Origin: Flavobacteriaceae bacterium PS02337
GTDB taxonomy: Bacteria; Bacteroidota; Bacteroidia; Flavobacteriales; Flavobacteriaceae
Direction: 5' to 3'
Length of the DNA: 64,000 nucleotides
NCBI GenBank assembly: GCA_029959285.1
Contig: JASCOE010000014.1
Coordinates: 61,986 to 125,985 of the forward strand
Part shown: positions 1 to 64,000 of the stretch, piece by piece
Position numbering within the stretch: position 1 is the stretch's first letter
Layout of the letters: every line of letters begins with the position of its first letter
Notes under the pieces: generated by a model
The model's database searches: none
What the model was told of the DNA's origin: nothing
Seen by the model: the letters and a program-made list of their open reading frames with translations, nothing else
Program-made: the position numbers and the translations under genes

Positions 1-1
1 T

Positions 2-550
2 AGCGAAGTCGGCTGTAAAGGTGTATTGTATTATACACCTGCAAAAATACCGGTTGTTTCGGTTCAGGAGCCGCAATTTGCGATAATGAATGATGCCTGG
101 AACCTAACCGATATGGAATTAGAAATGAAAGACGAATTGCAGCTTGAAATGCTGCAAATTGTCCTCAAGCGCATCCTGATACTGTGCACAAGAATATACA
201 AAATGCAAGGTACCTTGTCTTTCATCGACGATAGTCAGCATAATTTAATAAGGGAATTCAATTTTCTGGTTGAACAAAACTTTAAGGAGCAGCATAGCGT
301 CTCTTACTATGCAGGTTTATTACACAAATCACCAAAGACCATTACCAATACCTTTAAGAAGATTGATGAAAAATCACCACTTCAGCTTATCCATGACCGT
401 ATTCTGTTAGAGGCTAAAAACTTGCTGCATTATACAAAACGGGATATTTCTGAAATAGCGTACGAACTCGGATTTGAAAACGTGCAGGTATTCAGCCGAT
501 TTTTCAAGAGACTCTCAGGTATTTCTCCTACCGAATTTCGACTCAAATAA
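2..550 (+). CDS. AraC-family transcriptional regulator, C-terminal part (5' end outside window)
   Basis: The reading frame is already open at the window edge, so the N-terminus, probably a cupin-type ligand-binding domain, lies outside. The visible roughly 180 residues end in a typical AraC/XylS double helix-turn-helix of about 100 residues. The first HTH lies around SVSYYAGLLHKSPKTIT and the second around DISEIAYELGFENVQVFSRFFK, followed by the family signature GISPTEFR. The role is DNA binding in the cytoplasm; the target is unknown. No partner gene lies downstream on this strand for 1 kb. The codon and base usage is less AT-rich than in the genes after 1.2 kb, so this may belong to a different, possibly mobile, segment. 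Confidence 0.85.
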   Translation, partial: SEVGCKGVLYYTPAKIPVVSVQEPQFAIMNDAWNLTDMELEMKDELQLEMLQIVLKRILILCTRIYKMQGTLSFIDDSQHNLIREFNFLVEQNFKEQHSVSYYAGLLHKSPKTITNTFKKIDEKSPLQLIHDRILLEAKNLLHYTKRDISEIAYELGFENVQVFSRFFKRLSGISPTEFRLK

Positions 551-975
551 AAGAAGAGAATTTAGGCGGATTAGGCTTAAAAACATAGCAATTAAAAACG
601 TAGACCTCTTTAAGGGCAGATCTTGAACAGTAGGGTAAATCGATCTTAATAGGTTTCGATTTAATTATTGTGCGACCTGATTGACTGAGTTTTGAATGTC
701 TTGAAAAAAACTCTAACTCAGTAAGGCTGTCATTATGGATATAAAACAGCACCATAGCTTTATGCTCAGTGTTCCTGGTACATGGATAGGTCAAACTACC
801 AGCCTTTGCTTAAGCCATATATCTAAAGCATTCTGTATCTCTCTGTTTGGGTACATATTCTATATACACCTTGCCATGTCTTATACTAAAGCAGGGCTCA
901 TACTATTGGGATTACGGTAATGCGCAATTGTAGGAGCACACAAATGAGCAACCTCCGCAATAACTTTGTAAGTCG
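551..975. other. non-coding stretch, nothing recognised
   Basis: About 430 bp follow the AraC stop. Short open frames exist on both strands (for example 735-920 on +), but none has family resemblance, a convincing start context or a domain. I see no tRNA, repeat or riboswitch here. Confidence 0.5.
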
Positions 976-1016
976 AAATAAAGGGTAAAGAGCCAATGTA
1001 CTCTACCCTTTATTTT
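976..1016 (+). terminator. strong hairpin followed by T-run
   Basis: AAATAAAGGGTAaAGAG pairs with CTCTACCCTTTATTT across an 8-nt loop, with a T-rich stretch after it. The stem has one bulged base. It looks like a Rho-independent terminator. No obvious gene ends right before it, so it may close an unannotated RNA or mark the end of a mobile segment. Confidence 0.55.
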
Positions 1017-1075
1017 TTATATTTGCAATATTGATTTACAAGGTAATCAAATGAAAAAGAATGTAATAAGCACCA

Positions 1076-1094
1076 TTACTAAATCGTTACCGAT
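1076..1094 (+). repeat. 19-bp sequence nearly identical to one in front of the integrase
   Basis: TTACTAAATCGTTACCGAT differs at one base from positions 37057-37075, which lie about 110 bp upstream of the tyrosine integrase. Similarity continues weakly on the right (AGAG...TT...TCC in both). The two copies have the same orientation, as attachment-site repeats or integrase arm sites would. Which of these it is cannot be decided from the sequence. Confidence 0.4.
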
Positions 1095-1185
1095 AGAGTT
1101 TTCCTCTCTTGTAAACTACTCTTTATTAGTCACTTTGTGCTATATTAATCTTTTTCCTGAAAAATTAAAAAAATATAATTAAAAC

Positions 1186-1217
1186 TTGACTAATTCGGTA
1201 GAATTAGTATATATTTG
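1186..1217 (+). promoter_or_regulatory. Bacteroidetes promoter with a perfect palindrome in its spacer
   Basis: A TTG (1186-1188) and TATATTTG (1210-1217) match the Bacteroidetes -33/-7 pattern with a 21-bp spacer. Almost the whole spacer is a perfect 8-4-8 palindrome, ACTAATTC-GGTA-GAATTAGT (1189-1208). A dimeric repressor bound there would block the promoter. It drives the SAM riboswitch transcript that starts just downstream. That the operator belongs to a sulfur regulator is inference. Confidence 0.7.
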
Positions 1218-1242
1218 TATCACAAAAAAAATATTTAATGAT

Positions 1243-1340
1243 ACTTATCCAGAAAGACTGAGGGAATAGGCCCGATGAAGTCTTAGCAACCTGTTGCCGA
1301 ATAAGGTGCTAAATCCTTCCGCGAAGACGGACAGATAAGA
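1243..1340 (+). promoter_or_regulatory. SAM-I (S-box) riboswitch
   Basis: The S-box core is visible. P1 is a perfect CTTATC (1244-1249) / GATAAG (1334-1339) pair. The hallmarks GAGGGA, the ggCCCGATGAAG block and AGCAACC follow, and then the GTGCtAAATCC and GACGGACAGATAAG blocks. S-adenosylmethionine binding would shut off the sulfur genes downstream. The expression platform is not obvious: a short hairpin AGATTG-ctc-CAATCT (1345-1359) has no T-run, so control may be translational. It sits directly downstream of the 1186-1217 promoter. Confidence 0.93.
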
Positions 1341-1396
1341 AAAAGATTGCTCCAATCTGAATAAGGTCATCCATTTTAAATCTTTATTATTTAAAA

Positions 1397-1492
1397 ATGA
1401 AAGCAGAAACTATTTTACACGCCGGTTATGAACTTTTGAATTCAATTTTTGAAGAAAATAGTCTTGCTGTTTTTCGAATGCGAAAGCATTAA
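1397..1492 (+). CDS. 31-residue ORF directly after the SAM riboswitch
   Basis: ATG to TAA, 31 codons, beginning MKAETILHAGYELLNSIFEE and ending FRMRKH. It is the first start codon after the riboswitch and follows an A-rich stretch (TTTAAAA). The opening faintly resembles the start of PLP-dependent homocysteine/cystathionine synthases, which are common riboswitch targets, but the resemblance is too short to rely on. It could be a leader peptide, the relic of a deleted sulfur gene, or chance. Confidence 0.3.
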   Translation: MKAETILHAGYELLNSIFEENSLAVFRMRKH

Positions 1493-1582
1493 TAAATCTT
1501 ATAAATTTTCTTTTAATACAATTTGCTGATGACTTACACATTGGCCACAAATTCTTTTGTCTAATTCTAAAACTAAAATAAA

Positions 1583-2572
1583 ATGAAAAAAATAATACTA
1601 GGTTTTGCTTTGTTTCTTGCAGCCGTTCAAACTCAGGCGCAGGAAAATAACTTGCAATTAAAAGGGACGGTTGTAGATACTGTTGCACAATATGTTTATT
1701 TGCAAAAATTTCACAATAAAATGTTTACCACAATTGATTCGGTAAAAGTAAAAGACGGAAGTTTTGCTTTTAAAACTAAAATAAAAACGCCAGAATTATA
1801 CGGTTTAAGTGTAAATACAGCAGATTCTCCGTTGTATATTTTTCTAGAAAAAGGACCAATTACCGTTAAATTAAGTCCAAAAAAATACTATACAAATTCT
1901 ACAGTTGAAGGTTCTGCAACACAAGATTTATTTGAAACGTACAAAAAAACAAAAGATGTAGAAATAAGCCAATTCATTAAAGAACATCCAACATCAATTG
2001 TTTCGGCTTATGTTTTATACAGAAATTGGTCGTATCGATTAACGCCAGAACAGATTACGCAAAATATTGCTTTGCTAGATAAAAGTCTTCAAAATATCAC
2101 TTACGTGAAAGAACTAAAAGAACTGGCTATTGTACTAGACGGTTTAGCGGTTGGAAAAAAAGCCCCTGATTTTACAGCAAATAATCCTGAAGGAAAACCA
2201 GTTCATTTTTCTGAAAACTTAAAAGGATACACTTTAGTCGATTTTTGGGCTTCTTGGTGCGGTCCATGCCGAAGAGAAAACCCGAATATTGTGGCCGCTT
2301 ACAAAGAATTTCATGATAAAGGATTTAATATAATCGCCATTTCTTTAGACAAAAAGAAAGAAAACTGGATTAAAGGAATTCAAGATGACAATTTGACTTG
2401 GACACACGTTTCAGATTTACTTTTCTGGAATAGTGCCGTTGCAAAATTATATGGCGTGCGAGCAATTCCTGCAAATTATCTGGTAGATTCTAAAGGAATT
2501 ATTGTAGCAAGAAATCTTCATGGAGAAGAATTGCAAGCTACACTTAAATCGCTTTTAGAAAATAAAATTTAA
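1583..2572 (+). CDS. TlpA-like thiol-disulfide oxidoreductase (DUF4369 + thioredoxin fold)
   Basis: A 329-residue exported protein. Residues 1-19 are a signal peptide (MKKIILGFALFLAAVQTQAQ). Residues about 25-110 form a beta-rich DUF4369-type domain. Residues about 190-325 form an AhpC/TSA-TlpA thioredoxin domain with the redox motif WCGPC (C226 and C229) and a cis-proline region (AIPANYLV). It should reduce or exchange disulfides in the periplasm. It is the first long gene after the SAM riboswitch, so its expression is probably tied to methionine/SAM status, which suggests a role in thiol chemistry of sulfur uptake; that is inference. Confidence 0.88.
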   Translation: MKKIILGFALFLAAVQTQAQENNLQLKGTVVDTVAQYVYLQKFHNKMFTTIDSVKVKDGSFAFKTKIKTPELYGLSVNTADSPLYIFLEKGPITVKLSPKKYYTNSTVEGSATQDLFETYKKTKDVEISQFIKEHPTSIVSAYVLYRNWSYRLTPEQITQNIALLDKSLQNITYVKELKELAIVLDGLAVGKKAPDFTANNPEGKPVHFSENLKGYTLVDFWASWCGPCRRENPNIVAAYKEFHDKGFNIIAISLDKKKENWIKGIQDDNLTWTHVSDLLFWNSAVAKLYGVRAIPANYLVDSKGIIVARNLHGEELQATLKSLLENKI

Positions 2573-2587
2573 TAACACACACACACA

Positions 2588-2728
2588 CAATCTTGTCATC
2601 CTGACGAAGGAAGGATCTTCACAAGAAACTCTACACAGAAAATCACCAATCTTTGTCGATTTTGCAACGAAGATTTGCTTCGCCCGTTCGCTATCGCTCG
2701 GGTCTCGTTCCTCGGAATGACAAGATTG
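2588..2728. repeat. intergenic inverted-repeat element
   Basis: CAATCTTGTCATcC at the left is mirrored by GGaATGACAAGATTG at the right. The interior is GC-richer, with motifs such as GACGAAGGAAGGATC and GTTCCTCGG. It fits the dispersed palindromic intergenic repeats common in Flavobacterium genomes. A short (AC)n run (about 2575-2588) abuts its left end. It lies between two genes of the sulfur region and may form a large RNA stem that changes the ratio of their expression. Confidence 0.6.
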
Positions 2729-2777
2729 CGGAAATTCAAACCATAATACAATTTGTTAATTTAAAAATGATAGGGAA

Positions 2778-4256
2778 ATGAATGCTATTGAGCCAACTAC
2801 AAAACCAACAGAATCTGAGTGTTACTTTTCTAAATTTAGAGAAAATGCAGTAGGAATTGATCATACTTTTGAATCGGTTTACGGAGAACAAAATTTGCTT
2901 TACGCAGATTGGGTTGCCAGCGGAAGATTATACGCGCCGATTGAAGATATTATGCTTCATAAAATTGGTCCGATGATTGCCAATACGCATTCACTTTCAA
3001 GTCAGACAGGAAAAACGTCTACTTACGCATACAATTACGCAAGAGATATTATTAAAAAATCGGTTAATGCCAATGAATCTGATGTTTTGGTGACAACAGG
3101 AACTGGAATGACTGCGGCATTATCTAAACTGCAGCGTATTATTGGTTTGAGAAAAACGTATGAAAATGAAAACGAAAAACCAGTAGTTTTTATCACGCAT
3201 ATGGAACATCATTCCAATCAAGTTCCGTGGTACGAGACAAATGCTGATGTTGTAATTCTTCCTGCTGATGAAAACAATTTAGTAGATCCTAAAATCCTTT
3301 CTACGGAAATAAAAAAATACGCCGATAGAAGTTTGAAAATTGGTTCGTTTACAGCATGTTCAAATGTAACGGGAATTATTACGCCTTATCATGAATTAGC
3401 TAAAATCATGCATCAAAACGGTGGATTATGCTTTGTCGATTTTGCAGCTTCGGCGCCTTACGTAAAAATCGACATGCATCCAAAAGATCCAGAAGAACAG
3501 TTAGATGCAATTTTCTTTTCGCCTCATAAATTTTTGGGCGGACCAGGAACTTGCGGTATTTTGGTCTTTAATGAAAAATTATACCAATCTGATTTTCCAG
3601 ATAATCCCGGCGGCGGAAATGTAAAATGGACCAATCCGTTAGGAAATTATTGTTACAGCGATGTAATAGAAGTGAGAGAAGATGGCGGAACTCCAGGATT
3701 TTTGCAAGTAATTCGAGCGGCTTTGGCTTTAGAACTAAAAGAAAAAATGGGAGTAGAGCAGATTGCAAAACGAGAAAAAGAACTTTTGGATCTTTGCTTT
3801 TCTAAACTTCAAAAAATACAAGGTCTTTCTATTTTGGGAGATTTAAAAAGCAAACGAATTGGCTGTGTTTCATTTGTAATTGAAGATATTCATTACAATT
3901 TGATTGTAAGATTATTAAATGACCGTTTCGGAATTCAGACTCGCGGCGGCTGGTCTTGCGCGAGTACATATGCGCATTATTTGTTCAATATTGATGAAAA
4001 ACGTTCGAGAGCAATTACCAATGAATTATTAGAGAAAAACCAAACCAATAAACCAGGTTGGGTTCGTTTGTCATTGCATCCGATAACGACAGATGAAGAA
4101 CTTTTATTTATTTGTAATGCGATTCAGCAAGTGGCTTTACATTATAAAAAATGGCAGAAAGATTATGAATACAATCCTGCAACAAACGAATTTGAAAATC
4201 CGAGAATAAAAGATACCATCGAAAGAGAAGTAAACGAATGGTTTGAGTTGGATTAA
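2778..4256 (+). CDS. class V aminotransferase, cysteine-desulfurase-like
   Basis: A 492-residue PLP enzyme of the NifS/SufS/Csd fold. The PLP lysine lies in FFSPHKFLGGPG. Pocket motifs seen are TGTGMTAAL, THMEHHSNQVPW and VDFAASAPYV. Near the C-terminus RGGWSCAS places a cysteine where desulfurases hold the persulfide. It is longer than SufS (about 400 residues) because of a C-terminal extension. Its place between a thioredoxin and an MDR reductase behind a SAM riboswitch suggests release of sulfur from a thiol or sulfur amino acid. The actual substrate is unknown, and Fe-S cluster assembly is not indicated by the neighbours. Confidence 0.82.
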   Translation: MNAIEPTTKPTESECYFSKFRENAVGIDHTFESVYGEQNLLYADWVASGRLYAPIEDIMLHKIGPMIANTHSLSSQTGKTSTYAYNYARDIIKKSVNANESDVLVTTGTGMTAALSKLQRIIGLRKTYENENEKPVVFITHMEHHSNQVPWYETNADVVILPADENNLVDPKILSTEIKKYADRSLKIGSFTACSNVTGIITPYHELAKIMHQNGGLCFVDFAASAPYVKIDMHPKDPEEQLDAIFFSPHKFLGGPGTCGILVFNEKLYQSDFPDNPGGGNVKWTNPLGNYCYSDVIEVREDGGTPGFLQVIRAALALELKEKMGVEQIAKREKELLDLCFSKLQKIQGLSILGDLKSKRIGCVSFVIEDIHYNLIVRLLNDRFGIQTRGGWSCASTYAHYLFNIDEKRSRAITNELLEKNQTNKPGWVRLSLHPITTDEELLFICNAIQQVALHYKKWQKDYEYNPATNEFENPRIKDTIEREVNEWFELD

Positions 4257-4273
4257 GAAACTAATATTTAAAA

Positions 4274-5272
4274 ATGAAAGCAATTCTATTACAGGAAAAT
4301 CGTCAATTTCAGTTGGAAACAATTGCAACTCCCCAACCTGAACCACATCAAATTCAGGTTCAGATTGTTGCTTCTGGTTTTAATCCGATTGATTATCAAA
4401 TGACTGAAAACGGTTCTGAAAGAAAGCTTTTGCATTCGCCTATTTTAGGAAGAGAATTTTCAGGAATTATTACTAAAATCGGATCAAATGTGAAAGAATT
4501 TAAAATTGGCGATGCTGTTTTTTGCGGTTCTGGAAGCATGGGTTCTAATGGAACTTATGCCGAATACATTTGTGTTCCAGAAGGAATTGCTGTAAAAAAG
4601 CCAAAAAATATTTCTTTTGAAGAAGCCGCTGCAATTCCATCAGCTGGACTAACGGCTTTGCAATCTTTTAAAAGAATGAAAGCTTCTCTAACAGATTCCA
4701 TATTAATTACGGGAGCAGCTGGAGGAGTTGGAAATTTTTTTGTAAAACTATTGATTAGTAAAGGATTCTCAAACTTTTTAGTAACTGCAGGAAATGAAGA
4801 AAGTATAGCTTCTTTGATTAGTCTTGGCGTAAAACCGCAGCAAATCATTAATTATAAAAAAGAAGAAATATACGAAGCGGCATTTTCATTAAATGGAAAT
4901 AAAAAATTTGACATTGCAGTAGATTTAGTCGGGAATAAAATTGCAGAAGTCGCAGCTAAACTCCTAAAAATAAACGGAACGTATATAGATATAACGAATT
5001 TTTCGACTTCAGAATCGCGAAATATTCTTTTTTCCAGAGGAGCAACCATTCATACGATTTCAAATTATGCGTATGGTTTAGAAAAAAAATATGATTATTA
5101 TAAAAACGGTTTAATTGAGTTGGCGCAATTACTAGAAAATAAATTTATTACGCCGCCCAATATTTCCATAATCGGAGAATTGAACACAAGAACAGTCGTC
5201 AAAGCGCTTTGGCTATTGCGTGAAAACAAAACGTATGGAAAAAAATTAATTATGCAGATCAATAAAGAATGA
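4274..5272 (+). CDS. MDR-superfamily NAD(P)H:quinone reductase / alcohol dehydrogenase-like protein
   Basis: A 332-residue medium-chain dehydrogenase/reductase of the zinc-free quinone-oxidoreductase branch. The N-terminal GroES-like domain has FNPIDYQM and LGREFSGII. The nucleotide-binding domain begins with ITGAAGGVGNF. The structural-zinc cysteines of alcohol dehydrogenases are absent. It starts 17 bp after the aminotransferase and overlaps the cupin by 4 bp (ATGA), so these three genes are probably translated together. Its substrate is unknown; it may reduce an unsaturated or carbonyl product of the neighbouring PLP enzyme. Confidence 0.83.
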   Translation: MKAILLQENRQFQLETIATPQPEPHQIQVQIVASGFNPIDYQMTENGSERKLLHSPILGREFSGIITKIGSNVKEFKIGDAVFCGSGSMGSNGTYAEYICVPEGIAVKKPKNISFEEAAAIPSAGLTALQSFKRMKASLTDSILITGAAGGVGNFFVKLLISKGFSNFLVTAGNEESIASLISLGVKPQQIINYKKEEIYEAAFSLNGNKKFDIAVDLVGNKIAEVAAKLLKINGTYIDITNFSTSESRNILFSRGATIHTISNYAYGLEKKYDYYKNGLIELAQLLENKFITPPNISIIGELNTRTVVKALWLLRENKTYGKKLIMQINKE

Positions 5273-5739
5273 AAACAATACCAAGACGAGTAGTTACCGG
5301 AATCAAGAATGGAAAATCAATTATAGAACAAGATGAAATCGTTACCAATGTTTCGGAACATTTTCCGGGATTGATTATTTCAGATATTTGGTCAACAGAT
5401 AGTATTCCTGCAAAATTTGAAGAAAATAGAATAGAAAATACCGCTTTTCCGAATACGCCCAAAAATGGAAGTTATTTTCGTTACGTACAGATTCCGCCAG
5501 ACAAAGATTTAGGAATTGTGGCACCCGAAGGTCAACCTCACCCGTTGATGCATCAAACCGATACTTTAGATTATATCATTATTATTTCTGGAGAAATTTA
5601 TTTAATTGTAGATGAAGAAGAAACTATTTTGAAGGCTGGAGATATTGTAATTCAACGTGGTACCAATCATGCGTGGAGTAATCGTTCGGATTTGCCTTGC
5701 ATTCAATTGGCGATTTTATTAGATGCCAAAAATGATTAA
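5269..5739 (+). CDS. cupin-domain protein
   Basis: 156 residues with one cupin barrel (about residues 80-150). HQTDTLDYIIIISGEIYLIV gives the first cupin motif and GDIVIQRGTNHAWSN the second, including a metal-type histidine. Such small cupins are dioxygenases, isomerases or sensors. Translationally coupled to the MDR gene by an ATGA overlap. Function unknown; by context it belongs to the sulfur-related unit behind the SAM riboswitch. Confidence 0.8.
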   Translation: MKTIPRRVVTGIKNGKSIIEQDEIVTNVSEHFPGLIISDIWSTDSIPAKFEENRIENTAFPNTPKNGSYFRYVQIPPDKDLGIVAPEGQPHPLMHQTDTLDYIIIISGEIYLIVDEEETILKAGDIVIQRGTNHAWSNRSDLPCIQLAILLDAKND

Positions 5740-5800
5740 TGAAGTTGCAAACGATATAGTAGTCTATTAGATTGATAGGAAAATAAAAGTTTTAATAGTT

Positions 5801-5835
5801 TTTGCATTAAAATTGAAAATAACTGCTTAAATTTG
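5801..5835 (+). promoter_or_regulatory. promoter of the metNIQ leader
   Basis: TTTG (5801-5804) and TAAATTTG (5828-5835) match the Bacteroidetes promoter with a 23-bp spacer. Transcription would begin about 5841-5843, placing the leader-peptide ATG (5844) within a few bases of the 5' end, so the leader mRNA may be essentially leaderless. Confidence 0.6.
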
Positions 5836-5843
5836 CAATCGCA

Positions 5844-5939
5844 ATGAGAAAAAACGACCAGAATATGAAGAATTATTATAACAGCGCTATGATGTGCTGT
5901 ATTGTTGTAATGCAATTCTTTGAACTGGCTTCTATATAA
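5844..5939 (+). CDS. Met/Cys-rich leader peptide of the metNIQ attenuator
   Basis: A 31-codon ORF, too short for usual gene finders. It contains two consecutive ATG codons followed by TGC TGT (5889-5900; Met-Met-Cys-Cys) and a further ATG at 5910. It ends with TAA just before a terminator hairpin and upstream of the methionine importer genes. This is the layout of amino-acid attenuator leaders (as in trpL or hisL): scarcity of charged Met- or Cys-tRNA would stall the ribosome on the control codons. The peptide itself probably has no function. Confidence 0.7.
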   Translation: MRKNDQNMKNYYNSAMMCCIVVMQFFELASI

Positions 5940-5996
5940 AACTATATTATTTATCTCAAAAAGCCTTTCATAAATAGTTGAAAGGCTTTTTGTTTT
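5921..5996 (+). promoter_or_regulatory. transcription attenuator (antiterminator/terminator pair) before metN
   Basis: The terminator is a perfect 13-bp stem, AAAAAGCCTTTCA (5958-5970) / TGAAAGGCTTTTT (5979-5991), followed by GTTTT. The end of the leader ORF, TGAACTGGCTT (5921-5931), can pair with AAGCCTTTCA (5961-5970), with TGAA and GGCTT paired around a small internal loop, and would destroy the terminator. A ribosome stalled at the Met-Met-Cys-Cys codons leaves this segment free (antitermination). One that reaches the stop codon (5937) covers it (termination). Confidence 0.7.
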
Positions 5997-6011
5997 AACC
6001 TTGATTACGAA

Positions 6012-7043
6012 ATGATTGAATTAAAAAATGTAACCAAAACTTTTCATCAGAAAGACAGAATTGTTACTGCTTTATCTGATGTCTCGCTACGAGTTCCGCC
6101 AGGAAAAGTTTTTGGTGTAATTGGAACTTCGGGCGCGGGAAAAAGTACTTTAATCCGTTGTGTGAATTTGTTGGAAAGACCAACTTCAGGAGAAATTATT
6201 GTCGATGGAAAAGAGTTGATGCAATTATCAAACGCACAATTGGCAATTGAAAGAAGGCAAATCGGAATGATTTTTCAGCATTTCAATTTACTTTCTTCTA
6301 GAACCGTTTTCGAAAATGTAGCTTTTCCGCTTGAATTGGCAGGAACTTCAAAAACAGAAATAAAAACCAGAGTTTTAGAATTATTGCAATTGGTTGGTTT
6401 GGCAGAAAAGGCAAACGATTATCCTGCAAGTCTTTCTGGAGGTCAAAAACAAAGAGTGGCGATTGCGAGAACTTTGGCTAATAATCCGAAAGTATTGTTA
6501 TGCGACGAAGCGACAAGTGCTTTAGATCCAGCGACTACGCGTTCGATTTTAAATTTATTGAAAGACATTAACAAACGATTAAATATCACGGTTTTGTTGA
6601 TTACACACCAAATGGAAGTTGTAAAATCGATTTGTGATGAAGTTGCCGTTATCAGCCACGGAAAATTGATTGAACAGGGAAGCGTTGGTGAAATCTTCGC
6701 TGATCCGAAACAGGAATTGACGAGAGAATTTATTTCTTCTTCTTTGCATATTGAAGTTCCATCGGTTTATCAAGATAAGTTACAACAAGTCGATAATGGA
6801 AATTTGAATCCGTTATTGAAATTAGAAATGACTGGAAAATCAGTTAACGAGCCTGTTATTTCAGAAGTTTCGAGACTTTTTGATACCGATTTCAAAATCG
6901 TAAGCGCACAAATGGATCAGGCGGGAGAAGTAAATTTTGGTGTAATGCTGATTGAACTTTCAGGAAAACGCGAAAATTATGATGCGGCGATTCAATATTT
7001 TAATTCAAAACACATTAAAACAGAAATAATAGGTTATGTCTGA
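6012..7043 (+). CDS. metN: methionine ABC transporter ATP-binding protein MetN
   Basis: A 343-residue ABC ATPase that powers import of methionine. It shows Walker [11 protein letters not shown]-loop FQHFNLLS, signature [14 protein letters not shown] and Walker [13 protein letters not shown]. The C-terminal roughly 80 residues form the NIL regulatory domain, which in E. coli MetN binds methionine and inhibits transport. It is the first gene after the attenuator and overlaps metI by 8 bp. Peripheral protein on the cytoplasmic side of the MetI dimer. Confidence 0.95.
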
Positions 7044-7689
7044 TTCACTTATAGATTTATTGTTAAAAGGAACATGGGAAACCATTGTTATGACTTTTGT
7101 ATCGGGCTTTTTTGGTTTTGTATTGGGATTGCCAACAGGAATTTTACTTTTTCTGACACGTAAAAATCAAATTTTAGAACAGCCAGTTTTAAACCGAGTT
7201 TTATCGGTTTTGGTAAATGTTTTCCGTTCCATTCCATTCATTATTTTAATCGTTTGGATGATTCCGTTTACACGCGCGATTGTTGGAACTTCGATTGGAG
7301 TTAGTGCGGCTTTAGTGCCATTAAGTATTGGTGCAGCGCCGTTTATTGCCCGTTTGGTAGAAAATAGTTTGTTGAGTCTTACTTCAGGTTTGATCGAAGC
7401 GGCGAGAGCTTTGGGCGCAACGCCGTTACAAATTGTGTATAAAGTTTTGCTTCCAGAAGCGTTGCCTTCTTTAATTAACGCAGCGTCAATTACGCTAATT
7501 ACACTTGTAGGTTATTCTGCAATGGGCGGAGCAGTTGGAGCGGGAGGTTTAGGACAAGTTGGATATCAATATGGATATATTGGTTATGATGCCGTTACGA
7601 TGAATTCCGTTTTAGGTTTATTGGTTGTTTTGGTATTCTTTATTCAATTTATAGGAGACAGATTATCAAAACGATTCGACCATAGATAA
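7036..7689 (+). CDS. metI: methionine ABC transporter permease MetI
   Basis: 217 residues, about five transmembrane segments, BPD_transp_1 fold. The EAA-type coupling loop is visible ([27 protein letters not shown]), contacting MetN. The length matches the family (about 217). It overlaps the metN end and precedes metQ by 39 bp, so the three form one transcription unit under the upstream attenuator. Confidence 0.95.
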
Positions 7690-7728
7690 GCATCAATTAA
7701 CAATTTATAATTAATAATTTACAATTAT

Positions 7729-8541
7729 ATGAAACTAAATATTTTAAAAACTGCTGTAGTTTTGGCTTTGGCACTTGTTTTGTCAAATTGCGGAAAAGAT
7801 AAAAAAAACGATCCGCATTTTATTAAAGTTGGAGTGGCAGCCGGACCAGAATTAAAAGTGGCAGAAGCTGCTAAAAAAGTTGCGAAAGAAAAATTCGGAT
7901 TGGAAGTAGAATTGGTATCGTTTAACGATTATGTGATTCCAAATGAAGCTTTAAGTCAAGGCGATATCGATGCAAATGCTTTTCAGCACAAACCATACAT
8001 GGACGAGCAATCGAAACAACGTGGTTATAAATTAGCGATTATCGGAAAAACATTTGTTTATCCAATTGCGGGTTATTCAAAAAAAATAAAAAATCTTTCT
8101 GAATTGAAAAACGAAAGCACGATTATTATTCCAAATGACCCAACAAACGGCGGACGTTCTTTATTGCTTTTACAAAAAAATGGTTTGTTGAAATTGAAAG
8201 ATGGAGTTGGTTTATTGCCAAAAGTAACGGACATTGTAAGTAATCCTAAAAACTTAAAAATCTTAGAATTAGAAGCGCCTCAATTGCCTAGAGCTTTAGA
8301 CGATGCAAATGTTTCAATCGCGATTATCAATAATACATTTGCTTCTCAAGCAGGATTAGTTCCTTCTCGCGATGCATTATTTGTTGAAGATAAAGAATCT
8401 CCATATGTAAATTTGGTTGTAAGTCGTGAAGACAATAAAAATGAAGAAAAAGTAAAACAGTTTTTGCAAGCTTTTCAATCTCCAGAAGTAGAAAAAGCTG
8501 CCGAAGTAGAATTTAAAGGCGGAGCTGTAAAAGGCTGGTAA
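7729..8541 (+). CDS. metQ: methionine-binding lipoprotein MetQ
   Basis: 270 residues of the NlpA/MetQ family. The signal peptide ends in a lipobox-like LVLSNC, so the mature protein is anchored through Cys22. The body carries family features such as KVGVAAGPELKVAE, ALSQGDIDANAFQHKPY and a near-C-terminal substrate-binding region (NTFASQAGL). It captures methionine in the periplasm and delivers it to MetNI. A terminator follows 18 bp after the stop. Confidence 0.94.
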   Translation: MKLNILKTAVVLALALVLSNCGKDKKNDPHFIKVGVAAGPELKVAEAAKKVAKEKFGLEVELVSFNDYVIPNEALSQGDIDANAFQHKPYMDEQSKQRGYKLAIIGKTFVYPIAGYSKKIKNLSELKNESTIIIPNDPTNGGRSLLLLQKNGLLKLKDGVGLLPKVTDIVSNPKNLKILELEAPQLPRALDDANVSIAIINNTFASQAGLVPSRDALFVEDKESPYVNLVVSREDNKNEEKVKQFLQAFQSPEVEKAAEVEFKGGAVKGW

Positions 8542-8558
8542 AACAATGCTTTAAGTAT

Positions 8559-8590
8559 AAAAAAACAGGGACTTTGATCCCTGTTTTTTT
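8559..8590 (+). terminator. Rho-independent terminator after metQ
   Basis: AAAAAACAGGGA and TCCCTGTTTTTT form a perfect stem around CTTTGA with a T-run. It ends the metNIQ unit and, being symmetrical, can also serve the convergent gene at 8592. Confidence 0.85.
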
Positions 8591-8591
8591 G

Positions 8592-9071
8592 TTATGTAAT
8601 GTATGCTTTTGTAACAATAACCAGAAGCATGGTAATAAAATATAATAATGTTGCTACAAGAGCAAAAATAATATGGGCAAAGAACAACTGAATATAATAA
8701 CCTTTAAAATCAATTGGGGTCTGATATCGGGTTATTTTAAAAATAAATACCCAGCCGATTATTCCAATTCCACCGCTGATAATTCCCAGTAAGAGAGCAC
8801 TTAGCAGTGAAACCGATAGAATATCCTTCGCCCATACTACATGATATACTACAACGAATAAAAATCCAATTAGAAAATGAAGCATCCAGCCTAATTTTCT
8901 TTTCAAACCTACAGAAAGATTGATGTTAAATTCACCAAATAATGTACATAACAATACAGGCTCTTTATAAAGTTTTTGAAATTTTTTAGAGACAAAATAG
9001 CTAAACCAAGTCATAGCAGATGTTGCACCAATTGAAATTAAAATTAATTGTACTATTAGATATGGGTCCAT
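8592..9071 (-). CDS. hypothetical membrane protein, four TM segments
   Basis: 159 residues. Hydrophobic stretches lie near residues 5-27, 62-80, 86-110 and 130-155, so it is an inner-membrane protein. A charged cytoplasmic-type stretch (SKKFQKLYKEP) follows the first segment. I recognise no family and no catalytic motif. It is transcribed alone, convergent with metNIQ, with no clear functional link. Confidence 0.6.
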   Translation of the reverse strand: MDPYLIVQLILISIGATSAMTWFSYFVSKKFQKLYKEPVLLCTLFGEFNINLSVGLKRKLGWMLHFLIGFLFVVVYHVVWAKDILSVSLLSALLLGIISGGIGIIGWVFIFKITRYQTPIDFKGYYIQLFFAHIIFALVATLLYFITMLLVIVTKAYIT

Positions 9072-9222
9072 TACAAAATATTTTTAATCCTTTCAAAGTT
9101 AAAATATAATTGTAATATAATACTTATAATCATATGTTTTTTAGTTATATAATTATAAGAATGTTAAGATTTTGTGTGTTATTTATTTTTGATTATTTAA
9201 CTCTTTTTAAAGGTTTTGATAA

Positions 9223-10710
9223 TCAGTTGTTTATGGTTATTAATTCTAAACACTCACTCAAAATAGAAACCGCTTTTTCCATTTCTTCTTTTTCTAAATG
9301 TCCAAATCCTAAACGTGTGGCAGTCAAGTTTTTGGTTTGATATAAAATCGTTTTTGGCAGAAATAAATCATGATAGGCACATTCTTTTTGAAATTGAATA
9401 AGATTGAAATTATCCAGCCATTCAACCCAAATTGCTAATCCTCTTGGCGGAATTTTAAACTTAATTTTACCTTTTAATTTTTCATTCAAAAGCGAAGCAA
9501 AATAATCTCGGCGTTCTTTGTAGATTTTTTTGTTTTTTTTAGAAAGTCGGTGCACTTCGCCTTCCGTAATCCATTCAGTTAGAACTTGTTCTTTCAAAAA
9601 GTCAATACCAGGTTCGAGAATGTTTTGATGTTTTTCTAATTCTTTAATAAATTCAGAAGGAGCAGCGACAAAACCATAACTGAAGCCTGACGGAAGTGAT
9701 TTCCCAAAAGATCCAATATAAACCACTTTTTGGTTAGAATCGAAAGCCGCCAAAGGTAAAACGGGATTGTTATCGTAATGAAAATCAAAATCGTAATCGT
9801 CTTCCAAAATCAAAAAACCATATTGATTGGCTAATTCTAAAACTTCCATTCTTTTTTTCGCGCTAAGCGGAATTGTTGTTGGATAATGATAATTGGAAGT
9901 AAGATACAACATTCTGATTTTCGAATTTTCACAGATTTCTTTCAACTTTTTGGTATCAATTCCATCTTCATTTACAGGAACAGAAATAATCTGCGCACCC
10001 GTATTCGTCAGTGTCATATTTGACATATAATAACCTGGCGAAGCCACAACAACTTTATCACCAGAAGCAATAAGTACTTTTGTAACCAAATACAAACTGA
10101 TTTCGTGACTGCTCGTTGTCAGTAAATTGGAAGTCGAAATACGAATGCCACGAGTAAGATTTAAATAATTAGAAAAATGAGTTTTAAAATTAGAATGCGA
10201 ACGCAACTGAATCTGTTCGTAGGTTTTAGAACTTTTTCTTCTTTTTAATTTAGAAACATATAATCTGGCTAAAACATCGGTTTGAACCAATCTCCAATCG
10301 GGCATTCCGTCATTAAATTGAAAAGGCAAATTACTCGTTTCTATCGGATTTTCTAAAATAGTTGATTTTTGAAAGCTAAAACCAATATTGTTTTCAGATG
10401 TATTTTGTTCTTTTGAAACAGGAAATTCTGCTTTACTTTTTTGCTGTGATAAAATAAAAGTTCCTTTATTTGGAAGTGTTTCAATCCATCCTTGCGATTC
10501 TAAATCTTGAAAAGCTTTGATTAAAGTATTCCTATTGACGTCTAATACTTTACATAATATACGGGTTCCGGGAAGTTTTGTTCCTTCGGGAAGAAATCCA
10601 GTTTGAATGGCTTTAATAAATTCAAAAACAATCTGAAGATAAATTGCCGTATTTTGTTCTGGTTTTAAATGAATAAAACTTCTAAAAGGAATTTCAACCG
10701 GACTATCCAT
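9223..10710 (-). CDS. MocR/PdxR-type regulator (GntR winged helix fused to aminotransferase fold)
   Basis: About 495 residues from the chosen start MDSPVEIPFRSF. The same frame extends 23 codons further up (to 10779), but that would run through the divergent promoter region. Residues about 15-85 form a GntR winged helix (GTKLPGTRILCKVLDVNRNT). The rest is an aspartate-aminotransferase fold with ILEDDYDFDFHYDN and the PLP lysine in GSFGKSLPSG. Relatives (PdxR, GabR) sense PLP or a PLP adduct. It is divergent from the TonB receptor at 10781, which is the natural candidate target. Confidence 0.88.
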   Translation of the reverse strand: MDSPVEIPFRSFIHLKPEQNTAIYLQIVFEFIKAIQTGFLPEGTKLPGTRILCKVLDVNRNTLIKAFQDLESQGWIETLPNKGTFILSQQKSKAEFPVSKEQNTSENNIGFSFQKSTILENPIETSNLPFQFNDGMPDWRLVQTDVLARLYVSKLKRRKSSKTYEQIQLRSHSNFKTHFSNYLNLTRGIRISTSNLLTTSSHEISLYLVTKVLIASGDKVVVASPGYYMSNMTLTNTGAQIISVPVNEDGIDTKKLKEICENSKIRMLYLTSNYHYPTTIPLSAKKRMEVLELANQYGFLILEDDYDFDFHYDNNPVLPLAAFDSNQKVVYIGSFGKSLPSGFSYGFVAAPSEFIKELEKHQNILEPGIDFLKEQVLTEWITEGEVHRLSKKNKKIYKERRDYFASLLNEKLKGKIKFKIPPRGLAIWVEWLDNFNLIQFQKECAYHDLFLPKTILYQTKNLTATRLGFGHLEKEEMEKAVSILSECLELITINN

Positions 10711-10780
10711 AATTATAAAACTGGTATACTTTGTTAGTACGGCAAGGTAATACTTTTGCCAAAAAAAATAGTAAACCAAA

Positions 10781-12643
10781 ATGAAAAAAATCTACTTTGC
10801 TGTCTTTACAGTAATTTGTACCAATTTTTACGCACAGACCAAAAAAGATTCCATCAACCAAATGGACGAGGTTGTAATTAATGAAAATCGCTTCAGTACG
10901 CCAATTTCTAAACAAAATAGGAATGTGTATGTTATTTCTAGCGAAACGATTAAAAAACTGCCAGGAAGAACGCTTCAAGAAGTTTTGCAATACGCTAACG
11001 GAGTAGATATTAGACAAAGAGGACCGTTTGGAACTCAAGCTGATATTAGTGTTGATGGCGGAAGTTTTGAGCAAACTGTTGTTCTTTTAAACGGAGCAAA
11101 AGTTATCGATTCGCAAACGGCACATAATATGTTAAACTTACCTCTTCCGGTTGAAGTTATTGAAAGAATAGAGATTGTTCATGGACCGGCTGCAAGAACG
11201 TACGGAATCAACAGTTTAACTGGAGCAATCAATATTATCACTAAAAAGCCAACCGATTCTGGATTTTTAGTTAGCACATACGCTGGTTCTAATTTCGAAA
11301 AAGATACTCAAGAAACGGGAGATACTTTTTATGGAACGGGCGTTCAGGCGGGAGCTGTTTTAGGAAAAGAAAAGCAACAGCATTTGATTTTTGCTTCGCA
11401 TGATAAAAGCAACGGATACCGTTACAATACGGCTTTCGAAAACAATAAAATTTTCTACCAAGGAAATGTACAGATCAACGATTCTAATGAAATTTTAGCT
11501 TCTGCGGGTTACATCAACAACGGATTTGGTGCCAACGGATTTTACGCTGCGCCTGGCGATCGAAATTCTACAGAAATTGTACAAACTACTTTTGCTAATA
11601 TTCAATCGAAACATTCTATTACAGATAGTTGGAAAATTATGCCGAGAGTAACGTACAGATACAATTATGATGATTATCGTTATTTAGGAAACTCAAATTT
11701 AGCAGTTGGAAGAAGTCAGCATTATACTAATTCTATTGCAGCAGAATTGAATTCGACTGTAAAATTATCTAAAGGTGAAATTGGTTTTGGTGCTGAATTT
11801 AGAAATGAAAATATTCACTCTTCTAATATTGGAGATCACGATCGCGATAACGTTGGTTTGTATGCAGAATACAGAACGAGTTTCTTCGAAAAATTAGACA
11901 TTAATTTAGGGACTTATTTGAATTACAATTCAGATTACAAATGGCAGATTTATCCAGGAATTGATGCGAGTTATGCGATTACAGATGCTTTTAAAATTAT
12001 CGGAAATGTGGGAACAAGCCAGAGAATTCCATCTTTTACAGATTTGTATTTGAAGCAGACAGGAAATATTGGAAACGTAGATTTAGATTCTGAAAATGCT
12101 TTTCAGAGTGAAATCGGATTTAAATACAATAAAAAAGCATTGAGTTTGAACGCGAATTATTTCTACAGAAAAATTGACAATTATATCGATTGGATGCGTA
12201 ATGCAACAACGGTGCCTTGGCAAAGTCAGAACACTGGAGATTTAAACACAAACGGAATTAATCTTCGTGGAACTTACAGATTTGATTTTTCTAAAGATTC
12301 GAGATTGAATATTCTTTTAGGATACACGTATTTAGATTCTGAATTTAAAAGTGCTCGTACAGAAATCTATTCAAAATATGCTATTTCTTCTTTAAAACAT
12401 CAAGTTACAAATACGATAGATTATCAGTTTAAAGATTTTTCTATTTTATTTGCAACACGTTTTAACGAAAGAATTACAGGGCCTTCTTATTGGGTAAATG
12501 ATTTTAGAGTAAGTCAAAGCATTCATAAATTTACAATTTTCTTAGATGCTCAAAATATTTTTAATGCCACTTATTATGAAGTTGGAGCAGTGCCATTACC
12601 TTCAAGATGGTTTACTTTGGGAGTGAAATTGGTTACTTTTTAA
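10781..12643 (+). CDS. TonB-dependent outer-membrane receptor (BtuB/FepA-like)
   Basis: 620 residues. Signal peptide to about residue 19 (ICTNFYAQ). A TonB-box-like stretch (MDEVVINENR) precedes the plug domain (about residues 45-160), which shows LPGRTLQEVLQYANGVDIRQ and the plug end GPAARTYGINSLTGAINI. The remaining roughly 450 residues form the 22-strand barrel, ending in an aromatic-rich terminus (WFTLGVKLVTF). It lacks the N-terminal carboxypeptidase-like domain of SusC proteins, so it is more like vitamin or metal-chelate receptors. The substrate is unknown. The divergent PLP-binding regulator hints at a vitamin-related ligand, which is inference. Confidence 0.88.
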   Translation: MKKIYFAVFTVICTNFYAQTKKDSINQMDEVVINENRFSTPISKQNRNVYVISSETIKKLPGRTLQEVLQYANGVDIRQRGPFGTQADISVDGGSFEQTVVLLNGAKVIDSQTAHNMLNLPLPVEVIERIEIVHGPAARTYGINSLTGAINIITKKPTDSGFLVSTYAGSNFEKDTQETGDTFYGTGVQAGAVLGKEKQQHLIFASHDKSNGYRYNTAFENNKIFYQGNVQINDSNEILASAGYINNGFGANGFYAAPGDRNSTEIVQTTFANIQSKHSITDSWKIMPRVTYRYNYDDYRYLGNSNLAVGRSQHYTNSIAAELNSTVKLSKGEIGFGAEFRNENIHSSNIGDHDRDNVGLYAEYRTSFFEKLDINLGTYLNYNSDYKWQIYPGIDASYAITDAFKIIGNVGTSQRIPSFTDLYLKQTGNIGNVDLDSENAFQSEIGFKYNKKALSLNANYFYRKIDNYIDWMRNATTVPWQSQNTGDLNTNGINLRGTYRFDFSKDSRLNILLGYTYLDSEFKSARTEIYSKYAISSLKHQVTNTIDYQFKDFSILFATRFNERITGPSYWVNDFRVSQSIHKFTIFLDAQNIFNATYYEVGAVPLPSRWFTLGVKLVTF

Positions 12644-12660
12644 GTTTAAAATAAAGATCA

Positions 12661-12698
12661 AAAAAAGGGGAAGATGTACTAAATCTTCCCCTTTTTTT
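12661..12698. terminator. bidirectional terminator
   Basis: AAAAAGGGGAAGAT and ATCTTCCCCTTTTT form a perfect 14-bp stem with A- and T-runs on both sides, between two convergent genes (TonB receptor and subtilase). Confidence 0.88.
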
Positions 12699-12714
12699 AT
12701 TCAAAATGGATTGC

Positions 12715-14430
12715 TTATCTCTTCTGTTTACTAATTTTTTCTGCCAGTTGCATCGCATTATAAACATTCAAAACTTTTCCGGTTTTAGATAATTGTGAAA
12801 AAGGGACTTTTTTGTCAGTTGTTCCAGGAAGCAGAACATCAATAGTGTATGAAGTGCCAGAATCAAGAATGATTTGTTTTACTTCTTTGACGTTCAAATT
12901 CGGATAATACATCCAAATTAAAGCGGCAGTACCAGAAACCATTGGAGCTGAAAATGAAGTTCCAGAGTCGAATTTATATCTATTTCCTGCGCCAGTTGTG
13001 TAAATATCTTCGCCAGGGGCAAATAAATCTACATTTTGTTTTCCATAATTTGAAAATTCAGAAACCAAACCTGCTCCAAAATTCTGAGTTATAGATCCAA
13101 CAGTAATAAAATTATCACCTATTTCTGTGGTTTCATCGTAATTTAAATCATTAGGAAAAGTAATGTTTTTATCTAAATCTTCAGAATCATTTCCAGCACT
13201 GTGCACAAGAAGAACATTATGTTTCTCTGCATATTTAAAAGCATCAATTACCCAATCGCGATGCATTGAAAATTCTTTTCCAAAAGACATATTAATAACT
13301 TTTGCACCATTATCTACAGCATATCTAACAGCCATTGCTATATCTTTATCGTGCTCATCACCAGAAGGAGAAATATTTAGAGGCATAATTTTAGCGTCTG
13401 TCATTCCTCTTATTCCTTTATTGTTATATCTATTGGCAGCCAAAATACCAGAAACCATTGTGTTGTGATCTTGAATGGTTCTAATTCCTTCAATAGTATT
13501 ACTGATTTTATTATTTCCGTATCCTTTTTCTAATATTTCAGGATTATCTGCAATAGATAATCTTTCGTTGTAATTGATGTTTAGATTTTTGTTTAGAACA
13601 GAGTCCAATTGAGTTTCCTTATCTTTTACATCTTCAAAAGTTTTTTCACCAACGTCTAAGTTAACCATCATATACTTTATAAGCGCGGCTAAGTCTTTGT
13701 CATTGTCATTACGCATTTGGCGATATGTTTTATCATTAATCTTATACTTTTTGTACATGCTGTCAAGCTGATTATAAGTATAATTTTCCTTTGGAAAATA
13801 GTATTTTAAAGTGTCTTTTATAAGAGGGTAAATTGCCACACTATGTTGTAATGATTTATACCAATTACCATAATATTTGATTTTTTCATTATAAACTTTT
13901 GATGCACGTTGATATTCTCTGAATTTATAAATGTCTTTAGGATCAATTTGAGATTCTGTTTTATCCTTAAAAAGTGGTCCCCATTTTTCTACAATACGAA
14001 CATATTCATATCTGTTCCAAACGACATAAGCACCGCTTTTTGTACCTGTAAAACTCCATCCATTAATGTCATCGATATAACCATTGTGATCATCATCAAT
14101 ACCATTATTTGGAATTTCTTTGGTATTAGTCCAAATTATTCCTTGTAAATCTTCATGCTTTAAATCGATTTGTGTATCAATTACAGCAATGATTAACTTT
14201 TTGTTTTTGGGTTTCTTTTTATTTTGAAGATACCATTTATCAAGAGAAATTCCGGGAATACTATCCGTTTGAAAATCTTTATATTGCCACGTTTGCTTTG
14301 TAGTCAGATTTGAATTTTCTGTAGAAGATTTTACAAGATTTTGATCTGTAGGTTTTGTTGATTTACAGCTTACGAAAATTATAAAAGAGAAAAATAAAGT
14401 ATAAAATAGCGGTTTTATTTTTTGGCGCAT
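12715..14430 (-). CDS. subtilisin-like (S8) serine protease lipoprotein
   Basis: 571 residues. The N-terminal signal ends at IIFVSC, so Cys22 is probably lipidated. The catalytic triad is visible: D85 in IAVIDTQID, H322 in DHNTMVSG and S492 in SGTSFSAPMVSG. The D-to-H distance (about 235 residues) is far greater than in ordinary subtilisins because of a charged, Lys/Tyr/Asp-rich insertion. After the aspartate, IDDDHNGYIDDINGWSF is typical of Bacteroidetes S8 peptidases and probably binds calcium. The role is proteolysis at the cell envelope; the substrate is unknown. Confidence 0.9.
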   Translation of the reverse strand: MRQKIKPLFYTLFFSFIIFVSCKSTKPTDQNLVKSSTENSNLTTKQTWQYKDFQTDSIPGISLDKWYLQNKKKPKNKKLIIAVIDTQIDLKHEDLQGIIWTNTKEIPNNGIDDDHNGYIDDINGWSFTGTKSGAYVVWNRYEYVRIVEKWGPLFKDKTESQIDPKDIYKFREYQRASKVYNEKIKYYGNWYKSLQHSVAIYPLIKDTLKYYFPKENYTYNQLDSMYKKYKINDKTYRQMRNDNDKDLAALIKYMMVNLDVGEKTFEDVKDKETQLDSVLNKNLNINYNERLSIADNPEILEKGYGNNKISNTIEGIRTIQDHNTMVSGILAANRYNNKGIRGMTDAKIMPLNISPSGDEHDKDIAMAVRYAVDNGAKVINMSFGKEFSMHRDWVIDAFKYAEKHNVLLVHSAGNDSEDLDKNITFPNDLNYDETTEIGDNFITVGSITQNFGAGLVSEFSNYGKQNVDLFAPGEDIYTTGAGNRYKFDSGTSFSAPMVSGTAALIWMYYPNLNVKEVKQIILDSGTSYTIDVLLPGTTDKKVPFSQLSKTGKVLNVYNAMQLAEKISKQKR

Positions 14431-14588
14431 ACTTTTTTGAGGTTATTACGAATTGGAAATAAATGTCTTTGGTTCTACAAAGAAAATACTTACGAATTGA
14501 ATAATCAACTAAAAACTAAAAAGTATGTAAAATTTGACAAAAAATAAATTACTGCTAAAATAATTTAATGTAATTCAGCTTGATTTTT

Positions 14589-15335
14589 TTACCAGCTTCC
14601 TTGAAGTCCTTCTTTTAAAGCGCTGTTATATTTCTCTAAATCAAAAGTATATAAATCTGGCGCTTTGTGTGCACCGCCTTTTCTAGATTCATCTAATTTG
14701 GTTAGAATGTCGTAGCGAAGAATTTTTCGATAAAAATTTCCTCTATTTAATTTCTTCCCCAAAATACCTTCATATAATTTTTGAAGTTCTGGCATTGTAA
14801 ATTTCTCAGGCAACAAATTATAACCAATTGGATGATTGTTTAATTGTTCGCGAAGTGTCATCAAAGCTTTATCAAAAATAGTTCGGTGATCCATCATAAA
14901 AGCTGGAAGATTTTCTATCGAATGCCATTTCACAGCGCTAGAAAATTCGTCAATATCCATTTTTACCTGACCGTGTTCTGCTAAAGCGTAATATCCGATA
15001 GAAATAAAACGCTGTTTGTGCCACATATTATCGTCGTAATCTTGAAAAGCAAACTCAGAACGGTTTAAATTTCCAAAAGTATAAAACTGCTGCAGGTAAA
15101 TATTTTCTGTTCCCGTTCTGTCTTTTAAGATGCGAATTGCGGCATCGTCTACATTTTCAACCTTTTCGACATAACCTCCCGGAAGTCCCCATTCTTCGCG
15201 ATCTTTTAGTTTTAAAAGCAAAACCTGAAGCTCATTTTCGTGAAAACTGAAAATGACACAGTCAATAGAAAGTGTTGGAATATACTTTTCCCAAGACTCT
15301 TCAGAACGTTTTTCGAGTAGCTTTTTAAATTCCAT
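14589..15335 (-). CDS. Nudix-domain transcriptional regulator (NrtR/AraR-like) of sugar genes
   Basis: 248 residues. Residues about 20-150 form a Nudix fold (EEWGLPGGYVEKVENVDDAAIR). The Nudix box GX5EX7REUXEEXGU is incomplete: the segment reads RILKDRTG, without the catalytic REXXEE acids, so hydrolysis is unlikely. Residues about 155-245 form a winged-helix domain (FTMPELQKLYEGILGKKLNRGNFYRK), as in NrtR and in the Bacteroides arabinose regulator AraR. It is divergent from a TonB receptor and two GH3 enzymes and probably represses them until it binds a sugar-derived ligand. Confidence 0.85.
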   Translation of the reverse strand: MEFKKLLEKRSEESWEKYIPTLSIDCVIFSFHENELQVLLLKLKDREEWGLPGGYVEKVENVDDAAIRILKDRTGTENIYLQQFYTFGNLNRSEFAFQDYDDNMWHKQRFISIGYYALAEHGQVKMDIDEFSSAVKWHSIENLPAFMMDHRTIFDKALMTLREQLNNHPIGYNLLPEKFTMPELQKLYEGILGKKLNRGNFYRKILRYDILTKLDESRKGGAHKAPDLYTFDLEKYNSALKEGLQGSW

Positions 15336-15674
15336 GAGGGTACAATTAATTTCAAATTTAAACTTTTTAATAGTTACGAGTCAAATCGCTTCAGTTTTTT
15401 CTGATGTTTTTATTAGCATCACAAAAAAATCATAAAAGGTGATATTTTATTTTTCATAGACTTTCTTCCAATTTGATAATTCAATTATTTATAACCTCTT
15501 TTTTTCAATAATTACAGGACTTTACGCAAACGAGGTAGTAAAATTTAAGTGTGAATTTGATAATTCAGGCAGATCTTCTTGTTTGTTGTTTTTATGGAAT
15601 TTATAGCTGGGTTTTAATGCGATATTAAAAATTATAACATCAATTATTTGTTGATATGAAAAATAGTATTTAAT

Positions 15675-15713
15675 ATTGCTTCATTATGAAGCAATGAAAA
15701 TTTCATAATGAAA
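15675..15713 (+). promoter_or_regulatory. tandem TTCATnATGAA palindromes (candidate operator)
   Basis: ATTGCTTCAT-T-ATGAAGCAAT (15675-15695) is a perfect 21-bp palindrome. TTTCAT-A-ATGAAA (15701-15713) is a second one with the same TTCATnATGAA core. Their centres are 22 bp apart, two helical turns. They lie 19-57 bp before the TonB receptor start and about 340 bp from the divergent Nudix regulator, which is the likely binder. Confidence 0.65.
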
Positions 15714-15731
15714 ACCTAACTTAAACTACTC

Positions 15732-17987
15732 ATGAAAAAATTAATTATTGCCACAATTTGTTTGGCATTTTATCCTGCTTCCGAAGTTTTTTCGCAAGAA
15801 GATAAAAAACAACAAGCCACAGATTCGATTAAAAAAATCACCAAAATTGTTGAATCAGACACCAAAGAAGAAAAAAATAGAAACGTAATGCTGAACGCGG
15901 CAAATAACACAGGACCGCGTGAAGTAAATATCGGACTTCCTTCATCTGTGGGAGGAATCACTATTCAAGAAAATGATTTGCCAGTGGTTTATTATTTCTG
16001 GCCAGAACTTCCAAATCGTGCTTGGAGACAAAGTACAAGTTTAGAAAAAACAGGTTTATTGAAAGTGGGAGAAGCTGCTATTACAACGGGAGATTTAGGT
16101 TTTGCCGTTAACTCGTACACAAAACTAGGAACTGATAAATTAGAAATTGTGGGTAATCTTTCGGGTTCAAGTTTTGGATGGATGAAAGGAGATTTAAACG
16201 TTTCTGGTCCGTTAGCTAAAGGCTGGTCTTATACAATGGGAGCCTACGCTAATTTTGATCCTAATTCTTTTGATTTGAAATTTGCTAAATACTCAGACAG
16301 AACGCAAATCTACAGAGCGGGTTTGACAAAGAAATTCAATAACGGAAAAGGTCAAATTAGTTTTTTGTATAAATATGCAAACTCAGCTTCATTAACGAAT
16401 TACGCGGTTTTCAGATATAAAGAAGGCGGAAAAGTCGAAGAATACAACGATTTTAGAATCGGACGTGATTCGTATATCGTGAATGACGGAACAATGAAAT
16501 TTAAAGATATTCTAACTGGCGAAACTAAATTTGCAGATATGGGCGGAAGCGATGCCGCAACAACGTCACACACTTTTGATATTTTAGGAAATTATGATTT
16601 ACCGAATGATTGGAAATTCAATTTCTCAACTCGTTTTCGTTACTCAGAAGCGTCTCAGTTAATTTCTATTCCACTTGGGATTTTTCAAGCAAGTGCTTCG
16701 GATAATTTTACTTATAAATCTACTGGAAATGCTTACGTTGGAAATGTAAATTCGATGTTAGGATTATACACAGACGGAACGCCTGTAAAAACGGCTATGT
16801 CAAGATTCGAAATCACTAAAAATGTCGAAAAACACAAATGGAGATTTGGTTTAACTGAATATTATTATCAAGTTGACGATTTTACATCAAACCGTTCTTT
16901 CTTTAACCAAACGGTTAGTGCAAATCCAGATAAATTGGTTCGTAACACGCCAGGCGGAACTTCAAACACAGACGCTGACGGATTTTACAATTACAATGTT
17001 GGAGGCGAATACCACAATGGTTTTGAAAATAAATTATCAGGTTATTTCTCTGATAATTGGACGGTTACAGATCGTTTTAGTTTAGCGTATGGAATTAATT
17101 TAAGATACCACAAACTAAAAGGAGATTATTACCTGACGCCAAGAACACCAGATTTAGTATTTGACCCAAGTCAGAAAACGTATTTTGATAACAATTGGTT
17201 TCATGTAGGAGGTTCGATTAATGCGGTTTATAAAGTAATAAAAAGCGCTGGAATTCTTGCTGACTTCACTTACACAGAAAAAAATGGTCAGTTAGAAAAT
17301 TATTCAGGGGCTGTAGCGCCTAACAATGCAAAATCTAAAAGTCCGTTGGCGGCATTTGGATTGTATTTCAACCAGAAAAATTTAAGTATTGTTTCTCAAG
17401 CCACTTATTTAACTAGAAATAATTACATATCGAGATTGAATTTAGTAAATCCGTCAGATGCAACACAGTCAGAAGTAGCAACGGTTTTCTACGATATTCA
17501 GACTTTGGGTTGGACAACTGACATTGTTGCTACGCCATTTAAAGGATTTAATCTGCATTATTTAATTACGTTTCAAGATCCAGTTTACAAAAACTACAAC
17601 TTTAATGCTTTTGGAAACAACTATTCTTATAACGATAAAAATGTTTTGGAAATTTCTAAAGTTTTGATGGAAATTGATCCGAGTTATACGTATAAAGATT
17701 TCAAGGTTTGGGCAAGTTTCCGTTATTTCAGCAAACAATATGCGAACTTAACAAACGCCTTGTATTTTGCGCCAAGATGGGAAACTTTTGGAGGCGTAAA
17801 CTACAAAATCAACAATCATTTTGATATTGGTTTAACGGCTGTAAACTTCTTAAATCAAACAGGAGCAAAAGGAACAATCAACGGAGCAGAGTTAATTACA
17901 GATGCTTCAGCTTATTACGATCAGCTTTTGGTTGGATCTTACATTCGTCCATTTACTTTGGAAGCTTCTCTTAATTTCAGATTCTAA
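15732..17987 (+). CDS. TonB-dependent outer-membrane receptor of a glycoside-uptake locus
   Basis: 751 residues, signal peptide to about residue 22 (YPASEVFSQ). The front part carries a plug-like domain (LNAANNTGPREVNIGLPSS, DLPVVYYFWPELPNRAWRQS). The remainder is beta-barrel with alternating aromatic strands and a terminal F (TLEASLNFRF). There is no carboxypeptidase-like or SusC-type N-terminus and no SusD partner. It sits 11 bp before the first GH3 gene, so uptake of the substrate or product of these glycosidases is likely. Controlled by the palindromes just upstream. Confidence 0.82.
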   Translation: MKKLIIATICLAFYPASEVFSQEDKKQQATDSIKKITKIVESDTKEEKNRNVMLNAANNTGPREVNIGLPSSVGGITIQENDLPVVYYFWPELPNRAWRQSTSLEKTGLLKVGEAAITTGDLGFAVNSYTKLGTDKLEIVGNLSGSSFGWMKGDLNVSGPLAKGWSYTMGAYANFDPNSFDLKFAKYSDRTQIYRAGLTKKFNNGKGQISFLYKYANSASLTNYAVFRYKEGGKVEEYNDFRIGRDSYIVNDGTMKFKDILTGETKFADMGGSDAATTSHTFDILGNYDLPNDWKFNFSTRFRYSEASQLISIPLGIFQASASDNFTYKSTGNAYVGNVNSMLGLYTDGTPVKTAMSRFEITKNVEKHKWRFGLTEYYYQVDDFTSNRSFFNQTVSANPDKLVRNTPGGTSNTDADGFYNYNVGGEYHNGFENKLSGYFSDNWTVTDRFSLAYGINLRYHKLKGDYYLTPRTPDLVFDPSQKTYFDNNWFHVGGSINAVYKVIKSAGILADFTYTEKNGQLENYSGAVAPNNAKSKSPLAAFGLYFNQKNLSIVSQATYLTRNNYISRLNLVNPSDATQSEVATVFYDIQTLGWTTDIVATPFKGFNLHYLITFQDPVYKNYNFNAFGNNYSYNDKNVLEISKVLMEIDPSYTYKDFKVWASFRYFSKQYANLTNALYFAPRWETFGGVNYKINNHFDIGLTAVNFLNQTGAKGTINGAELITDASAYYDQLLVGSYIRPFTLEASLNFRF

Positions 17988-17998
17988 ATTTTATTTCG

Positions 17999-20311
17999 AT
18001 GAAAAAAATAATTATAACTGCGGGTTTTGCTTTTTTTTTAAGCGTTACACTTCAGGCACAGCAAGCTAATTTTACGATTGTTAAAAATAATAAAGGTGCA
18101 GATTTGGGATATTCTCCCGAATCTGGCATCCAAATTTTGACTGTAAGTGGTAAAAAGTTCAAAGATTTAAACAAAAACGGAAAGCTGGATAAATATGAAG
18201 ATTGGCGCCTTTCGGCGGATGAAAGAGCGAAAGATTTAGCTTCAAAAATGTCGGTTGAACAAATTGCAGGTTTAATGCTTTACAGTCGTCATCAAGCTTT
18301 GCCAGCGGGAGTTGCAGGTTATAATGCAGGAACTTACAACGGAAAAATATTTCCAGAAAGTAATGCAAAAGCTTCAGATTTGACCGATCAGCAAAAAGCA
18401 TTTTTAAAAGAAGATAATCTTCGTCATGTTTTAATTACAAGTGTACAAAGTCCAGAAACTGCTGCTTTATGGAATAATAATATGCAAGCTTTTGTGGAAG
18501 GAATCGGACTTGGAATTCCGAGTAATACGAGTACAGATCCGCGTCATACGGCAAATGTAACTTCTGAATTCAACGCTGGAGCGGGAGGAACAATCTCAAT
18601 GTGGCCAGACGGATTAGGAATGGCTTCGACATTTGACCCAAAAATTGTAGAACAGTTTGGACAAATTGCAGCAAAAGAATATCGTGCATTAGGAATTGCA
18701 ACGGCTTTATCTCCGCAAATCGATTTAGGTTCTGAGCCAAGATGGTACAGAATTTCTATGACTTTCGGCGAAAGCCCAGCTTTAACCCGCGATATGGGAA
18801 GAGCATATATTGACGGCTTTCAAACGTCATACGGAAAAGACGAAATTAAAGACGGTTGGGGTTACAAAAGTGTAAACGCCATGGTAAAACATTGGCCAAG
18901 CGGTGGCGCTGAAGAAGGCGGACGCGACGGACATTGGGCGTACGGAAAATTTGCCGTTTACCCCGGAAATAATTTGCAGCAACATATTGATCCGTTTATT
19001 AATGGTGCTTTCAAATTGAAAGGAAAAACGAGTAAAGCTTCGGCTGTAATGCCTTATTACACCATCACTTTCGATCAGGATAAAAAATTCAATGAAAATG
19101 TTGCCAACGGTTACAGCAAATATATCATTACAGATTTATTGAGAGACAAATACGGTTACGATGGCGTTGTTTGTACCGATTGGTTGGTAACTGGTGACGA
19201 AGGAAAAACACCAAATCTTTTTGCCGGAAAACCTTGGGGAGTTGAAAATCTTTCTATCGATCAAAGACATTACAAAGCAATTATTGCGGGCGTAGATCAA
19301 TTTGGTGGAAACAATGATAAGAAACCAGTTTTAGCAGCGTACGAAATGGGAATTAAAGAATTTGGGGAATCTTTTATGAGAGCCAGATTTGAAAGATCGG
19401 CAGTTCGTTTGTTAAAAAACATTTTTAGAGTTGGACTTTTTGAAAATCCATATTTGAATGCGGAAGAAACAAAAGCAATTGTCGGTAATCCTGAGTTTAT
19501 GAAAGCAGGTTACGATGCACAATTAAAATCGGTTGTATTGTTGAAAAACAAAGCGGCAGTTTTGCCTTTAAAGGAAAAGAAAACCGTTTTTATCCCAAAG
19601 ATTTATACCGCTTCAACCAAAGATTGGTGGGGCGTTGCGAGTCAGCCAAAATTAGAATATCCTGTAAATCTGGAATTGATTAAGAAATATTACAATGTTA
19701 CCGAAGATCCTTCAAAAGCAGATTTTGCAATTGTTTTTGTAACCAGTCCACAAAGTTTAGAAGGTGGTTATGATTTAAAAGACAGACAAAAAGGAAGCAA
19801 TGGTTATGTGCCAATTTCTCTTCAATATGGAACTTACACAGCAACCGAAGCCAGAGCAAAAAGTATCGCAGCTGGAGATCAGGTAATTGATCCGACAATC
19901 AAAGACAGAACATACAAAAACAAAACGGTTACCGCTGCCAATACTATGGATTTGAGAACAATTCTCGATACCAAAGATATGATGAACGGAAAACCAGTTA
20001 TTGTTTCTGTTACAGCTAATAAACCAATGATTTTTAATGAATTTGAAAAAGAAGTTGACGGAATTGTGCTGAATTTCGGAGTTTCTTCTCAAGCAGTTTT
20101 AGACATTATTTCGGGAAAAGCAGAACCTTCAGGGTTATTGCCGGTACAAATGCCAGCCAATATGGAAACGGTTGAAAAACAATTTGAAGATGTTCCTTAT
20201 GATATGATTCCGCATAAAGACAGCGAAGGAAATGTTTATGATTTTGCTTTTGGATTGAATTGGAAAGGTATCATAAAAGATGCTCGAACGGAAGTTTATA
20301 AGAAGCAGTAA
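17999..20311 (+). CDS. GH3-family glycoside hydrolase
   Basis: 770 residues, secreted (signal peptide to about residue 22). Right after the signal lies an EF-hand-like calcium loop, DLNKNGKLDKYEDWRLS. The TIM-barrel domain carries the substrate-binding KHWPSGG and the nucleophile D394 in GVVCTDWL. The second alpha/beta domain starts near SVVLLKNKAAVLPL. The C-terminal fibronectin-like domain of many GH3 enzymes appears absent. Likely hydrolyses beta-linked glycosides (beta-glucosidase or beta-xylosidase class); the exact sugar cannot be read from the sequence. Confidence 0.9.
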   Translation: MKKIIITAGFAFFLSVTLQAQQANFTIVKNNKGADLGYSPESGIQILTVSGKKFKDLNKNGKLDKYEDWRLSADERAKDLASKMSVEQIAGLMLYSRHQALPAGVAGYNAGTYNGKIFPESNAKASDLTDQQKAFLKEDNLRHVLITSVQSPETAALWNNNMQAFVEGIGLGIPSNTSTDPRHTANVTSEFNAGAGGTISMWPDGLGMASTFDPKIVEQFGQIAAKEYRALGIATALSPQIDLGSEPRWYRISMTFGESPALTRDMGRAYIDGFQTSYGKDEIKDGWGYKSVNAMVKHWPSGGAEEGGRDGHWAYGKFAVYPGNNLQQHIDPFINGAFKLKGKTSKASAVMPYYTITFDQDKKFNENVANGYSKYIITDLLRDKYGYDGVVCTDWLVTGDEGKTPNLFAGKPWGVENLSIDQRHYKAIIAGVDQFGGNNDKKPVLAAYEMGIKEFGESFMRARFERSAVRLLKNIFRVGLFENPYLNAEETKAIVGNPEFMKAGYDAQLKSVVLLKNKAAVLPLKEKKTVFIPKIYTASTKDWWGVASQPKLEYPVNLELIKKYYNVTEDPSKADFAIVFVTSPQSLEGGYDLKDRQKGSNGYVPISLQYGTYTATEARAKSIAAGDQVIDPTIKDRTYKNKTVTAANTMDLRTILDTKDMMNGKPVIVSVTANKPMIFNEFEKEVDGIVLNFGVSSQAVLDIISGKAEPSGLLPVQMPANMETVEKQFEDVPYDMIPHKDSEGNVYDFAFGLNWKGIIKDARTEVYKKQ

Positions 20312-20342
20312 TTTAAATCTAACAGGTTTGCTGAATAAATAG

Positions 20343-20418
20343 GTCCCACGCAGATTTTAAACAGATTTGATTAAAATAGATCTGCGTTTATCTGCTTAAA
20401 TCCTTTTAAATCTGCGTG
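20343..20418. repeat. intergenic inverted repeat
   Basis: CACGCAGATTTTAAA (20347-20361) and TTTTAAATCTGCGTG (20404-20418) are inverted copies. A further AGATCTGCG lies between them. It resembles dispersed repeats seen between genes in Flavobacterium and separates the two GH3 genes. Confidence 0.6.
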
Positions 20419-20451
20419 AAAATTAATCAAGACTATTAAAAACTATATATT

Positions 20452-22899
20452 ATGAAACATACAGTTACAAAAACAGTGAGAGTAACGCTTTTAACAGCGC
20501 TTGTACTTTCTAGCTTGTCTTTTAACAAGTTACCAGATAACGAAACAGATCCAGTAATTACAATTAACGGATTTACTTTTGTTGATTCTAATAAAAATGG
20601 AAAATTAGATGCTTGGGAAGACACGCGTCTTTCTGTAAATCAGAGAATTGATGCGATTGTCAAAGAAATGACGAATGCAGAAAAAGTAGAGTTATTGATT
20701 GGAACAGGAATGCCAGGAATCGAAGTTTTAACTGGTCCTGTGGGAGATTCTAAACAAGGTCTGGTTCCAGGCGCGGCGGGAGGAACAGCAGCTTTTGAAC
20801 GATTCGGAATTCCAGCAACTGTTGTTGCAGATGGTCCAGCGGGATTAAGAATTGCGCCAACCAGAGAAAATGATTCTAAAACCTATTATGCAACGGCTTT
20901 TCCAGTAGGGACGGCTTTGGCTTCGACTTGGAATAAAGCGCTTTTGGAAGAAGTTGGAAAAGCAATGGGTAACGAAGTTAAAGAATATGGAGTTGATGTT
21001 TTATTAGCTCCAGCTTTGAACATTCACAGAAATCCATTAAACGGAAGAAATTTTGAATATTATTCTGAAGATCCTTTAATTTCTGGAAAAACAGCTGCGG
21101 CAATTGTAAACGGAATTCAGTCGCAAGGTGTTGGAACTTCAATCAAACATTTTGCTGTAAATAACGAAGAATCAAATCGTTTGACAATTAATGCACACGT
21201 TTCTGAAAGAGCAATTAGAGAATTGTATTTGAAAGGTTTTGAAATTACCGTTAAAGAATCGCAACCGTGGACCGTAATGTCTTCTTACAATAAATTGAAT
21301 GGAACTTATACGTCTGACAGAAAAGATCTTTTGACTCAGGTTTTAAGAGACGAATGGGGTTTCAAAGGAATCGTAATGACAGATTGGTTTGGTGGTTTTC
21401 CAGGTTTTGAAACCATTCAAAAAGGTTCAAATTCTGATGTTGTACAACAAATGATTGCTGGAAATGATTTATTGATGCCGGGAATTCCAGTCCAGAAAAA
21501 AGCATTGTTGGCGGCATTAGATTCTGGAAAATTATCTCAGGAAGTGGCAAATGTAAACGTGAAAAGAATTTTAGAATATGTTTTCCGTACTCCAACTTTC
21601 GCAAAATACAAATACAGCGACAAACCAAACTTAGATCAAAATGCTGCGGTAACAAGAAAAGCGGCGGCAGAAGGAATGGTTTTACTTAAAAACGAAAAAA
21701 ATGCTTTGCCTTTCGCTGACAAGCAAAAAGAAGTTTCTTTATTTGGAGTTACTTCATACGCTTGGATTACAGGCGGAACAGGAAGCGGAAGTGTGAATAA
21801 CAAACATACGGTTTCTCTTTTAGAAGGTTTGAATGCAGCTGGTTACAAATTAGATAAAGAATTAGTTGACTTGTACACGCCACACGCTGAAAAAGAAGTC
21901 GCGGTTGAAAAAGAAAATAGAAAAGCAAGAGGAATTTTGGCTTTGCCAGAAAGACTTCCAGAATTGAAAATGGACGATGCTTTTATCGCTAAAAAAGCGG
22001 CAAGTTCTGAAATTGCATTTGTGACTTTAGGAAGAAATTCTGGAGAAGGCGGAGATAGAGTTGTCAATAATGATTTTAATATGGCTGACGAAGAAATTCT
22101 AATGTTGGATAAAATCTCAAAAGCTTTTCACGCAAAAGGCAAAAAAGTAGTTGTTATTTTAAATATTGGCGGAGTAATCGAAACAGCTTCTTGGAAAGAT
22201 AAAGTAGATGCTATTTTATTAGCTTGGCAGCCAGGTCAAGAAGGCGGACATTCTGTTGCCGATGTGGTTTCAGGAAAAATAAATCCGTCTGGAAAATTGA
22301 CGATGACTTTCCCAGCGAAATATTCCGATACACCTTCGGCTAAAAATTTCCCAGGTTTTCCAATTGACAATCCAAAAGAGGTAACGTATGAAGAAGGCGT
22401 TTATGTTGGGTACCGTTATTTCAATACTTTCAACATTAAACCTTCTTACGAATTTGGTTTTGGAAGTTCGTATACAACTTTTGAATATTCTGGAATTAAG
22501 TTAAGTTCTCCAACTTTCAAAGATAAATTGACGGTTTCTGTAACGGTTAAAAATACAGGAAAAGTCGCTGGAAAAGAAGTAGTACAATTGTATCTTTCTG
22601 CACCTTCAAAATCTATAGATAAACCGAAAGAAGAATTAAAAGCTTTCGCTAAAACAAAAGAATTGAAACCAGGAGAAAGCGAAACGCTGACTTTGACTTT
22701 ATCGCCAAAAGATTTAGCTTCTTTCTTAGAAAATAAAAGTGCGTGGGTTGCTGAAGCAGGACAATACAATGTTCTTGTGGGAGCATCTTCATTAAATATT
22801 AAACAAAAAGCATCATTTTCGGTTGTAAATGAAATTACAGTTGAAAAAGTGAAGAAAGCTTTCGAACTAGATTCAAAGTTTACTGAACTTAAACCTTAG
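20452..22899 (+). CDS. GH3-family beta-glucosidase with fibronectin III-like C-terminus
   Basis: 815 residues with an N-terminal signal. It also has the calcium loop DSNKNGKLDAWEDTRLS near residue 45. Active-site features are GPAGLRI, KHFAVNNEESNR and the nucleophile D311 in GIVMTDWFGG. The second domain carries GMVLLKNEKNALPF and a Glu-containing RNSGEGGDR, the region of the usual acid/base. The last about 100 residues (TVSVTVKNTGKVAGKEVVQLYLS) form the fibronectin III-like domain. Distinct in architecture from the upstream GH3, so the two probably cleave different linkages of one substrate. Confidence 0.92.
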   Translation: MKHTVTKTVRVTLLTALVLSSLSFNKLPDNETDPVITINGFTFVDSNKNGKLDAWEDTRLSVNQRIDAIVKEMTNAEKVELLIGTGMPGIEVLTGPVGDSKQGLVPGAAGGTAAFERFGIPATVVADGPAGLRIAPTRENDSKTYYATAFPVGTALASTWNKALLEEVGKAMGNEVKEYGVDVLLAPALNIHRNPLNGRNFEYYSEDPLISGKTAAAIVNGIQSQGVGTSIKHFAVNNEESNRLTINAHVSERAIRELYLKGFEITVKESQPWTVMSSYNKLNGTYTSDRKDLLTQVLRDEWGFKGIVMTDWFGGFPGFETIQKGSNSDVVQQMIAGNDLLMPGIPVQKKALLAALDSGKLSQEVANVNVKRILEYVFRTPTFAKYKYSDKPNLDQNAAVTRKAAAEGMVLLKNEKNALPFADKQKEVSLFGVTSYAWITGGTGSGSVNNKHTVSLLEGLNAAGYKLDKELVDLYTPHAEKEVAVEKENRKARGILALPERLPELKMDDAFIAKKAASSEIAFVTLGRNSGEGGDRVVNNDFNMADEEILMLDKISKAFHAKGKKVVVILNIGGVIETASWKDKVDAILLAWQPGQEGGHSVADVVSGKINPSGKLTMTFPAKYSDTPSAKNFPGFPIDNPKEVTYEEGVYVGYRYFNTFNIKPSYEFGFGSSYTTFEYSGIKLSSPTFKDKLTVSVTVKNTGKVAGKEVVQLYLSAPSKSIDKPKEELKAFAKTKELKPGESETLTLTLSPKDLASFLENKSAWVAEAGQYNVLVGASSLNIKQKASFSVVNEITVEKVKKAFELDSKFTELKP

Positions 22900-22916
22900 G
22901 TTTTAATTAGTTAGTT

Positions 22917-22953
22917 AAAAAGCCGTCTCGATTTTTTTTGAGGCGGCTTTTTT
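22917..22953 (+). terminator. Rho-independent terminator after the GH3 pair
   Basis: AAAAAGCCGTCTC pairs with GAGGCGGCTTTTT (one G-U pair), followed by a T-run. It closes the TonB-GH3-GH3 unit. Confidence 0.8.
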
Positions 22954-23139
22954 GTTGTAATGAACTTTTTTAAATTTTTATTCTGAAAGACTTTACAGTA
23001 TTAAATCATAATTTTTATAGGATTGCCAGTGTTTTTTTATGTAAAAATTAGCGGAAATGCTATAAACTTAACTGTTTTATAAATAGTTACTTAGCTTTTC
23101 AGAAAATCAAACATTTTATAAATCGAAAAATGAATTATT

Positions 23140-23484
23140 ATGAAAGCATTAAAAGTTACGACAATCCTAAGTTTGATTTTTTTTACTGGAATCCTATTTT
23201 CTTGTAAAAACAATCAAGACGGATATAGCGACAAAATAGATACTGTTATCTCGCCTATGGATAGCGCAGATAGTAAAGCAGAAAGTAAAACAGATAGCAT
23301 AAAAAGTGAAGAACATATAGAAACTAATATTGAAACTACACAAAAAAACGGATCTGAAAGTACGGCAGGAACAGGAAGCGGACCTGGAGAAAGTTCGCAA
23401 GATGGGGCGACTTATACCACTTCTACAGGTGTTCAGAAAGATAGTTTAAGACCAGAACAAAAAGTTCCGAAAAAGAAAAAATAA
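23140..23484 (+). CDS. small Ser/Thr/Asp-rich lipoprotein, unknown function
   Basis: 114 residues. Signal peptide with lipobox ILFSC (Cys22). The mature part is low-complexity and acidic (SKAESKTDSIKSEEHIET, a Gly-rich STAGTGSGPGESSQDG) with a lysine-rich tail KVPKKKK. It looks disordered. The layout (lipobox, KNN or KKN, DT/DS-rich middle, KKK end) resembles the 74-residue protein downstream, so the two may be related. Confidence 0.6.
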   Translation: MKALKVTTILSLIFFTGILFSCKNNQDGYSDKIDTVISPMDSADSKAESKTDSIKSEEHIETNIETTQKNGSESTAGTGSGPGESSQDGATYTTSTGVQKDSLRPEQKVPKKKK

Positions 23485-23613
23485 GTACACATTTGCTTAG
23501 TTTTTATGGTTTGATTTCTATAAAAGGTTGTTTAAATTGTGTAATTGAATAATCTACCGATGTTTTATTTTTATTAAATATTAATTATAGTATTAATTAA
23601 AAAATAAATATTT

Positions 23614-23838
23614 ATGAAAACGCTATTAAAAACTAAGATTACATTCTTGATTGTTTTAGCTGGATTAGCATTTTCTTGTAAAAAGAATGAAAGCAAAATA
23701 GCTGATTCGACATATGATTCTATTCAAAAAACAATTGATACAGTTGGACCCGAAGTAGATACTATTATGGATGATACACTTACTTTAACAGGAAATGATA
23801 CAATTGTAGTCAAAAAAGATTCGATCAAGAAAAAGTAA
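23614..23838 (+). CDS. small lipoprotein related to the preceding one
   Basis: 74 residues. Signal peptide ending in AFSC (Cys22), then a short Asp/Thr-rich segment (IDTVGPEVDTIMDDTLTL) and a KKDSIKKK tail. No family recognised. It has its own upstream AT-rich region and a terminator 22 bp after the stop, so it is probably transcribed alone. Confidence 0.6.
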   Translation: MKTLLKTKITFLIVLAGLAFSCKKNESKIADSTYDSIQKTIDTVGPEVDTIMDDTLTLTGNDTIVVKKDSIKKK

Positions 23839-23860
23839 TTTCAACTAAATAAAAAAAACT

Positions 23861-23894
23861 AAAAAGCTAAATCTAATTAGGTTTGGCTTTTTTG
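23861..23894 (+). terminator. Rho-independent terminator
   Basis: AAAAAGCTAAATCT pairs with AGGTTTGGCTTTTT through G-U-tolerant pairing, followed by a T-run, directly after the 74-residue lipoprotein. Confidence 0.7.
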
Positions 23895-24116
23895 ATTCTA
23901 AAAGAATAAACAATTAAGAGATTCAGCTAAATAACGATACAATTAAAAGTGTTTTTATTTATATTTGATTAGGCTATTTATCATTCTAATATTTTTTAAT
24001 ATTAAATATTTTGGACAGCATTTTTTCATTTTAGTTGAGTGTCTTTTTTAGATACAAATAATTAATAATTAAAAGTTTAAAAAGTAAAAACAGCTTTTCT
24101 TATATGTTGATGCCCA

Positions 24117-26780
24117 ATGGAGTTAATAAATAATCTGCACCTTTTTCAAACCGTTTTTAATGCTGCGCCAAATGGTATTGCGGTTTTAAAGCCTTTACAC
24201 ACTAATAAAAACAGGATAGAAGATTTTTCTATTTTACTGCTGAACACTGCTATGATCAGCTGGATAAAAGATGTAAATTATAAAGACAAAAGGTATAGCG
24301 AAGTTTTTCCGTGGATAAAAAAAGATATTCTTGAAAAACTTATTGAATCTGCAGAAACTGGTATTTCTGTTAATTACGAGCAATGGCATGAAATTGAAGG
24401 TAATAAAAAATGGTTTCAATTTACTGCTGTTAAACAAGATGATTTATTAGTACTTACAACCGAAGATATAACAGAAAAAAAACAAGCTGAAACCGATTTA
24501 AACACCGCACTCGCTGTTGCTGAAAAGCAAAAAAGATTGTACGATTCTATCATCAATACAACTCCAGATTTGGTGTATGTATTTGATCTCGATTATATTT
24601 TTACGTATGCCAATAAAGCTTTATTGACTATGTGGGGAAAATCGGCAGAAGATGCAATTGGCAAAGGTCTTAGAGATAATGGTTATGAAGAATGGCATGC
24701 CGAAATGCACGAAAGAGAAATTGATGAGGTAGTAGCAACTAAAAAATCAATTAGAGGAACAGTATCTTTTCCGCATGCAGAATTAGGACGCCGAATTTAC
24801 GATTATATTTTTGCTCCCGTTTTTAATGAAAAAGGTGAAGTTGAAGCTATTGCAGGAACAACTCGAGATATAACTGAAATTAAACTAGCCGAAGAAAAAA
24901 TACAATTAAGTGAGAATCGTTTCCGTAAAATGATTCACCAAACGCCGGCTCCAACTTTAATTTTAAAAGGTGATGATTTGGTTATTGAACAAATCAACAA
25001 GCATATGCTTCAAATGATTGGTCGCGGAGAAGAGATTATTGGTATGCGATTGATCGATGTTCTTCCTGAACTTGAAGGGCAATATGTTTGGGAACAGGTT
25101 TTAAATGTTTATAATAAAGGAATTCCGTTTGATCAAAGTGAAGTTTTGGTTCCTCACAACCGTACAGGAGAGTTAAAAAACTACTATTATAATTTAGCTT
25201 ATCGTCCGCTTATTGAAGATGGACAAATAACTGGAATGATACAAGTAGCGGTCGAAGTTACAGAACAAGTTGTAGCACGCCAGAAAATGGAAGAAAGCGA
25301 AAACCGTTTTCGTGCTTTGGTAAATGCTTCATCTGACTTAGTTTACCATATGGATGCCGATTGGATGATTATGCACAGTCTTGAAGGAGACGGACTTTTG
25401 ACAAATTCTGAAGGCTCGATTTCTAATTGGTTAGATAAATTTATTCATAACAGTGATCTTCAAAGAGCTGTAAATTTAATTTCTCAATCTATTATTGACA
25501 AAAGTATTTTTGAGATGGAACACAGAGTTACAAACGAAGATGGTTCTATCGGATGGGTTTTTTCAAGAGTAGTGCCGATATTAGATGAAAATGGTAAAAT
25601 AATCGAATGGTTTGGTACAGCAAGCGATATCACTTCGCAAAAAGAACTTCAAGAAGTAATTAGAGAAAGCGAAGAAAAATTTAGAACACTGGCAGATCTT
25701 GTTCCTCAGATTATCTGGACAGCAAGACCAGATGGTTTTGTTGATTATTACAATAGCCGTTGGTTCGAATATACTGGTTTTGATGAAGATGAGTTTGGAG
25801 ATTCTAGTTGGATTCCTGTTTTGCATCCAAATGATATGGCTCTAGTTAAAGAATTTTGGTATTATAGTGTTGAAAACGGTAATCCGTATCAGCTTGAATT
25901 CCGAATTAAAAATATATATACAAAAGAATATCGATGGTTTTTGAGTAAAGCCATTCCCATAAAAGACAAAACTGGCGCAATAACCAAATGGTTTGGAACT
26001 TGTACAGATATACACGAACAGAAATCAATTACAGAAAAGTTAGAATCTCTGGTTGCAGATCGTACGAAAGAATTGCAACGATCTAATGACGATTTACAGC
26101 AATTTGCGCACGTTGCATCGCACGATTTAAAAGAACCAGTTAGAAAAATTAAAACATTTGTAAGCCGTCTAGAAGATCATTTAGAAGGAAAACTAGACGA
26201 ATCTTCGACACGATTTATTGAAAGAATTCATGTCGCAGCAGATCGAATGTTTAATATGATTGACGGAGTTTTGGCGTATTCTAAAATCAATGCAGATTCG
26301 CAAAAAACAACTTTGGTTGATTTAAATGAAATTATAAGAAATATCGAAACTGATCTCGAAATTGCTTTACAAAGATCTAGCGGAAAAATTTTGTATCAAA
26401 ATCTTCCTAAATTAGAAGGTGCTTCTGTGTTACTTTATCAATTATTTTACAATCTTATTAATAATTCGATTAAATTTGCTCAGGAAGGAACTCCTCCAAT
26501 AATAAACATAGCCGCAAAAATTGAGCAAGACAGAAATTTTGCGGTAATTACTTTAGAAGACAACGGAATAGGTTTTACGTCTAATCAGACGAATCAAATT
26601 TTTGAAACCTTTACCCGTTTGAATCCTAAAGATCGTTATGAAGGAACTGGTTTAGGCTTATCGCTCTGCAAAAAAATAGCCGAGCGTCATGGCGGAACTA
26701 TAACTGCTTCGGGTATTCCAAATCAAGGAGCTGTATTTACTATAACGTTGCCATTGGAACAGAAAGAGAATGATATTTAA
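24117..26780 (+). CDS. multi-PAS sensor histidine kinase
   Basis: 887 residues, no transmembrane segment seen, so probably cytoplasmic. About five consecutive PAS/PAC units occupy residues 8-640; PAC ends are recognisable as GTTRDITE, EWFGTASDIT and KWFGTCTDIH. The HisKA helix has the phospho-acceptor H669 in HVASHDLKEP. The HATPase_c domain shows NLINNSIKFA, DNGIGF and GTGLGLSLCKKIAERHGG. It is followed 4 bp later by its response regulator. The stimulus is unknown; PAS stacks commonly sense redox state, light or small ligands. Confidence 0.93.
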   Translation: MELINNLHLFQTVFNAAPNGIAVLKPLHTNKNRIEDFSILLLNTAMISWIKDVNYKDKRYSEVFPWIKKDILEKLIESAETGISVNYEQWHEIEGNKKWFQFTAVKQDDLLVLTTEDITEKKQAETDLNTALAVAEKQKRLYDSIINTTPDLVYVFDLDYIFTYANKALLTMWGKSAEDAIGKGLRDNGYEEWHAEMHEREIDEVVATKKSIRGTVSFPHAELGRRIYDYIFAPVFNEKGEVEAIAGTTRDITEIKLAEEKIQLSENRFRKMIHQTPAPTLILKGDDLVIEQINKHMLQMIGRGEEIIGMRLIDVLPELEGQYVWEQVLNVYNKGIPFDQSEVLVPHNRTGELKNYYYNLAYRPLIEDGQITGMIQVAVEVTEQVVARQKMEESENRFRALVNASSDLVYHMDADWMIMHSLEGDGLLTNSEGSISNWLDKFIHNSDLQRAVNLISQSIIDKSIFEMEHRVTNEDGSIGWVFSRVVPILDENGKIIEWFGTASDITSQKELQEVIRESEEKFRTLADLVPQIIWTARPDGFVDYYNSRWFEYTGFDEDEFGDSSWIPVLHPNDMALVKEFWYYSVENGNPYQLEFRIKNIYTKEYRWFLSKAIPIKDKTGAITKWFGTCTDIHEQKSITEKLESLVADRTKELQRSNDDLQQFAHVASHDLKEPVRKIKTFVSRLEDHLEGKLDESSTRFIERIHVAADRMFNMIDGVLAYSKINADSQKTTLVDLNEIIRNIETDLEIALQRSSGKILYQNLPKLEGASVLLYQLFYNLINNSIKFAQEGTPPIINIAAKIEQDRNFAVITLEDNGIGFTSNQTNQIFETFTRLNPKDRYEGTGLGLSLCKKIAERHGGTITASGIPNQGAVFTITLPLEQKENDI

Positions 26781-26783
26781 AAT

Positions 26784-27248
26784 ATGGAGAAAAAGATAAT
26801 TTTGCTGGCCGACGATGATATGGATGACACAGAGATGTTTTGCGAAGCATTGGCAGAGATTGATGAAGATATTTTATGTCACTGTGCAGAAAATGGAAGT
26901 GAAGCATTAAAAATTCTCGATAGTCTTGATGAAAATCCTGGAGTTATCTTTTTAGATTTAAATATGCCAATTATGAATGGTTGGGAATGTCTAAAAGAAT
27001 TAAAATCAAATCAGCGTTATAAAGATATTCCAGTAATTATGATTTCGACATCTTCGCACAAAAATGATATGGATAACGCGGCAAGTTCTGGTGCTGTATG
27101 TTATTTTGTAAAGCCTAATAATTTTAAAGATTTAATAAACGTATTAAAAATTATAACTTCAAATTTAGGAAACATTAAAGAAGCAATAGCAGAATTACAT
27201 TCAAGCGGATTGCAACATATTTTTACTTGTGAAGAAAGTAATTTGTAA
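26784..27248 (+). CDS. single-domain response regulator (CheY/Rcp1-like)
   Basis: 154 residues, receiver domain only. Acidic pocket ADDDMDD, phospho-acceptor D58 in VIFLDLNMP, Thr/Ser switch in MISTSS, and the conserved lysine in YFVKP. There is no output domain, so it acts through protein contact or a phosphorelay. Start 3 bp after the kinase stop shows co-translation and pairing. Confidence 0.92.
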   Translation: MEKKIILLADDDMDDTEMFCEALAEIDEDILCHCAENGSEALKILDSLDENPGVIFLDLNMPIMNGWECLKELKSNQRYKDIPVIMISTSSHKNDMDNAASSGAVCYFVKPNNFKDLINVLKIITSNLGNIKEAIAELHSSGLQHIFTCEESNL

Positions 27249-27277
27249 TTCTAAAAATAATTAGATTTTCACTATAC

Positions 27278-27318
27278 AAAAAAGCCTTGGAAATTATTGA
27301 TTTTCAAGGTTTTTTTTT
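27278..27318 (+). terminator. Rho-independent terminator after the two-component pair
   Basis: AAAAAGCCTTGGAAA pairs with TTTTCAAGGTTTTT (one mismatch), followed by a T-run. Confidence 0.78.
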
Positions 27319-27353
27319 GAAAAAGAAGTTTTAATTTCCCTTTTTTAAATAGC

Positions 27354-27611
27354 TTAAATACTGTAAGATCTGTTGCTTTGACAATAAGATTTTGTGCTGT
27401 TTTTATTAAATACAAATACCCCTAAATAATGGAAAATAATTCCTACTGCCCAAGCTGGTGTAGACCAAAGTGGCCAAGGATAAGTTGTATCTGTCAAATA
27501 CCAAATAATAAATACAATTGGCGTAACCAATAAAAATACAAGAAGATGGATTCTAAATCCTAATTTTGAATTTTTGTTTGCTTTTGTTTCGATGTTGAAT
27601 TGAGTTTTCAT
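27354..27611 (-). CDS. 2TM-domain membrane protein
   Basis: 85 residues with two transmembrane segments (about 20-42 and 52-72) of the 2TM family: LGFRIHLLVFLLVTPIVFIIW and WSTPAWAVGIIFHYLGVFVF. In other Bacteroidota such domains are often fused to or found near regulators. It is divergent from a Crp/Fnr regulator and its predicted promoter carries the same Crp/Fnr-like site as the OYE operon, so it probably belongs to the same regulon. Confidence 0.75.
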   Translation of the reverse strand: MKTQFNIETKANKNSKLGFRIHLLVFLLVTPIVFIIWYLTDTTYPWPLWSTPAWAVGIIFHYLGVFVFNKNSTKSYCQSNRSYSI

Positions 27612-27693
27612 GATTTAATTTTTTTAAATTATTAGTAATAGAATATTTTTAATTAAATGTTTTAAATAATTGATTTTCAATTTATTTACATAA

Positions 27694-27741
27694 CAAAGTT
27701 AGCAGCGTAATTTTGCAGATGCCGTTGACTTTGGTTAAGAA
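27694..27741 (-). promoter_or_regulatory. Crp/Fnr-like operator 23 bp upstream of a -7 box (2TM gene)
   Basis: On the minus strand TTCTTAACCAAAGTCAA (27741-27725) is followed after exactly 23 bp by TAACTTTG (27701-27694), a TAnnTTTG -7 box. The core TTAAC-N4-GTCAA has the 5-4-5 spacing of Fnr-type sites (TTGAT-N4-ATCAA). The centre falls near -41.5 from the expected start, the class II activator position. A plus-strand box TAATTTTG (27708-27715) also lies here, towards the Crp/Fnr gene at 27830. Confidence 0.65.
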
Positions 27742-27829
27742 CGTTTCTTTAACTTTTAATGAATGGAATTTTGTACTTAAGAGAATTAAATTTAATTTTA
27801 AGCAACTTATTTCTCTAAAAATCAATATT

Positions 27830-28405
27830 ATGGACGCGCTTAAGAATGTTATTACCGCAATTGTTCCCATGTCTGATGAAGAGTATAATTTAATGTTGCC
27901 TATTACTAACAGAATAGAAGTAAAGAAAGACACAGATCTTTTTCAGCAAGAAGAAATTTGCCGTCACATTTATTTTATTGAAAACGGTTTTTTCAGAATG
28001 TTTTATGTTGATTATAGAGGAAATGAAATCAACAGCAGATTTGCAAAACCAAATGATTTTCTCGTAGATTTTGCCAGTTTTATTACTCAAAAAACGGCTC
28101 ATTATAGTTGCAGAGCGATGGAAGATTCTGTGGTAATTGCTATGGAATATGAGAAAGTAGAAAAACTATATAATTGTTGCCCGAATTGGTCAAAATTTGG
28201 AAGACTAGTTGCCGAATCTGCGTACCTTATTATTATTGAAAGACAAGAAATGCTTCATTTTCAAACTCCAGAAGAGCGTTATAAAACAATCTTAAAAAAA
28301 GAACCTTATCTTTTTCAAATGGTATCACAGAATCAGCTTTCGTCTTATATTGGCATTAAACCAGAATCTTTAAGCAGGCTTCGTAAAAGAATGATGGGGA
28401 AATAA
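27830..28405 (+). CDS. Crp/Fnr-family transcriptional regulator
   Basis: 191 residues from MDALKNVITA. An upstream in-frame ATG (27713) would run over the operator and is not used here. Residues about 20-120 form a cyclic-nucleotide-binding-type beta barrel (LFQQEEICRHIYFIENGFFRM). The C-terminal part is a short HTH (SQNQLSSYIGIKPESLSRLRKR). No Fe-S cysteine cluster is seen. It is divergent from the 2TM gene and converges on the OYE gene, 3 bp away. It is a candidate binder of the TTAAC-N4-GTCAA sites. Confidence 0.85.
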   Translation: MDALKNVITAIVPMSDEEYNLMLPITNRIEVKKDTDLFQQEEICRHIYFIENGFFRMFYVDYRGNEINSRFAKPNDFLVDFASFITQKTAHYSCRAMEDSVVIAMEYEKVEKLYNCCPNWSKFGRLVAESAYLIIIERQEMLHFQTPEERYKTILKKEPYLFQMVSQNQLSSYIGIKPESLSRLRKRMMGK

Positions 28406-28408
28406 GAA

Positions 28409-29518
28409 TTAAGCCAATTGCAATTCTTTGTAGGTTTTCCAATCGGTATAACCGTGATTTCCTAAACCATAATGTAGATTTCTGTCGGGTTGTGTCAATT
28501 CCCAATTGTTTTCTAAACGCTCAACTAAATCAGGATTTGAAATAAATGGTTCGCCAAAACCCGCAATATCAATTGTTCCAGCATTAATTAAACTTTCAGA
28601 TTTTTCTCTGTTCATGCTTCCGGCTAAAATAATTGTACCATCATACCAAGTACGAAAACGCTCCAAAAATCCCTCTGGTAATGCGTGACTTCCTTTAGAT
28701 TGCTGATCCATTAAATGTAAATAGGCTAAATTTCTTTTAGATAATTCTTTTGCCAAATATTGATAAGTAGCTTCAATTTCATCATAATGAGGTAAATCTC
28801 CCAAACCACCATACGGCGTTAATCTAATAGCTGTTTTTTCATTTCCAACGGCTTCAATAACAGCATCAATAGCTTCCAATAAAAATCGAGATCTGTTTTC
28901 AATAGAACCTCCATATTCATCCGTACGATTATTCACAAAGGGATTCAAAAATTGTTCAATAAGATAACCATTTGCTCCGTGAAGTTCAACGCCGTCAAAA
29001 TCTGCTTCGATTGCATTTTTAGCTGCATTTACAAAGTCTTTTACAATTAGTTTTACTTCGTTTGTAGAAAGTGCTCTAGGTTTAGAAGAAACCACTGGAC
29101 CTTCTTTTCCATTTTCATCATAACCCCAAGCGAAAGAAGTTGTTGCCTGAATATCTGACGGACCAACAGGCGAAATTCCGTTGGGTTGATTTGAAGTATG
29201 CGAAACACGTCCAACATGCCACAATTGCGTAAAAATAGTACTTCCTTTTTCGTGTACTGCTTTTGTTACTTTTTTCCAGCCTTCAACTTGTTCATTTGTA
29301 TATAAACCTGGAATGTAAAGAACACCTTTTGCAGTGTCAGAAATTGCGGTTCCTTCGGTTATGATTAATCCAGCTCCGGCGCGTTGTGCGTAATATTGAG
29401 CATTATCATCATTCGGAATTCCGTTTGCATTTCTTGCTCTTGTCATTGGAGCCATCGAAATGCGATTTTTTAATTGTAAAGAACCAATTTTAGCGGGTTC
29501 AAAAATATTTGTTTTCAT
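28409..29518 (-). CDS. Old Yellow Enzyme-family NADH:flavin oxidoreductase
   Basis: 369 residues, FMN-dependent ene-reductase fold. It shows IGSLQLKNRISMAPMTR, QLWHVGRVSH, the flavin/substrate pair HGANGYLIEQFLNP, the NRTDEYGGSIENRSRF signature, and phosphate binding in FGEPFISNPDLVERL. Such enzymes (NemA, Xen) reduce activated C=C bonds and nitro compounds. Last gene of the minus-strand operon ABM - DJ-1 - OYE, which suggests electrophile or quinone detoxification. Confidence 0.92.
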   Translation of the reverse strand: MKTNIFEPAKIGSLQLKNRISMAPMTRARNANGIPNDDNAQYYAQRAGAGLIITEGTAISDTAKGVLYIPGLYTNEQVEGWKKVTKAVHEKGSTIFTQLWHVGRVSHTSNQPNGISPVGPSDIQATTSFAWGYDENGKEGPVVSSKPRALSTNEVKLIVKDFVNAAKNAIEADFDGVELHGANGYLIEQFLNPFVNNRTDEYGGSIENRSRFLLEAIDAVIEAVGNEKTAIRLTPYGGLGDLPHYDEIEATYQYLAKELSKRNLAYLHLMDQQSKGSHALPEGFLERFRTWYDGTIILAGSMNREKSESLINAGTIDIAGFGEPFISNPDLVERLENNWELTQPDRNLHYGLGNHGYTDWKTYKELQLA

Positions 29519-29584
29519 TTTTATACTTTAATTTTTGTGAACTAACGGAAGATGAAATTCTCCTTCCGTTAGTTTAATTTTTAA

Positions 29585-30370
29585 TTATTTTTTAGCCAAC
29601 CAGCTTTCTACAGCTTTAGAAAAATCGGCAACATCAATTGGGTGTCTGCTAGTAATAATATTGGCATCAACCACAACAGGTTGGTCAGAAACGATTCCGC
29701 CTGCGTTTTTCAAATCAATTTGAATGTTCCAATATCCAGTAAGTTTTCTTCCTTTAAGAATATCAGCCGAAGCTAAAACCACTGGCGCGTGACAGATAGC
29801 CGCAATTAATTTTCCTGATCTATTAAAATCTTGAATGAATTTGATCACATCTTTATCATAACGAAGATTATCAGGATTCCAAGCGCCACCTGGAATAAAT
29901 ACGGCATCATAATCGCTTACTTTAATCTGATCGGCAGTTCTGTCAAACTTAATCCAGCCAGTAGGTTGCAGATATTGAATTGCCATAATATGTGTTTGCG
30001 CCATTTCTGGTGTGCTCAATCCGTATCTTGCAGGAGCTGGATTAAATTTCGGAGCAATAATATCAACTTGAGCGCCAAGTTCTCTAAAGTACCAAACTGG
30101 ACCAGTAAGTTCAATTTCTTCAAAACCATCTGCAGCCAATACAGCGATTTTTTTACCTTTCAATATTGTTTTGTCTTTTACAGGAGTAAAAAAGAAAGCT
30201 CTTAAGGCTTCATTTCCAGGTGCATTCAATAGTTGCGAAACTGGCATCACAGAAACATGCGATGGAGTTGCTAACTGGTTCATAACATTTAATTCGTGAT
30301 TGATTTGTGCTTCTGCATTTAGAGCTGTGCCCACTAGGCCTGCTGCGATAATTTGTTTTAAATTTTTCAT
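29585..30370 (-). CDS. exported DJ-1/PfpI-family protein
   Basis: 261 residues with a signal peptide (IAAGLVGTALNAEAQ). The DJ-1/PfpI domain (about residues 75-255) has ADGFEEIELTGP and the nucleophilic elbow cysteine-histidine in AAICHAPVVLAS. That pair fits a glyoxalase, peptidase or chaperone-type family member. Its periplasmic location is unusual for DJ-1 proteins. 66 bp upstream of the OYE gene in the same operon. Confidence 0.85.
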   Translation of the reverse strand: MKNLKQIIAAGLVGTALNAEAQINHELNVMNQLATPSHVSVMPVSQLLNAPGNEALRAFFFTPVKDKTILKGKKIAVLAADGFEEIELTGPVWYFRELGAQVDIIAPKFNPAPARYGLSTPEMAQTHIMAIQYLQPTGWIKFDRTADQIKVSDYDAVFIPGGAWNPDNLRYDKDVIKFIQDFNRSGKLIAAICHAPVVLASADILKGRKLTGYWNIQIDLKNAGGIVSDQPVVVDANIITSRHPIDVADFSKAVESWLAKK

Positions 30371-30425
30371 GATTTCTAATTTTTTAAATGTTGGTAATTG
30401 TTTTTTTATGAATTTATTCTTCTAA

Positions 30426-31199
30426 TTATTCTCTTGTCAGCGGCGCAAATTCTATTAGATTATGCAGACCGTTTTGAAATGGAGGCGTTTTAATTTTTGT
30501 TTCTAAATATTCGATTACAGGTTTAATAGGAGGAAAGTGAAGATGATATTGAAAAGCATCATTACTTCTAAATTTCTCATAAGTAACAAATTGAGTATCA
30601 TCTCCATTAATTTCAGAAAGCTGATAAGTTACAACTCCAGGTTCACTGCGAAATTGAGGCATCGCAATATGATAAAGGTCTTTGAATTCTTTTTCTGTAC
30701 CTTTTTTAGCATCAACAAATAACATAATTACTAATTGATCGTCTTCCTTTTTTGAAGATTTGCGCCATTGTTCTTTAGTTAGCGGTTCAAGATCTTTAAC
30801 ATAATAGATTTTAGAAGGCTTTATAAGCGCTTTTTTAGATAAAGCTTCTAATGATTTTGATTCTGAAGTTTCACTAAATCTTTCCAATTGCTTTTTATCA
30901 TTCCATCTTTCAATCAGCCATAATGTATTTGGCTTGTTTTGTTCGTAGAATGCTTCTGCCATGATATTATCTTTCGAAGTAATAGAATGCTTCACATAGA
31001 CTTTCAGTGTTTCACGAAATAAAGTAACCTGCTCGGGTTTTACTTCATACATGGTCATTTTTGAAATTGCTTCGGTTAAAACTTTTGTTTTTATTTTAAT
31101 CGAGTTTTGAGCTTTTGCATTTCCTGACATAAATAGCAAAACTGCTGTTGCAATCGTAAGCCCTTTTTTTGTGATTGATTTATAAGTTGTTGTTTTCAT
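30426..31199 (-). CDS. exported protein with two ABM (antibiotic biosynthesis monooxygenase) repeats
   Basis: 257 residues. Signal peptide to about residue 30 (LLFMSGNAKAQ). Two ferredoxin-like dimeric alpha/beta-barrel ABM domains (about 45-135 and 155-250); in each a MYEVKPEQ/VIMLFVDA strand is followed by an (E)RW.../YEKF strand. Single ABM enzymes such as YgiN are quinol monooxygenases. First gene of the operon with DJ-1 and OYE, so quinone or electrophile handling in the envelope is likely. Its promoter carries a Crp/Fnr-like site. Confidence 0.82.
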   Translation of the reverse strand: MKTTTYKSITKKGLTIATAVLLFMSGNAKAQNSIKIKTKVLTEAISKMTMYEVKPEQVTLFRETLKVYVKHSITSKDNIMAEAFYEQNKPNTLWLIERWNDKKQLERFSETSESKSLEALSKKALIKPSKIYYVKDLEPLTKEQWRKSSKKEDDQLVIMLFVDAKKGTEKEFKDLYHIAMPQFRSEPGVVTYQLSEINGDDTQFVTYEKFRSNDAFQYHLHFPPIKPVIEYLETKIKTPPFQNGLHNLIEFAPLTRE

Positions 31200-31321
31200 A
31201 TTTTTTAATTTTTAAATGAATCTATTTGTTCAACAAATTTGTAATCCATAATTAGCTTTATATCTGAGACAAATTTCCTCCATATCTAGAAGCTGGAGGT
31301 TGAGCAAACTCACTTTAAAAG

Positions 31322-31337
31322 TGTGATTTGAATCACA
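31322..31337. promoter_or_regulatory. perfect CRP-consensus palindrome
   Basis: TGTGATTTGAATCACA has exactly the TGTGA-N6-TCACA form of the classical CRP site. It lies 123-138 bp before the ABM gene start, downstream of the predicted -7 box at 31410-31417, so binding there would hinder rather than activate that promoter unless another start site exists. Confidence 0.5.
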
Positions 31338-31409
31338 GTTTTGTGGCGAGCCTTTCAGAATCATAAGATTTATTGGTTCTCAGAACTCAAAGCATAATAA
31401 ATTACAAGG

Positions 31410-31457
31410 CAAAATTAGAGTTGTAATTCTTTAGAAATCATTGACTTTGGTTAAGAA
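31410..31457 (-). promoter_or_regulatory. Crp/Fnr-like operator 23 bp upstream of a -7 box (ABM-DJ1-OYE operon)
   Basis: On the minus strand the 17-mer TTCTTAACCAAAGTCAA (31457-31441) is followed after exactly 23 bp by TAATTTTG (31417-31410). The 17-mer is identical to 27725-27741 and the spacing is identical too, giving an activator position near -41.5. This joins the operon and the 2TM gene into one regulon. Confidence 0.68.
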
Positions 31458-31490
31458 AGAAGTTTTTGCAGTTGAAGATAAAGCATAAAA

Positions 31491-31514
31491 AAAGCGTGAT
31501 AGAAAATCACGCTT
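31491..31514 (-). terminator. terminator of the Crp/Fnr gene at 31530
   Basis: AAAGCGTGAT and ATCACGCTTT form a perfect 10-bp stem around AGAA. Read on the minus strand it is followed by TTTTATG, matching the end of the 31530-32102 gene. Confidence 0.8.
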
Positions 31515-31529
31515 TAAGTTTTTTAATAA

Positions 31530-32102
31530 TTATTTTTCATTGTTAGAATAAAGTCTGCTGAGGGTTTCTCGACTGACACCCAAGTATTCTGCAATATATT
31601 TTTTGGGTATTTTTTGCATGATATTCGGATAGAGATTTGCAAATTCTTCATATCGCTTTTTTGGATTATTAGAAAGAAGCGAAATAATTCTTCTTTGCTG
31701 TGCCGAATAACCGCTAGTTAGTTTCATTCTAAAAAAATGCTCCATTTTATGAAGTTCCGAAGCCAGTTGTTCGCGTCCAGAAAGTGTTAAACACAAAACT
31801 TCTGCATCATCCATACAAATAATATTTATGTTCGATTCTTTTTGGTTAAAGAAAGCATTGTAATCAGAAAGCCACCAATTTTCGAGAGCAAACTGTACAA
31901 TATGTTCTTTTCCCTCTTTATCGATATGAAATGCTCTGAAAATTCCTTTTATAATCCAATATTCAGAAGTCACCGTATCGCCATCTTGAAGCAGATATTG
32001 ATGTTTCTTTACTTTTTTTTCTTTGAAGAATGTTTTGATGTAATCAAATTCTTCATCTGTTAGAGGCGTAATTTGTTCAATATGTTTTCGCAGTTCATCC
32101 AT
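31530..32102 (-). CDS. Crp/Fnr-family transcriptional regulator
   Basis: 190 residues. Sensor barrel about 20-110 (LLQDGDTVTSEYWIIKGIFRAF), C-terminal HTH (YIAEYLGVSRETLSRLYS). It is related in layout to the regulator at 27830 but not identical. Upstream of the OYE operon on the same strand yet separated by its own terminator. A 26-bp palindrome lies 67 bp before its start. Confidence 0.87.
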   Translation of the reverse strand: MDELRKHIEQITPLTDEEFDYIKTFFKEKKVKKHQYLLQDGDTVTSEYWIIKGIFRAFHIDKEGKEHIVQFALENWWLSDYNAFFNQKESNINIICMDDAEVLCLTLSGREQLASELHKMEHFFRMKLTSGYSAQQRRIISLLSNNPKKRYEEFANLYPNIMQKIPKKYIAEYLGVSRETLSRLYSNNEK

Positions 32103-32168
32103 AAAAGTAAATTTAAATAAACTTTTGTTATTGTAAAATGCTATTTAGCTCGTCAAGCCAATTTAATT

Positions 32169-32194
32169 TGTTTCATTTTATAAAATGAAACAAG
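32169..32194. promoter_or_regulatory. perfect 26-bp palindrome
   Basis: TTGTTTCATTTTA (32169-32181) is followed by its exact reverse complement (to 32194). The symmetry extends to about 30 bp with one mismatch pair. Located 67-92 bp upstream of the Crp/Fnr gene (minus strand), it may be an autoregulatory operator. The target-protein assignment is inference. Confidence 0.5.
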
Positions 32195-32321
32195 TTTGAA
32201 TCTTATGTTCGTAAGTTGCTTGTAGATAATTGTTTAATTTTATATAGAATATATTTTTTATCAATTTATAATATTAATCCATAATTAGAGTTTTCTTAAT
32301 TACAATAATTATTTTGAATTT

Positions 32322-32358
32322 TGCGCGATTGTCTTTGGCTGGCTTCGCGCATTTTTTC
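32322..32358 (+). terminator. terminator-like GC hairpin with T-run
   Basis: TGCGCGA and TCGCGCA enclose 16 nt and are followed by TTTTTT. No gene ends before it on the plus strand, so either it closes a short unannotated RNA or it belongs to the leader of the DUF763 gene. Confidence 0.35.
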
Positions 32359-32446
32359 GTTTTATAGCATCATGCAAACCTTCTAATTTTATTAAGAAGC
32401 ACTCCAATCTATTTTGCGTATTTTTGCAAGACACTAAATTTGACAA

Positions 32447-33667
32447 ATGAAACGTTCAGGTACAGCAGATCTTCCTTTACATTACGGACATGTACCGATG
32501 TGGCTTGCTGAACGGATGTCAAAACTTGGTTTTGCCATTGTAGAAACGATTGCACTAGAATTTTCTACGTCTGAAGTCATCAGTAAATTGAGCAATCCGT
32601 TTTGGTTTCAGAGTTTTGGAGCTGTTATGGGAATGGATTGGCATTCGTCTGGAATTACAACTTCTGTACTTGGAGCATTAAAAAGATCGGTAAATCCGCA
32701 TTCTAAAGAATTAGGAATTTATATCTGCGGAGGAAAAGGAAAACATTCTATGCTTACGCCGCAAGAACTTCTTTTTGTGGGCGAAAAAACGGGTCTCGAC
32801 GGAAATAATCTCGCCAATTGCAGCAGACTTACGGCAAAAGTTGATAATACTGCCATTCAAGACGGATTTCAATTGTATCAGCATAATTTTATTGTTGATA
32901 ATAAAGGACAATGGGCTGTCATTCAACAAGGAATGAATCCGAATTCTAAAACGGCTAGAAGATATCATTGGCATTCTCAAGATTTGAAATCTTTCATAAA
33001 TGAACCTCACGCTTTTATTTATGGCGAAAATCAAGGCAATATTTTGAATCTTACTGCCGATGCTGCCACAAAATCTAGAGATGGAATTTTAGAATTAATA
33101 AAAGAAGAACCAACAAAGATTATAAAAGAAATGCAACATCTTTCTATGCCTGCGCATCATGACGTGAGAATAGAAGATGTCAACATGAAAAGACTCGGAG
33201 CAATGCTTTGGACAACGCACGATAATAAACCAGAAGATTTTGAAGAACTTTTGCTTTTAAAAGGAATGGGACCGAGAGCTTTGCAATCTTTAGCATTGGT
33301 TAGTGAAATTATCTACGGAACTCCAACTCGTTTTGAAGATCCTGCACGGTTTTCTTTCGCTCACGGCGGAAAAGACGGACATCCGTTTCCGGTTCCTATT
33401 AAAATTTATGATGAAACAATCGATACTTTGCAAAGAGCTATCAATCGGGCAAAAATTGGAAATAGTGATAAACTAAGTGCCATTCAAAAACTATCTGAAA
33501 TTTCTAGAAAAGCAGAAGAAAGTTTTACGCCAAATAACAATTTTGATGCTTTGATTCAAAGAGAAAGAGAAAACTCTCATTTATATGGCGGACGAACCGT
33601 TTTTGGAGATGCCAAACCAAAAAAGAACAAACCCAATAATCCGAACAATCAATTGGAATTATTTTGA
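32447..33667 (+). CDS. DUF763-family protein
   Basis: 406 residues matching the DUF763 family, which is widespread in archaea and some bacteria. It opens with KRSGTADLPLHYGHVPMWL and contains GMDWHSSGITTSVLGALK and ICGGKGKHS. The family's function is not established. A histidine-rich region (YHWHSQDL, MPAHHDVR) suggests nucleic-acid or metal chemistry, and LLLKGMGPRALQSLALVSE resembles a helix-hairpin-helix DNA-binding motif. The C-terminal tail is low-complexity Lys/Asn. Preceded by a -7-like TATTTTTG, monocistronic. Confidence 0.82.
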   Translation: MKRSGTADLPLHYGHVPMWLAERMSKLGFAIVETIALEFSTSEVISKLSNPFWFQSFGAVMGMDWHSSGITTSVLGALKRSVNPHSKELGIYICGGKGKHSMLTPQELLFVGEKTGLDGNNLANCSRLTAKVDNTAIQDGFQLYQHNFIVDNKGQWAVIQQGMNPNSKTARRYHWHSQDLKSFINEPHAFIYGENQGNILNLTADAATKSRDGILELIKEEPTKIIKEMQHLSMPAHHDVRIEDVNMKRLGAMLWTTHDNKPEDFEELLLLKGMGPRALQSLALVSEIIYGTPTRFEDPARFSFAHGGKDGHPFPVPIKIYDETIDTLQRAINRAKIGNSDKLSAIQKLSEISRKAEESFTPNNNFDALIQRERENSHLYGGRTVFGDAKPKKNKPNNPNNQLELF

Positions 33668-33723
33668 AAAATTTCAATTTTAATACCTATTTGCTTTTGC
33701 AATGATTTAATTATAATTCAATA

Positions 33724-34911
33724 ATGTCAGAAAAAGAAAAATCAATCTACACGCTTCAATTTATTTTACTTTGTTTAAGTTCTTTACTGTTTTCTTCTAG
33801 TTTTAATATGATGATTCCTGAACTTCCAAATTACTTAAGCAGTCTTGGAGGTGCAGAATATAAAGGCTTAATTATTTCATTATTTACTTTAACGGCTGCC
33901 ATCTCGCGACCTTTTAGCGGGAAACTTACAGACAAATGGGGGAGAGTTCCTGTTATGGCAATTGGATCTTCGGTTTGTGTAATTTGCGGATTTCTTTATC
34001 CAATTTTAAGTTCAGTTTCAGGATTTTTATTGCTTCGTTTAGTTCATGGTTTTTCTACAGGATTTAAACCAACATCGACTTCTGCTTACGTTGCAGATAT
34101 TATTCCGCAGAAAAGATGGGGTGAAGCGTTAGGAATGCACGGATTATGTTTTAGTATCGGAGGCGCACTTGGGCCCGCATTAGGAAGTATGATTGTGAAT
34201 GCCTACGGAATGAATGTAATGTTTTACAGTTCTTCTTTCCTTGCGTTTTTATCGATTATTATTGTTTTTAATATGAAAGAAACGCTTGCAACGAAAGAAA
34301 AACTTAACAAATCGATGTTTTATATTGGACGAAAAGATATTGTTGATCGCAATGTTTTTCCCGCAGGAATTATCACTTTTCTTTCTTACACAGCCTTTGG
34401 ATTAATATTAACTCTAATTCCAGATTGGAGCGAACATTTGGGAGCGGTAAATAAAGGTATATTTTTTACCGCTTTTACAGTGGCTTCAGTTTTAGTTCGT
34501 TTTGGCGCAGGAAAAGTTTCAGACAGACACGGACGTCCAAAAGTGATTATGGCGGGATTAATTATCACTTCGATTGCGCTTTTTGTAATAAGCGAAGGCA
34601 GAGATATTCAGATGTTGTTAATTGGAGCAGGAATTTACGGAATTGGTACAGGAATTTTGTCGCCAGCAATTAGCGCCTGGACGATTGATATGAGTAATCC
34701 TGAACACAGAGGAAAAGCCGTTGCCACCATGTATATTTCTATGGAATTAGGAATTGGAAGCGGCGCACTTTTGGGAGGAACTTATTATAACGATCAAATT
34801 AATCGCATACCGCAAATTATTAGATTTGATATATTAGTGTTATTTTTAGGGATTTTGTATCTTGTTTTTTGGGCAAGAAATAAAAGAAAAAATGATCTTT
34901 TAAATCATTAA
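33724..34911 (+). CDS. MFS transporter
   Basis: 395 residues, about 12 transmembrane helices. The loop 2-3 signature is present (GKLTDKWGRVPVM) and its duplicate in the second half (GKVSDRHGRPKVI). Major facilitator drug- or sugar-efflux type; the substrate is unknown. It follows the DUF763 gene by 56 bp and precedes the CPBP gene by 22 bp; co-transcription is possible but no functional link is evident. Confidence 0.88.
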   Translation: MSEKEKSIYTLQFILLCLSSLLFSSSFNMMIPELPNYLSSLGGAEYKGLIISLFTLTAAISRPFSGKLTDKWGRVPVMAIGSSVCVICGFLYPILSSVSGFLLLRLVHGFSTGFKPTSTSAYVADIIPQKRWGEALGMHGLCFSIGGALGPALGSMIVNAYGMNVMFYSSSFLAFLSIIIVFNMKETLATKEKLNKSMFYIGRKDIVDRNVFPAGIITFLSYTAFGLILTLIPDWSEHLGAVNKGIFFTAFTVASVLVRFGAGKVSDRHGRPKVIMAGLIITSIALFVISEGRDIQMLLIGAGIYGIGTGILSPAISAWTIDMSNPEHRGKAVATMYISMELGIGSGALLGGTYYNDQINRIPQIIRFDILVLFLGILYLVFWARNKRKNDLLNH

Positions 34912-34933
34912 AAATAATACTGTTTAATTTCAA

Positions 34934-35707
34934 ATGAAGAAAATAATTAATTTTTATTTAAAGGCGTTCTTGTGTATCTCTTTTATTTCTATACCCTTTA
35001 TTTTTATAGCTTTTTCCGATTTAAATAAAAACGAACTCACTTTTAAAATGTGGGTTTCAACTTTCATTCCTCAGTTACTATACATATTGTACTTATTCAA
35101 AAAAGATCAATTATTTGAATCTTTTAAAGTCAGTTTTCTTAAAATATCTTTCGAGTTCAATATTGCAATTTCTTTTTTGTTGCCCTTTATTATTTATCTT
35201 ATTCTATTTATTTTCAAGTTAATAAATATTGATTTAAACTACAATTGGGATAATACGATTCTAATTTACTTGATTATGATTTTTCTTTCAGCATTATTAG
35301 AAGAGATATTATTCAGGTTTATACCTTTCAGAATTTTAGGCAACCAAATTACATTGAAAAACATAATATTGATCTCTCTTTTTTTTAGTGTTTTTCATTT
35401 AGTGAATCCTAACATGGCCATTATAGGTTTTGTAAATATTATCGTTGCGGGAGTATTTTTCAGCATATTATATTTAAAAAGTAATTCTATTTTATTAGCC
35501 ACAATTATACATGCTTTTTGGAATTTTACAATAGGATGTATATTAGGAAGTAATATTAGCGGAATGAAAATTACCAGTATTCTGAAATATTTTCCACAAA
35601 AACCTTTTGCACTAAGTGGCGGCGAATTTGGTTTTGAAGGTTCAATAATTACTACAATAATTCTTTCGGTTTATTCTGTTTTTTTATATAAATTAAAAAC
35701 GAAATAG
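34934..35707 (+). CDS. CPBP-family intramembrane metalloprotease
   Basis: 257 residues, about seven to eight transmembrane segments. The CPBP (CAAX/Abi) motifs are visible: EE-xxx-R in LLEEILFRFIPF, a conserved His in FSVFHLVNPN and H in IIHAFWNFTIG. Bacterial members are linked to bacteriocin self-immunity or signal-protein processing. Role here is unknown. Confidence 0.85.
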   Translation: MKKIINFYLKAFLCISFISIPFIFIAFSDLNKNELTFKMWVSTFIPQLLYILYLFKKDQLFESFKVSFLKISFEFNIAISFLLPFIIYLILFIFKLINIDLNYNWDNTILIYLIMIFLSALLEEILFRFIPFRILGNQITLKNIILISLFFSVFHLVNPNMAIIGFVNIIVAGVFFSILYLKSNSILLATIIHAFWNFTIGCILGSNISGMKITSILKYFPQKPFALSGGEFGFEGSIITTIILSVYSVFLYKLKTK

Positions 35708-35889
35708 ATTATAAATTGATTCTCGGTCACGTAAATCAAATTGCATTGTTATCTGGAGAAACGTATTTCTGAATTCTAAATGTAAGTTTATTAACAGAAG
35801 GTTCCTCCAGCGTGGAAAAAACGACATAAAACAAGGGAACTATCTCAAAAGTCGAGACATTCTTATTTGTTATTTTACATTTTTACTTG

Positions 35890-36060
35890 TTCTGTAAGAA
35901 CATTTCGTTGGTAGAAATATATATGGTTAAAATAGATTAGGTTCCGTAGGAATGTTTGATTTTGACATTCATTTTAATAATCTAATTTATCAAATGTTCC
36001 TATGGAACGCAAATGTGGTTGATTTTTATTTTTTCTACCAACGAAACATTCCTACGGAAT
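35890..36060. repeat. imperfect inverted-repeat intergenic element
   Basis: The left arm TTCTGTAAGAACATTTCGTTGGTAGAAA region (35890-35917) mirrors TTCTACCAACGAAACATTCCTACGGAAT (36033-36060). Internal GTTCCGTAGGAATG (35941-35954) and GTTCCTATGGAAC (35996-36008) add further symmetry. It looks like a dispersed Flavobacterium repeat or a non-autonomous element between the protease and SDR genes. Confidence 0.55.
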
Positions 36061-36125
36061 GATAAGTCGGACTGCACACCCAAGGATTTACAATTAATCT
36101 TTATATTTGATATTAAATAAATAAA

Positions 36126-36914
36126 ATGAGCGAAAAAACGAAACCGTATGCTTTAATAACTGGTGCCAACAAAGGCATTGGAAAATCTATTGCTTATGAA
36201 TTGGCTAAACAAGGTTATCCGCTATTGCTTGTAGCAAGAAGTGAAGCTGAATTAAAAGCACTTTCTGACGATCTTCAAGTTAAATACGGCATTAATGCTT
36301 CTATTTTATCAATTGATCTTTCTATAAATAATGCATCGCAAAAAGTAACCGATTGGATAAAATTGAATAATTATCCAGTTGAGATTTTAGTTAACAACGC
36401 TGGTTATGGTGTTTGGGGCGATTTTAGTAAATCAGCTTTAAGCGATCAGCTTGGTATGATGCAACTTAACATGAATGTTGTGGTGGAACTTTCTCATTTA
36501 TTAGTTCCCATACTTTCGCAAGAAAAACAAGCTTACATTTTAAATATATCGAGTACTGCTGCCTACCAAGCTGTACCGACGTTGGCGGTTTATTCGGCTA
36601 CAAAGGCCTTTGTTTTATCTTTTACGCGTGCCTTACGTTTCGAACTTGCCCAAACTTCAATTTCAGTAACTTGTTTTAGTCCAGGTCCTGTTGATACTGG
36701 TTTTGCTGCAAGAGCTGGATTAAACGCTTTAAACAAAATGGCCGAAAAGTTTAATATGCAGCCAGATGAAGTTGCAAAAATGGCTGTAAAAGCCATGTTC
36801 AACAAAAAATCTGAAGTTATTCCGGGTTTTACCAATATCATTTCGGTTTATGCAAACCGTATACTACCAAAGGCTTTTATAGAAAAAACTGCGGCTGGGA
36901 TTTATAAAATCTAA
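36126..36914 (+). CDS. short-chain dehydrogenase/reductase
   Basis: 262 residues, classical SDR. Cofactor motif TGANKGIGKSIA, NNAGYG, and the catalytic YxxxK in YSATKAF with the upstream Ser in NISSTAA. Lacks a distinguishing acidic residue pattern I can use to fix NADH against NADPH. Substrate unknown. It is the last gene of the backbone before the integrase. Confidence 0.9.
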   Translation: MSEKTKPYALITGANKGIGKSIAYELAKQGYPLLLVARSEAELKALSDDLQVKYGINASILSIDLSINNASQKVTDWIKLNNYPVEILVNNAGYGVWGDFSKSALSDQLGMMQLNMNVVVELSHLLVPILSQEKQAYILNISSTAAYQAVPTLAVYSATKAFVLSFTRALRFELAQTSISVTCFSPGPVDTGFAARAGLNALNKMAEKFNMQPDEVAKMAVKAMFNKKSEVIPGFTNIISVYANRILPKAFIEKTAAGIYKI

Positions 36915-37056
36915 TTTTTTTTCGAAAAAAAGATTAGTAAAAAGCAAAGTTAAGCAAAACGATTAAATCCGTTGCTATACAATGTTTTATAAAGAAGTAG
37001 TCTTTATTTGGAACTCGGTGTCTGATAGGTTTTGGGCTTGAAATGACAAAGTTAAG

Positions 37057-37075
37057 TTACTAATTCGTTACCGAT
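37057..37075 (+). repeat. att-like repeat in front of the integrase
   Basis: TTACTAATTCGTTACCGAT, 18 of 19 bases as at 1076-1094, same orientation. It lies 112 bp upstream of the integrase start, where integrative elements usually end, so it may mark attL or an integrase arm site. Confidence 0.4.
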
Positions 37076-37186
37076 TAATAGAGGTTCCTTATTAGCTTAA
37101 ACGGTTATATTTCAGTGTTTTGCACTTATTTTTATATTTCCTTGTAACTCAATGTAAATTAATTTTAAACATTAAACATTTGAGTT

Positions 37187-38437
37187 ATGACGCAGACAAA
37201 AAAATCAACGTTCAAACTGCTTTTCTACTTGAAAAAGAACGAACTGAAAAAAAATGGTAATGCTCCAATTATGGCACGTATTACCATTGACGGAACACCT
37301 AAAACTTTTGGGACAAAGTTAGAAATTGACCCTAGCAATTGGGATCTAAAATATGGAAGAGTTGAGGGCAAAAGCGCAACAGCTTTAAATATTAATAAAA
37401 AGTTGGATAACATACGTGGGCGTATCGACAAAATTTATGAAGATATGCTGAAACACGAGGGCTTTGCTACTTCCCAAAAAGTAAAGCTCTCATTCTTGGG
37501 TGTTGGTGTAATGGATGATGCAATTCTAAAAGTCTTTAACGATAAAAATGAGGATTTTAAAAAATTGGTTGACAAGGAAGAACGTTCACAAAGCACCTAC
37601 AACAAGTACATCACGGTTTATAATCATCTTACCACTTTTATCAAAGAACGCTATCATCGTGATGATATGGCCTTTCGGGAATTGACTGGAGATTTTATTA
37701 GGGAATTCGATTTTTATCTTCGGTACGATTTACAATCTACACATAATACGGTTTGGGTTTACACGATGCCCGTACTAAGTCTGGTAGAATTGGCTATAAA
37801 AAAAGGTTTGATACGTGATAATCCGTTTCAAGATTATGAAATTAATATGGAAGAAACCGACAGGGGTTATATTCTTAAAGAAGATGTAGAAAAACTGATG
37901 ATGTGTGCACCGCCCCACCCACGGTATGAGCTTGTGAAAGATCTTTTTATTTTCAGTTGTTTTACCGGACTTGCTTATGCGGATATTAAAAAACTAACAA
38001 GGAACAATATTCAGTCTTTCTTCGATGGCCATCAATGGATCATCAGCAGAAGAAAAAAATCAGATATTGCTTCTAATGTTCGATTAATGGAAATCCCAAA
38101 ACGTATTATAGAAAAATACCTCGGTAGCACTCGTAATGAGTTTATCTTTCCAGTTCCAACTAATGTAACCTGCAATACTCACATTGGCAAATTAATTGAA
38201 AAAGCTGAAATTATTACAGAACAAAAAGTAACTTTTCACACCGCAAGACACACATTTGGAACGATGTTTTTGACCGAAGGCGTACCTCTTGAAAGCCTTA
38301 GCAAAATGATGGGACATAAAAACATTTCAACTACACAGATTTATGCTAAAATTACCAGCCAAAAGATTAGTAAGGATATGGATTTAGTAGCTCCTAAATT
38401 TAAGGAGATTGAAGAAGCGTTTTTACAGGTTATATAG
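37187..38437 (+). CDS. tyrosine site-specific recombinase (integrase) of a conjugative element
   Basis: 416 residues. An N-terminal arm-binding domain (about 10-100), a SAM-like core-binding domain (about 115-215) and the catalytic domain from about 225. Catalytic residues HxxR in FHTARHTFG, H in MMGHKNISTTQIYAK and the tyrosine in that same segment are present. The first catalytic Arg is not where expected: the motif reads TGLAYADI. As I recall, CTnDOT-type integrases also lack this Arg. It should insert and excise the element to its right. Confidence 0.9.
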   Translation: MTQTKKSTFKLLFYLKKNELKKNGNAPIMARITIDGTPKTFGTKLEIDPSNWDLKYGRVEGKSATALNINKKLDNIRGRIDKIYEDMLKHEGFATSQKVKLSFLGVGVMDDAILKVFNDKNEDFKKLVDKEERSQSTYNKYITVYNHLTTFIKERYHRDDMAFRELTGDFIREFDFYLRYDLQSTHNTVWVYTMPVLSLVELAIKKGLIRDNPFQDYEINMEETDRGYILKEDVEKLMMCAPPHPRYELVKDLFIFSCFTGLAYADIKKLTRNNIQSFFDGHQWIISRRKKSDIASNVRLMEIPKRIIEKYLGSTRNEFIFPVPTNVTCNTHIGKLIEKAEIITEQKVTFHTARHTFGTMFLTEGVPLESLSKMMGHKNISTTQIYAKITSQKISKDMDLVAPKFKEIEEAFLQVI

Positions 38438-38460
38438 TTAATCACAATTTGATAATTACT

Positions 38461-38488
38461 AGCAGAACTTAACGGTTCTGCTTTTTTT
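38461..38488 (+). terminator. terminator after the integrase
   Basis: AGCAGAAC and GTTCTGCT form a perfect 8-bp stem followed by seven Ts. Confidence 0.85.
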
Positions 38489-38971
38489 ATGCCCATATTT
38501 TATAGCCAAAGCACATTTACTTCGCTCTGCTATTCCCTTTCTGTAAAAGAGCTTTTCGGCTACTTCTGGAACAGAAGATTAAAAAATGTTGCCATCTACG
38601 CCTCCCACACAAATACAATTTTTTAATCCTCTATTAGTGTGGCTTTGATAGCCCCACCGCTTTAAAAAAGTGTTTTAAAAATTCAGCGAATTGGAAGTGT
38701 TATTTCAATTCATTGTAAACCATTTCTCAATGCCATCTTCTTGGCTTCCACATTCATTTTATCCAAAGACCCGTATGCTTTTTTGTCCCATTTCAAGAGC
38801 AAAGGTATTTCCGTGTTCTTAACGCATCACAAATGTCAAGCAAGTTTGGAAAATAATCTCCACCCGTTGGGTAGTATTTTTTTCCAAAACCTTGGTGATG
38901 CTAAACACGAACCTTTTATGCTCGTGAAACGAAACATAGCATACTCCGGCTCTTTAAACGAATAAAAAAAA
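38489..38971 (+). other. non-coding region of the mobile element
   Basis: About 480 bp without a convincing gene. It contains an inverted repeat GATTAAAAAAT (38577-38587) / ATTTTTTAATC (38618-38628) enclosing a C-rich loop, and GTGTG/CACAC pairings around it. A 74-codon frame (38741-38965) starts from TTG and has no family resemblance. It could encode a structured RNA or carry a replication or transfer site; nothing decides this here. Confidence 0.4.
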
Positions 38972-39073
38972 ATGTCAGATATGAAGATTAAAAACATTGG
39001 AAATGGTAATGAAACGAAACAGCACCTCCTCTCATTGCCGAATAAATCAAAAAAAATCAAAATCAATAACTAA
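38972..39073 (+). CDS. possible 33-residue basic peptide
   Basis: ATG (38972) to TAA (39071), MSDMKIKNIGNGNETKQHLL then a Lys-rich tail. It has an A-rich upstream sequence (AATAAAAAAAAATG) and sits 12 bp before ssb. No family recognised; small size makes chance likely. Confidence 0.3.
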   Translation: MSDMKIKNIGNGNETKQHLLSLPNKSKKIKINN

Positions 39074-39085
39074 AAATTAAAGAAT

Positions 39086-39463
39086 ATGAACATCACAGGA
39101 AGATTGACAAGGGATGCGGAAGTACGCACAACGTCACAGGACAAACAAGTAGTAAACTTTTCAGTAGCGACCAACGACAGCTACCGTAACAAACAGGGCG
39201 AACGCATAGAGCAAACAACCTATTTCGATTGCTCCTATTGGATAACCCCGAATGTAGCCAAGCTACTCACAAAAGGTACTTTGGTAGAACTATCGGGACG
39301 AGTAAGCACAAGAGCGTGGACAGGTAATGATGGAGAACCAAGAGCAGGACTGAATTTCCATACCTCTCAAATCAAATTGCACGGAGGTGGCAAAAAATCG
39401 GAAACGGCACAAGCTACCACAAGCACAAACAATAGCAAGGCAGAAGACGACCTCCCATTTTAA
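39086..39463 (+). CDS. ssb: single-stranded DNA-binding protein
   Basis: 125 residues, one OB fold (about 1-105): MNITGRLTRDAEVRTT, VNFSVATNDSYRN, and the C-terminal acidic tip EDDLPF that recruits partner proteins. An element-borne SSB protects transferred or replicating single strands. Base composition is higher in GC than the backbone. Confidence 0.93.
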   Translation: MNITGRLTRDAEVRTTSQDKQVVNFSVATNDSYRNKQGERIEQTTYFDCSYWITPNVAKLLTKGTLVELSGRVSTRAWTGNDGEPRAGLNFHTSQIKLHGGGKKSETAQATTSTNNSKAEDDLPF

Positions 39464-39506
39464 TCAAGAACATTCAATCATTTTTAACATCAAAATTTCT
39501 AACATT

Positions 39507-40580
39507 ATGGCACATAATATCAATTTTAACGAGAGAACAGGACGTTATTCATTTTTTAGCGTTCAGCAAAAAGCATGGCACAACTTGGGGCAAATCGTAG
39601 AACAGTACCCGACAAGCGAGGAAGCTATCAAACACGCAGGGTTAGATTACGAAGTCGTAAAATCCCCACTTTTTACCAAAGGTTCGGGCATTATCGAAAC
39701 GGCTAACGGTATAGAGATAGGCAGTAGCGAATTAGAAGTACCTAACTATTTCGCCAACATTCGCACCGATAACAATAAGGTATTGGGAGTAGTCGGCAAG
39801 GATTACCATATCGTACAAAACCGTGAAGCCTTTAATTTCTTTGATGCTATTGTAGGTGGTGGCGAGGGCATTCTGTACGAAACCGCAGGAGCATTAGGCA
39901 ACGGAGAACGTATTTTTATCACAGCCAAACTGCCTGACTATATCCGTGTAGGCAATGGCGATGATGTTACGGAAAAATACATTTTCCTAACCACTTCGCA
40001 CGATGGTAGCGGAAGTATCACAGCCGCATTTACACCAATCCGTATCGTTTGCCAAAATACCTTAAACGCTTCATTACGCAATATGACCAATGTTGTCCGT
40101 ATCAAACACACTTCGGGAGCAAAAGGACGTATCGAGAACGCTCACAAGATTATGGGACTTGCCAACACATTGAGCAACCAATTAGAGGGAATTTTCAATG
40201 AATGGGCAAAAGTAAAGGTAACAGACCGAGAGGTTAAAAAGCTAATTCAATTGGCACTTTGCCCGAATAAGGAAACCTTTGATTTAATCAAAAAAGGTGC
40301 GGAAGATGAAATTTCAACCGTGTTCAAAAACACCGTTGAAGATGCTTTTGCATACGCAATGATAAGCGACACCCAACAAATGGATACTACAAAAGGAACA
40401 TTGTTCGGAGCTTATAATGCGGTTACAGGTTACTATCAGAACGTAAGAAATTACAAGAATGATGAAGCCAAGTTGCAGAGCATTGTATTGGGTGGTACTG
40501 CTCAACTCAAATCACAGAAAGCATTTGATTTGTGTAATGGTTTTGCTTTAGATGGTGCAGAAATCCTAAACCTTAATTAA
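39507..40580 (+). CDS. DUF932 (phage/plasmid-like, TIGR03299-type) protein
   Basis: 357 residues from MAHNINFNERTGRYSFFSV. A longer frame starts at 39387 but would overlap ssb by 77 bp, so the later ATG, after an A-rich leader, is preferred. Features such as KAWHNLGQIVEQYPTSEEA and LTTSHDGSGSITAAFTPIRIVCQNTL are typical of the DUF932 family common on phages and conjugative elements. Function not established; often next to ssb and replication genes. Confidence 0.85.
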   Translation: MAHNINFNERTGRYSFFSVQQKAWHNLGQIVEQYPTSEEAIKHAGLDYEVVKSPLFTKGSGIIETANGIEIGSSELEVPNYFANIRTDNNKVLGVVGKDYHIVQNREAFNFFDAIVGGGEGILYETAGALGNGERIFITAKLPDYIRVGNGDDVTEKYIFLTTSHDGSGSITAAFTPIRIVCQNTLNASLRNMTNVVRIKHTSGAKGRIENAHKIMGLANTLSNQLEGIFNEWAKVKVTDREVKKLIQLALCPNKETFDLIKKGAEDEISTVFKNTVEDAFAYAMISDTQQMDTTKGTLFGAYNAVTGYYQNVRNYKNDEAKLQSIVLGGTAQLKSQKAFDLCNGFALDGAEILNLN

Positions 40581-40589
40581 ATAACAACA

Positions 40590-40615
40590 GGCTACCACCT
40601 TAATCGGTGGTAGCC
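40590..40615 (+). terminator. hairpin after the DUF932 gene
   Basis: GGCTACCACC and GGTGGTAGCC form a perfect 10-bp stem around TTAATC. There is no strong T-run, so it may be a weak terminator or an mRNA-stabilising hairpin before the PRTRC genes. Confidence 0.6.
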
Positions 40616-40632
40616 TACAAAATTTTACAACA

Positions 40633-41241
40633 ATGAACACAAATTTTTTCAATCATATACAGCAGTTGGACTTTACAGGAGTTTTACAACTGAACATTTC
40701 AAAAGGAATAGAAAGTAACCTAATTGTAACGGTATTGCTCAACAACGAAGCGTGTGGAGATAGTGCAAAAAATCTAATTCCCCCATTGACATTTAACGCC
40801 ACGCCCCAAGAGTTTGACGAGGGATTTTTTGAGCAGGTAACTACACCCATACAAAAGGTATCGGGCTTAATGGTGGATATGGAAAAATTCCAAAAGCAAT
40901 TGGACGAAGCCAAAGCACAATCGGCAATAGAAAAGGAAAAAACCGAGAAAGCGAAAAAGGACAAAGAAGCCAAAGACAAGAAGTTTAAAGATGCTATGGC
41001 AAAGGCTGACGAGTTGGAGAAAGAGGGCAAATTCCGTGAAGCGTGGATAAAAGTACCCGATATAACGGAGTTCCCCGAAAAAGCGGACGAGATACGCAAA
41101 CGTAAAACATCATTGTCCGACAAGTTTGCCACACCAAGCCTTTTCGGGGCAATGGAAGAAGCAAAACCCGAACCCCAAAAAGAGGAAGAAGTTACTGCCG
41201 ATTATCCTATTGATGAAGCGGACGAAGAAGAACAGTATTAA
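40633..41241 (+). CDS. PRTRC system protein E
   Basis: 202 residues. The N-terminal about 90 residues fit PRTRC protein E (NFFNHIQQLDFTGVLQLNIS, NLIPPLTFNATPQEFDEGFF). Residues about 90-150 form a highly charged Lys/Glu coiled coil, and the C-terminus is acidic (DEADEEEQY). PRTRC (ParB-related, ThiF-related cassette) clusters occur on plasmids and integrative elements; their function is unproven. First gene of the cassette. Confidence 0.8.
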   Translation: MNTNFFNHIQQLDFTGVLQLNISKGIESNLIVTVLLNNEACGDSAKNLIPPLTFNATPQEFDEGFFEQVTTPIQKVSGLMVDMEKFQKQLDEAKAQSAIEKEKTEKAKKDKEAKDKKFKDAMAKADELEKEGKFREAWIKVPDITEFPEKADEIRKRKTSLSDKFATPSLFGAMEEAKPEPQKEEEVTADYPIDEADEEEQY

Positions 41242-41259
41242 CACTTAAAAACGACCATT

Positions 41260-41478
41260 ATGTTATTAGCAACGCAATTAGAACGAGTTTTTATACTCAA
41301 AGATAAAGGACAGGACATCAGACTGACCGACCCAGAGCCACGTTGGAGCGTGGAAGCCGTAATGAATTTTTACGCCAATATGTACCCGATTTTGACAACG
41401 GCAAAAGCATCTGCACCACAGATAAAAGACGATGCAGTCGAGTACAAATTTGAGAGCGTAATGGGTACGAAAGGTTAA
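41260..41478 (+). CDS. PRTRC system protein C (ubiquitin-sized)
   Basis: 72 residues, matching PRTRC protein C: LERVFILKDKGQDIRLTDPEP, FYANMYPILTTA, then YKFESVMGTKG. The size, the predicted beta-rich character and the C-terminal glycine (GTKG) are like ubiquitin-fold modifiers. An E1-like ThiF protein is encoded in the same operon. Whether the tail is adenylated and conjugated is not known. Confidence 0.82.
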   Translation: MLLATQLERVFILKDKGQDIRLTDPEPRWSVEAVMNFYANMYPILTTAKASAPQIKDDAVEYKFESVMGTKG

Positions 41479-41495
41479 ACCAAAATTTTAAAACG

Positions 41496-42662
41496 ATGAA
41501 TTATGCAACGCAATATCATATCGGGAACAATCAGCATACCCGAACAGAAACGACAACAGCAGTTACACCGACAGTTGGGCGAGTTCGCAAATTGGCTACA
41601 AAGACCAAAGGACGCAAACCAAGTGCAGAAAGACAAGCAGAAATCCGTACCAATAGCAATGCTACCAATGGTATTCTAAAGTGTACGTTTCTGCCTAAAC
41701 TGAAAACAGCACAATCCGTACAGGCTTGTCAGAAAACGGAGAGGGATTTTTACCAATCCCTTTCCCGACTTGCCAAGCATTACAGCATTGAGCCAATGCA
41801 AACCAAAGATTTTGATTTTCCATACAATATAACATTGTCTATGTGGGATATGGAAACCAAAGTAAAACGCACCAATATCAATTGGGATAATTTCAAATTG
41901 CTACAGGACAGTAAGAAAACCTACTTCACAAGTGAGGAACGATACAATACAGGCACAACCTTGTATTATATTCCTATTGCACCACTGTTTAAAATGCTCA
42001 AAGACCCGAAGCGTAAAAAGACTGCACAGCTTTTAATATCAGTATGCAGTTATCTGTACCATATTGCCGATGTACCGTATTACAGGCAAGAAGACAGCTA
42101 TTTGTATTGGCTATATGAAACGCATAAAGATTGGGTGGAACAGGACGATGAAACGGACGAAACCGAAACGTATAAAAGTGAGTTGAGAAATGCAGAATAT
42201 ATTGGCGACAATATAGAACAGAAGCTATTTAACCGTATCAATTTAAAGGTATTTGAACAGCGTTTGAGCCGATTTAAAAGCCTTGATACATTCGACAGGG
42301 AATGTTGGCAAGTTGCTTGTAATGCCTTTGCCCTTTATACGGAATATCCGAACGCAAATATTTTCCGAAACGCACCAATATCCGAAGAAGACCCTTATAA
42401 TGATGATTGCGAAAACGGAGCAATCGGAATGGAAAAGTACATTTCATTTATTGCAGACACCAAAGGTTGGTTATACGGAAGCCTTTCCGATACCATCAAC
42501 AATGAATTTAGCGAGTACGGAGCAATGGAAGAACTAACCATTTCCAAGCGATTTGACGTAAGTGAAATACCAACAGCCAATCTAGATTTTGAGAACCGCC
42601 TGTTTGCGGTATTGGACGACCTCTGCACGCTATTAGACGACTATAAAACAACAGAAAAATGA
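41496..42662 (+). CDS. PRTRC-cassette protein of unknown function (slot of protein F)
   Basis: 388 residues. The N-terminal about 45 residues are Thr/Lys-rich and probably disordered (TKTKGRKPSAERQAEIRT). The rest is mixed alpha/beta with a Tyr-rich middle (LLISVCSYLYHIADVPYYRQ) and an acidic DDETDETETY linker. It lies 18 bp after protein C and overlaps protein B by 4 bp (ATGA), so it is part of the cassette. The position corresponds to PRTRC protein F of proteobacterial clusters, but I cannot confirm homology by eye. Confidence 0.7.
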   Translation: MNYATQYHIGNNQHTRTETTTAVTPTVGRVRKLATKTKGRKPSAERQAEIRTNSNATNGILKCTFLPKLKTAQSVQACQKTERDFYQSLSRLAKHYSIEPMQTKDFDFPYNITLSMWDMETKVKRTNINWDNFKLLQDSKKTYFTSEERYNTGTTLYYIPIAPLFKMLKDPKRKKTAQLLISVCSYLYHIADVPYYRQEDSYLYWLYETHKDWVEQDDETDETETYKSELRNAEYIGDNIEQKLFNRINLKVFEQRLSRFKSLDTFDRECWQVACNAFALYTEYPNANIFRNAPISEEDPYNDDCENGAIGMEKYISFIADTKGWLYGSLSDTINNEFSEYGAMEELTISKRFDVSEIPTANLDFENRLFAVLDDLCTLLDDYKTTEK

Positions 42663-43378
42663 ACAACGTAAACGACATAACCAACGATTTTGGCACATTG
42701 TACCATCCAAAATCCGCTTTGGTTTTCTATGAAAAAAAAGGAACTGAAACTGATATGTACGTGGAGCATTTCGATATGGATAGCAACGGAACGCCTATCA
42801 ATGCCCATCCATTGACAGTAAAAGAAGCCAATGTATTGGCAAAGGCGTTAAAGACTGATGAAGAAAAGAGCAGAGCATTTTTAAAACCAAAGGGAATTTT
42901 GCCGACCAATATTCTGCATATCAACCCGAGCGAAAAAGGTACGGTGCTATGGTACACTAAAGCACAGCAAAGACAGATGTATTTTGTGGACAGTTTAAAT
43001 ATTTCCAATGGCAAGGCACAAGTACCGCCAATGCTTTGGTTTGCCAATAAAAATAGCCTTTCAGTGTTTGCTTTGGCAAACGACAGAAGACCCACCGAGA
43101 AAACACCTTTGCATTATGCACCTTTTTTCAATATCTACGAAAAGGGCAATGTATGTATGGGTACTGTGAGTATTGATATTAAAAATTCGGCTTCGGTTGA
43201 GGAATTTATACAGGCGTGGGAACATTATTTTTTCAATTCCTATTTCAGCCATTCATTATGCGAAAACTTGACAAAAACAAACATTGTAAACCTTTGGAAA
43301 GACCTTATCAGCACAGATAAACCCTTTCCGAAAGAAGTTTTAAAAAAGAATAATAAAACCCTTAAAAATCTATTGTGA
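42659..43378 (+). CDS. PRTRC system protein B
   Basis: 239 residues fitting PRTRC protein B: KSALVFYEKKGTETDMYVEH, ILHINPSEKGTVLWYTKAQQ, PMLWFANKNSLSVFAL, PLHYAPFFNIYEKGNVCMG. Overlaps both neighbours by 4 bp (ATGA), so it is translationally coupled to the 388-residue protein and the ThiF gene. Biochemical role unknown. Confidence 0.82.
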   Translation: MNNVNDITNDFGTLYHPKSALVFYEKKGTETDMYVEHFDMDSNGTPINAHPLTVKEANVLAKALKTDEEKSRAFLKPKGILPTNILHINPSEKGTVLWYTKAQQRQMYFVDSLNISNGKAQVPPMLWFANKNSLSVFALANDRRPTEKTPLHYAPFFNIYEKGNVCMGTVSIDIKNSASVEEFIQAWEHYFFNSYFSHSLCENLTKTNIVNLWKDLISTDKPFPKEVLKKNNKTLKNLL

Positions 43379-44184
43379 TGAACACAGCAAAAACAGCAAT
43401 CCATTTTACGGATAATTATCTGCTCAATCCGACAAATCCGATTTCGGTAAACCTTATCGGAGCAGGTGGCACAGGCTCTAAGGTGCTGACCGCTTTAATG
43501 GAAATTAACGAGAGCTTGATAGCATTAGGACACGCAGGGTTGCAAGTCCGCCTTTGGGATGATGATGTTATCACCAGTGCTAATTTAGGCAGACAGCGAT
43601 TTTTTGAATGTGAAACAGGATTATACAAATCCGTTGCTTTAATCAATCGTTGCAACCGTTGGGCAGGTACAAATTGGAAAGCTAAAACAGTAAAATTTGA
43701 AAAGGATAAGTTCGGCAGATTGCCCGAAGACGCAAGGGCAATCATTACTATTACGTGCGTGGATAATGTACAGGCGAGGTTTGGCGTTGCTGAAATTCTG
43801 AAAGAACTAAGTTACCGCAGACACTATCAAGATGAGCCGAAATATTGGTTGGATTTTGGCAACAGCCAAGATACAGGACAAGTGCTACTATCTACTATCG
43901 GAGAGATAAAGCAACCCAATTCAGAGAAATACCAAACGGTGGCAAGCCTGCCATTTGTTACCGATGAATTTGGCGAATTGCTGAAGCAATCCGAACAAGA
44001 GGATAACACGCCAAGTTGCTCCCTTGCCGAAGCATTGGAACACCAAGATTTGTTTATCAATTCCTCATTGACCCAAATGGGTTGTTCTTTGCTATGGAAC
44101 TTGTTTCGCAGGGGAATGACCGAATACAAAGGATTTTTTCACAATCTGAAAGATTTCCGCACCCACCCGATAAAAGTTGCCTAA
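43375..44184 (+). CDS. PRTRC system ThiF-family (E1-like) protein
   Basis: 269 residues with the E1/ThiF/MoeB Rossmann fold. ATP-binding loop NLIGAGGTGSKV, the Asp/Arg set LWDDDVITSANLGRQRF, and ITCVDNVQARF. A cysteine in TPSCSLAEALEHQD is a candidate for the thioester position. E1-like enzymes adenylate the C-terminus of ubiquitin-like proteins; PRTRC C is the natural partner. The cassette here lacks the JAB-type PRTRC A and the ParB-like protein in this window. Confidence 0.85.
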   Translation: MMNTAKTAIHFTDNYLLNPTNPISVNLIGAGGTGSKVLTALMEINESLIALGHAGLQVRLWDDDVITSANLGRQRFFECETGLYKSVALINRCNRWAGTNWKAKTVKFEKDKFGRLPEDARAIITITCVDNVQARFGVAEILKELSYRRHYQDEPKYWLDFGNSQDTGQVLLSTIGEIKQPNSEKYQTVASLPFVTDEFGELLKQSEQEDNTPSCSLAEALEHQDLFINSSLTQMGCSLLWNLFRRGMTEYKGFFHNLKDFRTHPIKVA

Positions 44185-44654
44185 AAGCCGAAATCGGCGG
44201 GCAAAAATGCAATTCCTCACTTCGGTCGGAAACGCATTTTTGCGGTTTAAAGCGGATGCAACCCCTTTGTTAAAATGTACCATTTCACAATTACCTTTCC
44301 TTACATTTTACCAAACAGGTTGCGAGTTTTTGCGTGGGATATTCATTATCCCATTTGTTGTATTTAGTAACGATTTCTTTTCACATAGCCATCAAAGAAA
44401 AGATTCTGTGTTGTAAAACAATTTTTTTTAGTTTTTTTGGTGTTAAATTGTGTACAATAACTATAAATTGTACTTTTGCACCACTCAATGAAAAGAACAG
44501 TACAAATATCATCCCAAGTTACTCCGCCTTGATCTTAGGCTAACTGTTATATTTCCCAATTTTAATTTATTGGCTTCTCTGTCGTACCCGAAGGTTTTGC
44601 TTTCGTGTACAAACTTTTCTATTTACATTTTTACCACTTTAAACATAAATTTTT
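44185..44654 (+). other. junction region between PRTRC cassette and metal cargo
   Basis: 470 bp with no gene. It holds a hairpin TGGGATA-ttca-TATCCCA-type structure (about 44335-44352) and a good promoter: TTG (44448-44450), 20 bp, TACTTTTG (44471-44478). The transcript would run into a 14-codon frame at 44488 that stops at 44530. This looks like the beheaded start of a gene, and the next 120 bp lead to the SulP gene. I suggest a recombination junction here. Confidence 0.4.
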
Positions 44655-46190
44655 ATGCAGAAAATTATCAATTTGTTTGATTTCAAACAGAAAATTAATT
44701 ACAAAAACGAAATTCTTGCGGGTCTTGCGGTGGCTATGACCATGATACCTGAGTCTTTATCCTTTGCTATTCTGGCAGGGCTTTCGCCTTTGACAGGGCT
44801 TTATGCAGCTTTTTTAATGGGTATTGTTACTGCAATTTTGGGAGGCAGACCCGGAATGGTTTCTGGGGGAGCCGGAGCAACGGTAGTAGTACTTATCGCA
44901 TTGGCAGCATCACACGGTGTGGAATATCTATTTGCTGCGGTTATATTAGCAGGTGTACTGCAATTTTCAGTAGGAATTTTTAAACTGGGTAAATTTGTCC
45001 GCCTGATCCCACAACCAGTAATGTATGGTTTTTTAAACGGTCTTGCAGTAATCATTTTCATGGCACAGGTAGCTCAATTTAAAGTTGTAGAAAACGGGAT
45101 AGAAGGTTGGATGCAGGGGCCGGCGCTTTATCTAATGGCTGGACTGACATTACTAACTATAGCCATCGTATTTATATTGCCAAAATTTACAAAGGCAGTT
45201 CCTGCATCTTTAGTAGCAATAATAGTTGTCTTTGGTATTGTATATTTTTTCGGCATCGATACTAAAAAAGTAATTGATATCGCCTCTGTAGGAGGTTCTT
45301 TACCTTCATTTCATATCCCTGCTATTCCTTTTAGTCTGGAAACATTGGAAATTATTTTCCCTTATGCCTTGGTAATGGCAGGGGTTGGATTGATTGAAAG
45401 TCTGTTAACGCTTAATATGGTTGATGAAATAACCAGCACAAAAGGACAATCTAACCGTGAGACTGCGGCGCAAGGTATAGCCAATATCACCAACGGTTTC
45501 TTCGGCGGAATGGGTGGATGTGCAATGGTTGCCCAAACTTTAGTGAATATCGGAGCTGGAGGAAGAGCCAGACTTTCTGCAATAGTTGCAGCTATAGCAA
45601 TTTTATTAATCATTCTGGTTGCAGGTCCTGTAATCGAGCAAATTCCAATGGCGGCATTAGTCGGGGTGATGATGATGGTAGCTATAGGCACATTTGAGTG
45701 GGTCAGCTTTCGAATTATTAATAAAATGCCTCGTCACGATATTTTTATTGGTATGTTGGTAGCAGTTATAACCATAGTATTGCACAACTTAGCTTTAGCG
45801 GTTTTGATTGGTGTAGTCATTTCGGCTCTAGTATTTGCCTGGGAGAGTGCTAAAAGAATACGTGCAAGAAAATATGTAGATGAAGATGGTGTAAAGCATT
45901 ACGAAATTTTTGGGCCGCTCTTCTTTGGTTCTACTGCCGCATTTATTGAAAAATTTGACTTACTAAATGACCCGAATGAAGTTGTAATTGATTTTAAGGA
46001 AAGTAAAGTAGTTGATATGTCTGCTATTGAAGCTTTAAATAAAATTACGGAGAAGTATCACAAGGAAGGTAAAAAACTACATTTACGTCATTTAAGCCAA
46101 GATTGCAGGCAATTACTTAAAAATGCAGAAACAGTTATTGATGTGAATATTATTGAAGATCCTACCTACAAAGTAATGACTAATAAATAG
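44655..46190 (+). CDS. SulP/SLC26-family anion transporter with STAS domain
   Basis: 511 residues, about 10-14 transmembrane segments followed by a cytoplasmic STAS domain (about 425-505; VVIDFKESKVVDMSAIEAL). The SulP signature is visible in AMTMIPESLSFAILAGLSPLTGLYAAF. Family members carry sulfate, bicarbonate or related anions. In front of an arsenic/chromate block it might handle an oxyanion. It ends with its own terminator, so it is not part of the ars operon. Confidence 0.9.
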   Translation: MQKIINLFDFKQKINYKNEILAGLAVAMTMIPESLSFAILAGLSPLTGLYAAFLMGIVTAILGGRPGMVSGGAGATVVVLIALAASHGVEYLFAAVILAGVLQFSVGIFKLGKFVRLIPQPVMYGFLNGLAVIIFMAQVAQFKVVENGIEGWMQGPALYLMAGLTLLTIAIVFILPKFTKAVPASLVAIIVVFGIVYFFGIDTKKVIDIASVGGSLPSFHIPAIPFSLETLEIIFPYALVMAGVGLIESLLTLNMVDEITSTKGQSNRETAAQGIANITNGFFGGMGGCAMVAQTLVNIGAGGRARLSAIVAAIAILLIILVAGPVIEQIPMAALVGVMMMVAIGTFEWVSFRIINKMPRHDIFIGMLVAVITIVLHNLALAVLIGVVISALVFAWESAKRIRARKYVDEDGVKHYEIFGPLFFGSTAAFIEKFDLLNDPNEVVIDFKESKVVDMSAIEALNKITEKYHKEGKKLHLRHLSQDCRQLLKNAETVIDVNIIEDPTYKVMTNK

Positions 46191-46221
46191 CATCGGAATA
46201 CCCAAGTTTAATATTACAACT

Positions 46222-46253
46222 ACAGCAATAATTTTTTTTAAAATTATTGCTGT
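46222..46253 (+). terminator. terminator after the SulP gene
   Basis: ACAGCAATAATTTT and AAAATTATTGCTGT form a perfect 14-bp stem with a T loop, followed by TTAAATTT. Confidence 0.75.
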
Positions 46254-46264
46254 TTAAATTTATT

Positions 46265-46280
46265 ATCGTAATATTGCGAT
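46265..46280 (+). promoter_or_regulatory. ArsR-type operator 1
   Basis: ATCGTAATATTGCGAT, an inverted repeat of the ATCG...CGAT type bound by ArsR/SmtB proteins, 22 bp before the arsR start. Autorepression relieved by arsenite is the expected mode. Confidence 0.7.
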
Positions 46281-46301
46281 ATATTTATTTTTATAAAACT
46301 G

Positions 46302-46631
46302 ATGGGTGTCACAAAAACCGAAATTTTTACAGAACAGCAGAACCATTTAGCTAGTATTTTAAAGGCACTGGCTCATCCTGCCCGTATAGCTATACTGCAA
46401 CATATCATTAAACAAAATGCCTGCATCTGTAATGATCTTGTAGAAGAATTGGGATTGGCACAAGCGACAATTTCACAACACTTGAAAGAGCTGAAAAATA
46501 TTGGTATCATTAAAGGAAATATAGAAGGAACTAGTGTATGTTACTGTATTAATGAAACAGTCTGGAATGAGATTAAGAAGGAACTCAATAGCTTTTTTGT
46601 CGAGAATGTAAATAGTAAAGAATGCTGTTAA
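46302..46631 (+). CDS. arsR: ArsR-family metalloregulator
   Basis: 109 residues, winged helix (LKALAHPARIAILQHI, LAQATISQHLKELKNIGII). CICNDLVEELG in the second helix supplies a Cys-x-Cys at the alpha3 site used for As(III) by classical ArsR, and CC lies at the C-terminus (NSKECC). It should repress this gene and the downstream resistance genes until metal binds. Confidence 0.9.
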   Translation: MGVTKTEIFTEQQNHLASILKALAHPARIAILQHIIKQNACICNDLVEELGLAQATISQHLKELKNIGIIKGNIEGTSVCYCINETVWNEIKKELNSFFVENVNSKECC

Positions 46632-46651
46632 GCTTTTTTTAACACCAAATC

Positions 46652-46667
46652 ATCGTAACATTGCAAT
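46652..46667 (+). promoter_or_regulatory. ArsR-type operator 2
   Basis: ATCGTAACATTGCAAT matches operator 1 at 14 of 16 positions, and ATAT(A) follows both. Its place between arsR and the DUF6428 gene suggests a second, ArsR-controlled promoter for the resistance genes proper. Confidence 0.62.
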
Positions 46668-46696
46668 ATAACATTTATTGAGTTAATATCAGAAAT

Positions 46697-47170
46697 ATGA
46701 AGCTATCAAAAATTAAAGAAATCCTGCCAACATTAGTAAATGTTGGATTTCAATTAGAAAACGGAACCTTAGTTCCAGAACATTTCCACGTTACCGAAGT
46801 GGGACAAATTACTAAAAACTTTATAGACTGTGGTGGCGTAATCCGTTCGGAAAAAGTTGTAAACTTCCAATTATGGAATGCAGACGATTTCGAGCACAAA
46901 TTAAAGCCAGCTAAGCTATTAAACATCATCAAGCTATCCGAAGAAAAATTGGGCATAGAAGATGCGGAAATTGAAGTGGAATACCAAAGCGAAACGATTG
47001 GTAAGTATGATTTGGATTTCAACGGAGAGACATTTGTACTGAAAAATAAAACAACAGCTTGTTTGGCTCAAGATGCCTGCGGTATTCCTTCCGAAAAAGT
47101 AAAGAAAAATTTGGCAGAACTGCCTGTAAATAATGCTAATGCTTGTACTCCAGGTGGCGGATGTTGTTAA
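46697..47170 (+). CDS. DUF6428-family protein of arsenic operons
   Basis: 157 residues, a family commonly found next to arsR in Bacteroidota. The body is hydrophilic (VPEHFHVTEVGQITKNFIDCGG). Cysteines cluster at the end (TTACLAQDACGIP, and NACTPGGGCC at the terminus), a possible thiolate arsenite-binding site. Function unproven: a metallochaperone or arsenite buffer is plausible. Follows operator 2 by 30 bp. Confidence 0.75.
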   Translation: MKLSKIKEILPTLVNVGFQLENGTLVPEHFHVTEVGQITKNFIDCGGVIRSEKVVNFQLWNADDFEHKLKPAKLLNIIKLSEEKLGIEDAEIEVEYQSETIGKYDLDFNGETFVLKNKTTACLAQDACGIPSEKVKKNLAELPVNNANACTPGGGCC

Positions 47171-47182
47171 AATTGAATTTTT

Positions 47183-47614
47183 ATGTTTTCAAAAATCATT
47201 CATACAGATAATTCAAAGACAACAATCATAATCCGACTGATTGTTGGAGGTGTTTTTTTATCGGAGGGCATTCAAAAATTGCTGTTTCCTGCCATTCGTG
47301 GAGCGGGACGGTTTGAAAAAATTGGCTTGCCATCGCCTGAATTTTTTGGAAGTTTTGTAGGCATATTTGAAATCCTTTGCGGAGCGTTTATTTTGCTGGG
47401 GTTGCTTACAAGGTTAGCAAGTATTCCGCTCATCATCATTATGCTGGTTGCCATTGCCACGACCAAAACATCTATTTTGGCTAGCGAGGGTATTTGGGAA
47501 TTGCTGCACGGCAGCCGTACGGATTGGGCGATGCTTTTGGGAAGTATGTTTTTGTTAATCAAAGGCGGAGGTAATTGGTCTATTGATAAAATCGTAATGA
47601 GAAATGGAGCGTGA
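47183..47614 (+). CDS. DoxX-family membrane protein
   Basis: 143 residues, four transmembrane segments, DoxX fold (IIRLIVGGVFLSEGIQKLLFP, RFEKIGLPSPEFFGSFVGIFEI). Relatives are quinone-linked membrane subunits or unknown. Overlaps chrA by 11 bp, so it is co-translated with it in the metal-resistance operon; it may support the redox side of metal detoxification. Confidence 0.82.
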   Translation: MFSKIIHTDNSKTTIIIRLIVGGVFLSEGIQKLLFPAIRGAGRFEKIGLPSPEFFGSFVGIFEILCGAFILLGLLTRLASIPLIIIMLVAIATTKTSILASEGIWELLHGSRTDWAMLLGSMFLLIKGGGNWSIDKIVMRNGA

Positions 47615-48731
47615 TATTCAAATAAAGGAAATTGCCAAACTCTTTCTAAAGCTCGGTTTTATTGGTTTTGGAGGTCCCGCGGCTCATATTGCTATGATGC
47701 AGCAGGAGGTAGTAGTGAAAAGAAAATGGATGAGCGAACAGCATTTTTTGGATTTGTTGGGAGCTACTAATCTCATTCCTGGCCCCAACAGTACAGAAAT
47801 GGCGATACACATCGGCTATGACAAAGGCGGTTGGAAAGGATTAATCTTTGCAGGGTTATGTTTTATTTTACCTGCGGTTTTCATTACCGGGATATTTGCA
47901 TGGTTGTATCAGCAATACGGACAATTGCCCGAAGTACAGCCCTTTATTTACGGTATCAAACCTGCAATCATCGCTATTATCATAGGAGCTGTTTTTCCAT
48001 TAGCAAAGAAATCAGTAAAGTCCACATTCTTGGCGGTTGTAGGTATTCTTGTTTTGGTACTGTCATTATTCGGCATTAGTGAAATCTATTTGATGTTTGG
48101 AGCGGGATTGCTGGCAATGGCCTTGTATTACCTTCAGGATACAAAAAATACGCTCCAAAGTTTTATCCCGCTCGCATTCTTACAAATCGCACAAAGCCCC
48201 TTACTGTCTGAAACAAATACCAAATTATTTTGGATATTCCTGAAAATTGGTGCTATCCTCTACGGAAGCGGTTATGTTCTTTTCGCCTTTTTAGATACGG
48301 AATTAGTTGCAACGGGCTTACTCACCCGGCAGCAATTAATGGATGCTATTGCTGTTGGACAGTTTACCCCAGGTCCTGTTTTTTCTTCAGTTACGTTTAT
48401 TGGCTATCAAATCAACGGACTATCCGGAGCAGTTATTTCTACGATTGCTATTTTTCTGCCGTCGTTTATTTTAGTAGCATTGCTAAATCCCTTGATGAAA
48501 AAAATGCGCCAATCTAAAGGACTGTCCATTTTTCTCGATGCGGTCAATGTGGCATCTGTTGCAATCATAGCCGCTATTTGTCTTACAATGGGCAAAGAAA
48601 CTATTACTGATTGGCGGACGATATTAATTGCAATGATAAGTGCGATCGTAGTTTTCAAATTCAAAAAAATAAATAGTGCCTTTGTGGTTATTGGAGGAGC
48701 ATTATTAGGGTATTTATTTAATCTTATCTAA
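47604..48731 (+). CDS. chrA: chromate transporter ChrA (two CHR domains)
   Basis: 375 residues. The first CHR half has FIGFGGPAAHIAMMQQE and NLIPGPNSTEMAIHIGY, the second half LYGSGYVLFAFLDTELV and AVGQFTPGPVFSSVTFIGY, giving the long-chain (two-domain) form. It exports chromate through the inner membrane. In this operon it extends resistance from arsenite to another oxyanion. Confidence 0.9.
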   Translation: MERDIQIKEIAKLFLKLGFIGFGGPAAHIAMMQQEVVVKRKWMSEQHFLDLLGATNLIPGPNSTEMAIHIGYDKGGWKGLIFAGLCFILPAVFITGIFAWLYQQYGQLPEVQPFIYGIKPAIIAIIIGAVFPLAKKSVKSTFLAVVGILVLVLSLFGISEIYLMFGAGLLAMALYYLQDTKNTLQSFIPLAFLQIAQSPLLSETNTKLFWIFLKIGAILYGSGYVLFAFLDTELVATGLLTRQQLMDAIAVGQFTPGPVFSSVTFIGYQINGLSGAVISTIAIFLPSFILVALLNPLMKKMRQSKGLSIFLDAVNVASVAIIAAICLTMGKETITDWRTILIAMISAIVVFKFKKINSAFVVIGGALLGYLFNLI

Positions 48732-48774
48732 AGTTATCTTAAACAAAATATTTAAACAATAAAAATTAGACAAA

Positions 48775-49548
48775 ATGAAAATAGCATTATTCAGTGATAT
48801 TCACGCCAATTTACCTGCATTAGAAGCATTTTTTGAAGATGTTGAAAAAAGAAAACCAGACAGTATTTATTGTTTGGGCGATTTGGTGGGCTATAATATT
48901 TGGCCAAACGAAGTGGTAAACGAAATCCGTAAAAGGAGAATACCAACCATTGCCGGAAATTACGATTTTGGCATTGGCAGAATGAGCAACGAATGCGGTT
49001 GTGCCTACAAAACAGACAGTGAAAAAGATAACGGAAATATTTCTATTTCATTCACAAATTCTTTGATGAAAGATGAAGAAAGAGCGTATTTGCGTACACT
49101 TCCAGCCCATATCAAAGTAGAATTTCAACTGAATGAAGATAAATTGAATTTGCTTTTGGTACACGGAAGTCCGAGAAAAATAAACGAATATCTTTTTGAA
49201 GACCGTGAGGAAAAAAGTATGCTTCGCATTATGGAGCAAGCCGATGCAGACATTATGTGCTTCGGACACACACACAAACCTTATCACAGAGTTTTAAATT
49301 CGGGTATTGACGGTCAAAATCATTTCAGACACGCCATTAATATCGGTTCGGTTGGTAAACCGAAGGACAGCGATGTAAGAGGCGGTTATGTAATGTTTAC
49401 GATTAATGAAAACAGTTCTGTGTTGGACAAAGATAGTATCAGTGTAGAATTTATACGCTTTGATTATGATATTGAAAGGGCTGCAAAAGCAGTTGAAGAA
49501 AGCATTTTACCAAACGAATACGCAGAAAATTTAAGAAGAGGTTACTAA
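48775..49548 (+). CDS. metallophosphoesterase (YfcE/calcineurin-like)
   Basis: 257 residues with the binuclear metal motifs DIHANL, GDLVGY, GNYD (the usual GNHD has Tyr here), VHGSPR and GHTHKPYH. Members hydrolyse phosphodiesters or phosphomonoesters. NECGCAY adds a Cys pair in an insertion after the GNYD motif. Genes of this family are often seen in arsenic islands; the role is unknown. 43 bp after chrA. Confidence 0.87.
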   Translation: MKIALFSDIHANLPALEAFFEDVEKRKPDSIYCLGDLVGYNIWPNEVVNEIRKRRIPTIAGNYDFGIGRMSNECGCAYKTDSEKDNGNISISFTNSLMKDEERAYLRTLPAHIKVEFQLNEDKLNLLLVHGSPRKINEYLFEDREEKSMLRIMEQADADIMCFGHTHKPYHRVLNSGIDGQNHFRHAINIGSVGKPKDSDVRGGYVMFTINENSSVLDKDSISVEFIRFDYDIERAAKAVEESILPNEYAENLRRGY

Positions 49549-49564
49549 TCTAAAATTTATAAAA

Positions 49565-49942
49565 ATGGAATTTCCAACCGAAAGAAAGTATTCAAAAGAA
49601 CATACCTGGATAAGCATACAGGACAACACAGGTACAATAGGCATTACAGAATTTGCGCAAAGTGAATTGGGTGAAATCGTATATGCGGATTTACCAAACG
49701 TTGGATATAGTTTTCAGCAGGACGAAGTATTCGGCTCTGTTGAAGCAGTTAAAACGGTCAGTGATTTATTTATGCCTGTATCGGGTAAAATCACTGAAAC
49801 GAACGAACTACTTTTGAAAGCACCAACACTCATAAACGACCATCCTTATAAAGACGGTTGGTTGATTAAAATTGAAATAAAAGACATTACAGAATTAGAA
49901 GACTTATTGACATCAAACCAATATAAAGAACTTACAAATTAG
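49565..49942 (+). CDS. GcvH-like lipoyl carrier protein in an arsenic operon
   Basis: 125 residues, the usual GcvH length. The lipoyl-lysine motif [20 protein letters not shown] is intact, so it can probably be lipoylated. The start [17 protein letters not shown] also fits the family. No gcvT or gcvP lies nearby. It sits 16 bp after the phosphoesterase and 2 bp before acr3, so it is expressed with arsenic genes. A lipoyl dithiol binds As(III) tightly, so an arsenite-buffering or thiol-reductant role is conceivable, though not shown. Confidence 0.85.
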
Positions 49943-49944
49943 CA

Positions 49945-50985
49945 ATGCAACCAAAATTAAAATTCTTAGACAGATACCTTACTTTATGGATATTCCTTGC
50001 AATGGCAATTGGCGTGGGTTTGGGTCATTTCTTTCCCAATATTTCTAATGTTACCAACAGCTTATCTGTTGGCACTACCAATATTCCATTGGCAATAGGA
50101 TTGATATTAATGATGTACCCCCCCTTGGCAAAGGTTGATTATTCCTTATTGCCCAAAGCATTTAGAGATAAAAAAGTAATTGGCATATCCTTATTGCTCA
50201 ATTGGGTAATCGGCACGCTATTGATGTTTGGATTAGCGGTTTTGTTTTTACGTAACGAACCCGATTATATGACAGGCTTAATTCTTATCGGTTTGGCAAG
50301 ATGTATTGCCATGGTCATCGTCTGGAGTGACTTAGCTAAAGCAAACAGAGAATATACAGCTATGTTAGTTGCATTAAACAGCATCTTCCAGATATTTACT
50401 TACAGCTTTTTAGTTTGGTTATTCATCAACGTATTACCTGCAAAATTAGGATTAGCCAATTTCAATGTAAGCGTATCCATGAAAGATGTTACCGAAAGCG
50501 TATTGATATATTTAGGTATTCCATTCCTAGCAGGTTTTTTAAGCCGTTACTTCCTTATAAAATCAAAAGGTATAGAATGGTATAACCGAAAATTCGTCCC
50601 CGCAATATCGCCAATTACCTTGTACGCTTTACTGTTTACGATAGTATTAATGTTCAGCTTGAAAGGCGATAAAATATTGGAATTACCAATGGATGTAGTA
50701 AAAGTAGCCATACCGCTAATCATCTATTTTGTGTTGATGTTTTTCGTGAGCTTCTTTATCAATAAATCTCTTAAAGTTCCTTACGACAAAAACGCATCCA
50801 TCGCATTTACAGCCACAGGAAACAATTTTGAATTAGCAATAGCCGTAGCAATATCGATTTTCGGCATTCATTCGCCACAGGCATTTGTGGGTGTTATCGG
50901 CCCACTGGTAGAAGTTCCGGTACTGATATTATTGGTAAAGGCAAGTTTATGGCTAAAGGAGAAATATTATAGTAAAAAAGACTGA
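49945..50985 (+). CDS. acr3: arsenite efflux permease Acr3
   Basis: 346 residues, about ten transmembrane helices, Acr3/BASS fold. The conserved membrane cysteine lies in [36 protein letters not shown] and [10 protein letters not shown] are family motifs. It extrudes As(OH)3 in exchange for protons. Last gene of the arsR-led block; no arsC or arsM is seen in the window. Confidence 0.93.
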
Positions 50986-51002
50986 ATTTAAATTTCAGTC
51001 TT
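50979..51002. terminator. bidirectional terminator between acr3 and nhaA
   Basis: AAGACTGAA and TTCAGTCTT flank TTTAAA, with A-run and T-rich sides. Both genes' stop codons overlap the structure. Confidence 0.7.
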
Positions 51003-52175
51003 CTTACTCTTTCTTCTACTTGATAAATTCAAAATCACATATCCTATTATACCCGCAATGAGTGATGTTATTAAAACAGATAGCTTGGCCTCTTCAATGA
51101 AAACCTGATTGTCAAATGAAAGCATAGATATAAATATGGACATTGTAAAACCTATTCCAGCTAATAATCCTAAGCCAATAATGTGAATAAAGTTACTGTT
51201 TGCAGGAAGTTGACCTATCCCTAATTTAGAGCATATCAAAGAGGTTACAACAATGCCAATGGGCTTACCAAAAATCAATCCCAGTGAAATACCTAAACCT
51301 AAAGGGGAAGTCAGTCCTTCTATCATTTCCTGATGAATTGTAATATTTGTATTGGCGAATGCAAAAATGGGAATAATTAGAAAGTTAACAGGTTTTACAA
51401 GTGCATGTTCTAGTTTCTCTAACGGAGATTCAACTTCTGTATCATTGGTTGGCAAGGTCATCGCTACCAGTACACCTGCTATAGTGGCATGAATGCCAGA
51501 ATGATGCACAAAATACCATATAAACACTCCTGGTATTAGATATAGATAGGGATTCTTAATATTGAATCGGTTCATCAAAATCAGTACTAGTATTCCAATT
51601 CCGGCATAGCCTAGATAGCCTAACTCAATTCCGGATGAATAGAAAATGGCAATTACTAAAATAGCTATGAGGTCATCCACTATCGCCAAAGCCGCTAAAA
51701 ATATTTTTAAACTGGTTGGTACTCTTTTGTCTAACAGCGAAATTACGGCCAATGCAAAAGCAATATCGGTAGCCATGGGAATACCCCAGCCGGAAGCTGT
51801 CGGGGTTCCTGAATTAAAATATAAATAAATCAATGCGGGGACAACTGCTCCACCGATAGCAGCAAGGATAGGCAAGATTGCTTTTTTAGGAGAAGAGAGT
51901 TCTCCTTCAACAATTTCTCTCTTAATTTCCAGACCTACCAACAGAAAAAAGATTGCCATCAATCCGTCGTTGATCCACATACTTACGGAATAATTGAGGT
52001 GTATGGCTTCATTTTCATACCCCAGCTTTGTGTCCAATAAATTTTGTAGCGGAACGGCCATTGATGTATTTGCCACTATCATTGAAATCACTACGCATAA
52101 AAAAAGGAGGAAACCTCCAAAATTACTTGATTGAACAAAGTCTTTGAAAATATTTAGATTGATCTTATCCTTCAT
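50988..52175 (-). CDS. nhaA: Na+/H+ antiporter NhaA
   Basis: 395 residues, about 12 helices. The transport site is visible: two adjacent aspartates in LAALAIVDDLIAILVIAIFY. GWGIPMATDIAFALAVISLL and HSGIHATIAGVLVAM are further NhaA motifs. It exchanges Na+ or Li+ for protons. Convergent with acr3. A degenerate ATCG-type sequence at 52198-52213 lies just before its start, too weak to call an ArsR site. Confidence 0.93.
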   Translation of the reverse strand: MKDKINLNIFKDFVQSSNFGGFLLFLCVVISMIVANTSMAVPLQNLLDTKLGYENEAIHLNYSVSMWINDGLMAIFFLLVGLEIKREIVEGELSSPKKAILPILAAIGGAVVPALIYLYFNSGTPTASGWGIPMATDIAFALAVISLLDKRVPTSLKIFLAALAIVDDLIAILVIAIFYSSGIELGYLGYAGIGILVLILMNRFNIKNPYLYLIPGVFIWYFVHHSGIHATIAGVLVAMTLPTNDTEVESPLEKLEHALVKPVNFLIIPIFAFANTNITIHQEMIEGLTSPLGLGISLGLIFGKPIGIVVTSLICSKLGIGQLPANSNFIHIIGLGLLAGIGFTMSIFISMLSFDNQVFIEEAKLSVLITSLIAGIIGYVILNLSSRRKSKKTEI

Positions 52176-52396
52176 GTTTTAAATGTAAAAGTTAAATATC
52201 GCAATTTACCAATATTAACTTACTCTGCCTCATAGATGGGTTCTAAATCTATGAAATAAGCTTAATTTGGGTAATAAATCCGTGTCACTTTGTAGTGAAG
52301 ATCTATTAAAATTATGCATGTAAAATCCTGACATAATAGCTAGTAAGCTAATACACTTTAAAATTGTAAGGAACTGTGTTGGGGCTATTTCCTTAA

Positions 52397-53476
52397 TTAT
52401 GGTAATGTTATAACTTCTGATGAGATTATTTTGCGTTCATATTCTGAATCATAATAGGCATTACTTTTCCATAATATGTATGTCAATTCCAATAATTTCC
52501 TTTGGATGGCAACTATAGCCTTCATTTTAATCCCATGCCTTGAAACTATTCTTAAGAAAATATCTCTGAATCTTTCATCAGTCCTGATTGCAGCCAGTGC
52601 CGGAAAGTGCATTACTTTCCTTAAATTCCGATTACCCCGCTTGGATATTCGGGGTTTGGATTTCACTGAGGTTCCAGATGTTTTTTCTCTTACATCTAAT
52701 CCTGCATAACTGACCAATTGTCTTTTATTCTTTATTAACTCGAATCCGTTAGTTTCGGCTATAATGGTTACAGCGGTTAAGTTTCCAATTCCAGGAATAG
52801 AAGATACCATATTCATCTTTTCTAGTAGAACTTCGTCTCCTTTGATAAGTATAGCAATTTCTTCTCTTATCTCTTTTTCCTGCGAATCAATAAGAGCTAT
52901 TCTTTTTTTTGTTCGTTTCACTGAGCTTTCACTTGATGTTTCAGAAGTACGTTCTGCATGCAGTTGATTTTTTAACATTGTACGCTCATGTACCAACTGC
53001 TCTCGTTCCCGACAAAGCTGTCTCAAATCATTGAATATTTTTAAAGGAGGTTGCCAAACTTCCAATTGCCTTTCCAAACCGAATCTCGAAATGGCTTGTG
53101 AAGCGCTCTTGTCAGTTATGGTTTTTATGTCAAGTGTTCTCGCATAATTACTAATCTTGTTTGGCAGAACGATACTGACTTGTTTTTTAATACTGCATAG
53201 GTAATAGGCTAAGGATTCATGATAAACGCCTGTTGCTTCCATTACGTACCGTACTTCTGTTGTAATTGATGTCTGCTTATTTACCCATGACACAAGGCTT
53301 GAAAAACCCTTTCGAGTATTGGGAAATACTTTGTATGCATAAACTTCTATGCTGATTTGTTCATCCATTCGACCAAGCGATACAACTAATTCATTTTGTG
53401 CTACATCAATTCCTACTGTCTGCTTTAATAATACCTTCATCTTATCTGGTTTAGGTAAGTGATAACCTTTCTTCAT
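52397..53476 (-). CDS. IS110-family transposase (DEDD + serine)
   Basis: 359 residues; the true start may be the internal MKVLLKQTVGIDVAQ (53440). The N-terminal RuvC-like DEDD domain begins at VGIDVAQNEL. The C-terminal Transposase_20 domain carries VSSIPGIGNLTAVTIIAE, LVSYAGLDV and SGTSVKSKPRISKRGNRNLR, which holds the candidate nucleophilic serine. Length and motifs are intact, so it may be active. IS110 elements have no terminal inverted repeats, so I cannot place the ends precisely. Confidence 0.9.
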   Translation of the reverse strand: MKKGYHLPKPDKMKVLLKQTVGIDVAQNELVVSLGRMDEQISIEVYAYKVFPNTRKGFSSLVSWVNKQTSITTEVRYVMEATGVYHESLAYYLCSIKKQVSIVLPNKISNYARTLDIKTITDKSASQAISRFGLERQLEVWQPPLKIFNDLRQLCREREQLVHERTMLKNQLHAERTSETSSESSVKRTKKRIALIDSQEKEIREEIAILIKGDEVLLEKMNMVSSIPGIGNLTAVTIIAETNGFELIKNKRQLVSYAGLDVREKTSGTSVKSKPRISKRGNRNLRKVMHFPALAAIRTDERFRDIFLRIVSRHGIKMKAIVAIQRKLLELTYILWKSNAYYDSEYERKIISSEVITLP

Positions 53477-53744
53477 CTTTTCTCCTGACTGGATATACTG
53501 GCTATAAGACTCATCATAATGAGCAAATTCCTTACATTCTGTTCAGATTCTAAAAGGTTAAAGAAGAGGAGGCAGTTTCTTTTCTTGAATATACCATATA
53601 GGCTATTTAAAGCAAAATCTGCTCTCGCCCTTCTTCACTTAGATTATATTATACAAACATAGGAGAAGCAAAAGAACGCTGCTTTATTAAAAAAGGATTG
53701 AACTTATTTGGTAAATTTGATTTTTGATAAATTTTAGAACAATT
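53477..53744 (-). ncRNA. candidate bridge-RNA region of the IS110 element
   Basis: This is the non-coding stretch immediately upstream of the IS110 transposase start. In the IS110 group, such a region encodes the bridge RNA that specifies donor and target DNA. No gene fits here. I cannot fold it reliably by eye or define its ends. Confidence 0.35.
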
Positions 53745-54092
53745 ATGAAGAATGTATTTCAAAATTTTTCAGGTCAAGATTATATTCAAGGTGCTTGTTT
53801 AACATTGGAGAACGCCAAAAAGCATATTCAAGCAAGCGAACTTTTATCAAAGGAGAGTAATTTTGGTATTGCTATTTCGCATCTCATTTTGGGCGTTGAA
53901 GAATATATCAAAGCATATATACTTTTATGCTTAAATGGAGATAATAACTTTATAAATGATGAAGGTAAAATTGAATTGTTTAAGAACCATAAGTTTAAAC
54001 ATTCTCATATCAGCCTTTTCTTAAAAGCAATTTCAAATTCTGAAGCATCAAAATTTGAAGACTTGAAGACGAAATTTTCGACCGTTTCGTAA
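53745..54092 (+). CDS. AbiV-like HEPN protein, probably truncated
   Basis: 115 residues from MKNVFQNFSGQDYIQGA; a start 7 codons earlier is also possible. The HEPN/AbiV pattern is visible: CLTLENAKKHIQASELL, FGIAISHLILGVEEYIKAYILL. AbiV proteins protect against phage through abortive infection and are normally about 200 residues. This one stops at 54092, about 70 bp before a broken ATPase gene, so it probably lost its C-terminus in the same rearrangement. Confidence 0.55.
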   Translation: MKNVFQNFSGQDYIQGACLTLENAKKHIQASELLSKESNFGIAISHLILGVEEYIKAYILLCLNGDNNFINDEGKIELFKNHKFKHSHISLFLKAISNSEASKFEDLKTKFSTVS

Positions 54093-55525
54093 ACGGCACT
54101 CCACATCCTTCTATCTATTCTCTTGACGGGCATTATATTACTAATGTTTTTAAGCTGATAAACCTGGATTAAAAGTGAGCCTATTTTTGAGGGGCTCAAA
54201 CAAATTTTATTTGAACCTAAGTATAGGGTTGATAATAACGATACTATTAGGAAGCCTTACAGGACGATTGACAGTATTAAATTTAATCTTCCAAAAAACA
54301 CTGTCCTCAAAAACTTACAGACAAATACCGAGCAAGAGTTTTGTTTAACTGAATTAGAAGAAGAAATATTTTTTAGTCCTTATTTCACTTGTATTATCGG
54401 CGGTCGTGGTGCGGGAAAAAGTACAATCATAAATCTTATAGCGGAAAGATTGGGCGAAAAGACAGAATTTTTTGAAAACAATAAAATATTGGTTGACGGA
54501 AAAGATATCCTTAAAAACAACACTGAAACCTATGTAACCATTTCGGGAACGAACGAAATAGAATTTATCAGTCAGGTAAAGTAGAAGAACTTTCATCAGG
54601 TAATAAACTCACAGATTTGATTTTTAACGAGCGTATTAAAGCAGTTGTAAATGACTATTTAGAGAAAGAAAAGATGCTTGGTTCTAAACTTCAACTCATA
54701 GATGACAGCATTAAAACAATATCAGAAATTGTATCGTTACGAACCGATTTAGAGCAAAAGAAAACGTCTTTAGAAAATGACAAAAAAATTGTTGCTTCAA
54801 TAGAGAACGAACAATACAAAGATTTATCTGAAAAGGTAAATGAGGTTACTGCTGATATTGAAAAAAAAAGCCAAAACAAAGAACAGTATAGTGATTTCTT
54901 TGCTCAGCTAACAGAGTTGTGCTTGTCAGTAAACTTGGAAAAGAACACCGATGAATACGGTCAAAGATTAGCTGAAATTATAAATCATATTGATACTATT
55001 GATGAAATAACTCGTATTAACAATGAACAAGGAACAAATTATCAAACTACCTTAAAATCTTTTCCAGATACAGATAAACTTTTAGAAGCTAAAAAAATCG
55101 AGCTGGCGTCATTAAAGCAAGAAATTGTAGATTATTTTACATCAATTGGTAGTACGCCTGATAGTATTGCAGATGTGGATAGGGCAACTTCCAATATCGC
55201 AACCGTGACAAATGAAATAGCAGAACTTAATAAGAAAATACAAGTAAAGAGAGAACACCTTCAAAAACTCAACGAACAAACTGCTGACATAATCGAAATT
55301 GTACAGCAATGTGAGCAAATCATTAACACACGCCTCGAAGCTATTAACAAGGACTTGGATATTACTAATGACAATGTAGAGCAGATTAGTTTTAAATATG
55401 AGTTCCATCAAGAAAAATACAGAGATAGATTAAATCAAGACTTTAGAAATCACTTTCAATTGTAACCCCTCCTAAAAATCGGACTGCTTAAGGGACGAAA
55501 AGTCTTAACTTTAAACAGTCAAACG

Positions 55526-55792
55526 ATGAAGAACTCTATTATTACCGAAGCACAGATCGTAAAGGCCATCAAGGAATATGAAGGCGGCCGCGAGCTTAAT
55601 GATGTATGCCGTGAACTGGGCATTCACAAATCCACGTTTTACAACTGGCGAAAGAAGTATGCCGGCATGGACAGCCAGGAGCTGAAACGGCTAAAAGAAC
55701 TGGAAGAAGAGAACCGCAAGCTTAAACACATGTATGCAGAACTGGCTTTGGATAATAAGATGCTAAAGGACGTTCTTTCAAAAAAGTTCTAA
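55526..55792 (+). CDS. IS3 transposase OrfA
   Basis: 88 residues. Helix-turn-helix (VKAIKEYEGGRELNDVCRELG, STFYNWRKKY) followed by a leucine zipper (LKELEEENRKLKHMYAELAL). Near its end the heptamer A-AAA-AAG (55780-55786) allows a -1 frameshift into orfB, which is open upstream of its first ATG (55813), giving the usual OrfAB fusion. Confidence 0.9.
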   Translation: MKNSIITEAQIVKAIKEYEGGRELNDVCRELGIHKSTFYNWRKKYAGMDSQELKRLKELEEENRKLKHMYAELALDNKMLKDVLSKKF

Positions 55793-55812
55793 AGCCCTGC
55801 CAGCGCAAAGAC

Positions 55813-56657
55813 ATGGTTGCTTACTTACTGGAAAGTTACAGTGTAAGCATTAGCAGGGCTTGCCAGGTAGCGAGGCTGCCCAAATCCATGTATTACTATA
55901 AGAATGTTAGAGACGATTCTGAAACCATAAATAAGTTAGTGGAACTTGCTGAAAAGCATCCTACTGAGGGTCAAGACTTATACTACAGCCGTATACGTCA
56001 GCAAGGTTTTCAGTGGAATTACAAGCGCGTGCGCAGAGTATATTTACTTTTGGGCATGGATAAGCGCCGTAAGGTACGCAGGCGTGTACCGGCAAGAGTA
56101 AAGGTACCCCTGATCGTGCCTGAGCAGGCTGGAGATACCTGGTCAATGGACTTTATGTGTGATGTGCTGGTAACAAAAGAAGGTTCCGTACGCTCAACAT
56201 CATTGATGATTATAACCGCGAAGCTATTGCCGTTGAAGCCGCTTATACCATACCAGCCATACGAGTAACACAGATCTTGGAGCGAACTATTCATGAGCAA
56301 GGTAAACCAAACTGTATCCGGGTAGATAACGGACCTGAGTTTAACAGCAAGGAGTTCAAGGATTGGTGTGAGAGCAAAGATATTACAGTGCAATTTACCC
56401 AGCCTGGCAAGCCTATGCAGAACGGCTATATCGAACGTTTTAACAGAACCTTCAGGGAAAACATCTTGGACGCTTACCTATTTGAGGACATTAACCAGGT
56501 ACAGGTATTAGCCGATGAATGGATGGAGGATTACAATTACAGCAGGCCACATGAAGCACTGGGAGGTATAACGCCTGACCTGTACAAGCGGCTAAACTGT
56601 GGAGATATTGAAAACTCTATCGAGTTTCCAACATCCCCACAGTTCCAACAACAATAA
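55813..56657 (+). pseudogene. IS3 transposase OrfB, frameshifted
   Basis: HTH_21 region then the rve (DDE) domain: first Asp in TWSMDFMCDVL, second in VDNGPEFNSKEF, Glu in YIERFNRTFRENIL, and the SRPHEALGG end. A single-base loss near 56195 moves the frame (wild-type-like reading would be NIIDDYNREAIAVEAAYTIP), giving a stop at 56268. The second half, with the second Asp and the Glu, is in another frame. Transposase is therefore inactive unless frameshifting rescues it. Confidence 0.85.
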
Positions 56658-57492
56658 TTATATTTTTGAATTAAATTAGTCTATAAAATACCAGTCCGAA
56701 CTAAGGGAGGGTTACACAATCATACCACAAAACAGGGTTATCTTGGGATAACATATATGGGTGCTTAGGTCAAATAGAGCCAAATGAGCGGTTATTAGGG
56801 CTGACTTATGACCAATTTCTTGAGGAACTTAATCAAAAGGCAATAGATAGAAATTCACTTTATGGCAAAGTATTCTACGAGATATTTGAGAAAAAATCAA
56901 ATTTTGCCATTTACAAGAACCTAATCCGGCGAAACATCTATAATATTTCTGAAAATGTACAAATAGTAGGTTTCTATGGAAAGTCGCCTCTTACATCTTG
57001 CTCTTTTGGTCAAAGATGTACCGCAGTTGTAGTAACCTTGCTAATGACAGGCGTGAAACCGTTACTAATTGATGAACCAGAAGCACATTTGGACAACAGA
57101 TTAATCGCTCAATATTTAGTTGATTTGATTAAAGAAAAGAAAAATGAACGGCAAATAATTTTTGCTACACACAATGCCAATTTTGTAGTTAATGGAGATG
57201 CAGAGCTTATACATATTTTGGAAATACCAAAAGAAAAAGTCTTTACTGAAATCATATCAACCACAATTGAGAACCTTAGTCATAGAAAGAGTTTACTTAA
57301 ATTGGAGGGCGGCGAAGAAGCATTTAAAAATAGGGTTTAATTAATTGGCTTGATGCCAAAATATTGGATTTTCCGTCTGTTAGATTATGAAATTTTAAAT
57401 GCGTTTCGGAATATCCACCATTACCCGTAAGAACTATCCGTAAATATCTTCTTTCATTTCCATTTTATAAATCTGAAGGAAAAGGAATTTCC

Positions 57493-58389
57493 TTACTTCA
57501 GAAAATCCTTTTCCTTATATGCCGGATTAGGGTATTTGTAAAATCCTTCGCCAGTAGCTACCCCAAGCTTGTTTTTGTCGATAAATTCAGACTTCAACAT
57601 TTCCACTGCCTTTATTTTTGAAGGTTCTTTTGTTACATCAGCGGTCATTTTATTGATGTTGTATGCCGTGGTTATGCCTACTACATCCAGAATTCCAAAT
57701 GGTCCTACCGGTGCGCCGGTGGCTACCATCCATGTTTTATCAATCGTTTCAACATCTGAAATTTCATTTACATATAGCTGTAAAGCAGCACTTAAAAGGG
57801 GTACCAAAAGCGAATTTACGATATATCCGGGTTGTTCCTTATGTATAGGCAAGGGTACCATGCCAATCTGTTTGGCAAAATCCAGGACAGAATTGAACGT
57901 TTCTTCAGATGTACCTGCATGTTTCATCACTTCACCGGTATTGTTGGTCCAGATATTATTGGCAAAATGTAAGGCGACGAACTTCGCTGGCCTGCCGGTA
58001 GCTTCTGCAAATTGGCTTGGTAGCAAGGTTGAGGAATTGGTGGCAAAAACCGTTTTTTCGGGAGCCACTAGGGCTAACTTTTGATAGAAATCTGTCTTGA
58101 TTGCCGGATTTTCAGGAACGGCCTCAATCAATAAATCAGCATCTTTGACAGCTTGTGCTAGGTCGGAAGTATAATGAAGGTTTTCAAACGCTGTGTCCAA
58201 CTGTGTCTGGGTAGCTTTCAAGTCCCGTTTGAACACTCTGCTCATCGTTTCAAACTTGGCTTTGGCTTTTTCCAAAACCTCGTCGTTAATGTCGTACACG
58301 GTTACGTTGAATCCGTGAAATGCGCTCTGGAAAGCTATCTGATAGCCTAAAACACCGCTTCCTGCAATGGTTACGTTTTTAAAATTCAT
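57493..58389 (-). CDS. 3-hydroxyacyl-CoA dehydrogenase family protein
   Basis: About 298 residues from MNFKNVTIAGSGVLGYQIAF; an upstream in-frame Met is less likely. Rossmann NAD site GSGVLG, then DLLIEAVPENPAIK, TNSSTLLPSQFA and the catalytic histidine in ALHFANN, which corresponds to the family's HF(F)NP; GYIVNSLL is also typical. It oxidises a 3-hydroxyacyl-CoA, here perhaps chain-shortened hydroxy fatty acids made by the neighbouring oleate hydratases. GC content is clearly higher than the backbone. Confidence 0.88.
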   Translation of the reverse strand: MNFKNVTIAGSGVLGYQIAFQSAFHGFNVTVYDINDEVLEKAKAKFETMSRVFKRDLKATQTQLDTAFENLHYTSDLAQAVKDADLLIEAVPENPAIKTDFYQKLALVAPEKTVFATNSSTLLPSQFAEATGRPAKFVALHFANNIWTNNTGEVMKHAGTSEETFNSVLDFAKQIGMVPLPIHKEQPGYIVNSLLVPLLSAALQLYVNEISDVETIDKTWMVATGAPVGPFGILDVVGITTAYNINKMTADVTKEPSKIKAVEMLKSEFIDKNKLGVATGEGFYKYPNPAYKEKDFLK

Positions 58390-58453
58390 AGTTGTAAAAA
58401 TTAATAAAAGAGTGGCTGGCAACCATTTGATATGCCAGTCTTATATTGCCTTA

Positions 58454-58564
58454 TCATAAACTGATACGATATCCAAGGGAAAGGAACCAGCCTTTATTGT
58501 AGGATTTTACATCATCTACGTTGGAGAGGATGCCAAGTTCCAGTCCGTATTGGGCTTTCTGGTA
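58454..58564 (-). pseudogene. C-terminal fragment of an outer-membrane protein
   Basis: On the minus strand a frame reads YQKAQYGLELGILSN, DVKSYNKGWFL, then SLGYRISL and stop. That is the alternating-residue final strands of a beta barrel ending in an aromatic/hydrophobic residue. Upstream sequence stops matching at about 58565, so it is a remnant about 37 codons long between two intact genes. Confidence 0.5.
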
Positions 58565-58589
58565 AATACCTAAGTCTGGTCAATTATGC

Positions 58590-60185
58590 TCAGCTCCTGT
58601 ATGAAGTATGGACGGCCTTCGCCAATACTTCGGGACGTTTCCAATGTTCCGTTACAGGTGCTACTTCTTTATCCAGGCCTAGCAGAGTGTACACTGCTAG
58701 GCGTGCTGCCCTGACGGAATATTCTTCGGTGAACACCATATCTTCCGGTATTTCTACAAACTGGCTGATGAGGGCAAGATTGGTGCTGCCTTCCGGAACA
58801 ACTGCAGGGCGGTCGGCTTTTGCCCTTGGCTGAAAGAGCGCATCGATGTAGGGCATCATACAAGGAATTACATTTACGACGCTTTCCTTGATTTCCTGCT
58901 CATACTCCTCGAAGTGCAGGTGATGCAGCAATTCGGTAAGGAGTTCTTCGCCAGTGCAGTCTATCATGGGCTTTTTCACGTAATTGCCAATATTATCGGG
59001 ATACAGCCCGTAGCCCCATAAAATGGTAGTGTCCTTTTCCTGTGCTTTGAAATGAGGCTGGGCAGCTATTACTATAGATAGTCTCCATGACGAATCCTTA
59101 AATGTCATCAAAGCACCGCTTCCCGGTTTGTTTCCAGTGTAATCTTCGATGAGTTTCAGTAGTTTATTCCCCATGAAAGTCGGTGTGAAAGAATACCATT
59201 TTGTTTCATCCGGCTTGGTAAAGAACGGGGTGGGATTTCCCAGCTTTCCCGGTTTTTTGTCGGCAATCCTGCGCCATAATGCAAAACTTGGCGGATTATC
59301 GGGCAGGTATTTCGCCGGTGTATTATAATCGCCATTATTGGAATTGTCGGTAATACATCCATTGGTAAAGAATACCAGGTCGCCCTCATTGACGGTTATT
59401 CTCTCTGTCTTCCCTTCTGCATTGATGCATTCTATTTCCTTTACCGTAATGCTATCGTTATCGACAAATTCCAAATCGGTAACGGTTTTTCTTAGTGAAA
59501 AATCCACTTTATGCTGGTCAAGGAATGACTTCAACGGCAAAATCACGGATTCATATTGGTTGTAAGGAGTTCTTGTTACCCCTTCAAGGGTTTCGATTCT
59601 TGAAAATTCCAGTAGCATGCGTTTCATGTAACGCTGAAATTCAAAAATGCTGCTCCATTCCTGCCACGCAAAAGTAGTCTGCCACATATACCAGAAATTG
59701 GTAGTAAAAAAATGGTCGCTGAACCAGTCGCGGATGGTCACATTGTCCAATTCGCTTTCGTCGGTGAAGAACAGTTTGACCATTTTCATACGGTCACCCG
59801 TGTTGAACTGCATATCGGTAACCGGCAGGATAGTTCCATCTTTGTCTATTAATCTCGCTTTTGCCTTGGTGGGGTTTGCGTGGTCAAAGGCAAAGATTTC
59901 ATCTTTGACAGAGATGTTGGGCACTTCCAATGAGGGGATACGGTCCGTCAAATCCCAGAAGTTCTCATAGGTTTCTTCGTTAAGCATTCTTCCACCACGG
60001 CAGATAAACCCCTCTTTTTTGGTTCCGGCTCCGTCATTACTCCCGCCCAAAACGGGCAGGGCTTCAATGATGTGGATGTTTTCGCCTGTGAAACCGCCGT
60101 CTTGCAAAAGGTAAACAGCCCCGGCAAGGCTTGCCAAGCCACCACCAACGAAGTAGGCTTGTTTCTTTGAATTATTTGCGCTCAT
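58590..60185 (-). CDS. oleate hydratase, divergent subfamily
   Basis: 531 residues. FAD-binding start AYFVGGGLASLAGAVYLLQD, then RGGRMLNEETYENFWDL, TTNFWYMWQTTFAFQ-type segment (WQTTFAWQEWSS) and the NQYESVILP motif. It hydrates the cis-9 double bond of oleate to 10-hydroxystearate with FAD as a structural cofactor. It has RGGRML where the companion gene has RGGREM, placing it in a different OhyA subfamily. 24 bp after the first hydratase gene, same operon. Confidence 0.9.
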   Translation of the reverse strand: MSANNSKKQAYFVGGGLASLAGAVYLLQDGGFTGENIHIIEALPVLGGSNDGAGTKKEGFICRGGRMLNEETYENFWDLTDRIPSLEVPNISVKDEIFAFDHANPTKAKARLIDKDGTILPVTDMQFNTGDRMKMVKLFFTDESELDNVTIRDWFSDHFFTTNFWYMWQTTFAWQEWSSIFEFQRYMKRMLLEFSRIETLEGVTRTPYNQYESVILPLKSFLDQHKVDFSLRKTVTDLEFVDNDSITVKEIECINAEGKTERITVNEGDLVFFTNGCITDNSNNGDYNTPAKYLPDNPPSFALWRRIADKKPGKLGNPTPFFTKPDETKWYSFTPTFMGNKLLKLIEDYTGNKPGSGALMTFKDSSWRLSIVIAAQPHFKAQEKDTTILWGYGLYPDNIGNYVKKPMIDCTGEELLTELLHHLHFEEYEQEIKESVVNVIPCMMPYIDALFQPRAKADRPAVVPEGSTNLALISQFVEIPEDMVFTEEYSVRAARLAVYTLLGLDKEVAPVTEHWKRPEVLAKAVHTSYRS

Positions 60186-60208
60186 ATTTTACTCTTTGAA
60201 ATTGATTT

Positions 60209-61978
60209 TTATAAAAGGCCTGCTTCTTTAAGGAGTTCTTCTGCATAAGTGCCTTGCATCTTTTTCAGTCCATATTTTTCTAAAAGGGAGAACAGCCAGG
60301 GAACCTTGATGTCTTTCAGTCCTTTCTTGTCATTGAGGTAATAAATAGATTTCAACAATACCCGAATGTCATAAGAACTGGCGAATACCTCCGGGACACC
60401 CCTGTCCACATTTAACAGGGTATATACCGCCTCCATAGCGGTGCGCACGGAATATTCCGTTGTGAAAACCGTGTCTCTGGGCGTTTCTGCGAAATTGCCT
60501 ATAAATGCCAGGTTTACGGAACCTCCAGGAACTACCAGGGGACGGTCGCCCACGGCACGTGGCATAAAATAAGACGTGATATAAGGCATACGGCAGGGAA
60601 TGGTATTGGCTGCTTTTGCAATATCCGCAATCTCGTTTTCGGGCACGCCCATGTGGTACAAAAGTTCTTCGCACAACTCTATCCCGGTGGCCTCCGTAAT
60701 CTTTTTGTTTACATAATTGCCCGGTTTATGGGAATAAAGACCGTACACCCAAACGATGATTTCATTTTTTTGCTGGGCCTTGAAGTGGGGCTGCCTGCTT
60801 ATGGAAAAGCCGTACCACCAATTGGAATCGTTGATTGTTACCGGGCCGCTGGTTACAATGGAGCCGCTGCGTGGGTCTTTTTTACAGATTTTTTCTATAT
60901 AGGGTACCACTTTGTCGTCAAAAAAGGTAATACTACCGGAGATGACCCAGTTGGCTTCGGGAATATTCTTATAAAATTTTTCCGGCTTTCCGAAGGCGGT
61001 ATCCTGTTCTGCAAGGTTCTGCCAGAGCTTCCAGCTGCCACCGATGCCTTCTGCTACCGGAGCAGGGGTATTGTTGTCTCCGTAAGTGCTACTTTCGGTA
61101 ATGGAGCCGTTGGTTACAAATACAAGGTCATCTGCTGTCAGGTCGATGCTTTCTGCATTCCCATCCCTGATGTATTCAATTCTTTTGGCTACTTTTTTGC
61201 CGCCTGTGGTGTCAACCACTATATTCTGCACTTGGGTGCCGTATTGGAACTGCACTCCATGCGATTCCAGGTAGCTTACCAGCGGGCGTATCAGCGATTC
61301 GTATTGGTTGTATTTCGTAAAGCGCAACGAGGACATATCGGTCACGCTACCTACGTGATGGATAAAACGCAAAAGGTAACGGCGCATCTCCATGGCACTT
61401 GCCCAGGGCTCGAAAGCGAACATGGTGGCCCAGTAGGTCCAAAAGTTTGACTTGAAAAACTCTTGCGAAAATACTTGGTCGATTTGGATATCCTGTAGCT
61501 TTTCTTCCGGTGTAAGGACTACCGCAATCAGCTCTTCTATAGCTTTAGGAGAAAGTGTCAGTTGTCCGTCGGTAGCAAGCCTTTGCCCCTTATTTTCGAT
61601 GACCCGGGCGTGTGAAAAGCTCGGGTCTTGTTTATTGAGCCAGTAATATTCGTCCAAGATGGATACACCCTGAGTTTCCAACGACGGGATGGAACGGAAT
61701 AAGTCCCAAAGCGTCTCAAATTGGGTTTCCATTTCGCGGCCACCCCGGATGATGTAGCCTTTCTGTTCGTTCCAAATGCCATCCATACTTCCACCCGGCA
61801 GAGCCAGTTCTTCCAGGATATGGATTTTGTCGCCCTGCATTTGCGCATCACGAACCAGAAAAACTGCCGACGCCAAAGAGGCCAGACCGGAACCGATAAG
61901 ATAGGCAGATTTTAAATCAACATTTGCAGGCTTTTTGGGACGGGCAAATGCCTCGTAATTTCCTTTGCTGTAGTACAT
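60209..61978 (-). CDS. ohyA: oleate hydratase, Staphylococcus/Elizabethkingia-like subfamily
   Basis: 589 residues. The start [17 protein letters not shown] is nearly that of well-studied Staphylococcus OhyA. FAD loop [19 protein letters not shown], the [19 protein letters not shown] segment with the catalytic glutamate region, [16 protein letters not shown] and [12 protein letters not shown]. It should form 10-hydroxystearate from oleate. First enzyme gene downstream of the AraC regulator. Confidence 0.93.
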
Positions 61979-62107
61979 AACTGTTGGTGTTGTTGAGCTT
62001 GAATTACCAAGGGTTTTATTAATCTATGATTTCAATACAAAGTTAATTATATACTATTTTTCAACTGTATACCCAAATTCGCCAATGTTGTACCGGAATT
62101 CATTTTC

Positions 62108-62980
62108 CTAAATGTGCTGCTGCCTCCTATATTCCTGCGGGGAGAGAGAAACATATTTTTTGAAGAATCTCCCGAAGGACGAAGTGGAGCTAAATCCTAT
62201 CTCCGAAGCTATCTGGGAAATGGTTTTCTCTGGATTGCCGAGTAGTACCAAAGCCTCTTTAAGCAGGGTATTATTTATAATATCGTGAGGCGTTTTGCCG
62301 GTTGCCCTCTTTACAACAACAATAAGATACTTATTGGTGATGAAAAGCCTGTCGGCATAGAACTGCACATCCTTATGGGAGGAAATATGCTCTGCCAGCA
62401 ATTCATGGAATTTTAAGAAAAGACTGTTCACTTCATGGTTGTCCTCCGTTTTTTTATCTCTTTCCTTATCGACAAGGGTGGCTGTTTCAAGCAGAAGGTT
62501 AATGATAATGGTCCTGATAATGTCTTCAATAAACCTGTCTTTTCGGCCAGACTGTTTTTGGAGATAATTGAGCAGGGCGAATAATTGCAGGGCAGATTCC
62601 TCATCAGAGGTGATTACACTAAAAGTTGATTTGTTAAATAACGACAGCTTCTCTATAAAAAAGGGATTGGCCATATTCTTGAGTAAAAAGGTCTTGTCAA
62701 AAAAGAGAACCTTCATCCTGAAATCCTTGTTGATGTTCACAAATTTGATAATCGTGGAAGGAGCAGATACCAAAAAACCATTTCTGGCTATACTGTATTG
62801 TTGATTGTCTATTTCCAGGTCAATACTACCAGAAACACAAATGCAGAAAGCATAAAAATCCATACGGAATGTTTTCTTCGGGAATTCAATTATAGGCTCT
62901 CCAGAAGAAATATAGTATGCTCCGTCACACCGGACTCCGTAAAACGATAAAGTTTCATTTAAACTCTCGTAAGCTTTCAT
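62108..62980 (-). CDS. AraC-family transcriptional regulator of the oleate hydratase cluster
   Basis: 290 residues. N-terminal cupin-type sensor (about 15-130; GSIDLEIDNQQYSIARNGFL), C-terminal AraC HTH pair (DRLFITNKYLIVVVKRATG, TISQIASEIGFSSTSSFGRFFKK, LSPQEYRRQ). It lies 130 bp upstream of the first hydratase gene on the same strand, so it probably activates this cluster in response to fatty acids. Confidence 0.88.
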   Translation of the reverse strand: MKAYESLNETLSFYGVRCDGAYYISSGEPIIEFPKKTFRMDFYAFCICVSGSIDLEIDNQQYSIARNGFLVSAPSTIIKFVNINKDFRMKVLFFDKTFLLKNMANPFFIEKLSLFNKSTFSVITSDEESALQLFALLNYLQKQSGRKDRFIEDIIRTIIINLLLETATLVDKERDKKTEDNHEVNSLFLKFHELLAEHISSHKDVQFYADRLFITNKYLIVVVKRATGKTPHDIINNTLLKEALVLLGNPEKTISQIASEIGFSSTSSFGRFFKKYVSLSPQEYRRQQHI

Positions 62981-63205
62981 TTATTTGTGATTATCACGTA
63001 TACAAAAATAAAAATAAATCCCTCATGTTTTACTGAAATCTGCAAAATGTCACCTCTTAACGCCAAACCCTGCCAGTCTTTTAAGGGAAGGGTGTAATGA
63101 GTTTGATACCCTGATGGCAGACAATGAACTGCGACCGTTCGCCCTGAAAATGTTCCCTGTTTGCGAATCTGTTTTCTCTGGCTACGAATTAATCGATGAT
63201 TTCGC
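62981..63205. other. no gene recognised; decayed stretch
   Basis: About 225 bp between the AraC gene and the truncated transposase. An 80-codon minus-strand frame (62977-63219) has no family resemblance. It may hold scrambled 3' sequence of the transposase element. Confidence 0.4.
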
Positions 63206-63709
63206 TTACACCGAAGCATCTTCCAAAACTTGCTTTTCTAACAAAGATTCCATACTTGCATTGGCCTTGATAAAGGCACTGTCAACCGCCTGATGTTTAC
63301 CTCTTACCATGCCTTTGTTGACACACATTTTCAGAACAGATTGAAATAAACTCAAAAAAAATTCTTCACCAAAAAGTTGCCTTGTGCGACTGATGGTAGA
63401 ATGCCAGGGCAAATCTTTATTCAGGTCATAGCCCAAAAACAAACGAACATCCAAACAATTGGAACAATAACGGATTAAAGCCCGATCACTGTTGATGTTG
63501 TTTAAATAACCTACCAACAAAATCTTGAAAAAAACTACAGGGTCAATGCTCTGACACCCTTCGACACCATAATATTTTTGAGTCGATTGATAAAGAAAAT
63601 GTAAATCTAACTCGTGATTTACGCGCCGATAAAAGTTATCTGCTGGAACCAATCTGTCCAGACTTAGTTCATAAAAAAGTTGCGGGGTGAAATCTTTACG
63701 TCCTTGCAT
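63206..63709 (-). pseudogene. IS1182-like transposase, truncated
   Basis: 167 residues corresponding to the N-terminal DUF772-type region of IS1182-family transposases: LFYELSLDRLVPADNFYRRV, FFKILLVGYLNNINSDRALI, RLFLGYDLNKDLPWHSTISR, AVDSAFIKANASMESL. Full-length members are about 450-550 residues. The frame stops after QVLEDASV, so the catalytic C-terminal half is missing. Confidence 0.85.
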
Positions 63710-64000
63710 AAAACAAGATACGTTTTTTATTTATATTTGAGTTGTGCAACAAGCACACCGGTTTTGCGTCAGGCGGGGTGACGTGCAAACTTGGAGCTTT
63801 GTACTTCTATTCAAGTTTAGTGCTGGCAGATAGTTTCGTGCTCCGAAATCCACTTCTTCGCCAAGCGCCAAACCGTCAGGCTGTGAAAAAACTCCATTTC
63901 ATTTCCATTTTGTAAGGATTTGCTGTTCCCAGACTTTCATGAATACCTTTTTAGCGATGCTGTTTTTTAGTTTGCGAATACAAATTGATTTCCAAAAGAG
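63710..64000. other. no gene recognised at the right edge
   Basis: About 290 bp upstream of the transposase remnant with no open frame of note. GC-richer and unlike the backbone, so still mobile DNA. No end repeat could be assigned. Confidence 0.4.

Follow-up and report, generated by a model that had tools for sequence, protein, structure and literature searches.

Analysis of the 64,000-nucleotide stretch of DNA considered here (the window) and of related genomes suggests that its metNIQ operon is very probably preceded by a ribosome-mediated transcription attenuator of the trp/his type, with sulfur amino acids as its signal. Leaders that differ in sequence and share this design appear to precede metY in Flavobacterium, and the metN and metY leaders together look like a sulfur-amino-acid attenuation system. 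Such an arrangement is familiar chiefly from other amino acids and from other bacteria. Direct support for it comes from the anatomy of the leader, its conservation, constraint at the RNA level, double changes in one lineage and recurrence at a second locus, all read from sequence. The locus is organized as follows, in window coordinates:

5761-5779, + strand: imperfect inverted repeat AGTCTATTAGATTGATAGG, upstream of the promoter
5828-5835, + strand: promoter box TAAATTTG; the form TTAAATTTGC is found in 48/48 Flavobacterium upstream regions (47 distinct)
5844-5939, + strand: leader-peptide ORF of 31 codons, sequence MRKNDQNMKNYYNSAMMCCIVVMQFFELASI, probably nearly leaderless
5858-5861, + strand: segment 1, CCAG at the ORF start, which pairs with CUGG (5925-5928)
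5889-5900, + strand: putative sensor codons Met-Met-Cys-Cys, ATG ATG TGC TGT
5921-5931, + strand: segment 2, antiterminator strand TGAACTGGCTT, whose partner is AAGCCTTTCA of the terminator left arm
5957-5992, + strand: intrinsic terminator, with segment 3 at 5957-5970, loop at 5971-5978 and segment 4 at 5979-5992, then TTTT
6012-7043, + strand: metN, methionine ABC transporter ATPase with NIL domain (TIGR02314, 546 bits, cut-off 499.7; PF09383)
7036-7689, + strand: metI, permease (NF008049, 380 bits, cut-off 212)
7729-8541, + strand: metQ, substrate-binding lipoprotein (NF008285, 429 bits, cut-off 374)

The terminator hairpin has 14 bp and an 8-nt loop, with a computed energy of -19.3 kcal/mol, and its 3' end lies 19 nt from the metN ATG at 6012, or 15 nt counting the TTTT. 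An initial annotation of this DNA had described the 31-codon ORF and its ATG ATG TGC TGT at 5889-5900, both of them exactly, together with a 13-bp terminator at 5958-5991, which is real and is lengthened to 14 bp by an outer C-G pair. It had also proposed that 5921-5931 pairs with the terminator left arm, and folding with the RNA exposed from 5905 on gives -6.2 kcal/mol for the TGAACTGGCTT:AAGCCTTTCA pairing. The box TAAATTTG is presumably a Bacteroidota-type -7 promoter box; the distance from TTAAATTTGC to the ATG is identical across all 48 Flavobacterium regions, and transcription would start a few nucleotides 5' of the leader ATG.

From this arrangement we infer translation of the ORF, ribosome stalling, termination and the identity of the signal. 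If charged Cys- and/or Met-tRNA were scarce, a ribosome would stall at 5889-5900 and part segment 1 from segment 2; the freed segment 2 would pair with segment 3 ahead of the synthesis of segment 4, and the polymerase would read into metNIQ. With both amino acids plentiful, a ribosome at the stop codon would cover segment 2 and the terminator would form. On RNA carrying no ribosome, segment 1 would sequester segment 2, and transcription would also stop. One consequence of the model counts against it: when methionine is short, initiation at the ATG of the leader itself should be slowed too.

To assess conservation, we located metN at E<=1e-95 in 51 of 300 Flavobacterium genomes. The 43 loci with 90-100%-identical metN carry 42 distinct leaders, and the TTAAATTTGC box, the ORF and the terminator are present in all 43, with the ORF beginning 17 nt from the start of the box. 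One named genome (L006) and 4/4 genomes from a search of the order bring the total to 47 distinct Flavobacterium leaders with metN at least 90% identical, and the promoter, Met/Cys leader and terminator occur in this order in 47/47. One of these is degenerate: G184 retains only one Cys and one later Met, falls under the Met/Cys threshold of the finder and is outside the 46 leaders counted below. The remaining 8 of the 51 loci (54-74% identity) have no such leader, nor do the divergent Flavobacterium loci G422 and G476 from the order search; in the order as a whole, 14 metN loci of greater divergence are without this layout.

The initial annotation had expected Met/Cys codons conserved among drifting neighbors in relatives, with covarying stems. 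In an alignment of the 43 leaders (A1) the Met/Cys core is retained, with codons inserted in L006 (MAMCC) and G083 (MMMCC), lost in G114 (ICC) and G075 (NCC), and changed in G015 (MMCR); all 46 Flavobacterium metN leaders passing the finder have at least two adjacent Met/Cys codons. Around this core the neighboring codons vary, as do the lengths of the ORF and of the linker and the place of the stop, and the alternative pairing persists. It covaries in the Chryseobacterium-type lineage described below, and in Flavobacterium metN no covariation of it was seen. The geometry of trp/his attenuation proposed for metNIQ is thus largely supported by conservation, by the Met/Cys codons and by the alternative pairing in relatives, and attenuation of this type accounts for every part of the locus.

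These comparisons bear on three other readings of the locus. A cupin gene ending at 5739 is co-oriented with the metN leader, and the hairpin could in principle be its ordinary terminator, with a chance ORF nearby. We regard this as having next to no probability and rejected it, as a conserved promoter box lies in between in 48/48 regions, and the arrangement persists where the upstream sequence differs among relatives and the spacing from terminator to metN varies from 17 to 162 nt. A conserved small protein was likewise discarded, since stops and lengths shift and the lineages have only Met/Cys in common. The Flavobacterium peptide is partly conserved in its N-terminal part (M-K/R-N/K-x-x-Q-N..YY), as might be expected of a nascent peptide of the TnaC/ErmCL kind that arrests the ribosome on sensing free Met, Cys or SAM in the tunnel. 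That conservation coincides with RNA segment 1, however, codons are gained and lost beside the sensor codons within the genus, and between lineages nothing common was seen except Met/Cys; arrest by the peptide itself therefore seems to us very unlikely.

The attenuator reading also makes demands on the RNA. All 46 Flavobacterium metN leaders retain the GGCT of segment 2, and the stop codon lies before it in 11/46, which implies that the constraint acts on the RNA and not on the peptide alone. The successive pairs of GGCUU (5927-5931) with AAGCC are formed in 40, 40, 40, 39 and 37 of 40 distinct rows; the helix hardly varies, and covariation therefore neither supports nor refutes this pairing. 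CCAG:CUGG is paired in 97.7% of cells across 43 leaders, compared with 1.7-50% for slid controls, and its covariation score was matched by 31/500 shuffles. As a third element, it gives the leader a 1:2/2:3/3:4 arrangement. The terminator is paired in 96.6% of cells in the relatives. Two further helices were considered and rejected: an extension of the antiterminator into the terminator loop (ATTCA:TGAAT) was convincing in single sequences and failed permutation, and a hairpin around the MMCC codons (CARCA..UGYUG) was palindromic in many rows with shifts of register and was not counted.

Folding of the Flavobacterium metN leader in each ribosome state is broadly consistent with this arrangement. 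With no ribosome the 5' part of the ORF holds the ORF-end region with 17.1 expected pairs, and 2:3 has just 3.8; a ribosome stalled on the sensor codons brings 2:3 to 12.5, although the two values are differently defined, the stalled state counting all exposed RNA upstream of the terminator. With the ribosome at the stop codon the terminator fraction is 0.97. At equilibrium on the complete RNA the terminator still reaches 0.96 with the ribosome stalled (0.90-0.97 in the other groups of leaders described below), which indicates that the switch must be kinetic. Expected 2:3 pairs go from 9.6 in the ribosome-free to 11.2 in the stalled state in g34, from 8.4 to 11.4 in g70 and from 8.1 to 12.8 in metY; the ribosome-free state clearly blocks 2:3 in Flavobacterium metN only.

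The order search covered 395 genomes, 59 of them with metN, and one genus, g34, contributed 39 metN loci. We identify g34 as probably Chryseobacterium, because G660 and C. taiwanense L057 have the same leader peptide. At 17 g34 loci metN has its own promoter box, a different Met/Cys leader (typically MMMYCCMP) and a terminator in 17/17. At the other 22, another open frame ends 12-23 nt before metN; a functional leader would then be expected upstream of this inserted gene, and there it was found in 15/15 of those loci examined. The finder gave leader and terminator in 14 of these, the terminator of G602 being broken by one mismatch. Overall, the leader is present in 32/32 g34 loci examined. The core is reduced to MMKDxCMP in 6/15 leaders before the inserted gene. 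Core variants in the genus comprise MMMYCCM, MMMCNCM, MMMQCCM and MMKDICM (L201, L204, L282-L284 and others); the spacing of the Cys codons drifts, and the Met-Pro that follows is mostly retained.

The g34 antiterminator is formed by GUGGU, at the end of the ORF, and ACCAC, close to the top of the terminator. In G316, G382 and G419 both sides are altered, to GGAGU and ACUCC; the terminator-side substitutions fall within the loop of the common form. Over 30 distinct rows, 87.3% of cells are paired and two pairs are changed on both sides, a count matched by 49/500 shuffles and derived from one clade (2 distinct of the 30 rows). The 4 changed cells and the covariation score in these rows were each matched by 0/500 shuffles; in a 17-row version the covariation score and changed cells were matched by 0 and 2 of 500. 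The helix slid by -3 is 80.7% paired, with a covariation of 0.160 vs 0.109 and no double change. The g34 terminator is paired in 99.4% of cells.

Another genus, g70, represented by 5 genomes, carries a conserved terminator preceded by short ORFs with VVCC, FVCC or MFCCC; 4/5 passed the finder, and G374, with 2 Met/Cys codons, was excluded. No antiterminator was found in g70, and no leader was seen in the 4 genomes of genera g60, g92 and g106. A Met/Cys codon cluster in a short ORF, and an intrinsic terminator between this ORF and the structural gene, are thus found as expected of an attenuator. An exclusive antiterminator that a ribosome at the stop codon would mask was found with the exception of g70, and the 1:2 pairing that would release the terminator in untranslated RNA in Flavobacterium metN only.

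The design recurs at a second locus. The 12-base pattern ATGATGTGYTGY has a single other site in the same genome, and this is a leader, MKAIAKRNMMCCKMMQNCIPHCCCQK, whose terminator is followed by a 63-aa ORF and metY (TIGR01326). The 63-aa ORF (L002:1635-1823), between leader terminator and metY, matches neither Pfam nor NCBIfam. Farther along the cluster come a homoserine dehydrogenase-like gene, a SAM riboswitch (L003:10157-10264), a metX-like gene, an aspartokinase/homoserine dehydrogenase-like gene and a second Cys/Met-metabolism gene, names which, except for metY and the riboswitch, were assigned by inspection.

At E<=1e-140, metY was found in 25/46 Flavobacterium genomes with 26 matches. 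We scanned 20 of the 26 upstream regions; the start codons of the other six (G008, G013, G005, G020, G018 and G041) were missed by the start-codon pattern. A leader with at least 3 Met/Cys codons and a terminator was present in 18/20, one of them weak: G025, with 3/17 codons Met/Cys (p=0.20). The two others are G030b, whose start was wrongly placed, and G019, with a Met/Cys-rich ORF and no terminator by the finder. Tandem leader/terminator units precede metY in 8 of the 20 regions, as in G040, which reads MNLTICNMCCMMWKFPQRTFIA, terminator, MNVIAKNMMSCMMMHMMMCCIGICYYQKRKT, terminator, metY. In G010 and G044 the first unit contains 4 and 3 Met/Cys codons, respectively. In the tandem loci (L222, L225, L226, L228, L229, L230, L236 and L237) the two units in series differ in peptide and in terminator. 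The ORF-end segment of metY leaders tends to track the terminator arm (CGCAGAG:CUCUGC; GUGGG:CCCAC in G010 and G044; CCAAAAG:CUUUUGG), and CCGCAGAG is read in either of two frames (PQR or SAE), depending on the species. SAM-II riboswitch matches lie near the metY leaders at L003, L222, L225, L226, L230 and L231 on the strand opposite metY, which suggests a divergent gene under SAM-II control.

For this sequence alone, 6 of 30 codons in the leader ORF are Met/Cys, and the best count in shuffles averages 1.68 (p=0.015); the comparative data are far stronger than this single-sequence statistic. A scan of both strands of the 64 kb for a short ORF with at least 4 Met/Cys codons and a strong terminator (score at least 18) gave this ORF as the sole match, and the same scan of 90,270 bases of loci from its own genome, chosen by the pattern TGYTGYTGY, gave 1 weaker match. 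As a leader finder TGYTGYTGY was abandoned, being far too common (1023 matches in the genome). The pattern ATGATGTGYTGY, searched in 121 Flavobacterium genomes, was also rejected: most of 30 loci inspected were not leaders, with 2/30 (L087 and L113) being metY leaders, and its matches usually exceed the reversed control among the matches listed, counts that were not summed.

Met and Cys make up 22.0% of post-start leader residues in Flavobacterium metN, 21.7% in g34 metN, 26.2% in g70 metN and 32.1% in metY, and content exceeds shuffles at p<0.05 in 21/22 representatives, G025 being the exception. Mean complementarity between ORF end and terminator arm is -10.3 kcal/mol in Flavobacterium metN vs -7.6 in dinucleotide shuffles, and -12.1 vs -7.9 and -12.3 vs -7.1 kcal/mol in the other two main groups. 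Individually, p<0.05 was reached in 13/46 Flavobacterium metN, 7/17 g34, 0/4 g70 and 15/26 metY leaders. In a search starting 40 nt upstream of the ORF, the best complementary window falls between -25 and +18 of the stop in 45/46, 17/17, 2/4 and 25/26 respectively, position counts that carry no shuffled control. Rows inside each group are related, so these tests are not independent; the complementarity, position and composition statistics leave out the 15 later g34 leaders, and two finder hits judged spurious (FN_G159.1 and FY_G017.1) were excluded from all later counts.

The leader RNA is strongly structured, its folding beating all 200 shuffles (z-score -4.49), which might be expected if the terminator and antiterminator responded to a bound protein or ligand, as in an unknown riboswitch, with the ORF incidental. 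At gathering score, no Rfam family (riboswitches, T-box, known leaders) matches 5740-6020, and the leader sequences differ by lineage, with recurring Met/Cys codons at 22-32% of residues; we accordingly give this explanation very little weight beside translation-dependent attenuation. The sole gathering-score match in the whole window is the SAM riboswitch at 1242-1341, which the initial annotation had noted upstream. It is followed by thioredoxin-like (DUF4369) and cysteine-desulfurase-like aminotransferase genes (1583-4256), and not by a classic met gene.

The signal sensed by the attenuator may be cysteine, methionine or both. In Flavobacterium metN the Cys codons outlast the Met codons, so that the term methionine attenuator may be too narrow. 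The same attenuator might respond to Cys alone, or to sulfur through Cys-tRNA, with the Met codons secondary. CC is present in 41/46 Flavobacterium metN peptides vs MM in 34, MM is lost and CC retained in G114, G075 and G245, and the g70 peptides have CC in 4/4 and MM in 0/4. On the other hand, MM is found in 16/16 distinct g34 and 23/25 distinct metY peptides, with CC in 13/16 and 16/25, and the genes controlled serve methionine. Sensing of Cys alone is thus a tenable but less probable variant of the attenuator. The initial annotation had described the scheme for methionine import; with the metY leaders, the design extends beyond metNIQ.

Methionine genes are usually under the control of SAM riboswitches, T-boxes or MetJ. 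The trp, his and ilv attenuators of Proteobacteria likewise switch between terminator and antiterminator, and the end product is abundant in their leader peptides. The ilvB1 leader of M. tuberculosis follows the same logic and is also rich in the end product (PMC13236596); all of these differ from the metN leader in amino acid and phylum. The closest precedent is metL, a leader peptide (MSTTSDRTPATEATTTPGARCMCRRMCAF) predicted before metNIQ in Streptomyces lividans TK24 (PMC8079986). It precedes the same operon and is leaderless, with a C-terminal CMCRRMC run; unlike the leader described here, it has no typical Rho-independent terminator, and its authors point to Met and Thr. Its host belongs to another phylum, and the passages on metL in that paper contain no comparative set. 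Short ORFs with Cys codons before cysteine genes are also described in Actinobacteria (PMC1262725), and in mycobacteria these include leaderless polycysteine ORFs (Canestrari 2020, via PMC13236596). The actinobacterial cys leaders have no obvious terminators according to the relevant section (PMC1262725), the mycobacterial control is termed translational (PMC13236596), and the passages on these leaders do not mention Met codons (PMC1262725, PMC13236596).

Within the genus, 'strong clues' for attenuation have been noted upstream of amino-acid biosynthesis operons of Flavobacterium psychrophilum (PMC9723704). The passages on this point name no Met/Cys leader, and the main text has 'methionine' 0 times; overlap with the structured 5' regions of its supplement (Table S7) is possible. 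In a literature search with subscription papers and supplements outside its scope, no Met/Cys attenuator in Bacteroidota was recognized among the matches listed. The tandem attenuators of Salmonella mgtCBR are similar in having two short ORFs per leader, but the passage describing them concerns genes for Mg2+ transport and virulence (PMC3641672). The SAM riboswitch RF00162 also controls methionine genes, but binds SAM directly; it is present at 1242-1341 and in the metY-metX cluster, with no gathering-score match in 5740-6020.

We lean, with some reserve, towards a sulfur-amino-acid regulon in Flavobacteriales in which attenuation would read Met and Cys codons jointly, beside SAM riboswitches and with tandem gates at metY. 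A Met/Cys ribosome sensor before metN and metY, also in tandem, would extend attenuation to sulfur amino acids in Bacteroidota. If this is correct, translating a leader peptide can serve to sense the initiator amino acid, methionine; in Flavobacterium metN that translation probably begins almost at the 5' end of the mRNA. This raises the questions of how Met-initiated translation senses a shortage of Met, and how work is divided within one gene cluster between tRNA charging, read by the leaders, and SAM, read by the riboswitches.

The imperfect repeat AGTCTATTAGATTGATAGG at 5761-5779 occurs as CTAY..GATAG in 47/48 Flavobacterium upstream regions. It is possibly the operator of some regulator, which may add a further layer of control over metN, at initiation. 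A perfect repeat, AGTCTA-N9-TAGACT, lies upstream of metN in L063 (Chryseobacterium) and L010 (Pedobacter), and half of this repeat lies upstream of metN in L009 (Dyadobacter).
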